Below, in pieces: positions 1-64,000 of a stretch of DNA of 64,000 nt (position 1 is its first letter; each line of letters starts with the position of its first letter). Source of the DNA: Apibacter adventoris (GTDB taxonomy: Bacteria; Bacteroidota; Bacteroidia; Flavobacteriales; Weeksellaceae). Both the position numbers and the translations under genes were made by a program. A model generated the notes under the pieces. That model searched no databases and was not told where the DNA came from. It was given only the letters and a program-made list of their open reading frames with translations. Where the stretch lies: positions 310,001 through 374,000 of the forward strand of contig NZ_PSZM01000001.1 in the NCBI RefSeq assembly GCF_002964975.1. The letters are read 5' to 3'.

Positions 1-71
1 TTAATGAAAAATTAATGAAATTATATATTCCTATACATGAAAAAGAAGAAAATTAATTTATTTTAGTTATT

Positions 72-1572
72 TTAAAGATTTCCTGGGGGGAAGTATACCA
101 CATAATCATCATTATATTTATATATACTATATATTCCTTGATTAACATTTGGGCTACTTTCTTTTAATTTTTCAACAGTATATATATTTCCTTCTAAATC
201 AGGCATAATCTTATTATCTAAATTAGGCATATCCACTTTTAAATTATGCAGAATAAAAAATTCATTAGAAAAGTATTTACTACTATTAAAATTATTAGCT
301 AGAAAAAAATAATCTGTAAACTTATGTTTATTTATGAAAAAAGAAACTGAAGGAGGGTAATCTGGGGAGCCTAAAATATATAACTTATCTCCATTTTTAA
401 TTCCTAACTTATATAAATCATGATTTATTTGAGTTATAAGGTACTCTTTATGATTTTTAAATATTATTAATGATGAGCCATAAGAATAAACTAAAGAAAA
501 AAAGTATATATAAGGTAACAATAATAACAATTTCCAATTTCCCTTTATTATTAAACTAATAGAATAAAAAATATAAACCAAAAAAATAGATGATCCTACT
601 AATACTCTAGGAAGAATATTAAAATTTTGTGTGAAAATTAAAACCCCTGGTATACATATAAAAATTATTATAGGGGAAATCATATATATAAATGCCCTTA
701 CTCTATCTAAAATATTATTACCTATTTTCAAGGATCTAAGAGTCACGATATAAGATACTACAAATCCAACTTCGACAATTAAAAGAATTTTTTTCTTAAA
801 ATTATTATTTAGATATAATAAGAAATCAATAAAATTATTCAATATTTTATACATTCCTTCCTTATCTAATGATACTGTTTGACTCATTAATTTCATATAT
901 GGGCTAGGCGTCTCCATATATGTTAAATATATTTTAATTATTATTATATAATATAAAATATACCCTAAAAAAATAATTAAAAATGATTGGAATAATATCT
1001 TTAATGCCTGAGTTTGATTATTTTTATAATCGTGTATAAAAAATAAAAACGAAAGTGAGATAGATACATTTAAGGATGTTTGATAAATTCCAAGAGCTAT
1101 GAAAAACAACAACAATTTTACAACAAATAAAAACATATTCCTGCAAACTATTGCAGTAGATATAATTGTTAAACTCAATGCTAAAGACATTGTTACATTA
1201 TCATTTCTAAATGATAAATTTTCAAGAAATAAGGGACTACATAAAATAGGTAGCACAACTAGATATGATAATAAATTATATTCAAGAGATAACCTTTTAA
1301 TAAAAAATAAAGAAGATACCGATATAAATATACAAGTAAGAATAAGAGTTAATGGAAATATATCAATAAAAGTTCCTCCTGTAATGACATAATAAAAAAT
1401 ATCTGCAAAAGGCCGACCTTCCCATCTCCAACCGAATGGTTGATTTACTCTTATCAAGATAATTAAAATTAGCTAAAATTAAAGGTAAAACATAAAAAAA
1501 AGAAATGTTAAAAATAACCAAAAAATTTTTTTTATATTTGTCTGAAATTAGATTCAACATTATTTCTTTCAT
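72..1572 (-). pseudogene. GtrII-like glucosyltransferase (membrane), frameshifted
   Basis: This reads as a polytopic membrane protein of the GtrII glucosyltransferase type, a family that modifies O-antigen with glucosyl groups. The ATG at 1572 opens a frame beginning MKEIMLNLISDKYKK and reaching NYLD. The family-like continuation (RVNQPFGWRWEGRPFADIFYY) lies in another frame, which is open down to the stop at 72. Removing one base in the GATAAGAG stretch near 1452 joins the halves into a protein of about 500 residues, the expected family length. The C-terminal half has roughly 8-10 hydrophobic segments and a soluble tail. It is the last gene of the leftward polysaccharide operon, 19 nt after the GT4 gene. 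The break is not in a long homopolymer, so real decay is plausible, but a sequencing error cannot be excluded. If translated, the downstream part would need the TTG at 1457. Confidence 0.7.
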
Positions 1573-1591
1573 ATAAATAAATTTAGGTTAC

Positions 1592-2689
1592 TCAAAGATA
1601 ATAATTATTAGATATTTCATTTTTAATCTTTTTACTTATCTGATGAAAAAATGTATCTACCGCGTCATCTTGCATATACTGATTATAATCGTTTTCTTTA
1701 ATAGTATATATACTTTCTACACAAAGTTTTTGTATAATTTTAATAAACTCTTCTGAGGAATTAAAGATAAAACCAAAACTTTTAAAATTAAATATAATAT
1801 TTTGAAAATACTCCAAATTGGAACAAATAGATAATTTTTTAAAATATATGGCTGTCTCTAAGACACCACTTTGGGAAATTTCATTATATGGTAATAAAAC
1901 ATAATTTGTCTTCGAATATAAAAAATTAGATTCTTCATCTGTAATATGCCTAGTTAATAATTTTACATTACCCATTTTTGGAAACCTTGATAAAAGATCA
2001 TCTGGATCTTTTCCAGCTATTATAAAATTAGATTCTTGTATATATTTCTTATCTAATTTAGATAGAACCTCAAATAATAAATCTATTCCTTTAGAATCTC
2101 TAATATTTCCAAAAAATAAAAAATTTACTTTTCTATTATCTATTAAATTAATGATTTCATTTTTTATATTCTTAATATCATATTCTTTTGAATATAAATA
2201 TTTTAAATGTGGACAATAAATAACATCTCCTTTATATTCTACTTCATCTAATTTTTCTCTTATTCTTTTAGAATGATAAATTGCTGTTCCTGCAACATAA
2301 TTAATTAAAAAATAAATAATTCTCCTGAGAATTCTGTTATTTATATCTAAACCTACTACTTCATGAACATCAATGATAACCTTATTTTTTTTAAATAATA
2401 AAAATGGAAAAATAAATAATACATCCTGAATTTCTCCATAAAACGAAATAATAAAATAGTTCTTTCTATTTTTTATAAGATTATAAATATATAATAAATA
2501 ACTATATACAAAGCAAAATAACCTCCTAAATAAACTTCCTTTATAATAATTTTTCAAAATAGAGTTTCCTTCAGGATAATTAGATATTACGCTTGTTTTA
2601 TATTTCCTTTTCTCAAATTGATAAATAAATGCCTCAATATAATTATGCATGCCTGAATGTTCTCCAATTCTATCTACAAAAACTATCAT
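1592..2689 (-). CDS. Glycosyltransferase, GT4/GT-B type
   Basis: A 365-residue protein that looks like a GT-B fold glycosyltransferase of the GT4 (group 1) kind. It would add one sugar from a nucleotide-sugar donor to the growing polysaccharide repeat at the inner face of the membrane. The N-terminus (GEHSGMHNYIEAF) fits an acceptor-side Rossmann domain. Near residues 265-285, LLPYNEISQSGVLETA resembles the donor-binding motif in which an acidic residue precedes SGxxxxEA. It lies 3 nt after the GT2 gene at 2693-3685, inside the same leftward operon. Donor and linkage cannot be read from sequence. The start is ATG at 2689. Confidence 0.8.
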   Translation of the reverse strand: MIVFVDRIGEHSGMHNYIEAFIYQFEKRKYKTSVISNYPEGNSILKNYYKGSLFRRLFCFVYSYLLYIYNLIKNRKNYFIISFYGEIQDVLFIFPFLLFKKNKVIIDVHEVVGLDINNRILRRIIYFLINYVAGTAIYHSKRIREKLDEVEYKGDVIYCPHLKYLYSKEYDIKNIKNEIINLIDNRKVNFLFFGNIRDSKGIDLLFEVLSKLDKKYIQESNFIIAGKDPDDLLSRFPKMGNVKLLTRHITDEESNFLYSKTNYVLLPYNEISQSGVLETAIYFKKLSICSNLEYFQNIIFNFKSFGFIFNSSEEFIKIIQKLCVESIYTIKENDYNQYMQDDAVDTFFHQISKKIKNEISNNYYL

Positions 2690-2692
2690 AAA

Positions 2693-3685
2693 TTATGGGG
2701 TCTTTCGTAAAGAATTTATAACTATTTTAAATTCTGAAAAGTTTAAATGTCTAAGTCTATTTAAACTTATTAAGATTGTAGAAAGATAAAACTTAAATGA
2801 TATTTTATAATATTTACTACAAAATATTCTTCTACTTCTAAACATATGATATTGAGAGAATAAACTTCTTTTTTTATGATCAGAAGAAGTACCTATACTC
2901 TTGCCTTCTTTATGATAAACAATTGCATCAAAGCACAAGTCTGTTTTCCATCCTAAAAGACTAGCTCTATAAGACCAATCTAATTCTTCATAATATAAAA
3001 AATAATCTTCTGAAAGTATACCAACATTATGAAGAAATTCACTAGAGACGAATAATGATGCTCCTATAGCATAATCTATATCAACATTGGAGATTACTTG
3101 ATTTATCCCTATACCTTCTCCTATAAGAAAAGGCATGTAAAACAACTTACTAAATTTTCCACCTATTGCCTGTACTCTATTAGGCTTATTATAACAAACC
3201 AACTTAGCTCCTAATATTCCCAATTTTTTCTTTGATTTAGTATAATATGCTATTAATTCTCTTAATGTATTTTTTAAAACAACTGTGTCATTATTAAGCA
3301 ACCAAGAAAATGAGTTTTTTTCACCATACTTTAAAATATATCTTAAAGCTATATTATTGCCTGCGGAAAAACCTTTATTTTTTTTTGCTTTAACTATCAG
3401 TAATTTATTATCATACTTTTTTGAAGTAAAAGTATCCTCTGATAAAAATACAAAATCAAGAGGTTTTTTTACTAATGGATATACTAAAGCTGAAAAATAA
3501 GTTTCTAATTCACTCTCTCCCTTTTGAATCCAGTCTATAATATGAGTAACTGAGTCTAATGTATTACTATTGTCTATAATTATAATTTGATAATTAGAAT
3601 AATTAATCTTAAAAAGACTTTCTAAACATTCAATAGTATCCGAATGTCCATTAAAATTCAATAATATTATATATACTTTGTTCAT
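2693..3685 (-). CDS. Glycosyltransferase family 2 (rhamnosyltransferase-like)
   Basis: A 330-residue GT-A fold protein with the GT2 opening YIILLNFNGHSDTIECLESL, a nucleotide-sugar site IIIDNS, and the metal-binding NND (in WLLNNDTVV, about residue 130). The ED region (YYEELDWSYRASLLGW) supplies the likely catalytic acid. Such COG1216 proteins are often rhamnosyltransferases, which suits the rfbC/rfbD genes of this operon, but the donor is inferred. The C-terminus carries a short hydrophobic/basic tail that may touch the membrane. It sits 17 nt after the preceding GT2 and 3 nt before the GT4 gene. Confidence 0.85.
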   Translation of the reverse strand: MNKVYIILLNFNGHSDTIECLESLFKINYSNYQIIIIDNSNTLDSVTHIIDWIQKGESELETYFSALVYPLVKKPLDFVFLSEDTFTSKKYDNKLLIVKAKKNKGFSAGNNIALRYILKYGEKNSFSWLLNNDTVVLKNTLRELIAYYTKSKKKLGILGAKLVCYNKPNRVQAIGGKFSKLFYMPFLIGEGIGINQVISNVDIDYAIGASLFVSSEFLHNVGILSEDYFLYYEELDWSYRASLLGWKTDLCFDAIVYHKEGKSIGTSSDHKKRSLFSQYHMFRSRRIFCSKYYKISFKFYLSTILISLNRLRHLNFSEFKIVINSLRKTP

Positions 3686-3702
3686 TCAAATATAGCTTGC
3701 AA

Positions 3703-4551
3703 CTATTTTTCTACATATTTTCCTTTCACCCCCCTTTTAAAGTCAAAATATCCTTTCAGCATCATATTTATTTTATTTTTTTTATCTTTTTCTAAAAAGA
3801 TTGTCTTTAGTATAATCTTAAAAAGCATATATGATTCTTCTTTAAATAACTGAGGGAAATTTTTTTTATATTCTTGTTTTAAGTATAAAAAGTTTCTTAT
3901 AAAATAATATTTTCTTAATGCATTATGATTACTAGTAGTTATACGCTTTTTTAGAAATGGTATTTTAATTTGCTGAGGATATCCTAATTCATGATTTAAA
4001 ATTATTAAATTTGATTTAATAATTTTAAATCCCGCCCTTCTCCCTCTTAAGCTATATTCAAAATCTACCTGATCTATAAAATAATCTTCATTAAATAACC
4101 CTAACTTCTTAAAAAATTTCAAATTCAACAATTGTCCACTTGTTATAGCCCATTTGGCATATTCAAATTCTGGAATCTCTTTTAATTGATATGGCAGATA
4201 TTCTGGAGAAATGATAAATACATCTTCAGATACATTTTTTGATAAATCAATCATTTTATTCAAATCCCCTTGTTTAAATGAACTATCTTGATCCATCGTT
4301 AAAATCCATTTAAATTTTCTTTCAACAGCTAACTTACAAGCAATATTTAATGCTTTTGAAATACCTAAATTCTCGTAATTAAAAATATATTTTATTTTTT
4401 TGTTATATACAAAAAATATTGAATTATCCTTTATTGAATTGTCTATAACATATAATAACTCTATTTCATCTAAATATGATGATATATTTTGTATAACTTT
4501 ATCTATATTAGGATTGTATAAGATAACTACTCCACAAATACTTATGCTCAT
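3703..4551 (-). CDS. Glycosyltransferase family 2, rhamnosyltransferase-like
   Basis: A 282-residue GT2 protein. It opens with ISICGVVILYNPN and has the hallmark WILTMDQDSSF near residue 90, typical of proteins grouped as putative rhamnosyltransferases (TIGR01556-like). A later IDQVDFEYSLRGRRAGF segment matches the catalytic ED region. With rfbC and rfbD in the operon, dTDP-L-rhamnose is the most likely donor; this is inference. It starts 31 nt after the stop of the polymerase gene at 4583-6025. The start is ATG at 4551. Confidence 0.85.
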   Translation of the reverse strand: MSISICGVVILYNPNIDKVIQNISSYLDEIELLYVIDNSIKDNSIFFVYNKKIKYIFNYENLGISKALNIACKLAVERKFKWILTMDQDSSFKQGDLNKMIDLSKNVSEDVFIISPEYLPYQLKEIPEFEYAKWAITSGQLLNLKFFKKLGLFNEDYFIDQVDFEYSLRGRRAGFKIIKSNLIILNHELGYPQQIKIPFLKKRITTSNHNALRKYYFIRNFLYLKQEYKKNFPQLFKEESYMLFKIILKTIFLEKDKKNKINMMLKGYFDFKRGVKGKYVEK

Positions 4552-4582
4552 AAAATTATATATCTATTACTCTATTTCTTCA

Positions 4583-6025
4583 TTAAATAATATCCGTATC
4601 CACTTTTACTAAACTTATTCCTTTTGTTAAAATAGCGATTAATCCTAATGCCATTGGAGTAGTATGTATTTCTCCTGTTATATATATAAAAGTTAAATAT
4701 ATGAAAAATAATGCTAAACATAAAGATGAAATTTGTATTACACTCACATTATTTTTTAATGATATTATTTCCTTTGTATTATAATAAATTACTTTCCCAT
4801 AAAATAAAAACCACATTAATAATCCTAAAATTCCACTTTCTACAAGAACAATATATAGAAAACTTTCAAAATTATAATACCCATCAGTCATTTTGTAATT
4901 TTTGTCGTTAGGATTAAAACCAAATTCTTCTTTTAACCATCTTAAGCCATTTCCTACAAAAATTTTATCTTTCACTAACCCTATAGATAGTATTAATTGT
5001 CTTTTCCTCATATCAAAAGTACTTCCATCTACTTTTTCTTCCAAATATATTTCATCTTTCTGTTCTTCTTTAGTCAATTTATTTTCAATCTTAGTCGGTG
5101 TTTCCTTAGATACATTTTCTTCAAAAATTGTGGAAATAGCGTATACGTTAATAATTCTGTTCGATGGAATATGTACAAATAAACATATTGAAGGTATATA
5201 AACAAGCAATATTAATAAATATAATCTAAGTTTAGATCTATTTCTAATTCCCAAAATACTATAAGTAATTAACCCAATAATAAAACCTATATAAGCTGCT
5301 CTTGAATTTGAAAGTATCTGAACCACTATCATTAGTATTAAAACAAAGACATTCCATTTCGAAAATTTCCAATTAGAAAAATTATTCAAAAACATTCTTA
5401 CTAAAATAGCAAAACTTAAATATAATCCATTAGTATGAGGATGAGGGATAAATGAAGAAACACCTAGCCGTTTCCTTTCTAAAAAATCAGTTGAAACATT
5501 ATAAACATTATATAAATTACTAAAAAAATTATAATAGTAATTATTTCTCCATAATAAAACTATTAGTCCATAAAATGCACAAACAATCATGCAATAATAA
5601 AAAAATTTTAAGACTTCAATTAAATCTTTTCTACTTTTAATAAATAATCCCAATAATAAGAATATGCCAAAATAATCAACTATATATAAAAAAGCTCTCA
5701 GTAAATTTCTCGTAAAAGACATTCTATGATCAAAAAATGATAGAAATATAAATACTACACTAAATATAATTATTGTACATATATATGGATTTCGTATAAA
5801 TTCATACTTTAACTGCTTATATTTTAATAATGCTGATAGAAATAATGCTAAAAACCATAATCTATCAAGCGGATTAAAAACAGGTAAAATAGTGATACCT
5901 AAATCAAAAAAAATTAATCCAAAAATAGTTAATTTAACTTTAGTAATGTCTTTTACTAAAAAAATTGTAAAGGCATAAAATACAAAAAAAATAAATATTA
6001 TAATTTTAAAAACTTCACCATTCAT
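4583..6025 (-). CDS. O-antigen polymerase/ligase-like membrane protein
   Basis: A 480-residue polytopic membrane protein with about 10-12 hydrophobic helices and one large hydrophilic loop (roughly residues 285-345) rich in E and K. Two short motifs are typical of Wzy/WaaL proteins: HPHTNGLYL near residue 195, and SNSRAAYIGF near residue 245 just before a helix. In this position, between GT genes and with a Wzx flippase in the operon, it is most likely the Wzy that polymerises repeat units in the periplasm. A WaaL-type ligase is the alternative, and sequence alone does not separate them. Its start overlaps the stop of the upstream GT2 by 4 nt (ATGA). Confidence 0.8.
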   Translation of the reverse strand: MNGEVFKIIIFIFFVFYAFTIFLVKDITKVKLTIFGLIFFDLGITILPVFNPLDRLWFLALFLSALLKYKQLKYEFIRNPYICTIIIFSVVFIFLSFFDHRMSFTRNLLRAFLYIVDYFGIFLLLGLFIKSRKDLIEVLKFFYYCMIVCAFYGLIVLLWRNNYYYNFFSNLYNVYNVSTDFLERKRLGVSSFIPHPHTNGLYLSFAILVRMFLNNFSNWKFSKWNVFVLILMIVVQILSNSRAAYIGFIIGLITYSILGIRNRSKLRLYLLILLVYIPSICLFVHIPSNRIINVYAISTIFEENVSKETPTKIENKLTKEEQKDEIYLEEKVDGSTFDMRKRQLILSIGLVKDKIFVGNGLRWLKEEFGFNPNDKNYKMTDGYYNFESFLYIVLVESGILGLLMWFLFYGKVIYYNTKEIISLKNNVSVIQISSLCLALFFIYLTFIYITGEIHTTPMALGLIAILTKGISLVKVDTDII

Positions 6026-6936
6026 AATTTTACTTTTTTATTAACATAAATTATTTTAGGATTGAAAAATATTGAACTAAAATAAGCAGAATAAACAATA
6101 AATATTCTTCTAAATTTTGATTTATTTGAATGCACCAATATATAAAACGGCATTGTAATTATATTTTTCATCCAATATTTTAAATATTTTTTTATATTTC
6201 TTTTTTTATAAAAAAACATTTCATTTCTCAAACCGTATTTATACTTCCATAATCCTTTTTCATCCGCATTTATTATATTTTCAATATTATTTGTATGTGT
6301 CTTATGAAAAGCAATACTTTTCATTGAATAAAGTCCTATAAAATTATTTTCATATATCCTATGTGAATATTCAATATCATCCCACCAAATAAAAAATTCT
6401 TTATAAGGTAATCCTACCTTCTCTATGGCTTCTCTGTTAATCAGCATAGACAAAAAAGTTCCTGCTTTTATCACTAAACTATTTTTATCATCATAATAAT
6501 TAAACGGAATATCATTTTTCTCTAATCTACTATCAACAAATGGTAAACTTGGTAAATTTGGTGTATTATCTACCCATAAAATTTTACTGGATATAAATCC
6601 AATTTTTTTATCTGTTTTTATTTTATTTGTTTGTAAAAGATTTTCTAAAGCATATTTATCAACAATAGTATCATCATCCATTACCCATACCCAATCAAAT
6701 CCTTTTTCATATCCTAATTTAAGCCCTTTATAAAACCCTCCTGATCCTCCACAATTTTTCTGATTTATAACTTCCAAATCCTTTTGTTCTCCAAGCCAAT
6801 CTAAAGTTCCATCTGTGCTACCATTATTTATAATCAATATGGAATCTGGTGCGATTGATTGACTTCGAAGAGCTTTAATACACTCTTTTAACAAAATCAA
6901 TCGATTAAATGTAACTACTACTGCCACTATTTTCAT
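6022..6936 (-). CDS. Glycosyltransferase family 2, candidate galactofuranosyltransferase
   Basis: A 304-residue GT2 protein with VVVTFNRLILLKECI at the start, a nucleotide-sugar site IINNGSTDGT, a clear DDD metal motif in WVWVMDDDTIVD (about residue 88), and FFIWWDDIEYSHRI near residue 190. Proteins with the paired DDD and WDD motifs include galactofuranosyltransferases of the GlfT/WbbI type. It sits 3 nt downstream of glf, which makes UDP-galactofuranose. The galactofuranose assignment therefore rests on motif plus neighbour and is inference; the GT2 call itself is firm. Confidence 0.85.
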   Translation of the reverse strand: MKIVAVVVTFNRLILLKECIKALRSQSIAPDSILIINNGSTDGTLDWLGEQKDLEVINQKNCGGSGGFYKGLKLGYEKGFDWVWVMDDDTIVDKYALENLLQTNKIKTDKKIGFISSKILWVDNTPNLPSLPFVDSRLEKNDIPFNYYDDKNSLVIKAGTFLSMLINREAIEKVGLPYKEFFIWWDDIEYSHRIYENNFIGLYSMKSIAFHKTHTNNIENIINADEKGLWKYKYGLRNEMFFYKKRNIKKYLKYWMKNIITMPFYILVHSNKSKFRRIFIVYSAYFSSIFFNPKIIYVNKKVKL

Positions 6937-6939
6937 ATC

Positions 6940-8034
6940 TTAATCAAATAATTTTAAAGCTTCTTCAATTACCTGATCCATATTTAAATATCTATAGGTA
7001 GCTAATCTACCTAAAAAAGTAAAATTAGTTAATTTATAAACATTTTTTTGATATTTTTCTAGTTTACACATATCATCTTTTAATCTTTTTGGATAATAAG
7101 GATCTTCTCCTTCATTTGTTTCTTTACTATATTCTTTAAAAAAAACAGTCTTTTCATGCTTTTCCCAAGGAGTAAAATGTTTATGCTCATGGATACGAGT
7201 ATAGGGAGTTTTCGCATCTGCATAGTTAATTACAGCATTCCCTTGGTAATCACCTAGATCTTCACCACGTTCAAAATATACAGTTCTATAACTTAACCTT
7301 CCATATTTAAAATTAAAAAAAGCATCTATTGGACCAGTATAATAAATATGACTATATTTATCAATATCAAAACCAGAGTCAAATCTAGTATTAAGTCTAA
7401 TTTCTATATTAGGATGTGATAACATTTTTTCAAAAATAGCAGTATATCCATCTTTAGGAATTCCCTGATAAATATTAGAGTAATAATTATCATCGTAATT
7501 AAACCGTACAGGTAAACGTTTTAAAATAGAAGCTGGTAATTCTGAAGGCTCACATCCCCATTGTTTTTTTGTATATCCATAAAAAAAAGCTTTATATAAA
7601 TCTTTACCAATAAATTTCATTGCCTGCTCCTCAAAATTTTGAGGATTCTCAATATCCTTATTTGAAATTTCTCTAATAAATTCTTCCGCTTCCTTAGGGG
7701 ATAATCTTTTTTGAAAAAACTGATTTATGGTATGCAAATTTATTGGCATTGAATATACCTGATCTTTATATATAGTTTTAACCCTGTTTATAAAAGGAAT
7801 CATTTCACAGAATTGATTAATATAATCCCATACTTCCTTATTACTAGTGTTAAAAATATGTGGACCATAAGCATGAACCATAACATCAGTATTTTTATCT
7901 CTTTCGGAATAACAATTCCCCCCTATATGCTTCCTTTCATCAATAACCATTATTTTACAATCTTCTTTAGCTGCTAGCCTTTCTGCCACTACTGCTCCGG
8001 AAAAACCAGCTCCAACTATTAAATATTTCTTCAT
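6940..8034 (-). CDS. glf: UDP-galactopyranose mutase
   Basis: A 364-residue flavoenzyme that interconverts UDP-galactopyranose and UDP-galactofuranose in the cytoplasm, supplying the donor for galactofuranose-containing glycans. The N-terminal FAD-binding motif is IVGAGFSGAVVAERLA. Other family landmarks are HAYGPHIFNTSN (about residue 75), GYTKKQWG (about 155), YYTGPIDAFF (about 240), PYTRIHEHKHF (about 280) and the C-terminal GRLATYRYLNMDQVI. Length matches the family. Its start overlaps the stop of the wzx gene by 4 nt, and the candidate galactofuranosyltransferase follows 3 nt after it. Confidence 0.96.
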   Translation of the reverse strand: MKKYLIVGAGFSGAVVAERLAAKEDCKIMVIDERKHIGGNCYSERDKNTDVMVHAYGPHIFNTSNKEVWDYINQFCEMIPFINRVKTIYKDQVYSMPINLHTINQFFQKRLSPKEAEEFIREISNKDIENPQNFEEQAMKFIGKDLYKAFFYGYTKKQWGCEPSELPASILKRLPVRFNYDDNYYSNIYQGIPKDGYTAIFEKMLSHPNIEIRLNTRFDSGFDIDKYSHIYYTGPIDAFFNFKYGRLSYRTVYFERGEDLGDYQGNAVINYADAKTPYTRIHEHKHFTPWEKHEKTVFFKEYSKETNEGEDPYYPKRLKDDMCKLEKYQKNVYKLTNFTFLGRLATYRYLNMDQVIEEALKLFD

Positions 8035-9350
8035 TTTCTTTTCTTAATTTTATTAATGATAGAAGTACTATACTGTTTCAATTCTGAAAATCTAAACTGT
8101 TTCCAATCAATCGGATTCAAACCTTTTTTCCTTAGTACTAAATACATAGTTATAGTAATATAACATTCAACTAATACCCAATTCCATGCTGTACCAATAT
8201 ACCCTAACCAATGTGTCATTATTACGTTTAATAGAATTCCTAAAATAGATCCTCCACTTGTAATATAAAAAAATATTTTATCCATCTTGAGATTCATCAT
8301 AATTTGTATCCCAAAAATATTGCTTAATCCTACTAGTAAAGGTATAATAATTAAAATGTTAAAAACTGAAATCGATGGTAGAAACTGCTTTCCATAAAGC
8401 ATCTTTATACCTAAAGAACCAAAAATTAACATTCCTAAACCTACTAAAATTGTAAAAATAACAATTATTGGCAATAATTTATGAACTGTCTGAATTCCCT
8501 TTTCTTTACTCTCTCCAAAAGCATTCCCTATAAATGGGTAAAAAGCCTGCGCTAATGGCATATTAATTACTCCCATCACTATTATTATCAATTTCTGTGC
8601 TGCTGTATAAAACCCAACATCTTCCTGTGACTGTAACATCCCTAGTATTACTACATTTGTGGTAGTATACAAACTTATTACAACAGTTGAAAAAAATATT
8701 AAGTTTTCTTCTTTTAATATTATTATTATTCTTTTAAAGCTAACTGAAATTAATTTAATTCGATATTTTTTTATTCCCCAATAATAAGAAATAAAACTAA
8801 CTAAAACTGTTACTAAACTTGTTAGTAAAGGTATCCAAATATAATCATACCTATGTCTTACCAATAGTAATACAAATACAGTAAACAAAAGTTTAGATAA
8901 AAAATTTAATAACGCTACATTTGATAAATCTTGCATTGCCTGAAAAAACCAATTTTGAGTAAAAACAGTAGCTATGCAAGTTAAAAATGTAAATATTGCA
9001 ACTTTTTTTTCTAAATACAATGGCTCCACATAGTATAAAGCTATTAAAAATAAAAAAACGGAAATAATAAATAAAAATATTTTTGCATAAATTACTTCAC
9101 TAAAAACTAAATTTCGTAATTCTTTATTTTCAGGATTTTGGGAAATTTTTCGTGTAGCTGTAAAATTAAATCCATAATCTATAAGTAGGGTAAAATACCC
9201 TACAAATGTAGCGGCATAATTTACAACCCCAAACTTCTCAGGGCCTATAATTCTAGAAATAACAGGAATAGAAATTAATGGTAAAATAAGATTTGCTACC
9301 TGAACAATTCCCAAAGATGCTACATTTTTTAATATTTTTCCTTTACTCAT
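8031..9350 (-). CDS. wzx: Polysaccharide flippase, Wzx type
   Basis: A 439-residue polytopic membrane protein with 12-14 hydrophobic helices. It begins ILKNVASLGIVQVANLILPLISIPVISRIIGPEKFG, the typical opening of the polysaccharide biosynthesis (RfbX/Wzx) family in the MATE/MOP superfamily. It would move lipid-linked repeat units across the inner membrane for polymerisation. It has a basic C-terminal tail (INKIKKRK). It lies between the acyltransferase and glf with one-nucleotide and four-nucleotide overlaps, so it is clearly co-transcribed with the glycan genes. Confidence 0.9.
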   Translation of the reverse strand: MSKGKILKNVASLGIVQVANLILPLISIPVISRIIGPEKFGVVNYAATFVGYFTLLIDYGFNFTATRKISQNPENKELRNLVFSEVIYAKIFLFIISVFLFLIALYYVEPLYLEKKVAIFTFLTCIATVFTQNWFFQAMQDLSNVALLNFLSKLLFTVFVLLLVRHRYDYIWIPLLTSLVTVLVSFISYYWGIKKYRIKLISVSFKRIIIILKEENLIFFSTVVISLYTTTNVVILGMLQSQEDVGFYTAAQKLIIIVMGVINMPLAQAFYPFIGNAFGESKEKGIQTVHKLLPIIVIFTILVGLGMLIFGSLGIKMLYGKQFLPSISVFNILIIIPLLVGLSNIFGIQIMMNLKMDKIFFYITSGGSILGILLNVIMTHWLGYIGTAWNWVLVECYITITMYLVLRKKGLNPIDWKQFRFSELKQYSTSIINKIKKRK

Positions 9351-10405
9351 TAATTCCTTTTTAGAGGTCTTGCGATTTTTAATAAATAATATGGCACTAA
9401 TATTATTATCAAAAATATAATTAATGTAAATGTTAGCCCTTGTTTACTAAATATTCGTCCATAAGCAAAAAGAAAAATATTACTTAATATTAAATAATAA
9501 AAAGTATTTTGACCTAATTCTATCATAAAATTAGATAACCTTTTTAAACAATTTATTTTTGAGATCCATTTATCAAAATAAAAACATATAAAAAAATATA
9601 TATATACAAATAACAGTCCTCCTATCAACCATATAAAACTAGGAGGAAATCGTGAGGGAGAAATACCATAAATGTAAATATAATTCAGATATATAATTGT
9701 ACCTAAAGCCAATAAGCTTACTAGCCATCTATTATTTAATATATTTTTTTTATTCTGCGAAAAATATCCCCCTAATAAATAATAAGGAAAATATAATAGA
9801 ACAGGGAATGAACTGAATTTTGTAGAACCTATATATAAACCTAATCTTGAATCTATTTTATCATAAGGTACTATATATGATAAAACAAATAAAAATAAAG
9901 AAAGTAATAAAAGGAATATACCCCTTATTCCGAATATATTTTTAAAAATCGGAAAAAAAAGATAAATTAATATCATTAAAGCAAAATAAGATATTAAAAA
10001 TTCTGAAAAACCTGGGATATCTTTTAATATTAATATATTAATTATATTTTCTTGACTTATTTCCCAATTAATTCCAGGATAAACTAATATTTTAAAAGAA
10101 AAAGCAGAAATATAGAACCCTACTAACATCCTCCAAGAACTATTTAATATTTTGTTTCTAGTTTTTTTTAAATCTTCTGAATTAAAATAAACCAAATTAC
10201 ATAAATACCCAAAACAAAAAAAATACCCTGAAAATGTTATTAAATGAAAATATTCTGCCAATATAGCTATAATAAAATATTTAGTACCCCTATGTGTGAC
10301 TAAATCTAAGTCTTTTTCATAAACAAAAACAAGCACATGTCCAAACAACATGCCCAAAAGTAAAATACACTTCATGTAGCTTATGTAATCTACATTTTGT
10401 CTCAT
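9350..10405 (-). CDS. Acyltransferase family 3 membrane protein
   Basis: A membrane protein with about 10 hydrophobic helices and the acyltransferase-3 opening DYISYMKCILLLGMLFGHVLVF, in which the histidine after the first helix is the usual catalytic residue. It would O-acylate (often acetylate) a sugar of the polysaccharide. The ATG at 10405 is preferred over an upstream in-frame ATG at 10444. It forms an ATGA overlap with the stop of rfbD and starts directly before the conserved first helix, giving 351 residues. The substrate sugar is unknown. Confidence 0.82.
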   Translation of the reverse strand: MRQNVDYISYMKCILLLGMLFGHVLVFVYEKDLDLVTHRGTKYFIIAILAEYFHLITFSGYFFCFGYLCNLVYFNSEDLKKTRNKILNSSWRMLVGFYISAFSFKILVYPGINWEISQENIINILILKDIPGFSEFLISYFALMILIYLFFPIFKNIFGIRGIFLLLLSLFLFVLSYIVPYDKIDSRLGLYIGSTKFSSFPVLLYFPYYLLGGYFSQNKKNILNNRWLVSLLALGTIIYLNYIYIYGISPSRFPPSFIWLIGGLLFVYIYFFICFYFDKWISKINCLKRLSNFMIELGQNTFYYLILSNIFLFAYGRIFSKQGLTFTLIIFLIIILVPYYLLKIARPLKRN

Positions 10406-11262
10406 ATATATTGTTGAAATATTCCTCTTAAGCTCTCTTTCCATTCAGGAATAGAAATTCCAAAAGTAGATTTGATTTTAGTTTTATCCAATAAACTATA
10501 TTTAGGTCGTTTTGCCGGAGTAGGATATTCTGAAGTGGGTACTGGATTAATTTTTATATTGGATTTACTTAGTTTTTTTATTTCTTCTGCAAACTGAAAC
10601 CAACTACATTCCCCTTCATTTGAATAATGATAAATTCCATAAGAACCTATATCATTCTGAATAATAGTTAATATCGCTTCAGCTAAATCCAATGCATTTG
10701 TAGGAGATCCTAATTGGTCTTCTATTACATTAATTTGATCTTTTTCTTTAAATAATTTCAGCATAGTTTTTACAAAATTATTACCATAAGGAGAATAAAG
10801 CCATGCAGTTCTTATTATATAAGATCTGGAATTATATTGTAAAGCATTTACTTCTCCTTCTAATTTTGTTTTCCCATATATCCCTAACGGATGTGTAGGA
10901 TCATCTTCTTTTCTGGGAAAAGGCTCTTCACCCGAAAATACATAATCTGTTGAAATATGAATTAATGTAGCCTTTTGGGATGAACAAGATTTAGCTAAAT
11001 ATTTAACCGCATCTGCATTTAATTTTTTTGCATTATCAGTATCTGTTTCTGCTTTATCCACCGCAGTATAGGCAGCACAGTTGATTACATAATCAAATTT
11101 ATTAGAAAAGAAATAAGTTTTTACAAATATTTCATCCATAATATCTAATTCTTGAACATCTGTAAAAACAAACGAGCAATTAACTGGTGGTTTTTCTTTT
11201 ATCTTTTGTTTTAAAGAAAGACCTAATTGACCATCTCCTCCTGTAACTAATATCTTTTTCAT
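10402..11262 (-). CDS. rfbD: dTDP-4-dehydrorhamnose reductase
   Basis: A 286-residue short-chain dehydrogenase that performs the last step of dTDP-L-rhamnose synthesis, reducing dTDP-4-keto-L-rhamnose with NAD(P)H. It has the nucleotide motif VTGGDGQLGLSL, NCAAYTAVDKAE, ISTDYVFSG and the catalytic YGKTKLEGE (YxxxK). Length fits the family. It overlaps rfbC by 4 nt and the acyltransferase by 4 nt. The rfbA and rfbB genes that would complete the pathway are not in this window. Confidence 0.96.
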   Translation of the reverse strand: MKKILVTGGDGQLGLSLKQKIKEKPPVNCSFVFTDVQELDIMDEIFVKTYFFSNKFDYVINCAAYTAVDKAETDTDNAKKLNADAVKYLAKSCSSQKATLIHISTDYVFSGEEPFPRKEDDPTHPLGIYGKTKLEGEVNALQYNSRSYIIRTAWLYSPYGNNFVKTMLKLFKEKDQINVIEDQLGSPTNALDLAEAILTIIQNDIGSYGIYHYSNEGECSWFQFAEEIKKLSKSNIKINPVPTSEYPTPAKRPKYSLLDKTKIKSTFGISIPEWKESLRGIFQQYI

Positions 11263-11813
11263 AAAGAAACTGGGTTTAATTCATTAAAAGAAATGGCTTG
11301 CTTATCTTTTTCTGATATTACTTCTTTTCCTTTTTTAATCTTCCAATCTATATTAAGAGTCTTATCCAAAGGATTAATTCCAAATTCACTCTCTTTATGA
11401 TAAAAACCTTCACACTTATACGCAAAAATTACTCTTTCAGACAATACAGAAAAACCATGTAAAAATCCTTTAGGAATAAATAATTGTTTATTATTTTCTG
11501 ATGATAGTTCTATAGATATAAATTGTCCAAAAGTATGAGATCCTCTACGAACGTCTACTGCTACATCTAAAACTTTTCCTTCTAATACATAAACTAATTT
11601 AGACTGAGCAAATGGTGGTAATTGTTGATGTAATCCTCTAATTACTCCGTATGTAGAAACCGATAAATTATCTTGAACAAAATTAGGTTTATAACCAATT
11701 TTTTCTGTAAATTTTTCTAGATTAAAAGTTTCCATGAAATAACCTCTGGAATCACTATAAATTTGCGGTTCAAGAATAAAACAACCTTTTAATTTAGTTT
11801 CAGTAACATTCAT
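11259..11813 (-). CDS. rfbC: dTDP-4-dehydrorhamnose 3,5-epimerase
   Basis: A 184-residue cupin epimerase acting on dTDP-4-keto-6-deoxyglucose, the third step of dTDP-L-rhamnose synthesis. Landmarks are YSDSRGYFMETFN, FVQDNLSVSTYGVIRGLH with the conserved histidine, DVAVDVRRGSHTFGQ, and IPKGFLHGFSVLSE. Length is normal. It follows the thioesterase gene after 3 nt and overlaps rfbD by 4 nt. Confidence 0.96.
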   Translation of the reverse strand: MNVTETKLKGCFILEPQIYSDSRGYFMETFNLEKFTEKIGYKPNFVQDNLSVSTYGVIRGLHQQLPPFAQSKLVYVLEGKVLDVAVDVRRGSHTFGQFISIELSSENNKQLFIPKGFLHGFSVLSERVIFAYKCEGFYHKESEFGINPLDKTLNIDWKIKKGKEVISEKDKQAISFNELNPVSL

Positions 11814-11816
11814 ATA

Positions 11817-12311
11817 CTAATGCTTGGATAGATTCTGTTTATTCCACGATCTTAGACTCATGACTCTATCTTCAAAAAGTTCTTCTGGTATATCTACACA
11901 TACATTTTGAAATAGATTTAAAAATTCTTCCGGTTGATCTTCTGATTTTCGGGTAGTTAAATTAAAATATATTAACGTAGTCCATAAAACAGCATGTACT
12001 ATTGTTTTATTTTCATTATACATTAAAATTTCCACAGTATTTGTTTTGTCTGTAAATTTAATAATTTTACTGGATATTTTTACAAATTGATTAAATTTCA
12101 CTTCTTTGATATAAGCAATTTGGTTCTGTAAAGCTACCCATAAACGTCCTGTTTTTTTTGATTGAGCAAAATTATCAATCTGATAATTTTCCAGACAATG
12201 ATCCTCCCTAGCATCTAACATATAATCGAAATATCGTATATTAGATAAATGCCCAATAGGATCACAATCCATAAATCTTACTCTGTGTCCAGATTCCGGT
12301 TCTTTTATCAT
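11817..12311 (-). CDS. Acyl-CoA thioesterase, hot-dog (4HBT) fold
   Basis: A 164-residue protein that looks like a 4-hydroxybenzoyl-CoA-thioesterase-like hot-dog enzyme. The N-terminal RFMDCDPIGHLSNIRYFDYM has the Asp-Pro-x-Gly-His signature in which the aspartate is the usual catalytic residue. It would hydrolyse an acyl thioester, but the substrate is not evident. It is the first gene of the long leftward polysaccharide operon: a TAACTTTG -7 element lies about 24 nt upstream (12336-12343), and rfbC starts only 3 nt after its stop. The co-transcription is unusual, because this family has no obvious role in glycan synthesis. Confidence 0.82.
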   Translation of the reverse strand: MIKEPESGHRVRFMDCDPIGHLSNIRYFDYMLDAREDHCLENYQIDNFAQSKKTGRLWVALQNQIAYIKEVKFNQFVKISSKIIKFTDKTNTVEILMYNENKTIVHAVLWTTLIYFNLTTRKSEDQPEEFLNLFQNVCVDIPEELFEDRVMSLRSWNKQNLSKH

Positions 12312-12335
12312 GTTTATTTAAAATTTAAAATATAA

Positions 12336-12343
12336 CAAAGTTA
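12336..12343 (-). promoter_or_regulatory. -7 promoter element for the polysaccharide operon
   Basis: On the minus strand the bases read TAACTTTG, matching the Bacteroidota -7 consensus TAnnTTTG. The predicted transcript would start near 12330, about 19 nt before the thioesterase ATG. No clear TTTG -33 box is seen at the usual distance, so this is a partial match. Confidence 0.5.
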
Positions 12344-12444
12344 ATTGTTTTTTATTAAATTACTTTATGCATTTTCCCCTATAAATCTTATCCCCCACAA
12401 TAGTAGACACTAAGGAATTTACAATCAATCTTATACTTTTTCTT

Positions 12445-12452
12445 TACATTTG
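12445..12452 (+). promoter_or_regulatory. -7 promoter element for der
   Basis: TACATTTG followed by C matches TAnnTTTG. It lies 15 nt before the ATG of der at 12468, giving a very short leader. It also argues against the in-frame TTG at 12450, which falls inside this element. The -33 box is weak. Confidence 0.55.
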
Positions 12453-12467
12453 CATAAATTTTTGAAT

Positions 12468-13775
12468 ATGGCGAATATCATAGCACTTGTAGGTAGACCT
12501 AATGTGGGAAAATCCACTTTATTTAACCGATTGTTACAAAAAAAAGAAGCTATAGTTGACAGTATATCCGGTGTTACTCGTGATCGCCATTATGGTAAAA
12601 GTGACTGGAATGGTATAGATTTTACTGTTATAGATACCGGAGGATATATTACAGGATCTGAAGACATTTTTGAAGGAGAAATACGAAAACAGGTTCAACT
12701 TGCTATCGAAGAAGCCTCTGCTATTGTTTTTTTAGTAGATGTGACAGAAGGAGTTACAGATATGGATTATGAAGTAGCCAATTTATTAAGAAGAACAACA
12801 AAACCTGTTTTTCTAGTAGTGAATAAAGTAGATAATGCTATGCTGGAAAACGATGCTTTGGAATTTTATAGCCTTGGGTTTGATAAATATTATACAATTG
12901 CAGGTATGACCGGAAGTGGCACAGGCGATTTATTAGATGATATTGTTAACATTTTTAAAGATGAAAATTACGTTGATCCTTTTGAGGGATTGCCTAGAGT
13001 TACTATTGTTGGAAGGCCAAATGTTGGAAAATCTACTTTAACTAATGCTTTATTAGAAAACGAAAGAAATATAGTGACTGATATTTCAGGAACGACGAGA
13101 GATAGTATAGAAACTCTATATGATAAATTCGGATACAAATTTGTTTTAATTGACACCGCAGGGATACGTAAAAAAACAAAAGTTAATGAAAACATTGAAT
13201 TTTATTCTGTTATGCGTTCAATACGTTCCATTGAAGATTCAGATGTAGTAGTATTATTGGTAGATGCTACACAAGGATGGGAAAAACAAGATATGAATAT
13301 TTTATATTTAGCTCAAAAATCTAGAAAAGGAATTGTAATTGTAGTCAATAAATGGGATTTAGTATCAAAAGAAACTAACACATTAAAACATTTCGAGCAT
13401 AATATTAGAACAAAAATAGCCCCATTCACAGATGTACCTATTATTTTCGTGTCAGCTTTAACTAAACAAAGAGTTTATAAAACTGTTGAATATATTATGA
13501 GAGTTTATGAGAATAGAAATAGAAAGATAAAAACAAGCAAATTAAATGAAATCATGCTTCCTATTATAGAAGCAACTCCCCCTCCAAGTATAAAAGGAAA
13601 ATATATAAAAATTAAATATTGTACACAACTTCCAACTCATACACCTCAATTTGCTTTTTTTGCAAATTTACCTCAATATATAAAAGAACCTTATAAAAGA
13701 TTTATTGAAAATCAACTACGTAAAAATTTTGATTTTACAGGTGTTCCTATTGAAGTGTATTTTAGGCAAAAATAA
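12468..13775 (+). CDS. der: GTPase Der (EngA), ribosome assembly
   Basis: A 435-residue double-GTPase required for maturation of the 50S ribosomal subunit. Two consecutive G domains are visible: GRPNVGKSTL near residue 10 with DTGGY and NKVD, and a second GRPNVGKSTL near residue 182 with DTAGI and NKWD. A C-terminal KH-like domain ends in VPIEVYFRQK. The ATG at 12468 gives MANIIALVGRPN, the canonical N-terminus; the longer frame from 12450 would begin with TTG within the promoter. It is a single-gene unit transcribed away from the polysaccharide operon. Confidence 0.97.
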   Translation: MANIIALVGRPNVGKSTLFNRLLQKKEAIVDSISGVTRDRHYGKSDWNGIDFTVIDTGGYITGSEDIFEGEIRKQVQLAIEEASAIVFLVDVTEGVTDMDYEVANLLRRTTKPVFLVVNKVDNAMLENDALEFYSLGFDKYYTIAGMTGSGTGDLLDDIVNIFKDENYVDPFEGLPRVTIVGRPNVGKSTLTNALLENERNIVTDISGTTRDSIETLYDKFGYKFVLIDTAGIRKKTKVNENIEFYSVMRSIRSIEDSDVVVLLVDATQGWEKQDMNILYLAQKSRKGIVIVVNKWDLVSKETNTLKHFEHNIRTKIAPFTDVPIIFVSALTKQRVYKTVEYIMRVYENRNRKIKTSKLNEIMLPIIEATPPPSIKGKYIKIKYCTQLPTHTPQFAFFANLPQYIKEPYKRFIENQLRKNFDFTGVPIEVYFRQK

Positions 13776-13808
13776 GCTCATACGTTCTTGAAAAAATTTC
13801 AAAAAAAA

Positions 13809-13837
13809 AATAGTCAGAAAAAAATATTCTGACTATT
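13809..13837. terminator. Hairpin terminator between der and the beta-barrel gene
   Basis: An 11-bp perfect stem (AATAGTCAGAA at 13809-13819 pairing with TTCTGACTATT at 13827-13837) encloses a 7-nt loop. A run of A residues lies directly to its left, so on the minus strand the stem is followed by a U-run: a good intrinsic terminator for the gene at 13883-14482. It may also stop der transcripts, though without a U-tract on that side. Confidence 0.8.
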
Positions 13838-13882
13838 CATGAAATACAAAGTAATTCTTTTTATTAATAATTTAAAACTTAA

Positions 13883-14482
13883 TTATAATTGATTGGGATT
13901 TTGTACAGCATTTTTGACTCTTGAAGATGGAATATAAACCTGCAATCCTATTGCAAAAGTAATATCATGTTGATATCCAGTGTTTCCTCCACCGGTAAGC
14001 CCTTCATACTTAACCAATGCTTCTAATCCCACATTAGAAGTTATAAAATAGGAGTAACCCGGACCAAATCCAAATCCAAATCCATTGGTTGTAGGCTCAT
14101 GTTTTTGACTAGAGCCTTCAAAACCTGCATTAGCTTCCAAGAAGAAACGACCATGCTTTAATAAATTATTTATATCTTTATTACTAGCATAGTAACGACC
14201 AAACGCACCTACACCATATTCTGTTTTGGTTGTACTTCCGGTTCCTTGTTTACTAATATTAACTTTGCCATAACCACCTACTGCTAAATTATTTTTAATA
14301 AAATAGCCTGCTTTTGGTGTAATCCCAATGTTCCAAGACTGTCCCTTTTTCAAACCAAAATCCATATTAGTAAAGGAACCACCCCACATAATGTTACCTT
14401 CTTGAATTTGTGAATGTGCAAAATTTAAGCAACTTATAAAAAACAAAGAAGCAAACAGTAAAGATAATTTACTTTTAATCAT
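13883..14482 (-). CDS. Outer-membrane beta-barrel protein (porin-like, uncharacterised)
   Basis: A 199-residue protein with a signal peptide (MIKSKLSLLFASLFFISCLNFAHSQ) followed by alternating-hydrophobicity, glycine- and aromatic-rich strands such as AGYFIKNNLAVGGYGKVN and FGFGFGPGYSYF, as expected for an 8-10 stranded outer-membrane barrel. A Cys at about position 18 might suggest a lipobox, but the region ends in AHSQ, which looks like a normal signal peptidase I site. No specific function is evident. It has its own -7 promoter (14536-14543) and terminator (13809-13837), so it is a monocistronic unit. Confidence 0.75.
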   Translation of the reverse strand: MIKSKLSLLFASLFFISCLNFAHSQIQEGNIMWGGSFTNMDFGLKKGQSWNIGITPKAGYFIKNNLAVGGYGKVNISKQGTGSTTKTEYGVGAFGRYYASNKDINNLLKHGRFFLEANAGFEGSSQKHEPTTNGFGFGFGPGYSYFITSNVGLEALVKYEGLTGGGNTGYQHDITFAIGLQVYIPSSRVKNAVQNPNQL

Positions 14483-14535
14483 AATATTATATATTTTTAA
14501 TTGTATTAATTGTATATTTATATCATAATAGGATA

Positions 14536-14543
14536 CAAATATA
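14536..14543 (-). promoter_or_regulatory. -7 promoter element for the beta-barrel gene
   Basis: TATATTTG on the minus strand is a full TAnnTTTG match, 53 nt upstream of the ATG at 14482. No convincing -33 box is seen. Confidence 0.5.
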
Positions 14544-14600
14544 CAATTAATAAATATATATAAGATAAATATTTGATTGAATTTTAATTTTTATAAAAAT

Positions 14601-14633
14601 AAAAGAGGCTATAGAAAATCTATAGCCTCTTTT
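14601..14633 (-). terminator. Terminator of the act operon
   Basis: A perfect 15-bp inverted repeat (AAAAGAGGCTATAGA and its complement, 14601-14615 and 14619-14633) with a 3-nt loop, 31 nt beyond the stop of actF. Its outer bases form A/T tracts on both sides, giving the U-run of an intrinsic terminator. Confidence 0.9.
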
Positions 14634-14664
14634 GTAAAATAAAATTTAAATATTATTTCACCTT

Positions 14665-16005
14665 TTAAAAAGGATATTCAAAAATTTCACTTTCATGATA
14701 ATAAGGATTTCCTTTAGCTTCAAGATTTAATTTACTAATAGAGTACATAACTGTATAAATAAATAACCCTAATATAAATAAAAACGAACCTATTTCTAAT
14801 AATCCAAAATTCCAATATGCACCTACTGTACCTGGCATTATAATATTAAAGAAATCCATATAATGTCCAAGAATTACTATCACTGCCATTATCGGAACAA
14901 TAACGAAACTTCTTTTTACTTTACTGCTTACCAGGATTAAGAAAGGGAGAACCAAATTAGGAATTAACATAGTAAAATAGGTTTCACTATATAATTTGTA
15001 TCTGCCAAAAAAATAAACGGTTTCTTCGGGTACATCTGCATACCAATAAAGCATATATTGACAAAACCATAAATATGACCATAATAAACTAAATCCAAAT
15101 AAAAATTTAGCTAAATCATGTAAATGATTATTATTAAAAGCCGGCAAATTTCCTTTTTTATTTAAATAAACAGAAATAATAATCATTACTGCTATCGATG
15201 AAACCAAACAACTTATCATAGCATACCACATATATAATGTAGAATACCAATGAGGGTCTATAGACATTAACCAATCCCAAGCCCAACATGCAGAGGCTAA
15301 GGCAAAGAAAACAATAAATCCTACACTCCAATTATAAACTTTTTGATTATCTGAAAATAATTTGGTTTCATCTAGTTTTTTTGTCAAAGATTTGATCTTA
15401 TATAAAAAGAATATACATCCTGAGATATAAATCAATGTACGAATAACAAAAGAAGGTCTGTTTAAGAAAGGTTCTTTAGATTTTATCAGTAAATCATAAT
15501 GTGGAGAAGATTGATCGGTTAAAGAAGGATCCATCCAATGATACAGATGATTTAAGCCTCCATGTTCACCTCCATATGAAGAAAGTATTATAAAAAATAA
15601 CATTAATATTCCTCCAACCGGTAAATAAGAAGCTATACCTTCCATTACACGTATTATTACTATTGACCATCCTGCATGTCCTGCATGCTGAATAGCATTG
15701 AAAAATAATGCAGTAGCAGATATTCCAAAAAACAACATTAAAGGTATAAATATTGCTGCCCAAGGCCTATTATGAACTTGATCTAAAGCATGATTAATAT
15801 GCTCTTGAGAAAGAGGTTTATCATGCATATAGGCAGAGTTCATAGGTTGTGAGTTTGCTATTTTCTCATTATTATGTAAAATTGTTTCTATTTCCTTTAT
15901 ATCTATGTGATCATTTTGATAATATCCTACACCAAAAGTTATCAATCCTATAATAACTAATATTAAAGAAATTAATTTAAGCCTAGATGAAAATTGATAT
16001 CTCAT
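14665..16005 (-). CDS. actF: Alternative complex III integral membrane subunit ActF
   Basis: A 446-residue protein with about 10 transmembrane helices that matches ActF, one of the two quinol-interacting NrfD/PsrC-like membrane subunits of alternative complex III. The N-terminal helix is followed by a hydrophilic stretch, then the family segments HNRPWAAIFIPLMLFFG, WAWDWLMSIDPHWYSTLY and LLWSYLWFCQYMLYWY. It is the last gene of actABCDEF, 4 nt after actE, and a strong terminator follows. The cytochrome oxidase genes that often follow actF in Bacteroidota are absent here. Confidence 0.93.
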   Translation of the reverse strand: MRYQFSSRLKLISLILVIIGLITFGVGYYQNDHIDIKEIETILHNNEKIANSQPMNSAYMHDKPLSQEHINHALDQVHNRPWAAIFIPLMLFFGISATALFFNAIQHAGHAGWSIVIIRVMEGIASYLPVGGILMLFFIILSSYGGEHGGLNHLYHWMDPSLTDQSSPHYDLLIKSKEPFLNRPSFVIRTLIYISGCIFFLYKIKSLTKKLDETKLFSDNQKVYNWSVGFIVFFALASACWAWDWLMSIDPHWYSTLYMWYAMISCLVSSIAVMIIISVYLNKKGNLPAFNNNHLHDLAKFLFGFSLLWSYLWFCQYMLYWYADVPEETVYFFGRYKLYSETYFTMLIPNLVLPFLILVSSKVKRSFVIVPIMAVIVILGHYMDFFNIIMPGTVGAYWNFGLLEIGSFLFILGLFIYTVMYSISKLNLEAKGNPYYHESEIFEYPF

Positions 16006-16009
16006 AACT

Positions 16010-16681
16010 TTATTTTACATTGTTTTGTGTTGTTGATTCTGAAGAGGCTACTTGAGAAGAAGCATTTTCAGATGGTGTTTGTTTTACACCAAACTCATTT
16101 ATAACATATTCAGCAACTCTCCATCTATCTCCAGGTAACAATTGACCTGCATAAGACCCCATTGCGTTTCTTCCATGTTCTATTACATAATATACAGATC
16201 CTACAGTAATATAAGCTCTGTCTTTATAGGCCGGAACTCCTGAATAAGCTCCTGACTGTACAATATTTCCTTGACCATCTCCCGATGTACCATGACATGC
16301 AGCGCAAGTTTTATTAAATAAATCTTTCCCCCTAGCTAAATCTTTTACTCTATTTGCAGGATTTAAAGGAGAGGTTTTAATTAATTTTGAAGCCTCATAA
16401 CCTTCTGCAGTATTGGGTAAATCCATTGGAAGCACACCATCAGAATTTTGAGATATTGTTCCTGGAACCGGAGATAAAGCCGTCCTCCCATCTTGATTGG
16501 CAAACAACGGAACTGTAGAACTTTGTTCTCCATAGGCTACCACAGCCTCTTGATAAGGATCATAAGCTACAGGATAATACATGTCAGGAAAATATACCAA
16601 ACTTGGTTTTTTCTTACTACATGAAGTAATAACAAAGGATACACCAATAGTTATTAAAATATATTTAATTAACTTTTTCAT
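16010..16681 (-). CDS. actE: Alternative complex III monohaem cytochrome c subunit ActE
   Basis: A 223-residue lipoprotein cytochrome c. The start at 16681 gives MKKLIKYILITIGVSFVITSC, with a lipobox (VITSC) that anchors it at the periplasmic face. It has one haem-binding CAACH near residue 131 with a distal methionine available in NAMGSYAGQL. The N-terminal half (YPVAYDPYQEAVV, LPMDLPN) is typical of ActE. An ATG three codons upstream (16690) is an alternative start. It overlaps actD by 17 nt. It passes electrons from ActA towards a terminal acceptor. Confidence 0.93.
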   Translation of the reverse strand: MKKLIKYILITIGVSFVITSCSKKKPSLVYFPDMYYPVAYDPYQEAVVAYGEQSSTVPLFANQDGRTALSPVPGTISQNSDGVLPMDLPNTAEGYEASKLIKTSPLNPANRVKDLARGKDLFNKTCAACHGTSGDGQGNIVQSGAYSGVPAYKDRAYITVGSVYYVIEHGRNAMGSYAGQLLPGDRWRVAEYVINEFGVKQTPSENASSQVASSESTTQNNVK

Positions 16682-17207
16682 CTTCAACATTTTTAACAGT
16701 AATTTCCTCTACTCCCGTAGCTATTAAAATTTCTTTTACCTGTTCGTAATCTTGATTTTCTAATTCTATCAAAAATTTATCATCTGTTGTTCTTGGATCA
16801 GGGTTCTGAGCTTTCTGTCCCGGATAATGTTTATTTAAAAACAAATAGGTAATAGACATAAGATGAGCTGCAAAAAACACCGTTAATTCAAACATAATCG
16901 GAATAAAGGCTGGTACATTATCTGCCCAAGTAAAACTTGGTTTACCTCCTATATTCTGAGGCCAATCATGATTCATAGTAAACCATGTAAGTAAGGAGGC
17001 TACCGTAAGTCCTAATGCTCCATAAAAAAATGCACATTCTGATAATCTGGATTCTTTCAATCCCATAGCTTTATCTAACCCATGTACAGGAAAAGGAGTA
17101 TAAACCTCAGAGATTTTAATTCCCTTATCCTTAAGCTGTTTCACCCCGTCTAACAAGAGATCATCATCTCCGTATAAACCGTATATTATTTTTTTAGTGG
17201 TGCTCAT
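16665..17207 (-). CDS. actD: Alternative complex III subunit ActD (DUF3341)
   Basis: A 180-residue protein with a cytoplasmic N-terminal domain (IIYGLYGDDDLLLDGVKQLKDKG), the conserved YTPFPVHGLDKAMG, and two transmembrane helices, as in the DUF3341/ActD subunit of alternative complex III. Its exact role in the complex is structural. Its start lies within the last codons of actC (14-nt overlap) and its end overlaps actE, so the genes are translationally linked. Confidence 0.94.
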   Translation of the reverse strand: MSTTKKIIYGLYGDDDLLLDGVKQLKDKGIKISEVYTPFPVHGLDKAMGLKESRLSECAFFYGALGLTVASLLTWFTMNHDWPQNIGGKPSFTWADNVPAFIPIMFELTVFFAAHLMSITYLFLNKHYPGQKAQNPDPRTTDDKFLIELENQDYEQVKEILIATGVEEITVKNVEDEKVN

Positions 17208-18594
17208 GTTCTAAATTATGTTTTTTATGACTTTCTCCAGATGATTTTAAAATTGTTTTAAGCTCAGCTTGAGCTATTACAGGGAAAGTTCTAGCATATA
17301 ATAAATACAATACAAAGAAAAATCCTATAGTTCCTAAAAAAATACCTACATCAACAAATGAAGGCTCAAATTTAGTCCAGCTACTAGGTAAATAATCTCT
17401 AGATAAATTAATAACTATAATATCAAATCTTTCAAACCACATACCTATATTTATAACTATAGATACAATAAAAGTCCAAAGAAAATTTATTCTCAATTTT
17501 TTAATCCACAAAGTTGCAGGGACTAAAACATTACAAAGAATAAGCAACCAAAAAGCCCACCAATAAGGACCTGTGGCAGCACCTATGGAAAAGTAAGTAA
17601 AATCTTCATATCTACTACCGGAATACCATCCTATAAAAAATTCTGTAATATAAGCAACTGTTACCATACCTCCTGTTACTACGATTACTATATTCATATA
17701 TTCTATATGTCTACGGGTAATATAATCTTCTAAATGACATACTTTCCTAATAATACTCATTAAGGTTTGAACCATAGCAAATCCTGAAAAAACTGCTCCG
17801 GCTACGAAATATGGAGGATAAACTGTGGAATGCCACCCTTTGATTACTGCAGTAGAAAAGTCAAATGACACGATAGTATGCACTGAAAATACTAATGGAG
17901 TAGCTAATCCGGCTAATACTAAAGAAATTTCCTCAAATCTTTGCCAATGTTTAGCTTTACCACCCCATCCAAAACTTAAAATATTATATATTTTCTTAGT
18001 AACCGGTTTTATTGCTCTATCTCTGACCATTGCAAAATCAGGAATTAAACCAATATACCAAAATACTACAGAAACAGAAAAATAGGTGCTAATTGCAAAT
18101 ACATCCCATAATAAGGGGGAATTAAAGTTGGTCCACAAAGATCCGAATTGATTGGGTATTGGAAATACAAAATAAGCTAACCAAATACGTCCCATATGAA
18201 TACAAGGAAAAAGTGCCGCCTGAACAACTGCGAAAATAGTCATAGCTTCTGCAGAACGATTAATAGACATTCTCCACTTTTGTCGGAAAAGTAGAAGAAC
18301 GGCAGAAATTAAAGTTCCTGCATGTCCTATACCTACCCACCACACGAAATTAGTAATATCCCAACCCCAGTTGATAGTTCTATTTAACCCCCATACACCA
18401 ATTCCTGTCCCAATTGTATAGGCGATACAACCTACTCCGTATATAAATGCAACTAAGGCAATATAGAAAGCAAACCACCAAAGTTTACCTGCTTTGCTCT
18501 CTATAGGCCTAGCAATGTCTTCTGTAATGTCATGATAGGATTTTTCTCCTAAAATTAACGGTTCTCGAATAGGCGCTTCGTAATGTCCTGACAT
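17194..18594 (-). CDS. actC: Alternative complex III membrane subunit ActC (NrfD family)
   Basis: A 466-residue NrfD/PsrC-type membrane protein with about 10 helices. It opens YEAPIREPLILGEKSYHDITEDI and contains WGLNRTINWGWDITNFVWWVGIGHAGTLIS, the classic ActC segment lining the quinol site. The histidine-rich end (HNLEHEHH) overlaps the start of actD. It oxidises quinol together with ActF and delivers electrons to ActB/ActA. It starts 17 nt after the stop of actB. Confidence 0.96.
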   Translation of the reverse strand: MSGHYEAPIREPLILGEKSYHDITEDIARPIESKAGKLWWFAFYIALVAFIYGVGCIAYTIGTGIGVWGLNRTINWGWDITNFVWWVGIGHAGTLISAVLLLFRQKWRMSINRSAEAMTIFAVVQAALFPCIHMGRIWLAYFVFPIPNQFGSLWTNFNSPLLWDVFAISTYFSVSVVFWYIGLIPDFAMVRDRAIKPVTKKIYNILSFGWGGKAKHWQRFEEISLVLAGLATPLVFSVHTIVSFDFSTAVIKGWHSTVYPPYFVAGAVFSGFAMVQTLMSIIRKVCHLEDYITRRHIEYMNIVIVVTGGMVTVAYITEFFIGWYSGSRYEDFTYFSIGAATGPYWWAFWLLILCNVLVPATLWIKKLRINFLWTFIVSIVINIGMWFERFDIIVINLSRDYLPSSWTKFEPSFVDVGIFLGTIGFFFVLYLLYARTFPVIAQAELKTILKSSGESHKKHNLEHEHH

Positions 18595-18611
18595 AGTAAC
18601 TTTCTTAAATT

Positions 18612-21600
18612 TTATGATTCTTTTCTATTTCTAACTTTATATTGATAGAATACGTTAGGTTTGGTTCCTACATCTTCTAATAATACATATTTTCTCTTAT
18701 CTTTAGATAATTTAACGATTTCTGAATGTGGATCATTAACATCTCCAAATTTAATTGCACCACTGGAACAAGCTTTGGAGCAAGCAACCTGAAATTCTCC
18801 ATCTTCTACTCTTCTTCCTTCTTTTTTAGCATCTAAAATCGTAGCCTGAGTCATCTGGATACATAAAGAACATTTTTCCATTACTCCTCTTGAACGTACT
18901 ACTACATCAGGATTAAGTACCATTCTTCCTAAATCATTATTCATATTATAATCAAATTTAGGATTTAAGGCATAATTAAGCCAATTAAATCGTCTTACTT
19001 TGTATGGACAGTTATTAGCACAATAACGGGTACCTACACATCTATTATAAGCCATTTGATTTTGTCCTTGTTTACCATGAGAAGTAGCTGCTACAGGGCA
19101 TACTGTTTCACAAGGTGCATGATTACAATGTTGGCACATAACCGGTTGGAAAATTACATCCGGATTGCTTGTATCGGGTTCAATCAGATCTTTGTACATT
19201 GATACCTGATCTAAATTTTCTATAATTTCTTCTTCTTGTTCTATTTTTTTCTTAGCTGAATAATATCTGTCAATACGTAACCAATACATATCTCTAGACA
19301 TTCGCATCTCTTCTTTTCCTACAACAGGAACATTGTTTTCTGCCTGGCATGCAATAACACAGGCACCACAACCTGTACATATATTAAGATCTACAGATAA
19401 ATTAAAATGATGTCCATCACTGCTATCATAATCTCTCCATAAATCGACTTTACCTATCGGCATTTCTCCTACATATGTATTGATCTTAATAGGTTTATTC
19501 CATTCTTTGGAGTCTTTTTCTAAATATGTCTGCAAAGGAATTTCTCTTGCTATCTCATATCTTCCCATTAAAGTTCCTTGCATTTGCATAGAAGCAAATT
19601 CGTACATTTCTCCGGTTATCTTTAATGTTATATTATTATACTGAATAAAACTTGAAGATAAATAAGCAGGGTAAGCATTAATTCCAGTTTGTCCAACTTT
19701 TCCAGATTTGGCTTGTCCGTAGCCTAAAGCTAGACCAATAGACCCCTTAGCTTGTCCCGGTTGTATAAAAACAGGTATATTTTTAATGATCTTACCATTT
19801 ACAGTTAAATCTGCTAATGACCCGTCTAATTGCATTCTTCCATTCATTTTATTAACTATTCCAATTTTAACAGAATCTTCTTTAGAAATAGTTATATAAT
19901 TATCCCATGCTAATCTTGTAATTGGGTCGGGCAGCTCTTGTAACCAGGGATTATTTGCTTGTGTACCGTCACCTATGCCTGTATTTGTATATAAATTTAA
20001 TTCTAATGCTCCTTCTTTTATAGCTTCTATATCATTCAAAGCTTGTTGGGCATCTCCTCCGGATTGATTTAATGAAATAGTTTCCATTGTTTCATTGTAT
20101 CCATTATACAATGCTTGATTAAAACTATACCCTAATGCCCCCCCTAATTGATTTTGCCAATACTGTTTTAAATAATTGTAATATGCATTTGTTTGTACTG
20201 GTGTAGCAGTAGTACTGACATATTCTGAATTATTGGGAGTATAGTCGGATGCCTCCCCAACTTTTATGGAATCTGTTGAAGCTACAGTTGTTGAATCTTT
20301 TACTGCTACATTTTGTGAATTAGATACAAAAACATTTCCATTTGGAATGCTTTCTTTTTTCCATATCAATAAAGAATCTTGAAATTGTCTTGTATCAAAA
20401 ATTCTTTGTATAGTTGGCTGTGATAATAAATACACTCCTGTTGCCGGTTGTAAATCGCCCCATGATTCCAACCAATGAGGAACTGGAGCTAAAGATTTTG
20501 TATTTATTGCTGTTTCATTCTCATATTCTGTTAAAGAAACAGAATATGGAACTTTAGATATCAGGGTAGCTAATTTTTCACTTTCTGAATATGAATATAC
20601 AGGATTAGTATTAAAGTTTAATAATATTCCCACTTGGCCTGAGGATAACCAAGAAATAAATTCTTTAAATTTTTGGTCATCAGATTCTTTAACTAAAATA
20701 ACTTTATCTTTTCTTACGGCTTCTGATCCTAATTTTTGGTTTATTAAATAAGCTAAAACATAAGATGATTTACTTCCTTCTGCAAAAACTACTGCTTTGG
20801 AACCTTTAGATTTTAACTCTTTAATTATATTTTGAGCTTGTTTGCTAACTATAGATCCATCTAAACCTTTATAAACTTCTGCTAATAATTTTTGAACAGC
20901 TGAAGGTTTTAATGGAATTCTTTGATCAGAATTAGCCCCGGATAAACTAAGATTAGATTCTACTTGTATGTGTCTTAGCATAGTTGAACCCGGAGTTTTA
21001 GCTTTTGTATAATCTGATTCTAAATGTCCAGCATTCCAATCATTTAAAAAGTCAGCTCCAAAAGATACCAGTAATTCTGCTTTGGTCAAATCATATAAAG
21101 GCAATGCTCTTACTCCGTAAACTTCTTGAGCTGCATCTAAAGCAGGTGAATAAGATAATGCATCATAAATTATATGTTCGGATGTTGGATATACTGATTT
21201 GAATTCGTCTATTATTTTTTTTGTTGACGGTGAAGGTAAAGAGGGTGTAAGTATAATAATTTTTTTACCTGTATTCTTTGATTCTTGTAACCCTTTTTTT
21301 ACATAGTTATCAAGAGTATTCCAATTTGTATCTTCTCCATTCAATTTTGGCCCTTTAGCTCTGTTATTATCATATAAAGATAAAACGGAAGCTTGTGCTC
21401 TAGCGCTTGTTCCTCCAAATAATTTTGATTGAGTGTTGCTTTCTATTTTAATAGGCCTACCCTCTCTGGTTTTTACTAATACACTTGCAAAATCAAAACC
21501 ATCAAATAAAGTAGAGGCATAGTAATTAGGCACACCCGGAATAATTCCTTCGGGTTTCACTACATAAGGCACAGATTTTATAACCGGAGCTTCACAAGCT

Positions 21601-21806
21601 GCTAATGTCACTGCTGCTGTACCAAAACCCAAGAATTTTAAAAAATCTCTTCTTGATGTTTTAGTTGAAAACATTGCTTTGTCATCTCCTAAAAATTCAT
21701 CAATAGGAAGTTCTTCTGCAAATTCATTTCTTGCTATTTTTTCTGTTATTGAAGGATCTTTTAATTCTTCTAAACTTCTAAATTTTATTTTATCTTTTGA
21801 AGCCAT
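18612..21806 (-). CDS. actB: Alternative complex III iron-sulfur/molybdopterin-like subunit ActB
   Basis: A 1064-residue periplasmic subunit of alternative complex III. The N-terminus carries a Tat-like signal (SRRDFLKFLGFGTAAVTLAAC, about residues 51-71) with a possible lipid-attachment cysteine. Residues of about 75-750 correspond to the molybdopterin-oxidoreductase-like region, which in this family binds no molybdenum. The C-terminal domain has four cysteine clusters for FeS centres: CTGCGACVIAC, CQHCNHAPCETVCP, CVGTRYCANNCP and CSLCIQMTQ with CSKACSSG. It lies between actA (28 nt upstream) and actC. Confidence 0.96.
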   Translation of the reverse strand: MASKDKIKFRSLEELKDPSITEKIARNEFAEELPIDEFLGDDKAMFSTKTSRRDFLKFLGFGTAAVTLAACEAPVIKSVPYVVKPEGIIPGVPNYYASTLFDGFDFASVLVKTREGRPIKIESNTQSKLFGGTSARAQASVLSLYDNNRAKGPKLNGEDTNWNTLDNYVKKGLQESKNTGKKIIILTPSLPSPSTKKIIDEFKSVYPTSEHIIYDALSYSPALDAAQEVYGVRALPLYDLTKAELLVSFGADFLNDWNAGHLESDYTKAKTPGSTMLRHIQVESNLSLSGANSDQRIPLKPSAVQKLLAEVYKGLDGSIVSKQAQNIIKELKSKGSKAVVFAEGSKSSYVLAYLINQKLGSEAVRKDKVILVKESDDQKFKEFISWLSSGQVGILLNFNTNPVYSYSESEKLATLISKVPYSVSLTEYENETAINTKSLAPVPHWLESWGDLQPATGVYLLSQPTIQRIFDTRQFQDSLLIWKKESIPNGNVFVSNSQNVAVKDSTTVASTDSIKVGEASDYTPNNSEYVSTTATPVQTNAYYNYLKQYWQNQLGGALGYSFNQALYNGYNETMETISLNQSGGDAQQALNDIEAIKEGALELNLYTNTGIGDGTQANNPWLQELPDPITRLAWDNYITISKEDSVKIGIVNKMNGRMQLDGSLADLTVNGKIIKNIPVFIQPGQAKGSIGLALGYGQAKSGKVGQTGINAYPAYLSSSFIQYNNITLKITGEMYEFASMQMQGTLMGRYEIAREIPLQTYLEKDSKEWNKPIKINTYVGEMPIGKVDLWRDYDSSDGHHFNLSVDLNICTGCGACVIACQAENNVPVVGKEEMRMSRDMYWLRIDRYYSAKKKIEQEEEIIENLDQVSMYKDLIEPDTSNPDVIFQPVMCQHCNHAPCETVCPVAATSHGKQGQNQMAYNRCVGTRYCANNCPYKVRRFNWLNYALNPKFDYNMNNDLGRMVLNPDVVVRSRGVMEKCSLCIQMTQATILDAKKEGRRVEDGEFQVACSKACSSGAIKFGDVNDPHSEIVKLSKDKRKYVLLEDVGTKPNVFYQYKVRNRKES

Positions 21807-21834
21807 ATCGATCTTCTAATGATTTTAATTGATA

Positions 21835-23157
21835 TTAATAATGACATTTACCACACTCCAATCCTCCGATTGCATCTACTGTAATTTTAGATTTATCTTC
21901 ACCATACTCTTTTTTCAGTTTTTCATGAAGCTTATTAAAGTAAGCAGCATTATATCCATTGTTCATGTCTACTTCTGTCGTTCTGTGACAATCTAAACAC
22001 CATCCCATGGTAAAATCATTTGCCATTTTTACTACGTTCATTGTATCTATAGCACCATGACAAGCCTTACACACAACATCTATAGGCTGATTCGGATGTT
22101 TTTTGTTATAATCTGCGATAATTGTTTTCTCTCCAGCTACTACGTGTTGAGAGTGATTAAAGTAAACAAAATCCGGCATATTATGTATTCTTTCCCATTT
22201 TACAGGAATTTGCTTTCCTGTATAGGCTTGTTTGTCTTCATCCCATCCAATATGTTGATATATTTTTTTTATTTCTGAAGTATAGAATTCTTTAGATTTA
22301 CCCGGTTCTATATATTTTCCTGTATATTCACTAATATTTCTGTGACAATTCATACATACACTTAATGAAGGGATTTCTGATACTTTACCGTATTTTGCTC
22401 CTGAATGGCATAATTGACAATCAATTTTATTTTCTCCCGCATGTATTCTATGGGAAAAATAAATGGGTTGTTCAGGTTCATAACCTTTATCTACTCCAAT
22501 CCCCATTAACCATGCCCAAACTCCATACAACGATAACGCTAATAAGAGAGTTATTAAGAAATATGAAAATCCTTTGTATTTATTGTAGAATTGAGAAAGT
22601 GATTTAATTCTCGTAGCTTGTAACTCATTTAAGACAATACCTTTTGTTTTTAGTTGTACTAATTGGTTTACTTTATATAAGGTAAAAAGCAAAATAATTC
22701 CTATGGAAGCAAAGGATACAAAAATATAAATTGAGTTTGAAGAATCATCTTGAGTGGCAGTTACTGCTTGCTGTTCTTTAGGCTCTTCCGGAGCAGGAGG
22801 ATTTTCTGTATAGGCTAAAATATCATCAATATCTTTGTCTGATAACCTTCCTTCAAAAACGTCCATTGCAGTTCGGTTATATTCTTCAAAGATTTTATTT
22901 GCGCGCTTATCTCCACTCTTTCTTAAGGCTTCATTGTTCATAATCCACTTATGAACCCATTCTTTATCTGCTCCTTCTGCACTTAAAGTAGTAACAATAC
23001 CTTTAAGTGCCGGTCCGGTAAGTTTTTTATCTAAAGCGTGGCAAGCTGCACAATTTGCTTTAAATAACTTCTCCCCATTTTGAGCATTCCCTTCTTGTCC
23101 AAAAACTAAAAGACCGGTGAAAAGAGCCAGCATACATACTGCTATAATTTTATTCAT
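21835..23157 (-). CDS. actA: Alternative complex III multihaem cytochrome c subunit ActA
   Basis: A 440-residue multihaem cytochrome c that heads the act operon. The ATG at 23157 (MNKIIAVCMLALFTGLLVFG) gives a clean signal peptide; the upstream in-frame TTG at 23172 is less likely. An N-terminal class I cytochrome c domain carries CAACH (about residue 36). After two hydrophobic helices (about residues 147-168 and 203-225), a multihaem domain holds CQLCH, CMNCH, CKACH, CLDCH and CGKCH. That makes six CxxCH motifs, where the core ActA description is pentahaem. It relays electrons from ActB to ActE or an oxidase. Confidence 0.94.
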   Translation of the reverse strand: MNKIIAVCMLALFTGLLVFGQEGNAQNGEKLFKANCAACHALDKKLTGPALKGIVTTLSAEGADKEWVHKWIMNNEALRKSGDKRANKIFEEYNRTAMDVFEGRLSDKDIDDILAYTENPPAPEEPKEQQAVTATQDDSSNSIYIFVSFASIGIILLFTLYKVNQLVQLKTKGIVLNELQATRIKSLSQFYNKYKGFSYFLITLLLALSLYGVWAWLMGIGVDKGYEPEQPIYFSHRIHAGENKIDCQLCHSGAKYGKVSEIPSLSVCMNCHRNISEYTGKYIEPGKSKEFYTSEIKKIYQHIGWDEDKQAYTGKQIPVKWERIHNMPDFVYFNHSQHVVAGEKTIIADYNKKHPNQPIDVVCKACHGAIDTMNVVKMANDFTMGWCLDCHRTTEVDMNNGYNAAYFNKLHEKLKKEYGEDKSKITVDAIGGLECGKCHY

Positions 23158-23204
23158 AATAATTGATTTCAATTGAATGAAACTTCTTTATATCTTTAAT
23201 ACCA

Positions 23205-23220
23205 TCTCATAAATATGAGA
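23205..23220. promoter_or_regulatory. Palindrome at the act transcription start
   Basis: TCTCATA-AA-TATGAGA is a perfect 7+2+7 inverted repeat lying just downstream of the act -7 element, where transcription should begin. It could be an operator for a dimeric regulator or a short 5' hairpin in the mRNA. The position is seen directly; the role is inference. Confidence 0.4.
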
Positions 23221-23225
23221 CTATT

Positions 23226-23257
23226 GCAAAAATATAAATATGATGTTTATCACCAAA
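23226..23257 (-). promoter_or_regulatory. Promoter of the actABCDEF operon
   Basis: On the minus strand TTTG (23257-23254), a 19-nt spacer and TATTTTTG (23234-23227, followed by C) match the Bacteroidota -33/-7 promoter in both boxes and in spacing. The predicted start is near 23220, leaving a leader of about 60 nt before the actA ATG. Confidence 0.75.
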
Positions 23258-23422
23258 CCTTTTTCGATATATATAATTAACAGGGTTTTAATTTATAACA
23301 ATTCTAAATAAAAAAACGACGTATGTTGCTGTATACTAGACTATTAATTAAAAAAAACACGATTTACACAAGAATTCACAAACACTAAAACATGACAATA
23401 ATCATACTTGAAAAGTTTGCAA

Positions 23423-24553
23423 TCAATCTTTTTTTCTGGCTAAATATCTCGTTAATTTTACTCCCATATCCAGAAAAATTATTTTAGGATTACCATTTCT
23501 TTCAATATGAAAATAGGCTTTATTTATTTCATTAATTATATCTTCAATATTATTGCCATGTACAAATTGACTAAAACTTTGCCATTTAAAATTTTTATAT
23601 GTTAAAGGAGTATTAACTAAAATATTTGAAGCATAATTTTCTAAAAGAGCTTGTCTAAAAATTTCAGTACAAAATTGAAGGAATGTTTTTTGCTTTTCTC
23701 TACCCCAACCAGATATTTCAATAGACCATTCTACAATTTGCTTTAGATAAACGGGTTGTTTGGGCGCCATAACTGCTGCCCTATTCCATTGAATAAAATA
23801 TCTTTCAAATTCTTCTTGTAATTCATTATTTTTTTGTAAAGCGACAGCCAAATTCCAATCCCCTTCAACTTTTGTTGAAATTTTATTTATTTCATCTTCA
23901 GATAAGGAATATTTATCCTTTAAACCCTTTGTTATTTCTTTTTCTTCTATTCTATTAATTTTGACTGCCTGACATCTGGATAAAATGGTTGGAAGTATTT
24001 TGCTTTCATCTTCTGTAATCAATAAAAAAATAGTTTGAGTTGGAGGTTCTTCTAATATTTTTAATAGTTTATTGGCAGCTTCCGTCCGCATTGTTTCCAT
24101 CATCCAAATAATCTGAATTTTATATCCACCTTCAAAACTTTTAAGATTTAATTTCTCAAAAATATTTTCAATTTCTTTTACGGAAATAAAACCTTGTTTT
24201 TTGTCTTCACCCAAAAATTCATACCATTGATTTATAGATTGATATGGGTTTTCTGTTATAAATTCCCTAAATTTTGTTATATAATCTTTACTTACTGCTT
24301 CTTTTTTTTCAGTCGCATTATTTATAGTAGGAAATGAAAAAAAAAGATCCGGATGTTGCAATGATGAAACCTGCTTATAACAAGATTGGGAATCTTTACA
24401 TAAAATTTCAGAGGCATAGGCCAACACTAAAGGTAATACTCCATAACCTGATTTACCTATAAAGAGCTGAGCATGGCTTATTCTATTCTTTTGAATTGAA
24501 TCTTTTAATTGCTGTTTTATCAGATCCTGTCCTATAACTTCCTCCCATTTCAT
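23423..24553 (-). CDS. holB: DNA polymerase III subunit delta-prime
   Basis: A 376-residue AAA+-fold clamp-loader subunit. It opens WEEVIGQDLIKQQLKDSIQKNRISHAQLF; HAQLF precedes the normal P-loop, but here GKSGYGVLP lacks the GKT lysine/threonine, as expected for a delta-prime that does not hydrolyse ATP. EAANKLLKILEEPP and ILSRCQAVKI are the other hallmark segments of the family. It works with tau/gamma and delta to load the beta clamp at replication forks. It is monocistronic and has a -7 element (TACTTTTG) only 5 nt before its ATG. Confidence 0.92.
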   Translation of the reverse strand: MKWEEVIGQDLIKQQLKDSIQKNRISHAQLFIGKSGYGVLPLVLAYASEILCKDSQSCYKQVSSLQHPDLFFSFPTINNATEKKEAVSKDYITKFREFITENPYQSINQWYEFLGEDKKQGFISVKEIENIFEKLNLKSFEGGYKIQIIWMMETMRTEAANKLLKILEEPPTQTIFLLITEDESKILPTILSRCQAVKINRIEEKEITKGLKDKYSLSEDEINKISTKVEGDWNLAVALQKNNELQEEFERYFIQWNRAAVMAPKQPVYLKQIVEWSIEISGWGREKQKTFLQFCTEIFRQALLENYASNILVNTPLTYKNFKWQSFSQFVHGNNIEDIINEINKAYFHIERNGNPKIIFLDMGVKLTRYLARKKD

Positions 24554-24558
24554 AAGAA

Positions 24559-24566
24559 CAAAAGTA
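24559..24566 (-). promoter_or_regulatory. -7 promoter element for holB
   Basis: TACTTTTG on the minus strand matches TAnnTTTG and ends 5 nt before the ATG at 24553. If it is used, transcription would begin at or next to the start codon, giving a leaderless message. No -33 box is evident. Confidence 0.45.
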
Positions 24567-24681
24567 AAGAATAATTTCTTTAGTTAATATATCATGGATA
24601 CTACTTATGTTTAAATAATACCCACTTTAAAATTGCACTGAAATAGTTTATTTTATTTTTAACACACATTACGTTTTACTT

Positions 24682-25491
24682 TTATATAGTTAAGTCCATA
24701 ACAGAATCTAACCCTCTTTTCAATCCTTTAAATGAATTTACTTTCTTTATTGCTAGAATTCCACCTTTAACATAGGGCTCTGCTCCGGCTCCCGAATCAT
24801 GTCTAATAGTTAAACGCTCATCATTTAAACCAAAAACGGATTCTAATGAAATTATATAACTGGGTAATCTTAAAGAATGTACCCTTACTCCATTTATTTT
24901 TGTTCCTCGGGCATCTTTTGGACCTACCATTCGGTCTTCCGAGACTGTTTCAACAGGAGGTTGAATTTTTGATAATCTGTTTGCTAACTCAAATGCAGAA
25001 CCACTGGGAGAATCTACTTTATTCTGATCTGCATAATCTATGATTTCAAAATTAGGAATAAATTTAGCTGCTATTTCGGAAAATTTTTGGAGTAAAACTA
25101 CCGTAATGGCAAAATTCCCAACAGCTAAAACTGAACATTTATTTTTATTAGCAATTTTTTCAATTTCTGAATAATCTTCTTCTGTTAATCCAGAAGTCCC
25201 AATTACGACGTTTACTCCTTTCTCTAAAGCGGTTATAACATTATGCTTAGCAATTTCAGGATGAGTAAACTCTACTAATACATCACATTTTACCTGAGAT
25301 AAAGCTTCTTCTACAGTACTCAATACTGGAATATAATGAAACTTTACTCGTAATATTTCTGATAGATTTTCTCCACTTGATTTTCTAGATATCCCAGAAA
25401 CTAATTCCAATCCATTATCTGCGATAACTCCTCTGCTTAAGGCTGCTCCTGCCCAACCGGTAGCACCTGCAATACACACTCTAATTTTCAT
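24682..25491 (-). CDS. dapB: DapB-like 4-hydroxy-tetrahydrodipicolinate reductase, divergent type
   Basis: A 269-residue NAD(P)-dependent reductase placed in the DapB family, which catalyses the reductive step of lysine/diaminopimelate synthesis. The nucleotide motif is CIAGATGWAGAALSRGV, followed by VLVEFTHPEIAKHNV, VIGTSGLT and VLAVGNF. The substrate segment reads IDYADQNKVDSPSGSA: the KVDxPSGxA part is kept, but the usual catalytic His-His of E. coli DapB (EMHHRHKVDAPSGTA) is replaced. The GWAG motif and 269-residue length also differ from the shorter flavobacterial DapB. It resembles the divergent dapB-annotated group seen in alphaproteobacteria, so transfer or a different substrate is possible. 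Confidence 0.75.
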   Translation of the reverse strand: MKIRVCIAGATGWAGAALSRGVIADNGLELVSGISRKSSGENLSEILRVKFHYIPVLSTVEEALSQVKCDVLVEFTHPEIAKHNVITALEKGVNVVIGTSGLTEEDYSEIEKIANKNKCSVLAVGNFAITVVLLQKFSEIAAKFIPNFEIIDYADQNKVDSPSGSAFELANRLSKIQPPVETVSEDRMVGPKDARGTKINGVRVHSLRLPSYIISLESVFGLNDERLTIRHDSGAGAEPYVKGGILAIKKVNSFKGLKRGLDSVMDLTI

Positions 25492-25505
25492 TTTTTGATT
25501 TTTAA

Positions 25506-25513
25506 CAAATATA
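25506..25513 (-). promoter_or_regulatory. -7 promoter element for dapB
   Basis: TATATTTG on the minus strand, 14 nt before the dapB ATG at 25491. It is a full TAnnTTTG match; no -33 box is seen. Confidence 0.45.
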
Positions 25514-25716
25514 AATATACTTAGTTATGTTATAAATTTTAAGATTTATTTATTTCTAATGTTTAGAAATACATACTCTTAATCTAAGAATTTTAAAACT
25601 ATATTTATTATTTTTAAAATAATTAACAATATTTTGTTAATAACCCTTCTTTATTTAGTATCTTAAAGGAAAGAAAAATGTTTAAAAAAGGATGTGTTTC
25701 CCATCTAATTTTTGTA

Positions 25717-25724
25717 TAATTTTG
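25717..25724 (+). promoter_or_regulatory. -7 promoter element for dnaB
   Basis: TAATTTTG matches TAnnTTTG and ends 7 nt before the dnaB ATG at 25732, implying a leaderless or almost leaderless transcript. Confidence 0.45.
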
Positions 25725-25731
25725 AAATCTA

Positions 25732-27285
25732 ATGGAACAACTAGAATCAAAATCAAACAATTTCACTAAGTCTAACAGAATCATTAATTTAGAAAAAGGG
25801 AAACTTCCACCTCAAGCTATAGACTTAGAGGAAGCAGTATTGGGAGCCATGATGATTGATAAAAAAGGATTGGATGAAATTATAGATATTTTATCTCCTG
25901 AAGTTTTTTATAAGAAAGAACATCAGTTAATATATGAGGCAATAGAAGACTTATTCAAAGAAACTGAACCTATAGATATTCTTACTATTTCCAATAAACT
26001 TCGATCTAAAGGAACTCTTGATGCCGCCGGTGGTGATTTTAATTTGATTCAGCTTTCCAATAAAGTATCCTCTTCTGCCCATATTGAATATCATGCTCGT
26101 ATTATTCTAGAAAAATATATTTTACGAAAGCTAATTGAGATATCTTCTAATATGATTGAGAAATCTTACGATGAAACTTCTGATGTCTTTGATCTTTTAG
26201 ATTATTCTGAAAGTCAATTGTATGAAATTACAAATGGAACTTTAAAAAGAACCTTTAATGAAGCTAAAAACCTTGTATCTAATGCATTAAAAAAAATAAA
26301 ATCTCTTGAATCGAAACAAGGTATGAGTGGAATTCCTTCAGGGTTTAAGAATGTTGATAAGATAACTGCCGGCTGGCAATCCTCGGATTTAATCATCATT
26401 GCCGCCAGACCCGGAATGGGTAAAACTGCATTCATTTTATCTATGGCAAGAAACATAGCAATCAATTCAGAAAACCCAATTGGGATTTTTTCACTGGAAA
26501 TGTCTGCAGAACAACTTATGATGAGAATGATTTCAAGTGAAACAGGAATAGAATCTGAAAAGTTACGAAAGGCTAATCTTTCTGAATTGGAATGGCAGCA
26601 ATTATACTCCCGGGTAAATAAGTTGGAAAAAGCCCCTATTTTTATTGATGATTCCCCAGGAATTTCCGTATTTGATTTAAGAGCAAAAGCGAGAAGACTG
26701 GTTTCTCAACATGGTGTAAAAATTATTATGATTGATTATTTACAACTTATGACTGCCGGAGGAAAGGGAATAGGCAACCGAGAACAGGAAATTGCTACAA
26801 TTTCTCGGTCTTTGAAAGCTATAGCTAAAGAATTAGAAATACCGGTAATCGCTTTATCTCAACTATCCCGTTCGGTTGAAACCCGAGGAGGCAGTAAAAA
26901 ACCTTTGTTATCAGACCTTAGGGAATCAGGTGCTATTGAGCAAGATGCAGATATTGTTACTTTTATATACCGTCCTGAATATTATAAATTAGAAACTTGG
27001 GAAGATGGTGCTCCTTGCGCAGGACAAGCAGAATTTATTATTGCTAAACATAGAAATGGGGCTTTAGAAGATGTGCGTTTAAAATTTACGAGTTCTCAAG
27101 CTAAATTTTCCGATCTTGATGATAAATATTACGTAACGGAAGAAAATAATTCTGCTACATTTGAGAGTAGAATTAATGATGAAAGCTCTTTTGAAAGTTC
27201 TATAAATCTTCCTTCTGTAAATCCATCAGACTCTTTTGGAATTGAAGATACTCTATATGATGAGGATTCGGATATGCCTTTTTAA
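25732..27285 (+). CDS. dnaB: Replicative DNA helicase DnaB
   Basis: A 517-residue hexameric helicase that unwinds DNA at the replication fork. The N-terminal primase-interacting domain begins PPQAIDLEEAVLGAMMIDKKG. The RecA-like domain holds the Walker A motif ARPGMGKTAF (about residue 225), IGIFSLEMSAEQLMMRM, the Walker B region IIMIDYLQLM, and the H4 stretch SRSVETRGG...DLRESGAIEQDADIV. An acidic C-terminal tail (DTLYDEDSDMPF) is typical of Bacteroidota. No intein is present. It is transcribed divergently from dapB. Confidence 0.97.
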   Translation: MEQLESKSNNFTKSNRIINLEKGKLPPQAIDLEEAVLGAMMIDKKGLDEIIDILSPEVFYKKEHQLIYEAIEDLFKETEPIDILTISNKLRSKGTLDAAGGDFNLIQLSNKVSSSAHIEYHARIILEKYILRKLIEISSNMIEKSYDETSDVFDLLDYSESQLYEITNGTLKRTFNEAKNLVSNALKKIKSLESKQGMSGIPSGFKNVDKITAGWQSSDLIIIAARPGMGKTAFILSMARNIAINSENPIGIFSLEMSAEQLMMRMISSETGIESEKLRKANLSELEWQQLYSRVNKLEKAPIFIDDSPGISVFDLRAKARRLVSQHGVKIIMIDYLQLMTAGGKGIGNREQEIATISRSLKAIAKELEIPVIALSQLSRSVETRGGSKKPLLSDLRESGAIEQDADIVTFIYRPEYYKLETWEDGAPCAGQAEFIIAKHRNGALEDVRLKFTSSQAKFSDLDDKYYVTEENNSATFESRINDESSFESSINLPSVNPSDSFGIEDTLYDEDSDMPF

Positions 27286-27495
27286 AATTATATAAATATA
27301 CTTCTCGTTTGCTTATTCATTGTATTTTATAAAAAGAAAAAAATCTCTTAAATAGATTTTTTATTAAAATAAATGTATGTGTATTATTGAATTTTATAAA
27401 AACTCGGTTAGTTATTAATATAAAAATTTAGTCCGATCTATAGCTGTGATTTTTGTTTAAGATACTTTCAATGGTAAATTAAAAAATACAAATAA
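27286..27495. other. Intergenic spacer after dnaB
   Basis: An AT-rich stretch in which I see no open frame with coding character and no RNA gene. The terminator at 27496-27523 probably serves transcripts arriving from both sides. Confidence 0.4.
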
Positions 27496-27523
27496 AAAAA
27501 CTCACTTAAAAAAGTGAGTTTTT
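27496..27523. terminator. Bidirectional terminator between dnaB and rplT
   Basis: AAAAACTCACTT (27496-27507), a 4-nt loop and AAGTGAGTTTTT (27512-27523) form a perfect 12-bp stem with T-rich sequence on either exit side. It lies 24 nt past the rplT stop and about 210 nt past dnaB. Confidence 0.88.
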
Positions 27524-27547
27524 ATTTAATAACGAAAATTATTTAAA

Positions 27548-27895
27548 TTATTTTTTAACAGCATCCACAACAGCTTTAAACGCTTCAGGATGATTCATAG
27601 CTAAATCTGCTAATACTTTTCTGTTTAGTTCTATATTATGTGCTTTTAACAAGCCCATAAATTTGGAATAAGAAAGTCCTTGTTGTCTTGTTCCGGCATT
27701 GATTCTCTGAATCCATAATGCTCTAAAATTTCTTTTCTTTTGTTTTCTACCTACATAGGCATATCCTAATGCTTTTTCAACTGCGTTTTTAGCAACTGTC
27801 CAAACATTTTTTCTTCGTCCGTAATAACCTTTTGCTAGTTTTAAGACTCTTTTTCTTCGCGCTCTAGACGCTACTGCATTGACTGATCTTGGCAT
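27548..27895 (-). CDS. rplT: 50S ribosomal protein L20
   Basis: A 115-residue protein with the L20 signature: [30 protein letters not shown], then [23 protein letters not shown] and [24 protein letters not shown]. It binds 23S rRNA early in 50S assembly. It is the last gene of the thrS-infC-rpmI-rplT operon, 102 nt after rpmI, and a terminator follows. Confidence 0.98.
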
Positions 27896-27980
27896 AAATT
27901 TTTGTTTTTTTAAATTGGGCGGAAATATAAATTTCTCTTCTAATGCTCCAATTCAGGGTTAAACTTTTTGTTAATAAACC

Positions 27981-27998
27981 AGAATATTTAGATATTCT
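27981..27998. repeat. Small hairpin at the rpmI/rplT junction
   Basis: AGAATAT-TTAG-ATATTCT is a perfect 7-bp stem with a 4-nt loop that reaches the end of rpmI. With the rest of the 102-nt gap it could form a leader structure for L20, or it may be chance in AT-rich DNA. There is no U-run making it an obvious terminator. Confidence 0.3.
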
Positions 27999-28195
27999 TA
28001 TTTAAGTAATAATTGTCTTTTAACACTCTTTTCGTCTACACTTTCTACTATAGTTACATAAGTTAGATTTCTTTTTGCTTTAGTAGTTCTTTTACTTAAA
28101 TTGTGTCTTTTGAAAGCGTGTTTTCTTTTAATTTTACCTGTTCCGGTAAGTGAAAAACGCTTTTTTGCACCTGATTTTGTTTTTAATTTAGGCAT
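27998..28195 (-). CDS. rpmI: 50S ribosomal protein L35
   Basis: A 65-residue basic protein with the L35 signature [31 protein letters not shown] followed by [12 protein letters not shown]. Length is exactly normal. It lies between infC (54 nt upstream) and rplT, the conserved order in most bacteria. Confidence 0.98.
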
Positions 28196-28249
28196 TTTCT
28201 TATTTTTTACTTCGTTATTAAATATATTTAAATCTCTTAAAAATAAATT

Positions 28250-28804
28250 TTATTTTTTAGGAGACATCATCATAATCATCCTTTTTCCTTCTAATTTAGG
28301 CATTTGTTCAACCTTCCCCCATTCTTCTAATTCCTGTGCCAATTTTAATAATAAAATCTGACCTTGATCTTTAAAAATTATAGATCTTCCTTTAAAGAAA
28401 ACATAGGCTTTTAATTTAGATCCTTCTTCTAAAAATTTTTGAGCATGTTTTTTCTTAAATTCATAGTCATGTTCATCTGTTTGAGGACCAAATCTTATTT
28501 CTTTTACAACTACCTTAGATTGTTTAGATTTTAGTTCTTTTTGCTTCTTTTTTTGCTCATATAAGAACTTTTTGTAATCTATAACACGACAAACAGGTGG
28601 GTTAGCCGTAGCAGTAATCAAAACTAAATCTAATTCTAAATCTTCAGCAATTTTAAGAGCCTCTTTTATAGGATATACTCCTTGAGTTACATTTTCACCT
28701 ACTATTCGTACTTCGGGAACATCAATAAAATTATTGATTTTATGTTCTGCTTCCTGTTTCCTTGGGATGTATCTCCCTCTTGGATTATTTCTGTTAAGTG
28801 CTAT
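28250..28804 (-). CDS. infC: Translation initiation factor IF-3, apparent AUA start
   Basis: IF-3 of 184 residues, which prevents early subunit joining and checks start-codon pairing in the P site. Translating upstream of the first ordinary start (a TTG at 28621) continues the N-terminal domain without a break: [16 protein letters not shown], then [18 protein letters not shown] and [20 protein letters not shown], joining [19 protein letters not shown] and the C-terminal domain ending MMMSPKK. Between the thrS stop (28817-28819) and residue 62 the frame has no ATG, GTG or TTG. The codon before ALNRNN is ATA at 28804-28802. A rare start codon fits the known autoregulation of infC, which uses AUU in E. 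coli. The gene begins 12 nt after thrS. Confidence 0.93.
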
Positions 28805-28816
28805 GGTATATAAATT

Positions 28817-30739
28817 TTAAGGTTTATCTGTTACTTTTTTCATCATTCTTACTGCTTCTTCTAAAGAAAGAGTTCCTAAATCTCCCTCTCCTCTTTTTCG
28901 AATAGATACAGTTCCTGATTCTTCTTCTTTCTCTCCCACTATAAACATATAAGGGATTTTATTAATTTCCGCATCACGTATCTTTTTACCAGTCTTTTCG
29001 TTACGCTCATCAATCCGTCCGCAAATATCTGAATTTTCCATTAAATTCAAAACTTTTTTTGTATAAACTGTATATTTTTCACTAATAGGAAGTATAATAA
29101 ATGGTTCCGGGCTTAACCATAGGGGCAAATCTCCTCCGGTATGTTCTAGGAGAATAGCAACAAACCTTTCTAAAGATCCAAATGGAGCTCTATGTATCAT
29201 TACCGGTCTATGTTTTTCATTATCTGGACCTATATAATGTAAATCAAATCTTTCAGGAAGATTATAATCTACCTGTATTGTTCCTAATTGCCAACTTCTT
29301 CCTAAAGCATCTTTTACCATAAAATCAAGCTTAGGACCGTAAAAAGCAGCTTCTCCATATTCTATAACGGTTGGAAGATTTTTACTTTCAGCGGCTTGTT
29401 TAATTGCATTTTCTGCTTTCTCCCAATTTTCATCTGTCCCGATATATTTTTCTTTATTTTCTTTATCTCTTAATGATACCTGAGCGGTAAAATTTTCAAA
29501 TCCTAAAGATTTAAATGTATATAATACTAAATCTATTACCTTTTCAAATTCTCCAATTAATTGATCGGGAGTACAGAATATATGCGCATCATCCTGAGTG
29601 AACCCTCTAACTCTGGTCAGCCCATGTAATTCACCGCTTTGTTCATAACGATATACAGTTCCAAATTCAGCAAATCTTTTCGGTAAATCTTTATATGACC
29701 AAGGTGCTGAGCGATAAATTTCGCAATGATGTGGACAATTCATGGGTTTTAATAAAAATTCTTCTCCTTCATTTGGAGTTTTAATAGGTTGAAAACTATC
29801 TGCTCCATATTTATCATAATGTCCACTGGTAACATATAAATCTTTATGTCCTATATGGGGAGTCGCTACAATTTCATATCCTGCTTTTTGTTGGGCTGCT
29901 CCTAAAAAGTCTATTAGTTTTTGGCGCAATTTAGCCCCTTTAGGCAACCATAAAGGAAGTCCCGCTCCTACTTTTTCTGAAAAGGTAAATAAACCTAATT
30001 CTTTACCTAATTTACGGTGATCTCTTTTTTTAGCTTCTTCTATCCTTTCTAGATACTCGGTAAGATCTTTTTGTTTAGGAAAGGTTATTCCATACACTCT
30101 TACCAATTGTTTATTTTTTTCGTCTCCTCTCCAATATGCTCCGGCTGCATTTAAAACTTTTACTGCTTTTACAATTCCTGTTGATGGTATATGACCTCCT
30201 CTACATAAGTCAGTAAAATTATCATGTGTACAGAATGTAATAGTTCCATCTTCGAGATTTTCTATTAATTCTGTCTTATATTCGTTATTTTTATATTCTT
30301 GTAATGCATCTTTCTTGCTAACAGGATATAGCCTAAATGAAGAATCCTTTTTAGCGTTTTCAAGCATTTTTTTCTCAATTTTTTCGAAATCTTTTTCTGA
30401 AAAAGCTTCCCCTCCAAAATCTACATCATAATAAAATCCGTTTTCTATAGCCGGACCTATTGTTAATTTTGCACTGGGATAATATTCCATTATAGCCTGT
30501 GCTAATAAATGGGCAGAAGAATGCCAAAATGCTTTTTTACCTAAATCATCATTCCAGGTAAGTAATTGAACCGTTGCATCTGCCGTTATCGGGGTGGTAA
30601 CTTCTACTTGTTTACCATCTACTAATGCAGAAATTGTATTTCTAGCCAATCCTTCTGAAATGCTTTTGGCTACATCCAACGGTGTAACGGAATTCTCAAA
30701 TTCCTTTACACTTCCATCTGGAAGGGTAATTTTTATCAT
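28817..30739 (-). CDS. thrS: Threonyl-tRNA synthetase
   Basis: A 640-residue class II synthetase that charges tRNA-Thr. Domains in order: the TGS domain ([27 protein letters not shown]), the editing/SAD domain with [11 protein letters not shown] (about residue 73) and the [19 protein letters not shown] segment, then the catalytic core with the zinc-binding [11 protein letters not shown] (about residue 332) and [10 protein letters not shown], and the C-terminal anticodon-binding domain. It is the first gene of the thrS-infC-rpmI-rplT operon. The leader is short (-7 element at 30760-30767), leaving no room for a T-box. Confidence 0.98.
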
Positions 30740-30759
30740 TCTTCTATTTTTTAAGGGTA

Positions 30760-30767
30760 CAAATTTA
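30760..30767 (-). promoter_or_regulatory. -7 promoter element for thrS-infC-rpmI-rplT
   Basis: TAAATTTG on the minus strand is a full TAnnTTTG match ending 20 nt before the thrS ATG. No clear -33 box is seen. Confidence 0.45.
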
Positions 30768-30926
30768 CAAAAGTTTTAATAATTTATTTTGTTTTTCAGC
30801 TATCTAACTTTATATGTATTTACATATTAATGATAATTTTGTTGAATTTTAAAGAAAAATTAGTTCATAGGATAAGAGAAATTAATTATCTGAAATAATA
30901 GCTTCTTTCATTAATTTCTTGTTCAA

Positions 30927-31087
30927 TTAAGACATTTTTTTCCTATTACTTTCATCATTCATAGGAAAACAACATCTTTCATCTGCCCTATAATACCAAT
31001 CTTTTTCTTTATGATAAAATAATTTACAATTACTCACTCCATTTTATTATCATGACAACATTCTTTATCATAATTAGTGTAAGCCAA
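30927..31087 (-). pseudogene. Possible remnant of a small cysteine-rich gene
   Basis: The 570-nt gap between thrS and ybaK contains two short minus-strand stretches with coding-like composition in different frames: LAYTNYDKECCHDNKME (31087-31037, then a stop) and SNCKLFYHKEKDWYYRADER continuing CCFPMNDESNRKKMS (31034-30930, then a stop). Together they look like one small Cys/Tyr/Asp-rich protein broken by a frameshift. I do not recognise a family, and the evidence is composition only; the rest of the gap shows nothing. Confidence 0.25.
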
Positions 31088-31312
31088 TTACGCCATTTCT
31101 GAATATAATTCATTTTATTTTATTAATTAATTGTCTATTTATATAATTATCTAACTGTTACCTAAAATTCAAGAATTTATTAAATCTCCTCATAATTTTC
31201 CATAAATGTTTTCTATTAAAATTTAAGTCTTTTTTAAATAACTTAGGAGATGTTTAAATTTTATATATTATATCTATAATTAATATTATAATAAAAAATT
31301 ATTATTTTTTAA

Positions 31313-31798
31313 TTATATAATCAATAAGCTCGTTTTGGCATGAGTTACATGGATGAGATCGCTAGGGTTTATTTGTATTTGCAAGCCTCTCTGTCCGGCA
31401 CTTATAAATATATATTCAAAATTTAAACAACTTTTATCTATAAAAGTATGGAAATGCTTTTTCATTCCTATCGGAGAGCAACCTCCACGTATATATCCAG
31501 TTAATCCCATTAAATCTTTTATAGGGATTAAATCGCAGTTTTTATTTCCTGAAATTAGAGCCGTATGTTTTAAATTTAATTCTTTACTTCCGGGAATTAA
31601 GCATACAAAATAACCGGTTTTATCTCCTTTCAACACCAAGGTTTTAAATATTTGATCTATATTTTGATCTAACAAATGAGCAACATGTTGTGCACTTAAA
31701 TCTGATTCATCAATATCGTAAGAAATCAATTCATATGCAATCTTTTCCTTATCTAATATTCTGGCTGCATTTGTCTTATGATTCTTTTGTTTATTCAT
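31313..31798 (-). CDS. ybaK: YbaK-type aminoacyl-tRNA deacylase
   Basis: A 161-residue YbaK/EbsC-like editing protein that hydrolyses Cys-tRNA(Pro) and related mischarged tRNAs in trans. Characteristic parts are TNAARILDKEKIAYELISY, FKTLVLKGDKTGYFVCLIPGSKELNLK with the conserved lysine, GLTGYIRGGCSPIGMKK (the GGxSPxG loop) and FIDKSCLNFEYIFISAGQRGLQI. Length is normal. It lies 44 nt after the dihydroorotase gene and is probably the last gene of the ruvB operon. Confidence 0.92.
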   Translation of the reverse strand: MNKQKNHKTNAARILDKEKIAYELISYDIDESDLSAQHVAHLLDQNIDQIFKTLVLKGDKTGYFVCLIPGSKELNLKHTALISGNKNCDLIPIKDLMGLTGYIRGGCSPIGMKKHFHTFIDKSCLNFEYIFISAGQRGLQIQINPSDLIHVTHAKTSLLII

Positions 31799-31842
31799 TT
31801 AAATTACAGAATACTCATTTATATTATTTTCTGACAACTTAT

Positions 31843-33180
31843 TTATCTGTCAAATTTTAATGCTTTGCCCCTTACTTCATTAACTATTCCGTTATCAAAA
31901 GCTAATTTCCCGTTCAAGATAGTTTTCTCAATCGTAGTTGAAAATGTATTGCCTTCAAACGGTGACCATTTACATTTATATAAAATATTTTCTTGCGTTA
32001 CTGTATAAGGTTTTTCTGGATTTATCAAAACCATATCAGCAAAATATCCTTTTTTTATATAGCCTCTTTTATATACTTGAAATAAATCTGCAGGAGCATG
32101 ACTCATTTTTTTCACTACTGTTTCTTTTGTTATTTTTCCTTTTTTTACTAATTCCAACATAACTTGTAAGGAATGCTGAATTAAAGGTCCTCCTGATGCT
32201 GCTTGTAAACATCCTCCTTGTTTTTCACTTAACAAATGAGGAGCATGATCAGTTGCTATAACATCTAATTTATCTTGATTTACCGCCTGTAATATGGCAT
32301 CTCTATCTTTACGGGTTTTTACTGCCGGATTCCATTTAATTTGTGACCCCATAATTAGATATTCTTCATCTGTAAACCATAAATGATGTACACAAGCTTC
32401 TCCTGTAACTTTTTTTTCTGATAAAGGTTTACTTTCAAAAAGACTTAATTCTTTTTCTGTAGATAAATGCAATACATGAAGTCGTGTTCCATATTTATGT
32501 GCTAATTCTACTGCTTCTGAAGATGATTGATAACAGGCTTCTTCACTGCGAATTAAAGGATGATAGGGTATTGGGATATTATATCCAAATTCTGTTTTAT
32601 ATTTTTCAACATTCGCTTTTATAATTTCTTCTTTTTCACAATGGGTAGCTATTAGCATATTTACTTCTGCAAAAATAGTCTCTAATGCTTTTTTGTTATC
32701 TACCAACATATTTCCTGTTGATGATCCCATGAAAATTTTAATTCCACAAACCTTTTTTGGGTTTATCTTTTTGAGTTCTTCCATATTTGAATTGGTTGCT
32801 CCCATAAAAAATGAATAATTTGCATAGGATTTTTGAGAAGCTAACTCAAACTTATTGTTTAACGCTTCTATAGTTACGGTTTGCGGAAGGGTATTAGGCA
32901 TTTCCATAAAAGAAGTTACTCCTCCGGCAATTGCTGCACGACTTTCTGTTTCTATATCCCCTTTATGGGTAAGCCCCGGTTCTCTGAAATGTACCTGATC
33001 ATCTATTACACCGGGAAGTAACCATAGACCTTCTGCTTCAATAACTTGAGCTTCTTTTATGATTCCTTCCGGAACTTTTTCATTTAAATAAACTTCTGAA
33101 ATCAGATCATTTTCTATTAAAACAGAACCTTTAACCGAATTGTCTTCATTTATGATAGTAGCATTGTGTATAAGTATCAT
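31843..33180 (-). CDS. pyrC: Dihydroorotase (HxR type)
   Basis: A 445-residue amidohydrolase for the third step of pyrimidine synthesis, cyclising N-carbamoyl-aspartate to dihydroorotate. The metal motif is DDQVHFREPGLTHKGD (about residue 61; HxR in place of HxH, as is common in Bacteroidota). Other landmarks are FMEMPNT, GIKIFMGSSTGNML with the lysine likely to be carboxylated, LHVLHLST and VIATDHAPH. An allantoinase is the main alternative in this superfamily, but no other purine catabolism genes are present. It starts 16 nt after the SMR gene. Confidence 0.9.
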   Translation of the reverse strand: MILIHNATIINEDNSVKGSVLIENDLISEVYLNEKVPEGIIKEAQVIEAEGLWLLPGVIDDQVHFREPGLTHKGDIETESRAAIAGGVTSFMEMPNTLPQTVTIEALNNKFELASQKSYANYSFFMGATNSNMEELKKINPKKVCGIKIFMGSSTGNMLVDNKKALETIFAEVNMLIATHCEKEEIIKANVEKYKTEFGYNIPIPYHPLIRSEEACYQSSSEAVELAHKYGTRLHVLHLSTEKELSLFESKPLSEKKVTGEACVHHLWFTDEEYLIMGSQIKWNPAVKTRKDRDAILQAVNQDKLDVIATDHAPHLLSEKQGGCLQAASGGPLIQHSLQVMLELVKKGKITKETVVKKMSHAPADLFQVYKRGYIKKGYFADMVLINPEKPYTVTQENILYKCKWSPFEGNTFSTTIEKTILNGKLAFDNGIVNEVRGKALKFDR

Positions 33181-33196
33181 TTTTTTCTTATTTAGT

Positions 33197-33529
33197 TTAA
33201 TGTCCTGCTGTTTTGGAATATAAATTTATAATTAAAACGCCTATAATTATAAAAACTATTCCTATAATAGCCGGTATATCTAGCTTTTGTTTATATATAA
33301 AATATCCTGTTAAACTTATTAACACTATCCCTATTCCCGACCAAATTGCATAGGCTATTCCTAATGGTATAGTCTTAATCGCTTTATTAAGGCTAAATAA
33401 TGCACAAAAAAATAAAAGAAAGAATATTACAGTCGGTTTCCATACAGTAAATTCTTTAGTTTTAGGAAGTGTTGAGGTTGCTATTACTTCTAAACAAATA
33501 GCAAGCATTAAAAATAAATAAGATTTCAT
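33197..33529 (-). CDS. SMR-family small multidrug/cation exporter
   Basis: A 110-residue protein with four transmembrane helices, typical of the small multidrug resistance family (EmrE/QacE/SugE). The membrane-embedded glutamate is at position 14 (MLAICLEVIATSTLP), and the GIAYAIWSGIGIV stretch has the conserved tryptophan. It would work as a dimer exporting cationic compounds, or guanidinium if SugE-like, in exchange for protons. It directly abuts the ruvB stop, so it is translated from the ruvB message. Confidence 0.9.
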   Translation of the reverse strand: MKSYLFLMLAICLEVIATSTLPKTKEFTVWKPTVIFFLLFFCALFSLNKAIKTIPLGIAYAIWSGIGIVLISLTGYFIYKQKLDIPAIIGIVFIIIGVLIINLYSKTAGH

Positions 33530-34555
33530 TTAAAATAATTCTGACTGATTTCCCATTGTTTTTATTTTCCCTAAATGTTTATAAGCTTTCTCTGTAGCTT
33601 CTCGTCCTCTTGGGGTACGCATTAAGTACCCTTCCTGAATTAAAAATGGTTCATATACCTCTTCTAATGTACCAGGATTTTCTCCTACTGCAGTAGCTAT
33701 TGTTGTTAATCCTACCGGACCTCCTTTAAATTTATCTATAATGGAACTAAGAATTTTATTATCCATTTCATCTAATCCGTGCTTATCAACTTTTAAAGCT
33801 TCTAGACCCATTTCCGCAATTTTCATATCTATTTTTCCAGTACCTTTAATTTGTGCAAAATCTCTAATTCTTCTTAATAATGCATTTGCTATACGAGGAG
33901 TACCCCTGCTTCTAGAGGCAATTTCGATAGCTGCCTGAGATTCTATAGGCATATTCATAATTCGAGAACTTCTTTCTACAATCATTCCTAATAATTCAGT
34001 ATGATAGTATTCAAACCTGAAATTTATTCCAAATCTGGCCCTTAATGGTGCTGTAAGTAGTCCTGATCTTGTAGTAGCCCCTATAAGAGTAAATGGATTA
34101 AGATTTATCTGAACAGATCTAGCATTAGGACCACTTTCTATCATGATATCTATGCGATAATCTTCCATAGCTGAGTATAAATATTCTTCAACGATAGGCG
34201 ATAATCTATGAATTTCATCTATAAATAATACATCATTTTCCTCTAATCCGGTTAATAAACCTGCTAAATCCCCAGGTTTATCTAATACCGGGCCTGAGGT
34301 AATTTTTATACCTACTCCTAATTCATTAGCTATGATATTTGCTAGGGTAGTCTTTCCTAACCCTGGCGGACCATGTAATAAAACATGATCTAATGATTCC
34401 CGACGAAGTTTAGCTGCTTTTACAAAAACCTCCAGATTATCCATAATATGAGGTTGTCCTGCAAATTCATGAAAGTTCTTTGGACGCACCTGCTCTTCTT
34501 GTGCTATTTCCTCTTGGGAATATTTTTCTTTATCGGGATCTAATAAGTCGGACAT
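33530..34555 (-). CDS. ruvB: Holliday junction branch migration helicase RuvB
   Basis: A 341-residue AAA+ motor that drives branch migration with RuvA. Visible motifs: [14 protein letters not shown], Walker [15 protein letters not shown] (about residue 62), Walker [12 protein letters not shown], sensor [10 protein letters not shown], the arginine finger region LRARFG, and the C-terminal winged-helix domain ending [19 protein letters not shown]. Length is normal. It appears to lead a four-gene unit with the SMR transporter, pyrC and ybaK. Confidence 0.98.
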
Positions 34556-34677
34556 TCTGTAAAATTAGTACTTCTTTAGAAATCAAAAAAATAAATATAA
34601 TTTAAAATAAATTCTATTTTTTAATCATTAAATCATGATTTAATATACATTAACAAATAATGTTTTTCTATTTTTTA

Positions 34678-34685
34678 TAATTTTG
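34678..34685 (+). promoter_or_regulatory. -7 promoter element before the decayed lipoprotein gene
   Basis: TAATTTTG matches TAnnTTTG and directly abuts the ATG at 34686, suggesting the pseudogene kept a promoter or was read from a leaderless message. Confidence 0.3.
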
Positions 34686-35160
34686 ATGTTAAAAGAGTAT
34701 TTTCATTTAAAAATTAAAAATTTTATTATATTATTTCTATGCTTTCTATTATTTCCCAGTTGTTTTACAAGCTGGTCTTCTAAAAAAAGATCAAAGTTTT
34801 TAAGAAATTGTATAAATTCCAAAATATGTGAACACAAAAGCAGTATCCTTTTTATTATTCCAATTTTGATTTTATTTGGGTAAAAGAATATTCTAATGAC
34901 ACATTATTAGATTCATTTAAAATCTATGTATACCCTAATTTAAATCCATCAAAACTAAATAATAGCAGATATTCGAATTTAGATCGGCCCATTATACCTA
35001 ATCATAAATAATTTTTCCTGATTCCTAAACAAAAACCTTATGAACTTACTAATATGGAAATGAAAATGGTTCTTGTTTTACTATGTTTTCTGAAAATTGG
35101 GCATATATTCTTACACAGTTTTGTATTGATGTCTACCTTGAAAACAGAGAAAATTTATAA
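34686..35160 (+). pseudogene. Decayed lipoprotein gene
   Basis: The 837-nt gap between ruvB and nuoM is filled mainly by a broken gene on the plus strand. It starts MLKEYFHLKIKNFIILFLCF and continues LLFPSC, a lipoprotein signal with its cysteine. After about 50 codons the coding character moves to another frame (QYPFYYSNFDFIWVKEYSND, then LLDSFKIYVYPNLNPSKL and RPIIPNHK), hits TAA at 35009-35011, reads on in frame as FFLIPKQKPYELTN, then shifts again to GNENGSCFTMFSENWAYILT and ends VYLENRENL with a stop at 35158-35160. At least two frameshifts and one nonsense codon make it inactive. The family is not recognised. The remaining 232 nt up to nuoM shows nothing else. Confidence 0.7.
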
Positions 35161-35392
35161 TCGTGAAGAAAATACAATAAAATAAATTTCCTAGTTTTGT
35201 TAATTACACATATTGAAAACATTCATTCTCAGTGAAATAATTTAAATTTGATAACAGTATTAAAATAACCTCAAATACTTTAAATATTTAAATTATGAAT
35301 AAAAATTAATTTTAAATAAAAAATATTAATTTTATTAAATTTTAATTCCTAAATGCACTACGGGTTTTATTTTATTTATTATTTACATTCTA

Positions 35393-36859
35393 TTATCTAA
35401 ATAATAATCCTAAAACCTGTGTTGCTGTTTCTGATGAAAGATTTAATAAAGGTTGCGGAAAAATACCAAATATTAATACTAAGAAAGCCAATACTCCTAA
35501 TCCAATTTGTGTTTGTAATGAAATATCTTTTTGTGTTTTTAAAAATTCTTTATTTCCTGGTCCAAACATAGACATTCCGTAAGTCTTAGTTACATATACT
35601 GCACAGAGAATAAGAGTTAACCCTGCAAAAATTACTCCCCAGGTGCTTAAGGTATATATGCTTTTTAATAATAAAAACTCACCTATAAAAGCATTGGTTA
35701 GAGGAACGGCCATTGTACCTACGGATATAATCATGAATAAAACAGCAAGTACAGGTGCTTTTGCAGCCAAACCTCCCATTTTTGATAAATCTCTGGTACC
35801 AAATCTTTTTATTAATATATCTGCCACATAAAACAACCCTACTATATTTACTCCATGTGCCAACATTTGTATTGAAGCTCCTTCTATTCCGGTTTTGTCT
35901 ATACTATAATTTACAGATAGTATTGCTGAAGAAAAAATTCCGGCAGCTATTAATCCTACATGAGCCATAGATGAAAAAGCTATTAATCTTTTAATGTCTT
36001 TTTGTACTATTGCTATTAAAGACGCATAGACAATTCCTATAATAGATAAAACTAAGGCTATACACCCAGAGATACCTCCAATAGCTTCCGGGGCTAAAGG
36101 TAAAAGATATTTTATAATCCCAAATACTCCCATTTTTAACATGATCCCTGATAGTAACATAGAACCTTGTGTCGGAGCCATAGTATAGGTATCTGCCTGC
36201 CAGGAATGAAAAGGGAAAATGGGTAATTTAATAGCAAAAGCTAGGAAAAACATCCAAAATATAAATACTTGTTCTTCCGAGGATAGTTTTATTGAATATA
36301 AACTATGATAATCAAAAGATCCTGTTTGTAAATATACGTATATAAAAGCTACTAGCATAAATAAAGAGCCAAAAAATGTATAAATGAAAAATTTAAGATT
36401 TATCTTCCTTTTGTTTTCTCCGGTACCATATAAACCACATATAAACCAAATAGGAATTAATGTTACTTCCCAAAAAATATAAAATAATAATCCGTCCATA
36501 GAAGTAAATAATCCAACCAATCCAAACTGCATCAATAAAATTAAAGCATAAAATGCTGAAGGTCTATTATCTTTAAATGAAGAATATATAATAATAGGGG
36601 TTAAAGTATTAGTTAAAAGAAGCATTAATAGTGTAAGCCCATCTATTCCAAAATGAAGAGAGCTAGTAATTTGAGTTATCCAAGGGTATTGAACCTCAAA
36701 CTGAACTCCTTTTTCGTAAAATTGTGCCCACACAAAGGCTGTAAGTACAAATTCTGCTATAGCTAATGTAAAAGCTACGTATTTGGAACTATTTGCTTTT
36801 AGGGTAATTAATAATATTGCGCCTAATATTGGCAAAAGTATTATTGCTAATGTTAACAT
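35393..36859 (-). CDS. nuoM: NADH-quinone oxidoreductase subunit M
   Basis: A 488-residue antiporter-like proton-pumping subunit of complex I with about 14 transmembrane helices. It opens LTLAIILLPILGAILLITL. The conserved FYIFWEVTLIPIWFICGLYG carries the key glutamate, then AFAIKLPIFPFHSWQADTYTMAPTQGSMLLSGIMLKMG with the pump lysine and histidine, and IAFSSMAHVGLIAAG. It is the last nuo gene here: nuoN, which normally follows, is missing and a decayed gene lies beyond. Confidence 0.97.
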   Translation of the reverse strand: MLTLAIILLPILGAILLITLKANSSKYVAFTLAIAEFVLTAFVWAQFYEKGVQFEVQYPWITQITSSLHFGIDGLTLLMLLLTNTLTPIIIYSSFKDNRPSAFYALILLMQFGLVGLFTSMDGLLFYIFWEVTLIPIWFICGLYGTGENKRKINLKFFIYTFFGSLFMLVAFIYVYLQTGSFDYHSLYSIKLSSEEQVFIFWMFFLAFAIKLPIFPFHSWQADTYTMAPTQGSMLLSGIMLKMGVFGIIKYLLPLAPEAIGGISGCIALVLSIIGIVYASLIAIVQKDIKRLIAFSSMAHVGLIAAGIFSSAILSVNYSIDKTGIEGASIQMLAHGVNIVGLFYVADILIKRFGTRDLSKMGGLAAKAPVLAVLFMIISVGTMAVPLTNAFIGEFLLLKSIYTLSTWGVIFAGLTLILCAVYVTKTYGMSMFGPGNKEFLKTQKDISLQTQIGLGVLAFLVLIFGIFPQPLLNLSSETATQVLGLLFR

Positions 36860-36885
36860 TATATCCTTTTTACTTAATTTGTTTT

Positions 36886-38802
36886 TTAATGAGTTAAAAA
36901 TTTCGCTACTAATAATAATATAAATATTCCAACAGACATAGCAAATACATAAAATTCAACATTTCCGTTTTGTACTAATCTTAAAATATTTCCACATCCT
37001 TGTATTAATTTTCCAACTCCTTCTACTATACCATTTATAAAATACTTATCCACAATATTTTTTAAAAAACGACCTAAATTTAGAATCGGATTAACTATAA
37101 TTTCGTTATATAATTCATTGACATAAGCAGCTTTTGCAGAGACTTTTTGCCATCCGATAAGATTTTCTGTAATCTGAGCTGTAGTTTTTAATTTAACATA
37201 TTTATGGTAAGAAAAACCTGCGACTATAGCTATAATGGTTAAGGTAATAATTAATAGAATCATTTCTGTCATAAAAGATGGTTCAGGTATTGGATGTAAA
37301 CCTATATAAATAACTGATAACCAATTTGCCATTTTTTGTGATATACTTTCACCTAAATAATGAGGTAAATTTATAGCTCCTCCTATTGTAGTTAATATAG
37401 CTAAAATAATTAAAGGAATTGTCATGACTGCAGGACTTTCATGTATATGTTCTTTTTGCTCTTTAGTTCCTTTAAAATCTCCAAAAAAAGTAAGGAATAA
37501 TAACCTAAACATATAAATACAAGTTAATGCTGCAGAAAAAAGAGTTAAAAACCAAACTATTTTATTTTTTCCCCATAATACAGTAAGAATTTCATCTTTT
37601 GAAAACATTCCTGCTAATGGAGGTACACCACAGATAGCAAGAGTTCCTATTAAGAAAGTTCCATAGGTAAGTGGTATTTTCTTTTTAAGTCCTCCCATAT
37701 ATCTCATATCCTGCTCTCCACTCATTGCATGAATTACACTTCCTGCGCCTAAGAATAAAAGTGCTTTAAAAAAGGCATGAGTAGTTACATGAAACAGAGC
37801 AGTTGTATAGGCTCCTGCCCCTATTGCAATAAACATTAATCCTAATTGGGAAACTGTTGAGTAAGCCAATACTTTTTTAATATCATTTTGCCGTAAACCA
37901 ATAAAAGCAGCTAATAGTGAAGTAGCTAAACCTACGTACATAATAAAATCTAAGGTAAATGGGGATAAACTGTAAATTGCATTTGAACGTATTACCATAT
38001 AAATACCTGCCGTTACCATAGTTGCTGCATGTATTAATGCCGAAACGGGTGTTGGACCAGCCATTGCATCGGGTAGCCAGGTATATAAAGGAATTTGTGC
38101 GGATTTCCCCATAGCTCCTATAAATAAAAAAATAGTAGCTGATATTAATATAGGATCGTTAATTGAAAAGTTATTAATTTTACCAACTATGTCTGTATAT
38201 TCTATACTTCCAAAGTAATATGCAATTATAAATATTCCTATTAATAAGCCTAAATCCCCTATTCTATTCATCACAAATGCCTTGCGCGCAGCATAACCAT
38301 ATTCTTTATTTTTAAACCAAAAACCAATTAGAAGATAAGAACAAAATCCTACTCCTTCCCATCCTATAAAAAGAATTAAAAAATTACTTCCCATGACTAA
38401 TAACAACATGGAAAAAATGAAAAGATTAAGATATGAAAAGAATTTATAAAATCCTTTATCGCCATGCATATATCCTATGGAATATAAATGGATTAAAAAA
38501 CCTACCCCAGTAACAATCATCATCATAATGATGGATAATTGATCTATCTGAAAAGCAAAATTTACCTTAAATTCACCGATAGTAAACCAGTTAAATAAAT
38601 TTTGTTTTATTGGATCATAATTATCTAAAGAAGAACTTATACATAAATTACCAAAAATTATTATTGAAAGTAAAAAGGAAATGAAAACCATTAAAGTGGC
38701 TATACCTCCAACCATCTTTTCTGACATTTTTTTTCCAAAAATCCCACAAATTATAAATCCTATTAGAGGCAAAGCCGGTATTAGATATATTATATTCTCC
38801 AT
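36886..38802 (-). CDS. nuoL: NADH-quinone oxidoreductase subunit L
   Basis: A 638-residue subunit with about 16 transmembrane helices, the distal proton pump of complex I with its lateral helix at the C-terminus. Landmarks: FLILFIGWEGVGFCSYLLIGFW (conserved glutamate), FIGAMGKSAQIPLYTWLPDAMAGPTPVSALIHAATMVTAG (pump lysine and quinone-family signature), and AYSTVSQLGLMFIAIG. It lies 3 nt after nuoK and 26 nt before nuoM. Confidence 0.97.
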   Translation of the reverse strand: MENIIYLIPALPLIGFIICGIFGKKMSEKMVGGIATLMVFISFLLSIIIFGNLCISSSLDNYDPIKQNLFNWFTIGEFKVNFAFQIDQLSIIMMMIVTGVGFLIHLYSIGYMHGDKGFYKFFSYLNLFIFSMLLLVMGSNFLILFIGWEGVGFCSYLLIGFWFKNKEYGYAARKAFVMNRIGDLGLLIGIFIIAYYFGSIEYTDIVGKINNFSINDPILISATIFLFIGAMGKSAQIPLYTWLPDAMAGPTPVSALIHAATMVTAGIYMVIRSNAIYSLSPFTLDFIMYVGLATSLLAAFIGLRQNDIKKVLAYSTVSQLGLMFIAIGAGAYTTALFHVTTHAFFKALLFLGAGSVIHAMSGEQDMRYMGGLKKKIPLTYGTFLIGTLAICGVPPLAGMFSKDEILTVLWGKNKIVWFLTLFSAALTCIYMFRLLFLTFFGDFKGTKEQKEHIHESPAVMTIPLIILAILTTIGGAINLPHYLGESISQKMANWLSVIYIGLHPIPEPSFMTEMILLIITLTIIAIVAGFSYHKYVKLKTTAQITENLIGWQKVSAKAAYVNELYNEIIVNPILNLGRFLKNIVDKYFINGIVEGVGKLIQGCGNILRLVQNGNVEFYVFAMSVGIFILLLVAKFLTH

Positions 38803-38805
38803 GTA

Positions 38806-39129
38806 TTATCCCTTTAATCTATTAAATAAACTTACATCTGTAGAACCTGTATTTCTATAAAGCATGGTAATAATTGCCAATCCTACTGCTACTTCTGCAG
38901 CTGCTACTACCATTATAAAAAAAACTAATATTTGTCCATTTGCATCTCCTTTATAGGCAGAAAATGCAGTTAATAACAGGTTAACTGAATTAAGCATAAG
39001 TTCTATGCATCCTAAAATTATTATGGCATTTCTCCTCACTAAAACTCCTGTTATTCCTATACAGAAAAGTAAGGCAGACAGGTATATAAAATAATCTATT
39101 GGAATGCTTTGTAATAAACTATTTACCAT
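38806..39129 (-). CDS. nuoK: NADH-quinone oxidoreductase subunit K
   Basis: A 107-residue complex I subunit with three transmembrane helices. [43 protein letters not shown] contains the conserved membrane glutamate of the E-channel, and [19 protein letters not shown] is the third helix. Length is normal for the family. It is placed between nuoJ and nuoL as usual. Confidence 0.97.
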
Positions 39130-39157
39130 TTCTCTTCTTTTTTATTTCAGATATATA

Positions 39158-39652
39158 TTATAAATCTCTTTTTCCTATCATAACAGCGCCTACTAATGCA
39201 GATAAAAATAAAATACCTGCTAATTCAAAAGGCAATACATACTGACTAAATAACAAATGTCCTAAATTCTTGGTTAAACCTATTTGACTATCAGGATTTA
39301 AAGGAAAATCAATTTGATTATATCCACGTAATGCTCCTAAAAATCCTATAAATACTAACCCTCCACATATAGTCGCCAGAATTCTGAATGCATTACCTTT
39401 AAGAGGTTCATCTTTTTCTTTTAAATTTAACATCATTAAAACATACAGAAACAAAACCATAATTGCTCCTGAATATACTATAATTTGAACTGCACTTAAA
39501 AATTGTGCATTTAACATGATATATAAACCTGAAATTGAAAAAAAGGTAATAATAAGAGCTATAATACTATACATTGGATTTTTACTAAATATTACAAATA
39601 AAGCACTTATTACTGAACAGGCAGATACTAAATAAAACAAAATTTCCTCCAT
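39158..39652 (-). CDS. nuoJ: NADH-quinone oxidoreductase subunit J
   Basis: A 164-residue complex I membrane subunit with five helices. It has the family segments SKNPMYSIIALIITFFSISGLYIMLNAQFLSAVQIIVYSGAIMVLFLYVLMMLN, including the pi-bulge helix tyrosine and glycine. It lies 3 nt before nuoI's stop in the operon order H-I-J-K-L-M. Confidence 0.97.
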   Translation of the reverse strand: MEEILFYLVSACSVISALFVIFSKNPMYSIIALIITFFSISGLYIMLNAQFLSAVQIIVYSGAIMVLFLYVLMMLNLKEKDEPLKGNAFRILATICGGLVFIGFLGALRGYNQIDFPLNPDSQIGLTKNLGHLLFSQYVLPFELAGILFLSALVGAVMIGKRDL

Positions 39653-39655
39653 GTC

Positions 39656-40198
39656 TTATTTTTCTATTGAATATTTTTTTATTTGTCTTAGAGAGACATC
39701 AATTCTATTTTCCAATGTTTCTACTAATTTATCTTTGCCATAAATAAAATTTTTTCTTAGATCTTCTGGAAAGACAATTCTATCAGTCAAAAATATTGCT
39801 TCTTTTGGGCAGGCGTCTTCACAAAGCCCACAAAATATACACCTTAGCATATTAATTTCGTATTTTTTAGCATATTTTTCTTCTCTGTAAAGATTTTCTT
39901 CTCCTTTTTTTCTTTCTGCTGCTATCATTGTAATAGCTTCTGCCGGACAAGCAACTGCACATAGACCACATGCTGTACATCTTTCTCTCCCTTCATCATC
40001 TCTTTTTAAAATATGCTGTCCTCTATATACAGGGCTAAATTCTCTTTTCTGTTCAGGATAACTAATGGTAGCTCTTTTTTTGAATAAATGACTAAAAGTT
40101 ATGGACATTCCGGAAAGTATAGTGGGAATATATATTTTCTCTTTGAAAGTCATAGTTTTATTGGAAACTACTTTAGATCTATTTGTCAATCGTTGCAT
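39656..40198 (-). CDS. nuoI: NADH-quinone oxidoreductase subunit I (2x[4Fe-4S])
   Basis: A 180-residue ferredoxin-like complex I subunit carrying clusters N6a and N6b. Two CxxCxxCxxxCP motifs are present: CTACGLCAVACPAEAI (about residue 75) and CIFCGLCEDACPKEAI (about residue 122), with FSPVYRGQHILKRDDEGRERC before the first. An internal methionine at residue 16 is an alternative start. It lies 31 nt after nuoH. Confidence 0.96.
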   Translation of the reverse strand: MQRLTNRSKVVSNKTMTFKEKIYIPTILSGMSITFSHLFKKRATISYPEQKREFSPVYRGQHILKRDDEGRERCTACGLCAVACPAEAITMIAAERKKGEENLYREEKYAKKYEINMLRCIFCGLCEDACPKEAIFLTDRIVFPEDLRKNFIYGKDKLVETLENRIDVSLRQIKKYSIEK

Positions 40199-40229
40199 AA
40201 GCTTTATATAATTTTAGCTTTATTTGTTA

Positions 40230-41279
40230 TTATTTAAAAACTATAATGGCTGCTGTGATTAAAAGGTTAAATATGGCTAATGGAATCATAATTCTCCAAC
40301 CTAATCGCATTAATTGGTCGTAACGGAATCTTGGCAAGGTCCATCTTACCCACATAAAGCAAAATATACAAAAAGTTATTTTTAAAAGAAATGTAATTAT
40401 GCTAAGTATTCCAATCATATTTTCACTTAATGTTCCGTTTGCTGCTAATTCATTCATATACGGAAAACTATAACCTCCTAAAAAAAGAGTACTTATTAAT
40501 GCTGAACTGATAAACATGTTTATGTATTCTGCAAATAAAAATACTCCAAATTTCATAGAACTGTATTCTGTATGATAACCTCCTACTAATTCTGATTCAC
40601 ATTCTGCCATATCAAAAGGAGCACGGTTTAGCTCTGCAAAAGAACAGGTCACAAATAATATAAAGGCTAAGGGCTGATAAAACACATTCCAAGCCAATCC
40701 ATTTAAAAAAGATATTCCATATAAGTTTGTAGCTTGTTCTTCAACCATTACTCTAAGATCTAATGTCCCAGACATCATAATAATAGAGAGAAGAGAAAGT
40801 CCCATAGCTAATTCATAGGAAATCATTTGCGAAGAAGCTCTTACAGCTCCTAGCAGAGAATATTTGTTATTAGATGCCCATCCTCCCAACATAATACCAT
40901 AAACTCCTATAGACACTATTCCCATGATATATAAAACTCCAACATCTATATTAGCTACTTGTACGGGATATGAAATTCCACTAAATACTAAGGTTTTTCC
41001 CCATGGAATAACAGCTCCTGTGCTTAATGCTATAAGCATCAATATTCCAGGGGCTATTATAAAGAGCCATTTATTCGCGTTTCTTGGAACGAAATCTTCT
41101 TTAAAAAATAGTTTTCCCCCATCACATAGGGGTTGCATTAAACCAAAAATACCTGCTCTGTTAGGTCCGTATCTATCTTGCATTAATGCGGCTACTTTTC
41201 TTTCCATCCACGTTTCATAAGCTGCTGCTCCTAAACATATTACAAATAAAATCACTACTAATGATATTGTAAACCACAT
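40230..41279 (-). CDS. nuoH: NADH-quinone oxidoreductase subunit H
   Basis: A 349-residue membrane subunit with about 8 helices that forms the quinone-binding chamber with NuoB/NuoD. Signatures are ETWMERKVAALMQDRYGPNRAG near residue 25, LFFKEDFVPRNANKWLF, LLGAVRASSQMISYELAMGLS, FAELNRAPFDMAECESELVGGYHTEYSSMKFG with its acidic residues, and RWTLPRFRYDQLMRLGW. It starts 6 nt after nuoG. Confidence 0.98.
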   Translation of the reverse strand: MWFTISLVVILFVICLGAAAYETWMERKVAALMQDRYGPNRAGIFGLMQPLCDGGKLFFKEDFVPRNANKWLFIIAPGILMLIALSTGAVIPWGKTLVFSGISYPVQVANIDVGVLYIMGIVSIGVYGIMLGGWASNNKYSLLGAVRASSQMISYELAMGLSLLSIIMMSGTLDLRVMVEEQATNLYGISFLNGLAWNVFYQPLAFILFVTCSFAELNRAPFDMAECESELVGGYHTEYSSMKFGVFLFAEYINMFISSALISTLFLGGYSFPYMNELAANGTLSENMIGILSIITFLLKITFCIFCFMWVRWTLPRFRYDQLMRLGWRIMIPLAIFNLLITAAIIVFK

Positions 41280-41285
41280 ATTTTA

Positions 41286-42284
41286 TTATCCTATTTTTGT
41301 TTTTATTTGTTCTTTTTTGTCGATTAAATAATGAGGATCATCTTTAGGTAAAGGTAATTCATAATGATTTAAAGAAATTACTGAGTGATCACTAATATGT
41401 GTAGGTCCTTCAATTGTCCAGAAATTAATATCTTTTCTATCAAATCGACATTCATTACAAATAAATTCCTCTACTTCATTATATTGGTCTTTTCTCGCTG
41501 TAACTCTGATTATTTCATTTCCTTTCATCCATAATACCGCTTTACCACTACATTTTTCGCATTTACAAGTTGCATTCACCGGTTTAGTAAACCAAACTCT
41601 ACTTTTAAACCTTGCGGTTCTGTCAGTTAAAGCTCCAACTGGACAAACATCTATTACATTTCCGGAAAAATCGTTGGTAATTGCTTTATTTAGATAAGTA
41701 CTAATTTCAGCATGATCTCCTCTAAACAGAATACCGTGATCTCTATGATCAGTAAGCTGATTTGCTACTAAAACACAACGTGCACAGAGTATACAACGGT
41801 TCATATTCAGCTTAATGTTAGGGCCTATATCATCTGCAATAAAAGTTCTCCTAGGAAATTCAGAACGTGTTCTTTCTAATCCATGTTCATAGGCAAGATC
41901 TTGCAATTTACATTCTCCTGCTTGATCGCATATAGGACAGTCTAAAGGATGATTTATAAGTAAAAATTCTGTTACTCCTTCTACTGCTTTTTTTACTCGT
42001 TCTGAGGTAATTACTTTTACCTCCATTCCATCCATTACATTGGTACGACAACTAGGCACCAATTTTGGCATAGGTCTTGGATCTTTTTCTGATCCCTTGG
42101 ATACCTCTACTAAACAGGTACGACAACGTCCTCCACTCCCTTTTAATTTGCTATAGTAACACATTGTAGGGGGTACAGATTCACCGCCTATTTGCCTTGC
42201 GGCTTCAATTATAGGAATTCCTGGTTCTACTTCAACCATAATTCCATCTATGGTTACTTTAACTTTATTGTTTTCCTCAATCAT
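41286..42284 (-). CDS. nuoG: NADH-quinone oxidoreductase subunit G, short form
   Basis: A 332-residue NuoG limited to the FeS domains. It has the [2Fe-2S] motif (CYYSKLKGSGGRCRTC), the His-ligated [4Fe-4S] site (HPLDCPICDQAGEC), further CILCARC and CKCEKC motifs and a terminal CNEC. The large molybdopterin-like C-terminal domain of the E. coli protein is absent, as is usual in Bacteroidota. Electrons from NuoF/E pass through it to NuoI. It is separated from nuoF by the outer-membrane protein gene at 42317-43135, an unusual arrangement. Confidence 0.95.
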   Translation of the reverse strand: MIEENNKVKVTIDGIMVEVEPGIPIIEAARQIGGESVPPTMCYYSKLKGSGGRCRTCLVEVSKGSEKDPRPMPKLVPSCRTNVMDGMEVKVITSERVKKAVEGVTEFLLINHPLDCPICDQAGECKLQDLAYEHGLERTRSEFPRRTFIADDIGPNIKLNMNRCILCARCVLVANQLTDHRDHGILFRGDHAEISTYLNKAITNDFSGNVIDVCPVGALTDRTARFKSRVWFTKPVNATCKCEKCSGKAVLWMKGNEIIRVTARKDQYNEVEEFICNECRFDRKDINFWTIEGPTHISDHSVISLNHYELPLPKDDPHYLIDKKEQIKTKIG

Positions 42285-42316
42285 TATTCCCTTACTTAAA
42301 TAATATTATAAATGGC

Positions 42317-43135
42317 TTAAAAATGCCAGCTACATCCAAAAGTATAGTTCCATTGTAGATAAACTATATTTTGTGAGGCTTTATCCGCTTTATTGGAAGA
42401 TGTTCTAATATCAGGCATACTTATTATTCCTTCTTTTAATTCTGTTCTTAAAAAGAATATTTTCCAGAATAATAATTCTGCTCCAATTTTTGCATCTAAG
42501 CCCCAACCGGCAAAATGGAATTTATCATGTCTTTCTTTATCCATAATAGTTGCATTAGTTTTAGGGATTAAGAGGCCTAATCCTCCTCCTGCAATTCCAT
42601 TAAATTTAAAAAAGCCTGCTTGTAGGAAATTATGAAAATATTCTAATTCTGCATTTAAATAATTGAGCCCGTCTGTATGTTCCAAATGTAAAAAATCATC
42701 TGTTAAATACCCGTATTCTCCATCTTTTATCGCATCTTCATATCCAGGGTGATCAATTTCTCCTGTTGCTTTTACCCATTGTCCTGGTCTTACTACGTAT
42801 TTCATGTGATCCATTCCTAAAGAAATCGCCCAATTATCTTTAAAAAAATATCCTATTCTATAGTTAACCTGAGGTATAGTAACTCTTCCGGGATTTAAAA
42901 AATCATGGAAATTCCATCCTATCGGTTTATCATCTCCTTTTACTCCATGAAGAGTAAAGTTATAATCATCACCTGTAAAATGTACAGATGATCTTCCATA
43001 AAAGGCTCTGTTCCACCCCCAATAGGCATAGACTTCTCCTTTTCTGTGAGCAATTTTTTTATTATTCTGTGCTACTATTGTGCTAAATGGTAGCAAAAAT
43101 AAAGCAGTTAAAATTAACTTTTTATACATATTCAT
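42317..43135 (-). CDS. Outer-membrane beta-barrel protein embedded in the nuo operon
   Basis: A protein of about 272 residues with an N-terminal signal peptide (MYKKLILTALFLLPFSTIVAQ) followed by aromatic- and glycine-rich strands (GEVYAYWGWNRAFYGRSS, YRIGYFFKDNWAISLGMDHMKYV, AELEYFHNFLQ) and a C-terminal strand ending WNYTFGCSWHF, all typical of an outer-membrane barrel. It has no similarity to complex I subunits. The start is ATG at 43135 or 43129; either overlaps the end of nuoF (stop at 43122), and the gene runs to 32 nt before nuoG, so it must be co-transcribed. Its function is unknown. Confidence 0.78.
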   Translation of the reverse strand: MNMYKKLILTALFLLPFSTIVAQNNKKIAHRKGEVYAYWGWNRAFYGRSSVHFTGDDYNFTLHGVKGDDKPIGWNFHDFLNPGRVTIPQVNYRIGYFFKDNWAISLGMDHMKYVVRPGQWVKATGEIDHPGYEDAIKDGEYGYLTDDFLHLEHTDGLNYLNAELEYFHNFLQAGFFKFNGIAGGGLGLLIPKTNATIMDKERHDKFHFAGWGLDAKIGAELLFWKIFFLRTELKEGIISMPDIRTSSNKADKASQNIVYLQWNYTFGCSWHF

Positions 43136-44453
43136 AGTTTGATATTCCATAATTTTTAATTAGACATTCTGGATTATTAATATGCCATTCAAATTCATCT
43201 CTGAAATGGCGAATTGCCGCTGCTACAGGCCAAGAGGCCGCATCTCCTAACGGACATATAGTATTTCCTTCTATCTTAGTTTGAATATCCCATAATAAAT
43301 CAATATCTTCTGTAGTTCCTCTTCCCTCTTCTATTTTTTTTAGAATCCTATACATCCATCCTGTTCCTTCTCTACATGGTGTACATTGTCCACAACTTTC
43401 GTGGTTAAAAAATCTTGCTAACGTCATTGTATGCCTTACTACGCATTGGTCTTCATCTAAAACAATAAAACCTCCGGATCCCATCGCCGTTCCAGAAATG
43501 AATCCTCCATCCGCCAAACTTTCGTAATTCATATAACGAGTATCTCCGTTTGCTGTTTTTAATAATAATTTTGCGGGCAAAATAGGGACAGAAGCCCCTC
43601 CAGGAATACATGCTTTTAATTTTTTACCATTTGGAATTCCTCCACAATATTCTTCACTATATATAAATTCTTCTACACTTAGGTTAAAATCGATTTCGTA
43701 AACTCCTGGTTTATTAATATTTCCACAAGCTGAAATAAGCTTGGTCCCTAATGATTTCCCGGTTCCTAATTTTGCATATTCAGCACCTGTTAGATTTATT
43801 ATTGCTCCTATATTGGAAATCGTTTCTACATTATTTACTACAGTAGGGCACTGATATAGACCTTTTACTGCCGGAAATGGTGGTTTTAACCTCGGATTTC
43901 CTCTTCGCCCTTCTAAAGATTCGAGTAAAGCCGTTTCTTCCCCACAAACATAAGCTCCGGCTCCTCTTTGTATATATATTTCTAAATCATAACCAGAATT
44001 TTTTATATTCTTACCTAAATATCCATTTGCTTTTGCTTCCTGAATAGCATGTTCTAGAATGTCGGGAATCCAAGAATATTCTCCTCTTATATATATATAG
44101 GATGTATTGGCTCCTAAACAATAGGATGATATAATAATTCCCTCTATTAAAATATGGGGAATATATTCCATTAAATATCGGTCTTTAAATGTACCAGGTT
44201 CTGATTCATCTGCATTTACTACTAAATAACGTGGCACTCCTTCGGGTTTAGCCAAAAAACTCCACTTCATTCCTGTAGGAAATCCTGCGCCCCCTCTTCC
44301 TTTCAAACCACTCGCTTTAACTTCTTCTAATATTTCATCTGATGACATTTTCAAAGCTTTATCTACCGCACTATATCCTCCGTATTTTTTAAAAACTTCA
44401 AAGGTCTTGATTCCTTCAACTCCAATATTTTTTAATAATAACTTTTGACTCAT
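43122..44453 (-). CDS. nuoF: NADH-quinone oxidoreductase subunit F (NADH/FMN site)
   Basis: A 443-residue complex I subunit that binds NADH, FMN and cluster N3. Visible motifs: GRGGAGFPTGMKWSFL (NADH/FMN loop, about residue 53), NADESEPGTFKDRYLM, RGAGAYVCGEETALLESLEGRRGNPR, and the cluster motif ESCGQCTPCREG (about residue 350). The ATG at 44453 is preferred to the TTG at 44459. It is 26 nt after nuoE. Confidence 0.97.
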   Translation of the reverse strand: MSQKLLLKNIGVEGIKTFEVFKKYGGYSAVDKALKMSSDEILEEVKASGLKGRGGAGFPTGMKWSFLAKPEGVPRYLVVNADESEPGTFKDRYLMEYIPHILIEGIIISSYCLGANTSYIYIRGEYSWIPDILEHAIQEAKANGYLGKNIKNSGYDLEIYIQRGAGAYVCGEETALLESLEGRRGNPRLKPPFPAVKGLYQCPTVVNNVETISNIGAIINLTGAEYAKLGTGKSLGTKLISACGNINKPGVYEIDFNLSVEEFIYSEEYCGGIPNGKKLKACIPGGASVPILPAKLLLKTANGDTRYMNYESLADGGFISGTAMGSGGFIVLDEDQCVVRHTMTLARFFNHESCGQCTPCREGTGWMYRILKKIEEGRGTTEDIDLLWDIQTKIEGNTICPLGDAASWPVAAAIRHFRDEFEWHINNPECLIKNYGISNYEYV

Positions 44454-44479
44454 TATCAATTGAGTTTCCTATATTTATT

Positions 44480-45010
44480 TTATTGAACTGTTATTTTAGC
44501 TTCTTTACATAGTTCTATTATTTCATCTACTTTTTCTTTAGTAAGATGTTCATGATAAAACTTACCTATTTGCATCATAGGTGCATAACCACAGGCACCT
44601 AAACACTCTGCCGGTTTTAATGTGAATAAACCATCTTGAGTAGTTTCTCCTTCGTTAATTTGTAATTTTTCTTTAATATAATCAATAATCTGATCACTTC
44701 CTTTTAACATACACGGACCCGTTCTACATACTTCCAAAACGTATTTACCTACAGGCTGCATATTAAACATAGTATAAAAGGTAGCCACTTCATATACTTC
44801 TATGGATGAGATGTGTAACAATGTAGCAATGTAATCCATTACAGGAACATCTAACCAACCTCCAAATTCTTTTTGAGCAAGATGTAATATGGGAATCAAA
44901 GCTGATTTTTGTTTTCCCTCCGGGTATTGAGCAATGATTTTATTGACTTTCTCTAAAGCTTCTGTGCTAAATAAAACGTTACTATTTGAATTTACGCCAT
45001 TTGCGTCCAT
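44480..45010 (-). CDS. nuoE: NADH-quinone oxidoreductase subunit E ([2Fe-2S])
   Basis: A 176-residue thioredoxin-fold subunit carrying cluster N1a. The four cysteine ligands are in CRTGPC (about residue 103) and CLGAC (about residue 143); the helical N-terminal part reads YPEGKQKSALIPILHLAQKEFGGWL. The ATG at 45010 (MDANGVNSN) is chosen over an in-frame TTG at 45034, because that codon lies inside a full promoter (45032-45063). It is the first nuo gene here; nuoA-nuoD are not upstream, where a plus-strand acyltransferase sits instead. Confidence 0.95.
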   Translation of the reverse strand: MDANGVNSNSNVLFSTEALEKVNKIIAQYPEGKQKSALIPILHLAQKEFGGWLDVPVMDYIATLLHISSIEVYEVATFYTMFNMQPVGKYVLEVCRTGPCMLKGSDQIIDYIKEKLQINEGETTQDGLFTLKPAECLGACGYAPMMQIGKFYHEHLTKEKVDEIIELCKEAKITVQ

Positions 45011-45031
45011 TTCGATTTCTATGTTTGATTG

Positions 45032-45063
45032 CAAATATACAATATTGGACTTTAGTTAACAAA
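45032..45063 (-). promoter_or_regulatory. Promoter of the nuoE-nuoM cluster
   Basis: On the minus strand TTTG (45063-45060), a 20-nt spacer and TATATTTG (45039-45032, followed by C) match both boxes of the Bacteroidota promoter. Transcription would start near 45025, about 15 nt before the nuoE ATG. Confidence 0.75.
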
Positions 45064-45169
45064 GTTAAAATCAGAGATTTTGTCACGTTTCATCTATCTG
45101 GAATAATTATAAATAATGGTTTTATTGCTATTTGGCTACTCAAAAGGTTTTGCCTATTTTAATTTTATT

Positions 45170-45184
45170 TGACTTTAAAAGTCA
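45170..45184. repeat. Short palindrome before the acyltransferase gene
   Basis: TGACTTT-A-AAAGTCA is a perfect 15-nt dyad in the spacer between nuoE and the plus-strand acyltransferase. It could be an operator site; its function is unknown. Nothing else is seen in this spacer besides the nuo promoter. Confidence 0.3.
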
Positions 45185-45287
45185 GCTAAATTCTTTGATT
45201 TCGATAATTAAATTTATTTTTTATCTTTAACATTATTTAATAAGTATATTAAAAGTTACTTAATTATTATATTATAAAAAGCTCATT

Positions 45288-46283
45288 ATGAAAAGAAACC
45301 TCTTTATTGATGTTGTAAAAGGAATTGCTACTTTAAGTGTAATTTTTATTCATACAGTTTTTTGGTCCGGGGAGAGATATGTTCCTTCAGAAATAAGAAG
45401 TTTAAGTTTATTAATAGATGTTCCCATCTTTTTCTTTTTAAGTGGATTTACTTCTTCAGGCAATATTGAACGAAATATACACCGCCTTTTGAAATTACAG
45501 ATTACTTATATGGTGTTTATCACTTTAATATATTTTTATTGTAATTTTTACAACAAAGACTTGAACTGGATTATATTACTTAATTGGTATTTGCATGATT
45601 ACTCTTTCTCTGGCCCCTTAGAAGTAGTTATGGGATCTATGTGGTATTTAAAAATTTATTTTATCACATCGTTTTTTGGTACAATTGTGCTAAAATATTG
45701 TTCTCAAAAACAAATATCTATACTTATTGGAATATTTATTATTTGCCTTTTTTATTTTAGTTTTCATTTTTATCCCCAAGGAAATACAGGTTATATTTTA
45801 ACATATCTATCATTTTTTTTAATCGCTCATCAATTAAAAAACATCAATCTAAAGCCGTTATATGCAATTTTATGTTTTTTATTATTACTTTTTATTTATT
45901 ATTTGCTTTATCTTCACTTTGGCAATAAAGCGACTTTACTAATAAGATATCAAAAATTTCCCCCTAATATAATTTACTTTGTCTATTCTTCATTTTCTTT
46001 ATTAATCATAGTTTTTTTAAAAGGAAGAATTAAATTCTCAAAAAATAATTTCCTTTCTTATATAGGACAAAATGCCATATTTTATTATTTTGCACAAGGA
46101 ATTATTTGCTCTAAAATATATGCTTTGGTAAAATTATGGGAAAATTTTATAGACTGGCCTATTTTATTATTACTTATTTTCTCTATAAATGTAATATTGG
46201 CAACTATTATGGCTTATATTTTAAAGAAGATTGATTATTTGGGTTGGAAATTTCTTTATTTTATTAAAAATAAAACTATGTAA
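45288..46283 (+). CDS. Acyltransferase family 3 membrane protein
   Basis: A 331-residue protein with about 10 hydrophobic helices and the acyltransferase-3 N-terminus FIDVVKGIATLSVIFIHTVFW, in which the histidine is the expected catalytic residue. FLSGFTSSGNIERN (about residue 55) is the loop after helix 2. Members O-acylate surface sugars or lipids; the substrate is unknown. It stands alone between the nuo cluster and tRNA-Leu, in very AT-rich DNA, with long gene-free flanks. Confidence 0.82.
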   Translation: MKRNLFIDVVKGIATLSVIFIHTVFWSGERYVPSEIRSLSLLIDVPIFFFLSGFTSSGNIERNIHRLLKLQITYMVFITLIYFYCNFYNKDLNWIILLNWYLHDYSFSGPLEVVMGSMWYLKIYFITSFFGTIVLKYCSQKQISILIGIFIICLFYFSFHFYPQGNTGYILTYLSFFLIAHQLKNINLKPLYAILCFLLLLFIYYLLYLHFGNKATLLIRYQKFPPNIIYFVYSSFSLLIIVFLKGRIKFSKNNFLSYIGQNAIFYYFAQGIICSKIYALVKLWENFIDWPILLLLIFSINVILATIMAYILKKIDYLGWKFLYFIKNKTM

Positions 46284-46801
46284 AATCATCTTTTCTATTA
46301 ATCTAATTTTATATTAAAATCAGCAAATCTTATTTCTTTAACTCAAAGATATTTGTCTACATTCTTAAGCTACAGTATAATCCCTATACCTTGGGAAACA
46401 AAAATCTTTATCTGCCCACTACTGTTTATATTTTTTTACTGATATGAACAAACTACGTTACTTATAGACTTTTTAAGAAAAGACTATATTCCCCTTTATT
46501 TGAATAAATAATTCAGTAATTTTAATTCAATTTCCTTAAAAAAAGTCAAAAGATGTCAACTTATTTTGATATAATAAGAACAACTACATTTGTTTTCTTA
46601 TAATATTTTACAACATTATAAAAAATAATTATTAAATAAGTATATTTTAATTTTCTAAATTTATATGTGAATGAATTAATTTTTTATAAAATCTAATACT
46701 TGAATATAAGTAGTTTATCATATCAATTGTTTTTTTATGACTTAAAATTTACTATTATAAATATTTTTTATTCATTTATTCCAAATTTTGTAAAATAAGT
46801 G
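46284..46801. other. Gene-free AT-rich spacer before tRNA-Leu
   Basis: About 520 nt in which I see no open frame of convincing coding character, no RNA and no repeat. A short minus-strand stretch (reading WADKDFCFPRYRDYTVA and then a stop, around 46370-46425) may be a gene scrap but is too short to call. Confidence 0.4.
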
Positions 46802-46809
46802 TATATTTG
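46802..46809 (+). promoter_or_regulatory. -7 promoter element for tRNA-Leu
   Basis: TATATTTG followed by C, a full TAnnTTTG match, ends 19 nt before the 5' end of the tRNA. The -33 box is not at standard spacing. Confidence 0.5.
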
Positions 46810-46828
46810 CAGTCCAAAACCAGAACAT

Positions 46829-46913
46829 GCGGATGTGGTGGAACTGGTAGACACGCTAGACTTAGGATCTAGTGCCGTGAGGCGTGGGGGTTCGATTCCC
46901 TTCATCCGTACCA
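46829..46913 (+). tRNA. tRNA-Leu (anticodon UAG)
   Basis: An 85-nt tRNA with acceptor arms GCGGATG/CATCCGT (one G-U pair), discriminator A and an encoded CCA end. The anticodon stem CTAGA/TCTAG encloses loop CTTAGGA, giving anticodon UAG (leucine, CUN codons). A long variable arm (TGCCGTGAGGCGTG region), as in class II tRNAs, and the T-loop GTTCGATTCCC are present. Confidence 0.97.
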
Positions 46914-46917
46914 GAAT

Positions 46918-46954
46918 AAAAAGCAATTAACTTTAAATCAGTTAGTTGCTTTTT
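46918..46954 (+). terminator. Terminator after tRNA-Leu
   Basis: AAAAAGCAATTAACT pairs with AGTTAGTTGCTTTTT (one G-U pair) around a 7-nt loop, followed by more T residues: a strong intrinsic terminator 5 nt after the CCA end. Confidence 0.9.
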
Positions 46955-47125
46955 TGTTTAATTTTTTATAAATGTTAACTTAAAAATATTTTATTCGTTA
47001 ATTAATATATTTTTTCTTATTCAATATTCTAATACTACTATAATACTATATTTAATATTAATCTTTTTAATGGATATTTTTTCAGTTTTTTCTTATAATT
47101 GGACATATTATCAACAATCATTCAC

Positions 47126-48046
47126 TTATTTTTTATTTAAACCTTGTATTATTTGAGAAATTGCTTCTTGTATATTTGTATATTTGAATTGAAATTGAGC
47201 ATCTAATAATTTTTTAGGATAAATTTTCTGATTGGTTAATATAATTTCTTCCGTCATTTCTTTTCCAAATATTAATTTTAAAAAGAATTTAGGTATATGC
47301 AATGAAATAATACTATTTTTATACTTCCCAATTTCGTTTATAATTTGCTGCATAGAAGAACTTTCAGGAGATGTTAAATTAAATATTCCTGAACATTCTT
47401 CATGACTTAATAAAAACTTAATAGCTCTTACTTCATCCTCTATATGTATCCATGGAAGATATTCTCCACCATTTCCGGGAATTGATTTTACTCCAAATTT
47501 AAAAGACATTATGAGTTGTTTTACTAAGGAACTATCTGAGGAAAGTACTACCCCTGTTCTTATAATTAATTTTCTTATATGAGAATCAAGTGCATTTATT
47601 GGTTTTTCCCATTCATAACAAACATCTGACAAAAAGGAGCCCTCGCCCTTTGGAGAGTCCTCATCAAAAACAGTATGATTTTGGACACCATAATATCCGG
47701 TTGCAGAAGCTTGTATCCAAACTTTTGGTTTATTATTACATATCTCTATACTTTTCTTTATAGTTTGAGCAGTAGTAATACGACTATTTAATATTTTTTT
47801 CTTTTGGTCTTGAGTCCATTTTTTAGAACCAATATTTTCACCCGCTAAATTTATAATAGCATATGCTTCTTCCAACTTTTCTTCGATTGTATTGAGATTA
47901 TCCCATTCTTCATACAAAACATTACCCATATTTTTATATTTATGGGGGTTACGTGTTAATATTACTATTTTATATGCTTTATGTAATTCATTAACCAGAT
48001 GTTTTCCTAAATAACCGGTTCCTCCTGTTATTACTACTTTTTTCAT
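47126..48046 (-). CDS. TIGR01777-family NAD-dependent epimerase/dehydratase
   Basis: A 306-residue SDR protein with the atypical-SDR opening VVITGGTGYLGKHLVNEL, then AIINLAGENIGSKKWTQDQKKKILNSR and ASATGYYG, and the C-terminal DUF1731-like part (FFLKLIFGKEMTEEIILTNQKIYPKKL). These proteins (YfcH/SDR39U1-like) bind NADP(H), but their substrate is unknown. It lies downstream of the broken DoxX-like gene, with which it was probably co-transcribed. Confidence 0.9.
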   Translation of the reverse strand: MKKVVITGGTGYLGKHLVNELHKAYKIVILTRNPHKYKNMGNVLYEEWDNLNTIEEKLEEAYAIINLAGENIGSKKWTQDQKKKILNSRITTAQTIKKSIEICNNKPKVWIQASATGYYGVQNHTVFDEDSPKGEGSFLSDVCYEWEKPINALDSHIRKLIIRTGVVLSSDSSLVKQLIMSFKFGVKSIPGNGGEYLPWIHIEDEVRAIKFLLSHEECSGIFNLTSPESSSMQQIINEIGKYKNSIISLHIPKFFLKLIFGKEMTEEIILTNQKIYPKKLLDAQFQFKYTNIQEAISQIIQGLNKK

Positions 48047-48060
48047 ATTCTTTTTTATTA

Positions 48061-48417
48061 AAGTTTTTTTTAGTATACACCCAGGCCCATGTTATTAATA
48101 AAATCTGTATAGGCAATCTGTTATAGCTAGCCATAAATATGGGTTATCATCATAATACCAATTAACTGCCATTTGAATATTAGCAGGAAAAATAACTATT
48201 AATAAAAAAATAATTCCCCAAGCCCCATATCTTCTTAATGAAGGAATTAAAACTATTATTCCTAATATTATTTCTAAAATACCACTTATTATTACTAACA
48301 GATAATGCCAAGGTAAAAATCCAGGCATAATTTCCATATATAAATTAGGGTTCAAAAAATGATTTACACCTGCCAAAACATAAAACAAACTCAATAGATA
48401 GTTAAAAAATTTTTCAT
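48061..48417 (-). pseudogene. DoxX-like small membrane protein, broken
   Basis: The intact central part (MSLFYVLAGVNHFLNPNLYM to LWLAIT) is a four-helix DoxX/DUF-type membrane protein of the sort with FYVLAGxNHF near its start. Both ends are shifted out of frame. The natural ATG at 48417 (MKNF) reaches a stop after 8 codons, while the neighbouring frame gives FFNYLLSLFYVLAG. At the other end the frame stops after CLYRFY, whereas the next frame gives the expected RLPIQILLITWAWVYTKK (48119-48066). Two single-base frameshifts are the simplest explanation. Translation of a 99-residue core from the TTG at 48394 is possible but unlikely to give a working protein. Confidence 0.65.
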
Positions 48418-48998
48418 GTATTTATATATTAACAACAAAAATACTATTTTATATTAAATTTAATATAAATATTTACATGATAATAATTTAATCATTAATC
48501 TATAAATATTTTACATCTGTCTCTCTTATATTTTTGTATCGTTTTAATATATTTAATACATATCATGTATAGAATTTTATTTTACTCTATATAGGTTAAC
48601 ATACATCACTAAAAAAATAGATCAAATAATTTGTTAAGCTTTATTTATGGTATAACTCCTTACACAACATCCAATAATTTCTGATAGTTTTTCAGTTTTA
48701 GTGTAAATTCCAGCAAATTGATTTAGTAACTATTTATAAAAATACTAAGGAATCAATAGTTAAAAACCATACGGTTTATATATTTGAAAAACGATTAAAT
48801 CCTTTATCAAAACGTATTTTTATCTTTTCTACATTTGACTTTTCTTTTTTATTTTTATAAATTTAAAAGATCTACATATTAATTTGATTTTTATAGAGTA
48901 TTTGCTTTTAAATAATAAAATATATAAACATAAAATATATTTTATTTTTTCTTTCTTATAAAATTTAGTAAAATTGTAGTTATATTCTTATTCTAATT
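48418..48998. other. Gene-free AT-rich region upstream of thrA
   Basis: About 580 nt with no clear gene. One minus-strand stretch of about 30 codons (48634-48726, reading LNQFAGIYTKTEKLSEI and then GCCVRSYTINKA with a stop) has coding-like composition and may be a gene remnant; I do not recognise it. No threonine leader peptide or attenuator could be made out before thrA. Confidence 0.3.
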
Positions 48999-51449
48999 AT
49001 GAAAATATTAAAATTTGGAGGTACTTCTGTAGGTTCTGCAAAAAGTATACAATGTATTTTAAACATTTTACAAAAAAGATATTATTCCGGTGAAAAATTT
49101 ATAGTAGTTTCTTCTGCTATGAGTGGAGTAACCAATCTTTTAACAGAAATGGCCTTTGCTGCTTCTGAAAGGAAAGATTTTAAATCAGGCCTTACCGAAA
49201 TTGAAAACAAACATTTTTCTGTAGCTAAAGAACTGTTAGAAATTAAAAATCAAAACCCGGTTCTTACCCAAATTAAACTCTATATGAATGAGTTGGAAGA
49301 ATTACTTCAAGGAGTTAATAGTTTAAAAGAATTAAGTCTTCAAAGTAAAGATCTTATTTTAAGCTACGGAGAAAAATGTTCTACTTACCTATTAAGTCAA
49401 ATTTCTAAACAATATTTTCCTGAAAGTACATATGTGGATTCAAGCTCGCTTATAAAAACAAATAATCAATTTGGAAATGCAAAAGTTAACGTTGAGAAAA
49501 CAGAATATCTTATAAAAAATTATTATAAATTACATTCAGATAAAATTTTCTTTATAACCGGGTTTATAGCATCTAATGAAGAAAACAGAATTACTACTTT
49601 AGGTAGAGGAGGAAGTGACTATACAGCGGCTATTTTTGGGGCTGCATTAGAAGCTGAACAAATTGAACTTTGGTCTGATGTGGATGGTATGTTAACAACA
49701 GATCCTAAAATTGTAAAAAAAGCTTTTTCTCTCTCTGAGCTTTCTTATACGGAAGCTATGGAATTATCTTATTTCGGTGCTAAAGTTATCTACCCACCGG
49801 CTATGATTCCTGCTTTTAGAAAAAATATTCCTATTTTACTTTTAAATACATTTAATCCTGATTTTAAAGGAACTCTAATACACAAAGAAAATATAGAAAA
49901 AAATCCTTTCCCTATAAAAGGAATATCTTCCATAAATGAAATAAGTCTGGTAAACGTTACCGGAAGTGGAATGATTGGTGAGGTAGGATTTAGCGGACGA
50001 TTATTTTCTTTATTGGCAAGAGAACAAATTAATGTAATACTTATTACTCAATCTTCCTCTGAGCATAGTATAACTTTCGCTATTGAACCTAATGATATTG
50101 AAAGAGCAAAAAATTTAATAACCCGTGAGTTTGAAATGGAACTTCAAACTCATAAAATTAATATCCCCAGCATTGAAGAAAACCTATGCATAATTGCAAT
50201 TGTGGGTGAAAATATGAAACAAACACCGGGAATTTCCGGTAAATTATTTCATGTTTTAGGAAGAAACGGTATTAATGTCCATGCAATTGCTCAAGGATCT
50301 TCTGAATATAATATATCTGTTATAATCAAGAAAAAAAATCTTGCTAAAGCCCTCAATACAGTACACGACACATTTTTTATAGAACTGACCAAAACCTTAC
50401 ATGTATTTGTTTTGGGTACAGGAAATATAGGAGCAACCTTATTTCAACAAATACAAAACCAAAGCAATTTCTTAAAAGAAAATAATGATATTGAAGTTAA
50501 AATAGTAGGTATATCAAATTCTAGAAAAATGCTCATCCAAGAAAATGGCATAGATTTAATTGAATGGAAAGCTGCTTTAAACGAAGGAAATCAGGCAAAT
50601 CTGGAAAATTTTATCCAACAAATGAAAATTATGAATCTTTCTAATTGTGTATTTATTGATAATACAGCAAGTCCTGATCCTAAAAAATTCTATAAAAGTA
50701 TATTTGAATCTAATATTTCAATTGTAACTTGTAACAAAATAGCAAATTCATCTTCTTATAAAGAATATAAAATACTTAAAGATACCGCCCGAAAACGAGG
50801 AGTAGATTTTTTTTATGAAACCAATGTAGGTGCTGGGCTTCCAATCATAAAAACTCTTAAAGATCTTATGAACAGCGGAGATCGTATACTAAAAATTGAA
50901 GCTATTTTAAGTGGAACTATTTCCTATATTTTCAATAATTTTAAAGGTGATGTATCATTTTATGAAGTTGTAAAAAAAGCTCAAGAACTAGGTTTTACAG
51001 AACCTGATCCCAGAGATGATTTAAGTGGAAAAGATTTTATGCGTAAAATGATGATACTGGCAAGAGATGCAGGATATACTACAGAAGAGCATGAAGTTTT
51101 GTTGGAAAATATATTATCTGAAAATTGTATAAATGCTAATTCTGTAGATGATTTTTATAATGAATTACAAAAATCCGAATCATATTTTACTGAAATAAAG
51201 CTTAAAGCAGAAAAAGAAAAAAAAGCAATACGATATATTGGTAAATTGGAAAAAGGTAAAGTATCTATAAACCTGGAGTTAGTAGATGCTTCACATCCAT
51301 TTTATAATCTTTCAGGTAGTGATAATATTATTTCATTTACTACAGAAAGATATAAATACAATCCTTTAGTTATCAAGGGACCTGGGGCCGGAGCTGAAGT
51401 AACGGCTGCAGGAGTATTTGCCGATCTAATTAATGTAGGTACAGAATAA
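48999..51449 (+). CDS. thrA: Bifunctional aspartate kinase / homoserine dehydrogenase
   Basis: An 816-residue fusion catalysing the first and third steps of threonine/methionine synthesis. The N-terminal kinase begins MKILKFGGTSVGSAKSI and contains TTLGRGGSDYTAAIFGAAL; a central regulatory part (about residues 305-460) has two ACT modules, usually the site of threonine feedback. The C-terminal dehydrogenase has VLGTGNIGATLFQQI (about residue 472), NVGAGLPIIKTLKDLMNSGD and FTEPDPRDDLSGKDFMRK, ending GPGAGAEVTAAGVFADLI. It leads the thrA-thrB-thrC set, though 273 nt separate it from thrB. Confidence 0.97.
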   Translation: MKILKFGGTSVGSAKSIQCILNILQKRYYSGEKFIVVSSAMSGVTNLLTEMAFAASERKDFKSGLTEIENKHFSVAKELLEIKNQNPVLTQIKLYMNELEELLQGVNSLKELSLQSKDLILSYGEKCSTYLLSQISKQYFPESTYVDSSSLIKTNNQFGNAKVNVEKTEYLIKNYYKLHSDKIFFITGFIASNEENRITTLGRGGSDYTAAIFGAALEAEQIELWSDVDGMLTTDPKIVKKAFSLSELSYTEAMELSYFGAKVIYPPAMIPAFRKNIPILLLNTFNPDFKGTLIHKENIEKNPFPIKGISSINEISLVNVTGSGMIGEVGFSGRLFSLLAREQINVILITQSSSEHSITFAIEPNDIERAKNLITREFEMELQTHKINIPSIEENLCIIAIVGENMKQTPGISGKLFHVLGRNGINVHAIAQGSSEYNISVIIKKKNLAKALNTVHDTFFIELTKTLHVFVLGTGNIGATLFQQIQNQSNFLKENNDIEVKIVGISNSRKMLIQENGIDLIEWKAALNEGNQANLENFIQQMKIMNLSNCVFIDNTASPDPKKFYKSIFESNISIVTCNKIANSSSYKEYKILKDTARKRGVDFFYETNVGAGLPIIKTLKDLMNSGDRILKIEAILSGTISYIFNNFKGDVSFYEVVKKAQELGFTEPDPRDDLSGKDFMRKMMILARDAGYTTEEHEVLLENILSENCINANSVDDFYNELQKSESYFTEIKLKAEKEKKAIRYIGKLEKGKVSINLELVDASHPFYNLSGSDNIISFTTERYKYNPLVIKGPGAGAEVTAAGVFADLINVGTE

Positions 51450-51722
51450 AACATAAATTATTAACAAAGACCTACCAAAGATTCAATTTATATTTTAACA
51501 TTAACTTAATCTTCATATTAAAAGCTCAATCATAAACTGAGTCAAATATAATAGTTAATATAATTGAACATATTATGATATTCTATAATTTTAGTTAGAT
51601 TTAAATATTGTAAATGTTACAAAATATTCCTTTAAACATTCATTGAAAAACACAAAAAGATTGATAATCTGTTATAATTAAATTAAATTTGCTTCATAAC
51701 TCATGAGGCAAATTAATTTTTA
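51450..51722. other. Spacer between thrA and thrB with a promoter element
   Basis: A 273-nt AT-rich gap without an open frame. TAAATTTG at 51684-51691, 31 nt before the thrB ATG, matches the -7 consensus, so thrBC can probably be transcribed separately from thrA. Confidence 0.4.
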
Positions 51723-52661
51723 ATGAAAGAAAAAGATTGTGTACGCGTTTTTGCTCCGGCTACCTCTGCCAACTTTATTTGTGGATATGATATTTTGGGT
51801 TTAGCCCTAGAAGACCCCGGAGATGAAATAACACTTAGAAAAGTGGATTCTCCCGGAATAAAAATCACCAAAATAACAGGAGATCTTGGACTTTTGCCTC
51901 TAGATCCTGAAAAAAATACTGTAAGTGCTTCAATTAAAATGGTACTTGATCACCTTAGAATTAAGAATATAGGCTTAGAAATAGAACTTTTCAAAAAAAT
52001 GCCTATCGGAAGTGGGCTAGGATCAAGCGCTGCCAGTACTATAGCAGGATTATTTGCTATTAATCAATTATTAGGAGCTCCATTGACTAAACAAGAACTC
52101 CTTCCTTTTGCCCTTAAAGGAGAAGAATTAGCTTGCGGACATGGACATGCAGATAATGTGGCTCCTTCTTTATTAGGAGGAATTACTTTAATACACAGCT
52201 ATAGTCCACTCCATGTAATAAATCTTCCCGTACCTAAGAAATTATGTTGTTCAATTATTTTTCCACATGTTGAGGTTCCTACACGTGCTGCCAGAAAAAT
52301 ACTTAAAACACAAACAGAACTCAAAAATGCGGTTTCTCAATGGGGTAATATAGCCGGATTGGTTACCGGTTTATTCACTGAAGATTATAATCTAATATCC
52401 AGTAGTCTTAAAGATTATATTATTGAACCTACCCGGTCTTTTTTAATTCCTGAATTTGAAGAAATGAGAAACATTGCAATTAAATCCGGGGCTTTAGGAT
52501 TTGGAATATCAGGTTCCGGACCTTCTGTTGTTGCTTTTACACAAGGAATAGAAAAAGCAAAAGAGATAACAAAAATGCTGAAACAGCATCTTGGGAAAAA
52601 ATCTATTGAAAGCAATGGTTATTCTTCTGCAATAAATACTCAGGGAGCTGTAGAACTTTAA
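51723..52661 (+). CDS. thrB: Homoserine kinase
   Basis: A 312-residue GHMP-family kinase that phosphorylates homoserine before threonine synthase acts. Landmarks: VRVFAPATSANFICGYDILGLAL, the glycine-rich ATP loop MPIGSGLGSSAASTIAGLFA (about residue 98), ELACGHGHADNVAPSLLGG, and the C-terminal GALGFGISGSGPSVVAF. Length fits. It is 20 nt upstream of thrC. Confidence 0.97.
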   Translation: MKEKDCVRVFAPATSANFICGYDILGLALEDPGDEITLRKVDSPGIKITKITGDLGLLPLDPEKNTVSASIKMVLDHLRIKNIGLEIELFKKMPIGSGLGSSAASTIAGLFAINQLLGAPLTKQELLPFALKGEELACGHGHADNVAPSLLGGITLIHSYSPLHVINLPVPKKLCCSIIFPHVEVPTRAARKILKTQTELKNAVSQWGNIAGLVTGLFTEDYNLISSSLKDYIIEPTRSFLIPEFEEMRNIAIKSGALGFGISGSGPSVVAFTQGIEKAKEITKMLKQHLGKKSIESNGYSSAINTQGAVEL

Positions 52662-52681
52662 ATTATTTAAATAAAAAAATT

Positions 52682-53977
52682 ATGAAATTATATAGTACTA
52701 ATAATAAAAGTTTAAAAATATCTTTTAAAGAAGCGGTTTTTAACAGTTTTCCCACAGACAAAGGATTATACATGCCTGTGAAGATACCGCAAATTTCTGA
52801 AGAGTTTTTACAAAATATAACAAAGTGTTCTTTACAAGAAATTGCCTTAGAAGCAGCAAGCTCCCTTATTGGAGAAGACATTCCTAAACAGGACTTGAAA
52901 AATATTGTTGAAGATGCTATTAATTTTGAAGTTCCTCTAGTTTCTTTATATGATCAGTTAGGGGTTTTAGAGTTATTCCATGGTCCATCCTTAGCCTTTA
53001 AAGATTTTGGTGCTCGTTTTATGAGTAGAATCATGTCCTACCTGTCAAATTCGAAAGATAAAACACTCGATATTTTAGTTGCAACCTCAGGCGATACCGG
53101 AGGAGCTGTAGCTTTAGGTTTTTTAGGTGTTAAAGGAACGCGTGTAACTATCCTTTATCCTAAAGGAAAAGTAAGCGAAATACAGAAACAACAATTAACT
53201 ACAAACGGCCAAAATATACGTGCACTTGAGGTTGAAGGAACTTTTGACGACTGTCAGGCAATGGTGAAAGAAGCTTTTAATGATGCAGAACTCAATTCTC
53301 GTTTTCGGCTTACCTCTGCTAACTCTATTAATATTGCTAGACTGATCCCGCAAACTTTCTATTATATATATGCCTATGCTCAAGCAAAGAGAAATAATAA
53401 AAACAATATTGTTTTTGTTGTACCTAGTGGCAATTTTGGAAATATTGGAGCCGGATTACTTGCTTATAAAATGGGACTTCCTGTAAAGCATTTTATTGCA
53501 GCTACAAATGTTAATGATACAGTACCTCAATATCTAAAAAAAGGTCTTTATACTCCTAAACCTTCCATACAAACCCTCTCTAATGCTATGGATGTTGGAA
53601 ATCCGAGTAATTGGGTACGTATAATGGATCTATTTGATAACAATATAGAAAATATACGGAAAACTATTTCTGCCTATTCTTATACAGATGAAGATACCTT
53701 AATAGGGATTAATGAATTATATGAAAAATATAAATATATAGCCTGTCCTCATACTGCTGTAGCTTATTTAGCGGCTAAGAATCATTTTAATCCTTTAAAT
53801 TATACTATCTTTTTATCTACGGCTCATCCATGCAAATTTATAGATGTATATCCTAAAAATTTGAAAGACAAAATTGAAATTCCTGAACAAGTAAAACAGC
53901 TAGAAAAAAAGAAAAGCCTAGCTCATTCTTTAAAGAATAATTTTTCAGATTTTAAAGATTTTTTACTTTCTAATTAA
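52682..53977 (+). CDS. thrC: Threonine synthase
   Basis: A 431-residue PLP enzyme converting O-phosphohomoserine to threonine. It has the PLP lysine in HGPSLAFKDFGARFM (about residue 106), the phosphate-binding ATSGDTGGAVALGFLG and VPSGNFGNIGAGLLAYKMG, and FIAATNVNDTVPQYLKKG. It ends 16 nt from the convergently transcribed aminotransferase gene, with no clear terminator between. Confidence 0.97.
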   Translation: MKLYSTNNKSLKISFKEAVFNSFPTDKGLYMPVKIPQISEEFLQNITKCSLQEIALEAASSLIGEDIPKQDLKNIVEDAINFEVPLVSLYDQLGVLELFHGPSLAFKDFGARFMSRIMSYLSNSKDKTLDILVATSGDTGGAVALGFLGVKGTRVTILYPKGKVSEIQKQQLTTNGQNIRALEVEGTFDDCQAMVKEAFNDAELNSRFRLTSANSINIARLIPQTFYYIYAYAQAKRNNKNNIVFVVPSGNFGNIGAGLLAYKMGLPVKHFIAATNVNDTVPQYLKKGLYTPKPSIQTLSNAMDVGNPSNWVRIMDLFDNNIENIRKTISAYSYTDEDTLIGINELYEKYKYIACPHTAVAYLAAKNHFNPLNYTIFLSTAHPCKFIDVYPKNLKDKIEIPEQVKQLEKKKSLAHSLKNNFSDFKDFLLSN

Positions 53978-53993
53978 AATAAGAAGATAATTT

Positions 53994-55181
53994 TTATTTT
54001 ATGCTCTCATAGAGAATTTCCCCTAAAATAGTAAGTCCTTCCACAATACGTTCTTCCGGCATATTGGAAAAATTAATACGTAAAGTATTTTCTTTTCCCC
54101 CATTAGGGAAAAAGGCGCCCCCCGGAACAAATGCTACCTTTCTTTGAATAGATTGGACTAGCACTTCTCTAGCATCTATATTAGTAGGAAGCTCTACCCA
54201 AATAAACAAACCTCCTTTTGGATGTGTAAAAGAAACTGCTTTAGGGAATTTTTCTTCCATTATATGAATCGTCAAATCTCTCCTTCTTTTATATACATCT
54301 ATAATTTTATTAATATGTTCATTAATATTATATAATTCCAAATATTTAGAAATTTCCATTTGAGCTAATGTATTACATTGTAAATCTGCTCCTTGTTTTA
54401 CTAATACATATTTATGGATGATTTCTTTATCACCTGCAATCCAAGCAATTCTAAATCCAGGACAAAATATTTTGGAAAAAGTTCCTGTACATAATACATA
54501 CCCCTCTTTATCAAATGATTTTATTGATGGTAAAGTTTCTCCTTCAAAACGTAATTCCCCGTAAGGATTATCTTCAATGACTATAATTTTATATTTTGCT
54601 GCCAGTTTTGCTAAGGCTTTTCTTTTTTCTAAACTCCAGGTACGCCCGGTAGGGTTTTGAAAATCAGGAATTACATAAATAAATTTTATTCGAGGAATAG
54701 TTTGAAGCATTTTTTCCAGATTTTCCATTACCATTCCTTCATTATCTGTTTCTACTTCTGCAAATGTACACTCATAAGCTTTAAAAGAATTTATAGCTGC
54801 AAGATATGTAGGACTCTCACATAATACTACATCATTTTTATCTAAAAAAACTTTCCCGCTTAAATCTAAGGCTTGTTGAGAACCATGTGTTATTAAGATA
54901 TTATCGGCATCAAATGAGGTAAGAAGTCTATTATTCATCCTCTTTGCTATTAACTCTCTTAATGGCTTATATCCTTCGGTTGTTGAGTATTGTAAAGCTT
55001 TTGAGCCAGATTCTTCTAAAACTAAACGATTTATTTCTTTGATTTCTTTTACAGGAAATAATTCCGGTGCGGGAAGGCCTCCGGCAAAAGAAATAATATT
55101 AGGGTTTTCGGTTACTTTTAATATTTCTCTTATTTCAGAAGCTCTTAAATTTGCCATCCTTGCAGCATATTTAATCTCCAT
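53994..55181 (-). CDS. PLP-dependent aminotransferase, class I (LysN/MocR-like, no HTH)
   Basis: A 395-residue fold-type I aminotransferase. It begins ARMANLRASEIREILKVTENPNIISFAGGLPAPELFP, typical of the 2-aminoadipate/aromatic aminotransferase group, and lacks the winged-helix domain of MocR regulators. Further motifs: TEGYKPLRELIA, ILITHGSQQALDLSGKVF, VIEDNPYGELRF and the PLP lysine in CTGTFSKIFCPGFRIAW (about residue 238). The substrate cannot be fixed; branched-chain, aromatic or 2-aminoadipate are candidates. Confidence 0.9.
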   Translation of the reverse strand: MEIKYAARMANLRASEIREILKVTENPNIISFAGGLPAPELFPVKEIKEINRLVLEESGSKALQYSTTEGYKPLRELIAKRMNNRLLTSFDADNILITHGSQQALDLSGKVFLDKNDVVLCESPTYLAAINSFKAYECTFAEVETDNEGMVMENLEKMLQTIPRIKFIYVIPDFQNPTGRTWSLEKRKALAKLAAKYKIIVIEDNPYGELRFEGETLPSIKSFDKEGYVLCTGTFSKIFCPGFRIAWIAGDKEIIHKYVLVKQGADLQCNTLAQMEISKYLELYNINEHINKIIDVYKRRRDLTIHIMEEKFPKAVSFTHPKGGLFIWVELPTNIDAREVLVQSIQRKVAFVPGGAFFPNGGKENTLRINFSNMPEERIVEGLTILGEILYESIK

Positions 55182-55269
55182 ATCTCTTACTTTTTTGTAT
55201 TATAAAAAACAAAATTACTGTTTATTGTATATATCCCCTAATTATTCATTTATTTAAAATTTATTATTT

Positions 55270-55737
55270 TTATTCTTTTATAAGAGAGACTAATTGATTT
55301 TCTGTTTCTATCATTAATTCCCAAAACTCTTTTAATACACTGTAATAATTTGCAGAAATAAAAAACTCATTCATTAATAAAGTCGTTTTAATCTCAATTT
55401 GATTGTTGGAATTTTTTATAATATATTCATAACTACCTAAATTCCCAATCATTTTATATTTTTTTGATGTGGGTAATTTATCAACCTTATATCCTTCCGG
55501 AAGGGTTACTATAACTATCTTTGAAAATTTGGAAGGAGAACCTAATTCTATTGGGTAAGTTCTGTTTTCGGCCTTAAAAACCTGTTCTTTTTCAGCAGTG
55601 AATAGTAAGGGGTTAAATACTAATTTATCTCCTATTTTTTCAATGTCAGTGACAGAATTAAAACTAAAAGACGTTTTGAAAATAGAAGAATTATTAGAAA
55701 ATTCTAAATTCTCCAATGGAAATCTTTTACAATAATT
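55270..55737 (-). pseudogene. C-terminal remnant of a DUF3857/transglutaminase-like protein
   Basis: An open frame of about 155 codons without an ATG, reading NYCKRFPLENLEF after a stop and then GDKLVFNPLLFTAEKEQVFK, RTYPIELGSPSKF and VTLPEGYKVDKLP. These lines match the C-terminal barrel domain (DUF3858) of large Bacteroidota surface proteins that carry DUF3857 and a transglutaminase-like domain and are usually over 600 residues. The first three quarters are gone; only a TTG at 55716 could start a 148-residue product without a signal peptide. It is best read as a deletion remnant. Confidence 0.6.
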
Positions 55738-55829
55738 CTATTTTTAAATGATATTTTTTCAGAATAAATATACCATTTAATTAAATTATTTAAAATAGAA
55801 AACAAATACTATTTTTTAATAAAACCTAG

Positions 55830-55837
55830 TATATTTG
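55830..55837 (+). promoter_or_regulatory. -7 promoter element for pyrH
   Basis: TATATTTG followed by C, a full TAnnTTTG match, 122 nt before the pyrH ATG, giving a comparatively long leader of about 115 nt. No -33 box is evident. Confidence 0.45.
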
Positions 55838-55959
55838 CACATAAGAAATATTTAGAGATAGTACTAGTATATTCTAACATTAAAAAAATAAATTCACATT
55901 TGTCTATTATAAATACACATTTGACACAAAATTACAGCCTATTTTTATACTAAATAAAT

Positions 55960-56667
55960 ATGAAATATAAAAGAATACTTTTAAAACTTAGTGGAGAAGC
56001 CCTAATGGGAAATCAACAATATGGTATAGATTCTAAAATCCTTCAAATGTATGCTGAGGAAATAAAAGATGTAGTTGATAAAGGATCTGAAGTTGCTATT
56101 GTTATTGGTGGCGGAAATATTTTCCGAGGTCTTTCCGGAGTAGCTACCGGTATTGATCGTGTACAAGGAGACTATATGGGCATGCTGGCAACAGTAATTA
56201 ATGGCATGGCTTTGCAAAGTGCCTTAGAATCTATTGGGGTTAAAACAAGATTACAAACTGCTATAAGAATGGAGCAAGTAGCTGAACCTTTTATTAAAAG
56301 AAAAGCTGAAAGACATCTTGAAAAAGGAAGAGTAGTCATCTTTGGAGCAGGTACCGGAAATCCTTATTTTACTACAGATACCGCAGCCACTTTAAAAGCT
56401 ATTGAAATAAATGCGGAGGTAATTCTTAAAGGAACACGTGTAGATGGAATTTATAATGCAGATCCCGAAAAAGATAAAAATGCTGTGAAATTTAATAGTA
56501 TCTCTTTTGAGGAAGTATACCAAAAAGGATTAAAAATTATGGATATGACTGCTTTTACTCTTAGCCAAGAAAACAATTTACCTATTATTGTTTTTGATAT
56601 GAATAAAAAAGGCAACTTGGTAAAGATTATCGAAGGAAAAGAAGTTGGTACTTTAGTCACTATTTAA
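55960..56667 (+). CDS. pyrH: UMP kinase
   Basis: A 235-residue hexameric UMP kinase of the amino-acid-kinase fold. It has [58 protein letters not shown] and [22 protein letters not shown]. Length is normal. It is followed after 44 nt by frr, the common pyrH-frr pairing, although frr also has its own -7 element. Confidence 0.98.
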
Positions 56668-56681
56668 TAAAATTAAAGCTT

Positions 56682-56689
56682 TATATTTG
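56682..56689 (+). promoter_or_regulatory. -7 promoter element for frr
   Basis: TATATTTG followed by C, ending 22 nt before the frr ATG, in the short pyrH-frr spacer. It suggests independent transcription of frr. Confidence 0.5.
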
Positions 56690-56711
56690 CACAGAAAATT
56701 TATCTTGAAAA

Positions 56712-57266
56712 ATGGAAGAATTAGAATTGATTATTGAGGCTACTAAAGAGGGTATGGAGGCCTCCCTCAAACATTTAGAAAGTTCTTTTAATAAAATACG
56801 TGCTGGTAGAGCTAATCCTGCAATGTTACAATCTATTTTAGTAGAATATTATGGATCTTTAACCCCTCTATCTCAAATAGCTAATATCTCTGTTCCTGAT
56901 GGTATGACTCTAAGTATTCAACCTTGGGAAAAAGCTAATTTAGGACCTATTGAAAAGGCAATTTTTCAAGCAAATTTAGGATTTACTCCTAGCAATAATG
57001 GGGAAACTATTATTATTAATATCCCTCCTTTGACCGAAGAAAGAAGAAAAGACTTGGTTAAACAAGCTAAGGCAGAATGTGAAAATGCTAAAATAGGAAT
57101 AAGAAAAGCCAGACAAGAGGCAAATAATGATATAAAAAAAACAGATGGTATATCTGATGATTTAAAGAAAAATGGTGAAGAAAAAATACAGGTTCTTACT
57201 GATAAATATACTAAATTAGCTGAAGAATATTTAGCTGTTAAGGAAAAAGAAATAATGACTGTGTAA
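56712..57266 (+). CDS. frr: Ribosome recycling factor
   Basis: A 184-residue protein that splits post-termination ribosomes together with EF-G. The family segments are HLESSFNKIRAGRANPAML, VEYYGSLTPLSQIANISVPDGMTLSIQPWE, NGETIIINIPPLTEERRKDLVKQ and a C-terminal coiled region. Length is normal. A terminator follows 23 nt downstream. Confidence 0.98.
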   Translation: MEELELIIEATKEGMEASLKHLESSFNKIRAGRANPAMLQSILVEYYGSLTPLSQIANISVPDGMTLSIQPWEKANLGPIEKAIFQANLGFTPSNNGETIIINIPPLTEERRKDLVKQAKAECENAKIGIRKARQEANNDIKKTDGISDDLKKNGEEKIQVLTDKYTKLAEEYLAVKEKEIMTV

Positions 57267-57289
57267 ATAGATAAAAACATATAACCTAT

Positions 57290-57330
57290 AAAAGTCGGTT
57301 TCTTTATCTTAAATAAAAACCGACTTTTTT
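57290..57330 (+). terminator. Terminator after frr
   Basis: AAAAGTCGGTTT (57290-57301) pairs with AAACCGACTTTT (57317-57328) across a 15-nt loop and is followed by T residues. It lies in the short gap before tyrA, so tyrA must be expressed from read-through or from a promoter near this structure. Confidence 0.85.
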
Positions 57331-57344
57331 AATTTTAATTTGTA

Positions 57345-58199
57345 ATGTCGTATAAAGTATCTATTATTGGGCTAGGATTAATAGGTGGATCGATTGCCTT
57401 AGATTTAAAAAGAACAGGGTTTGCTACTGAGATTATAGGTGTAGATAAATCTCCCCAACATGAGCAAGAAGCTCTTAAGTTAGGAATTATTGATAAAATT
57501 TCCTCTTTTTCTACAGCTATTCAACAATCTGATATAATTATTCTTGCTACCCCTGTAGACGCATCATTAGAGCTTTTGCCTTCAATTCTGAAAATCATAA
57601 ATCCTAACTCTGTGGTTACAGACGTAGGTTCTACTAAATCTTCTTTAATAAAAAAGGTGAAAAATTGTCCAAACAGACAGTTATATGTAGCATCACACCC
57701 TATGTCGGGCACTGAAAATAGTGGCCCTTCTGCGGCTATACAAAATCTATTTAAAGATAAAGTATCCATTATTTGTAATGCGGAAGAATCTTCTTATAAA
57801 TCTATTGAAATAATATCGGATATGTACAAAGCTTTAGGCTCTAAAATAGTTTTTATGGATTCTGAATCTCATGATGAACATGTAGGATATGTTTCTCATC
57901 TATCTCATGCAATTTCTTATGCTTTAGCTGTAGCTGTACTAGAAAAGGAAAAAAATGATTCAGCAATATTCAATCTTGCTTCCGGAGGATTTGCTTCTAC
58001 TGTACGTTTAGCTAAGAGTTCTGTATATATGTGGCTACCAATTTTTATACAGAATTCAAAATATCTACTTCCTATAATTAACACATATTTGGATAAACTT
58101 ATGGAGTTTAAATCTTATCTTGAAAACGGAGATACTAAAAAATTATCTGAGTTTATAACTGAAGCCAACCGTATTAAAGGTAAATTAGAAAAAAAGTAA
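57345..58199 (+). CDS. tyrA: Prephenate dehydrogenase
   Basis: A 284-residue NAD-dependent enzyme converting prephenate to 4-hydroxyphenylpyruvate for tyrosine synthesis. It has the Rossmann motif IIGLGLIGGSIALDLK, DIIILATPVDASLELLP, VTDVGSTKSSL, the catalytic-region ASHPMSGTENSGPSAA, and DEHVGYVSHLSHAISYALA. It has no ACT domain and no fused chorismate mutase. It ends 4 nt from the convergent purE stop. Confidence 0.93.
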   Translation: MSYKVSIIGLGLIGGSIALDLKRTGFATEIIGVDKSPQHEQEALKLGIIDKISSFSTAIQQSDIIILATPVDASLELLPSILKIINPNSVVTDVGSTKSSLIKKVKNCPNRQLYVASHPMSGTENSGPSAAIQNLFKDKVSIICNAEESSYKSIEIISDMYKALGSKIVFMDSESHDEHVGYVSHLSHAISYALAVAVLEKEKNDSAIFNLASGGFASTVRLAKSSVYMWLPIFIQNSKYLLPIINTYLDKLMEFKSYLENGDTKKLSEFITEANRIKGKLEKK

Positions 58200-58203
58200 T
58201 TCT

Positions 58204-58719
58204 CTAACTATCAAAATCATTAGGGTATCTTTTTTTCACTTTTTCTACTGCCTGTAAAACTTTAATCTCATTCAATTTTTGAAATTGATTCAGACTTTTG
58301 GTTATTTCTTCTGAAAAAGGAGAAAGCATACGTGCAGCTAATAATCCTGCATTTTTCGCTGCATTTAGTGCTACCGTAGCTACAGGTATACCATTAGGCA
58401 TTTGCAATATGGAAAGTATAGAATCCCATCCATCTATAGAATTTGAAGATTTTACAGGAACTCCTATTACAGGCAATGTTGTATGGGAAGCTACCATACC
58501 TGGCAAATGTGCTGCTCCTCCTGCACCTGCTATAATTACTTTAATTCCTCGTTGATAGGCAGTTTTAGCATATTCTGCCATTCGTTCAGGGGTTCTATGG
58601 GCAGATATTATAGTAAGTTCATACGGAATGTTTAATTCTTTTAATATATCTGCTGCGTGTTCCATTATATGAAGATCACTTTCACTTCCCATAATTATTC
58701 CTACTAGGGCTATATTCAT
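58204..58719 (-). CDS. purE: N5-carboxyaminoimidazole ribonucleotide mutase
   Basis: A 171-residue PurE of class I, which rearranges N5-CAIR to CAIR in purine synthesis. Signatures are [66 protein letters not shown] and LPNGIPVAT-like [13 protein letters not shown]. Its ATG overlaps the purK stop (TAATG), so the two are translationally coupled. Confidence 0.97.
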
Positions 58720-59840
58720 TATGATATAACTTTTAAATTATTTTTTATGAATTGTATTTTTTGTTTTATTTCTGTTCGGGTATGTCCTAAAACAGTTACA
58801 TGCCCCATTTTTCTTCCCGGGTTAGTTATTTTTTTTCCATATAAATGTAAATAAACTTTAGATAAATCTAATAGTTTTTCCAAACCTTCATATTTTGCCT
58901 CACCTATGTATCCTGCTTCTCCTACTAAATTAATCATAGCAGCATATTCTTTTTCGGAAACATCTCCTAAAGGGGAATTTGTTAAAACCCGAAACATTTG
59001 ATCGTATTGGGAAGAATAGTTCGCTTCTATAGTTTGATGTCCACTATTATGAACTCTTGGTGCTATTTCATTTACCATTAATTTTCCATTTTTACTCAAA
59101 AAAAGTTCTATACAAAAAATCCCTGGTGTTTGAAAAGCATCAACCGCCTTTCGTCCGATTTCTTTTACTTGACCAGCAACTTCATTAGATATATCTGCAG
59201 GAGAAAATAAATAGTCAACTAAATTTAGTTTTTCATTAAACACCATTTCAACTACATTAAAAACATTAACTTCTCCATTTTCATTTTTTGATACTATAAC
59301 AGATAATTCTTTTTCAATATCTATGACTTCTTCTATTACAGATGGTTTATTCCAAAATTTATCTAAATCAAATTGATTCTTAATTAATTGAACTCCTTTA
59401 CCATCATATCCTCCTATTCTTAATTTCTGAATAAACGGAAATTTTAACCCTTTGTCGTCTTTCAACTCTCCTTTATTCTCTACAAGATAAAAATTGGCTG
59501 TCGGTATATAATGTTCTCTATAAAATTCTTTTTGTAGTCCTTTATCTTTGATAATTTGCAAGCAATCAGGATTGGGAATTATTTTTTTACCTTTTTTTTG
59601 TAATTCTTTCAGAGCTTCTATATTTACATTTTCTATTTCTATACTTAGTATATCTTTATCCTCTCCAAAATCTAAAACAGTTTGATAATCTTTAAAATCA
59701 CCTTCTATAAAACAATCACAAAATACAGAGCATGGTGCTTGAGAATCCGGCTCTAAAAAATATATTTCATTAGGATAATTTAAAGCATTTTGCATAAACA
59801 TTTTTCCTAATTGCCCTCCTCCTAAAATTCCTATTTTCAT
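58719..59840 (-). CDS. purK: N5-carboxyaminoimidazole ribonucleotide synthase
   Basis: A 373-residue ATP-grasp enzyme that carboxylates AIR using ATP and bicarbonate. It begins [19 protein letters not shown] and has [54 protein letters not shown] and [17 protein letters not shown], all typical of PurK. It is coupled to purE, forming the usual two-enzyme pathway. Confidence 0.97.
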
Positions 59841-59900
59841 TTAATTTTAAGATTTTTTAATTTTACAAATATAAGAGAGATTGGTAAATTTATTTATTTC

Positions 59901-60407
59901 TTAATTTTTCTTTTTGTAAATAGGTACTGTACTGCATGCTTCACCAAACATAAGTGAAGATACTACAGGTAGTAATTTTTGAACCATTTGTATGTATGCA
60001 TTTTGCGGAACTGGTTTGTGAGAACAACCTTTGACTATGACTTTTTTATCTTTATATTTTTCAATCGGAATATTATCTATAATATGCGTATATACCTCCT
60101 TGTCAATATCTTCAAATGATCCAAAGACAACAAGTTTAGCTATTCCCGTAAGATGATTTGCTACTAATAAATAAGCCCATGAAGGAATAATTGCGTCTGC
60201 AGAGCAAGTTATAGCGACTAAAGTATTATTATAAGATTTCCAATCTATTTCTGATAATGATTTCCTAAAGTCTTTTTCTTTTAAAATTAATCCTTCATAT
60301 AAATAATCTTTAATATCAAACAAAATATGTGATTCTTTAGGATAATAGTCCCCTAAATCTAAAGTAATTAAACCACTTTTTGCTATTTTATTTTCAATTT
60401 CTTCCAT
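59901..60407 (-). CDS. DUF2480 family protein
   Basis: A 168-residue cytoplasmic protein that resembles the DUF2480 family, which is common in Bacteroidota and of unknown function. Landmarks: SGLITLDLGDYYPKESHILFDIKDYLYEGLILKEKDFR, ITCSADAIIPSWAYLLVANHL and VIVKGCSHKPVPQNAYI, ending MFGEACSTVPIYKKKN. The cysteine and histidine pattern might bind metal; this is speculation. It lies 3 nt after trmD, so it is probably co-transcribed. Confidence 0.85.
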   Translation of the reverse strand: MEEIENKIAKSGLITLDLGDYYPKESHILFDIKDYLYEGLILKEKDFRKSLSEIDWKSYNNTLVAITCSADAIIPSWAYLLVANHLTGIAKLVVFGSFEDIDKEVYTHIIDNIPIEKYKDKKVIVKGCSHKPVPQNAYIQMVQKLLPVVSSLMFGEACSTVPIYKKKN

Positions 60408-60410
60408 TAC

Positions 60411-61091
60411 TTATTCATCTTTTAATAAATCAGGTCTTTTATCTAATGTATGTTTATACGACATTTCTTGTCTCCATTCATCTATTTTTGCAAAATTACC
60501 ACTTAGTAAAACACCAGGAACTTTTAAATTTTTATATTCTTCTGGTCGGGTATATACGGGAGGAGCTAATAAATCATCCTGAAAAGAATCATATAATGCG
60601 GAGGTTTCATCATTTAAAACCCCTGGTAACAATCTTACTATTGCATCAACCAGCACACAGGCCCCTAACTCTCCTCCACTTAATACATAATCTCCTATAG
60701 ATATTTCACGAGTAATAAATAAATCGCGAACTCTCTGATCTACTCCTTTGTAATGTCCACAAAGTATAATAAGATTCTTTTTTAAAGATAAAGTATTACA
60801 CATCTTTTGGTTTAGTGTTTCTCCATCGGGAGTCATGTAAATTATTTCATCATAGTCTCTTTCGGATTGTAATTTAGATATACATTTATCAATAGGCTCT
60901 ATCATTAGTACCATTCCTGCACCTCCTCCGTATTGGGCATCATCTACCTGACGATAATTTCCTTTGGAATAATCTCTTAAATCATGAAAATGTATATCAA
61001 CTAACTCTTTTTCCTGAGCTCGTTTCATTATAGATTCATGTAAAGGACTTTTCATTAATTGGGGTACTACCGTAATAATATCTATTCTCAT
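60411..61091 (-). CDS. trmD: tRNA (guanine-N1-)-methyltransferase TrmD
   Basis: A 226-residue SPOUT methyltransferase that makes m1G37 in tRNAs using SAM. It shows [33 protein letters not shown], the trefoil-knot segments [14 protein letters not shown] and [21 protein letters not shown], and [22 protein letters not shown]. Length is normal. The rpsP and rplS neighbours found in many bacteria are absent, as is usual in Bacteroidota. Confidence 0.97.
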
Positions 61092-61267
61092 ACTATTTTA
61101 TTTAGAAATCATTTCTATTATATCACAAATTTTATCTCACTTACTCTATTTATAAAGTGACTTCAAAATCTCCTACTTTACCAATGATTCTAAATTAGAA
61201 TATTGGAAAATATTAAAATAATACATTCTATTAACTTCTACATTTTAATACGAAAATCTTTAAAAAA

Positions 61268-61801
61268 TTACCAATTTTTAGATTTTTTTAATGTAGAAAT
61301 ATGTGCTAAATGATGATTGGAATGCCAGGCATAAAATCCGACCATTTCTTTTATTGTAAATTCTTTATTACTCTCGGGGTGTATAAAGGTTTTATTTAGA
61401 TCTTCTTCTGTAAGCTGTTTCAGCAAATAGCTCCATCTTTCATGTAAGGCTTTAATAATGTTTAATGAAGTCTGTAATGGATAATTTTTACTATCCGGTA
61501 ATTCCGCCCATTTTTCTTCTAAATACGGCTTTATAACAGGATTATTTTCTGTTAAGGCTAATTTTATTCTGATAAATGAATTCATATGACTATCGGCTAC
61601 ATGATGTACCACCTGTCTGATTGTCCACCCTTCTGGTCTGTAAGGAGTATCTAATTGCCCTTCTGAAAGATCCTGAACTTCATGAAATAATCTATCTGGA
61701 AAATTTTCTACATCCTTAATCCATATATTTACATGTGATTGTGTAATTTCCTGAGGTTTTTCAAATTTTCCAATGGGAAATTTTAAAGACTCTATTTTCA
61801 T
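61268..61801 (-). CDS. DinB/YfiT-like metal-dependent hydrolase or thiol transferase
   Basis: A 177-residue DinB-superfamily four-helix protein. It has a metal-binding histidine in TIRQVVHHVADSHMNSF and two more in FYAWHSNHHLAHISTL, the three-histidine pattern of YfiT/BstA proteins. Relatives include putative metal-dependent hydrolases and bacillithiol S-transferases; the exact substrate is not known. It is the last gene of a short run, 15 nt after the small membrane protein gene. Confidence 0.85.
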   Translation of the reverse strand: MKIESLKFPIGKFEKPQEITQSHVNIWIKDVENFPDRLFHEVQDLSEGQLDTPYRPEGWTIRQVVHHVADSHMNSFIRIKLALTENNPVIKPYLEEKWAELPDSKNYPLQTSLNIIKALHERWSYLLKQLTEEDLNKTFIHPESNKEFTIKEMVGFYAWHSNHHLAHISTLKKSKNW

Positions 61802-61815
61802 TGTTCAGTAGTCTT

Positions 61816-62217
61816 TTAGTTAAAATATTTCCAACGGGGAACAATCGGCACTAAAGCTAAACCTATAAAGAGATATAATCCATGTATAGCATCTAATTCT
61901 TGAAATCCTAAGGATAGATGAAATAATATATCTACTATAAGGGTAGAAACAAAAAGATATAACCCTCTTTTTTTAAAATTATAAGCTCCAATTGCTCCAA
62001 TCATCATCATCAATCCTAATAATAAATTTATAATAAAAAACCAAGTTGGAGCTCCCGGAAAATAAATTCTTTTAAAACCCAATATAGCCAAAAACAAAGG
62101 AATAAATGCCATAAACCCCATGTATAAACATGAAATTTTAAATGCTAAAGATTTTTTTTCTGTTACTTTAAAGTATTCTTTGGGACGTTTACCAAAAATT
62201 TCTTCATCTTCACTCAT
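61816..62217 (-). CDS. Small integral membrane protein, unknown
   Basis: A 133-residue protein with a short acidic N-terminus (MSEDEEIFGKRPKEYF) and four hydrophobic helices (about residues 25-45, 55-75, 78-95 and 100-128). No family is recognised. The ATG at 62217 is chosen because the upstream in-frame ATG at 62256 lies inside a -7 promoter element (TAATTTTG, 62254-62261). Confidence 0.7.
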   Translation of the reverse strand: MSEDEEIFGKRPKEYFKVTEKKSLAFKISCLYMGFMAFIPLFLAILGFKRIYFPGAPTWFFIINLLLGLMMMIGAIGAYNFKKRGLYLFVSTLIVDILFHLSLGFQELDAIHGLYLFIGLALVPIVPRWKYFN

Positions 62218-62253
62218 ATTATTGATTTTATAAATTAATTTAAGGTAAATGTA

Positions 62254-62261
62254 CAAAATTA
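62254..62261 (-). promoter_or_regulatory. -7 promoter element for the small membrane protein gene
   Basis: TAATTTTG on the minus strand matches TAnnTTTG, with a predicted start near 62247, about 30 nt before the ATG at 62217. Confidence 0.4.
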
Positions 62262-62322
62262 TACAATAATCATCTTATAATGTTTATGGGATTATTTATA
62301 ATATTATTTTTATATTATTTTG

Positions 62323-62362
62323 AAAAAAAAATTCCTATTTTTTTAAATAGGAATTTTTTTTT
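62323..62362 (-). terminator. Terminator after the NrtR-like gene
   Basis: ATTCCTATTT (62331-62340) and AAATAGGAAT (62345-62354) form a 10-bp stem flanked by an A-run on the left and a T-run on the right, extending the pairing. It lies just past the stop at 62369 and supplies the U-tract on the minus strand. Confidence 0.85.
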
Positions 62363-62368
62363 CTATTT

Positions 62369-63061
62369 TTAGAATAGAAAATCATATCCTTTTAAGCTTA
62401 ATTTTTCATACTTTTCTTCATCAAATTTATACAATCTGGCGAATTTTTTTGAAGATGAATTATCTGTAAGCTCTGTTTCTATAATCAATTGCGAATTGAA
62501 TATTTTTTTTCTAAAATTCCTTTTATCCATTTCTCTATTGAGTGCATTTTCATATAATTTTTGCAATTGAGAGATGGTGAAATATTCAGGGAGAAGATAA
62601 AATCCAATAGGTCTTCGTTTTACCCTACGTTTTAATCTTTCCTTAGCATAATCAATTATGTCATTGTGATCAAAAGCCAGATCTGGAATTTGTGAATACT
62701 CTAACCAGACTTCTCCTCTATTTTCAGAATATTTCACTAATTTATCATCTAATTTTACAGTACCATAATAGGATATATTAACGACTCTTCCTAAAGGATT
62801 TCTGAAAACTTTTGAAAAGGCCTTTAATTGTTCTATATAAATATTGATTTCTTTAGTATGCCTAAGCAATAAATCTTTTGCTACTTTATCTGTAGCTTCA
62901 TCATATTTAACATACTGGGATGGTAGAAGCATAGCTCCTCTATAAGGATCTTTATCATGCTTTTTTAACAAAATACGTAACTTATCACCATCAAAACCAA
63001 ACAATACTAAAGACGTAGAAATAGCTACATTAAAATAAATTTCCTTTTCTTGAGGAGACAT
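62369..63061 (-). CDS. NrtR-like regulator (degenerate Nudix domain + winged helix)
   Basis: A 230-residue protein of the NrtR kind: an N-terminal Nudix-fold domain (about residues 8-145) and a C-terminal winged-helix DNA-binding domain (about 150-225, with PEYFTISQLQKLYENAL and REMDKRNFRKKIFNSQLI). The Nudix box is degenerate: GAMLLPSQYVKYDEATDKVA is followed by LLLRHTKEINIYIEQL without the REUxEExG catalytic glutamates, so it should sense a ligand rather than hydrolyse it. Relatives control NAD or sugar metabolism genes; no such target is adjacent. It follows the Lrp-family gene after 7 nt. Confidence 0.85.
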   Translation of the reverse strand: MSPQEKEIYFNVAISTSLVLFGFDGDKLRILLKKHDKDPYRGAMLLPSQYVKYDEATDKVAKDLLLRHTKEINIYIEQLKAFSKVFRNPLGRVVNISYYGTVKLDDKLVKYSENRGEVWLEYSQIPDLAFDHNDIIDYAKERLKRRVKRRPIGFYLLPEYFTISQLQKLYENALNREMDKRNFRKKIFNSQLIIETELTDNSSSKKFARLYKFDEEKYEKLSLKGYDFLF

Positions 63062-63068
63062 TTATTTT

Positions 63069-63545
63069 TTATTTAAATAGAGCATCCATTAATCTATTTT
63101 CATCATTAATGCTCTCTTCTAAAGAAATCATACTTTCTGTTCTCAACACATCTTCAATATCATCTATTTTATAAATTACATTTTTTGCATCCTCAGCATC
63201 TTTTGCATTTATTTTACAATAGATATTATATTTCCCTGAAATTACATTAGCTGTTGTAACATTTGGAATTAAAGATAATTTTTCAAGAACATTTTGTGTT
63301 TTACTTGATTTAGTTAACAAAATTCCTACATAAGCAATAAATGAATAGCCTAAAATGGAATAATCAATATTTAAAGATGTTCCTTTAATAACACCTGCAT
63401 CTTCCATTTTTTTAACCCTTACATGAATAGTTCCGGCTGATACATCCATTTTTTTAGCGATTTCTGTAAACGGCATTCTAGTGTTTATTGATAAGAATTG
63501 TAAAATGCGTTTATCCGTGTCGTCTATATAAAATTTTTCTTTCAT
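63069..63545 (-). CDS. Lrp/AsnC family transcription regulator
   Basis: A 158-residue regulator with an N-terminal helix-turn-helix (DDTDKRILQFLSINTRMPFTEIAKKMDVSAGTIHVRVKKMEDAGVI) and a C-terminal RAM/ACT-like ligand domain (AYVGILLTKSSKTQNVLEKLSLIPNVTTANVISGKYNIYCKI). Such proteins usually form octamers and respond to amino acids. It is probably co-transcribed with the NrtR-like gene from a -7 element (TATATTTG) at 63589-63596. Confidence 0.93.
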   Translation of the reverse strand: MKEKFYIDDTDKRILQFLSINTRMPFTEIAKKMDVSAGTIHVRVKKMEDAGVIKGTSLNIDYSILGYSFIAYVGILLTKSSKTQNVLEKLSLIPNVTTANVISGKYNIYCKINAKDAEDAKNVIYKIDDIEDVLRTESMISLEESINDENRLMDALFK

Positions 63546-63588
63546 GGTAATAATATATTTTTTTCTAAATTAATTTCTTAATATTTTG

Positions 63589-63596
63589 CAAATATA
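63589..63596 (-). promoter_or_regulatory. -7 promoter element for the Lrp/NrtR-like pair
   Basis: TATATTTG on the minus strand is a full TAnnTTTG match, 43 nt before the ATG at 63545. No -33 box is seen at standard spacing. Confidence 0.45.
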
Positions 63597-63769
63597 TGAA
63601 ATAAATCTGCAAGTTGATTAATTTTTTATACAAATTTTACAAATTATAAACACAATCACTATTAATCAAATAATTCAGCTAATTAATTTTATAAATAATT
63701 TGTTTTATTTCTATCTTTGTTTTTGAATTATTTTAAAGGTCATAAAATATTTAAATAAAATATTTTATT

Positions 63770-64000
63770 ATGAAAAATATTTTTAGAAAAATAAAATATT
63801 TTTTTGTAGGGTATACATATGAGCAAAAAGAAGGCACTAAGAAATGGCAATTTGAACTCCACGAAATTATATTTGAATCTGATACTTTTAAAGGGAAAAT
63901 TTTTGATATTACTCTCTTATTTTTTATTTCATTAAGCACTTTAATTATAATGCTAGAAAGTGTACAAGGAATAAATCATCGTATAGGATTCTGGCTATAT
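63770..64000 (+). CDS. Voltage-gated-type ion channel, N-terminal part (runs off window)
   Basis: The first 77 codons of a gene cut by the window end. It begins MKNIFRKIKYFFVGYTYEQK; WQFELHEIIFESDTFKGKIFD precedes a hydrophobic first helix (LLFFISLSTLIIMLESV). This is the typical N-terminus of bacterial six-helix voltage-gated potassium-channel-like proteins (ELHEIIFEsDTpxGKxFD). The pore and selectivity filter would lie beyond the window. TATCTTTG at 63712-63719 is a candidate -7 element. Confidence 0.8.
   Translation, partial: MKNIFRKIKYFFVGYTYEQKEGTKKWQFELHEIIFESDTFKGKIFDITLLFFISLSTLIIMLESVQGINHRIGFWLY

Follow-up and report, generated by a model that had tools for sequence, protein, structure and literature searches.

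A gene for a predicted outer-membrane beta-barrel seated between nuoF and nuoG in Apibacter adventoris and in many other Weeksellaceae

The complex I (NADH dehydrogenase) genes of Apibacter adventoris raise the question of why a gene for a predicted outer-membrane beta-barrel protein lies between nuoF and nuoG. An earlier note on this DNA offered two answers, namely that the gene is a recent insertion tolerated in the operon, or that it codes for a protein whose expression is tied to respiration. We analysed the window (the whole 64,000-nucleotide stretch of contig NZ_PSZM01000001.1, assembly GCF_002964975.1) together with structure predictions, family models and related genomes. The reading that we consider probable is that the gene belongs to a conserved, unnamed Bacteroidota barrel family, and that it is an old lodger of the nuo operon which acts independently of complex I. 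Apibacter species are described as bee gut symbionts with microaerobic respiration that encode NADH dehydrogenase (PMC5913662). The relevant features of the window are the following:

44480..45034, (-) strand: nuoE, the first gene of the nuo cluster (ORF listed from a TTG; the true start is possibly further in)
43122..44459, (-) strand: nuoF (above the cut-off of TIGR01959), sharing 14 nt at its 3' end with the barrel gene
42317..43135, (-) strand: predicted outer-membrane beta-barrel protein gene, 272 aa (ORF list, translation, AlphaFold2, VIA-align)
41286..42284, (-) strand: nuoG, short, 332 aa (partial TIGR01973 match, below cut-off)
35393..41279, (-) strand: downstream genes nuoH-nuoM of the same cluster, with nuoH and nuoI assigned by family-model matches, nuoJ and nuoK read from their translations, and nuoL and nuoM assigned by PF00361 matches
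45032..45062, (-) strand: Bacteroidota-type promoter-like pattern (TTG, 17-23 nt, TAnnTTTG) at the nuoE start, from a pattern scan

The ORF coordinates agree with the arrangement claimed for the barrel gene, an overlap with the end of nuoF and a short distance to nuoG: it starts inside the last 14 nt of nuoF (whose ORF ends at 43122), and 32 nt separate its stop from the nuoG ATG (42284). Its frame is also open up to an ATG at 43150, which would give a protein of 277 aa. For each of NuoE, NuoF, NuoH and NuoI, one or more NCBIfam models score above their curated cut-offs. The short NuoG passes the Pfam domain cut-offs, scores 277.8 bits against the whole-protein NuoG model (cut-off 470.05) and aligns with the N-terminal part of TIGR01973 (1-260 of 606). 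By arrangement, the barrel gene is a member of the nuo operon, with all genes on one strand, overlapping or close frames and no internal terminator in a consensus scan; no terminator-like site was found in 41000-45400, where 2.5 were expected from shuffles. Bacteroidota promoters carry the motif TTG, 17-23 nt, TAnnTTTG. On the minus strand, 41001-45400 contains it in full just once, at the nuoE start, and this is a weak match in that its frequency across the window (16 in 128 kb of strand) predicts about 0.5 there by chance. A scan for E. coli-type promoters (18 found, 21.1 expected) was uninformative. The overlap with the nuoF frame, the lack of a terminator-like site in the scanned region and the promoter pattern at nuoE make co-transcription likely. 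The barrel gene probably shares the nuo message, and in Apibacter its translation is probably coupled to that of nuoF, so that co-expression with complex I subunits, which the earlier note had taken as given, stands as probable only.

Complex I genes are found at three places in Apibacter: nuoA-D, the nuoE-M cluster of the window (35393-45034) and, on another contig (C45), a third subunit of antiporter type that was taken to be nuoN. The split falls after nuoD, with nuoA-D about 60 kb from the window cluster (L118, G000:C1:286000-300000); nuoD lies at G000:C1:291854-292663 (PF00346), and nuoA-C were assigned by reading. In 5 of 9 Apibacter genomes, those with both genes on one contig, nuoD and nuoF lie about 55-61 kb apart. 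No nuoN follows nuoM within the window; where it might be expected, there are about 800 bp (34605-35393) without a long ORF.

That the product is indeed a barrel, as the earlier note had proposed, is supported by structure prediction. An AlphaFold2 model was computed from a 79-row alignment made of the window protein and 78 of the 80 loci described below (excluding L051 and L055, whose matched stretches contain stop codons or frame breaks), and it has a mean pLDDT of 91.0 and a pTM of 0.80. It begins with N-terminal helices corresponding to a signal peptide (~1-22, read by eye; N-terminus MNMYKKLILTALFLLPFSTIVAQ) and continues with long beta strands, among which eight transmembrane strands were read by eye, within residues 34-271, from the DSSP string and the structural matches:

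Residues ~34-46, 91-99, 102-115, 149-173, 176-197, 210-223, 227-244 and 252-271: strands 1 to 8

The final residue is Phe, as is usual for outer-membrane barrels. In VIA-align 2, OmpA, OmpW, NspA and OprG were largely tied (Z 14.1-15.8; rmsd 2.5-3.8 A over 137-195 residues), followed by PagL (Z 11.9) and PagP (Z 9.1). Among viral structures, the top matches were outer-membrane, OmpW-/OmpA-like or unnamed proteins, with nothing specific, and the lower ones included maturation proteins of levi-like phages. A sequence-profile search of the PDB gave a single match, an antibody chain (E 0.045), which was taken as chance. On the strength of the model and its superposition on solved small barrels, we rejected the possibility that the protein is not a barrel; it is predicted to be a small outer-membrane beta-barrel of the OmpA/OmpW fold class, and would be exported by Sec, folded by BAM and located at the outer membrane.

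The likeness to the OmpA N-domain, NspA and OmpW/OprG is one of fold, barrel size, signal peptide and C-terminal aromatic residue, but identity in the structural alignments is just 8-15%. Unlike these proteins, the window protein has a long conserved first loop, and no family model matched it reliably. To our knowledge, its EHTDGLNY/DHMKY signature does not occur in the OmpA, NspA or OmpW/OprG families. Searches of Pfam and NCBIfam with the window protein gave no match at E <= 1, and the PHROG search returned only a family of unknown function (E 0.15). When the 79 members were scanned singly, 11 Pfam families were reached by any of them at E <= 0.1, including scattered weak matches to OprF (3 of 79, best E 0.011), OMP_b-brl (1 of 79, E 0.006) and OMP_b-brl_2 (2 of 79, E 0.064). 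Unrelated Pfam and NCBIfam families score similar or better E-values than these outer-membrane models, and these weak matches mean little because the best NCBIfam E-values (0.0013 and 0.0025) both point to unrelated families. Pfam, NCBIfam and PHROGs thus offer no model that fits the family, and the titles and abstract openings of the literature searched held no description of it.

Conservation within the alignment is concentrated on the side predicted to face outward from the cell. The near-invariant EHTDGLNY and DHMKY motifs lie in the predicted extracellular half. Every one of the eight strands is more conserved in this half than in the periplasmic one, most strongly strand 3 (0.97 vs 0.63) and strand 4 (0.89 vs 0.46), and conservation is high in loops 1 and 3 too (0.67 and 0.72). 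The facing of residues was taken from strand alternation rather than from model coordinates. Hydrophobic alternation puts even positions toward the lipid in strands 2, 3, 5 and 8; in strands 6 and 7 it is the odd positions that face it. In the membrane core of strand 4 the alternation is weak (even -0.48, odd -0.93), the facing there being taken from residues 160-164. By this reckoning, the invariant H110 and K112 (strand 3) and E152 and N158 (strand 4), with the near-invariant T154 (strand 4), would point outward near the edge of the outer leaflet, and R93, D109, H153, D155, R230, E232 and K234 would point into the lumen. A lumen that is closed and charged, together with a conserved patch on the outside, suggests binding or catalysis at the surface or outer leaflet rather than a pore.

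A comparison can be made with the lipid A deacylase PagL, also an 8-stranded barrel, whose active site is a His-Ser-Glu triad on the barrel exterior. The outward invariant residues that we propose may resemble that exterior site: H110 and E152 face outward by alternation, and the sole invariant Ser (S49) falls outside the eight strands as read. The PagL Pfam model is not among the 11 families reached by any of the 79 members at E <= 0.1. As the likeliest role we suggest, tentatively and with more doubt than conviction, that the barrel binds or modifies an outer-leaflet lipid, LPS or a surface ligand, and that co-expression with complex I only sets its level. A bolder version, which we regard as rather a long shot, would make it an undescribed Bacteroidota outer-membrane enzyme or LPS-binding barrel, with an active site on the outward-facing side of strands 3-4 (H110, K112, E152 and N158), wired to aerobic respiration in Weeksellaceae through the complex I operon.

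The structural matches would also fit a passive channel of the OmpW/OprG kind for small hydrophobic solutes. OprG is the best Foldseek match (E 4.4e-8) with OmpW in the top ten, and OprG and E. coli OmpW reach Z 14.8-15.0 in VIA-align. However, OmpA and NspA tie with them in Z, the OmpW Pfam model is not among the 11 families reached by any of the 79 members (E <= 0.1), and the charged network that alternation places in the lumen is more like a closed plug. We therefore consider such a channel unlikely.

To place the gene in its lineage, we surveyed 148 genomes of the family, each at least 95% complete and sampled evenly from a larger group, their Weeksellaceae label being deduced from named loci. 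The barrel gene is present in 114 of the 148, and NuoG (E <= 1e-80) and NuoF (E <= 1e-150) are each found in 141. The same gene sits between nuoF and nuoG in 97 of the 148 genomes (97/141 of those with nuoFG), which span 14 of 27 genera; among these, one has a second copy elsewhere and one (G023) has an apparently broken copy. It is found elsewhere in 17 genomes (genera g21 and g28), one of them, G035, with a copy broken by stops. No barrel match accompanies nuoFG in 27 genomes (27/141), and 7 genomes have neither. The matches to nuoF and nuoG lie 43-537 bp apart where the barrel is not between them and 838-3793 bp apart where it is, the longest interval (G011) leaving room for a further gene. 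What the gene shares with complex I is its place inside the nuo operon, overlapping nuoF. A subunit of complex I would be present wherever the complex is in the lineage; the barrel differs in its predicted outer-membrane fold and in being dispensable, the 27 nuoFG genomes lacking it. This agrees with the earlier note, which remarked that no known complex I component is an outer-membrane protein.

The same barrel family is widespread elsewhere in Bacteroidota, where none of the loci and genomes that were examined has it next to nuo. A named genome collection gave at least 588 confirmed stretches (a single gene may account for as many as two of these, as the scan employed two search patterns), from which 80 loci were kept. 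The gene lies between nuoF and nuoG in 8 of them (Apibacter, Chryseobacterium, Elizabethkingia and Riemerella), and the other 72, one of which is a Weeksellaceae bacterium, have no nuoE-I match in the DNA examined, which was short in some cases. A sample of the phylum has the barrel gene in 28 of 247 genomes. In the genomes outside the family that hold both barrel and NuoF, the two are apart in 18 of 18 (on different contigs in 15 and more than 0.7 Mb apart in 3), although draft contig ends may conceal a few neighbours among them. The neighbours outside the family (names read from sequences) include glmM, kdsA, an LpxL-like acyltransferase, a rhomboid-like gene and a class V aminotransferase; no single functional partner recurs among them, and they follow lineages. 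Those of LPS type (glmM, kdsA and the LpxL-like acyltransferase) lend no more than loose support to the LPS idea.

A direct service to respiration, for example as a port for small solutes, iron or a redox shuttle whose dose follows complex I, would explain the position by selection. The position is kept in 97 of the 141 nuoFG genomes of the family, although the Apibacter nuo genes are split. In the phylum sample, a NuoF match at E <= 1e-130 is found in 22 of 28 genomes with the barrel and 85 of 219 without it (compared by eye), and the barrel is enriched with a close NuoF (E <= 1e-200), occurring in 22 of 36 such genomes vs 6 of 211 others. A study of Elizabethkingia anophelis links respiratory-chain genes, NADH-quinone oxidoreductase included, with iron and describes them as upregulated in iron-replete medium (PMC7221216). 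The enrichment could reflect a real link to respiration, though it is confounded by ancestry: of the 22 genomes, 13 come from a single genus (g31, regarded as Flavobacterium-like) and 4 from the family of the window, so that the association is not proof of a functional tie. Against a respiratory role, 6 of the 28 barrel genomes have no NuoF match at E <= 1e-130, the barrel is missing from 27 and placed elsewhere in 17 of the 141 nuoFG genomes of the family, and outside the family it is unlinked from nuo. We find this explanation improbable. The suggestion of the earlier note that expression is tied to respiration is plausible within Weeksellaceae, whereas the 72 of 80 loci and the 18 of 18 genomes do not extend it further; the lack of linkage outside the family points to a lineage-specific capture with probable co-expression.

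The absence of the barrel from some nuoFG genomes, its placement elsewhere in others and its lack of linkage outside the family argue for our preferred reading of a lodger independent of complex I. Under this reading, an ancestor within Weeksellaceae would have acquired the gene at the nuoF-nuoG junction; most descendants would have kept it at the site, and it would have been lost or have decayed several times. It would be read from the nuo message, with translational coupling to nuoF in Apibacter, and its product, after Sec export and BAM folding, would act at the outer membrane independently of complex I, through a conserved site on the extracellular half that may work on an outer-leaflet lipid, LPS or a surface ligand. 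Its significance is that a large and tightly conserved outer-membrane family (at least 588 stretches) has neither a fitting model nor a description in the literature searched. The stable seat in the complex I operon of one family gives a handle on the timing of barrel production, and the case shows an unrelated envelope gene persisting in a respiratory operon over many genera.

Several results bear on the age of the placement. Five orthologs of the same genus are 77-83% identical. In the sister genome G001, nuoF and nuoG are 366 bp apart, and this gap can still be matched to the Apibacter barrel gene, its core scoring 46.0 bits against a coding-sequence-only model vs a best of 7.5 in 500 dinucleotide-preserving shuffles; G004 and G005, of the same genus, have short nuoF-nuoG gaps of 61 and 52 bp. 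The barrel gene has a GC of 0.324 and a GC3 of 0.209, within the ranges of the seven other nuo genes for which they were computed (0.295-0.351 and 0.171-0.231). Its dN/dS among six Apibacter orthologs is 0.039-0.112 (10 of 15 pairs with finite dS), compared with 0.019-0.057 for nuoF and 0.009-0.067 for nuoG (15 of 15 pairs each), these values being rough because many dS values are near saturation. The gene is under purifying selection, mostly somewhat weaker than that on nuoF and nuoG. The same-genus orthologs, the low dN/dS and the homologs in 114 of 148 family genomes indicate that the ORF is more than chance. Phage records gave no match to the gene and E. coli genomes no DNA match, and plasmid records gave one, a 'hypothetical protein' at 38.7% identity from a Bernardetia plasmid whose 15 listed features include no nuo gene.

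A recent insertion merely tolerated in the operon would fit a barrel that is not a complex I component and is missing from 27 nuoFG relatives, but it is contradicted by the same site in 14 genera, the decayed remnant in G001, the flank-like composition, the low dN/dS, and the phage and plasmid records, and we reject it, mobile or otherwise, as highly improbable. The placement is old and common to many Weeksellaceae.

The number of arrivals at the site was examined by phylogeny (rows L004/L021 and L010/L092 of the tree are the same gene twice). In the free tree, the Apibacter copies group with those of Dysgonomonas and Bacteroides ihuae (support 98/86), and the other 16 in-operon rows form their own clade (100/100). 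Such a split would suggest two separate arrivals at the same site, which we set aside, as AU tests reject neither a single clade of the 23 in-operon rows (p 0.573) nor a clade of these with 7 Bacteroidales rows (p 0.693). Because the AU tests are not against it and the constrained trees score above the free tree, one arrival is the simpler reading, and the simplest account, though a tentative one, is a single capture at the site with a possible later transfer from an Apibacter-like donor to Bacteroidales.

Some individual copies deserve mention. Those of Dysgonomonas, Bacteroides ihuae and a Bacteroidales MAG (L022-L027 and L029) are 48-52% identical to the window protein and among the closest outside Apibacter. 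The in-operon copies of other genera in alignment A1, at 38-45%, fall below them, a possible sign of gene transfer. Two adjacent barrel copies occur in two places outside Weeksellaceae (L052:5136-6798 and G373:C48:119-1954). In a MAG named Rhizobium (L031), the copy and its neighbours match Flavobacterium-type loci, and the bin is probably mis-assigned. Finally, a copy in the gammaproteobacterial chromosome of Glaciecola amylolytica (L099) falls among Bacteroidota rows of the tree, pointing to a possible transfer or a mislabelled record.
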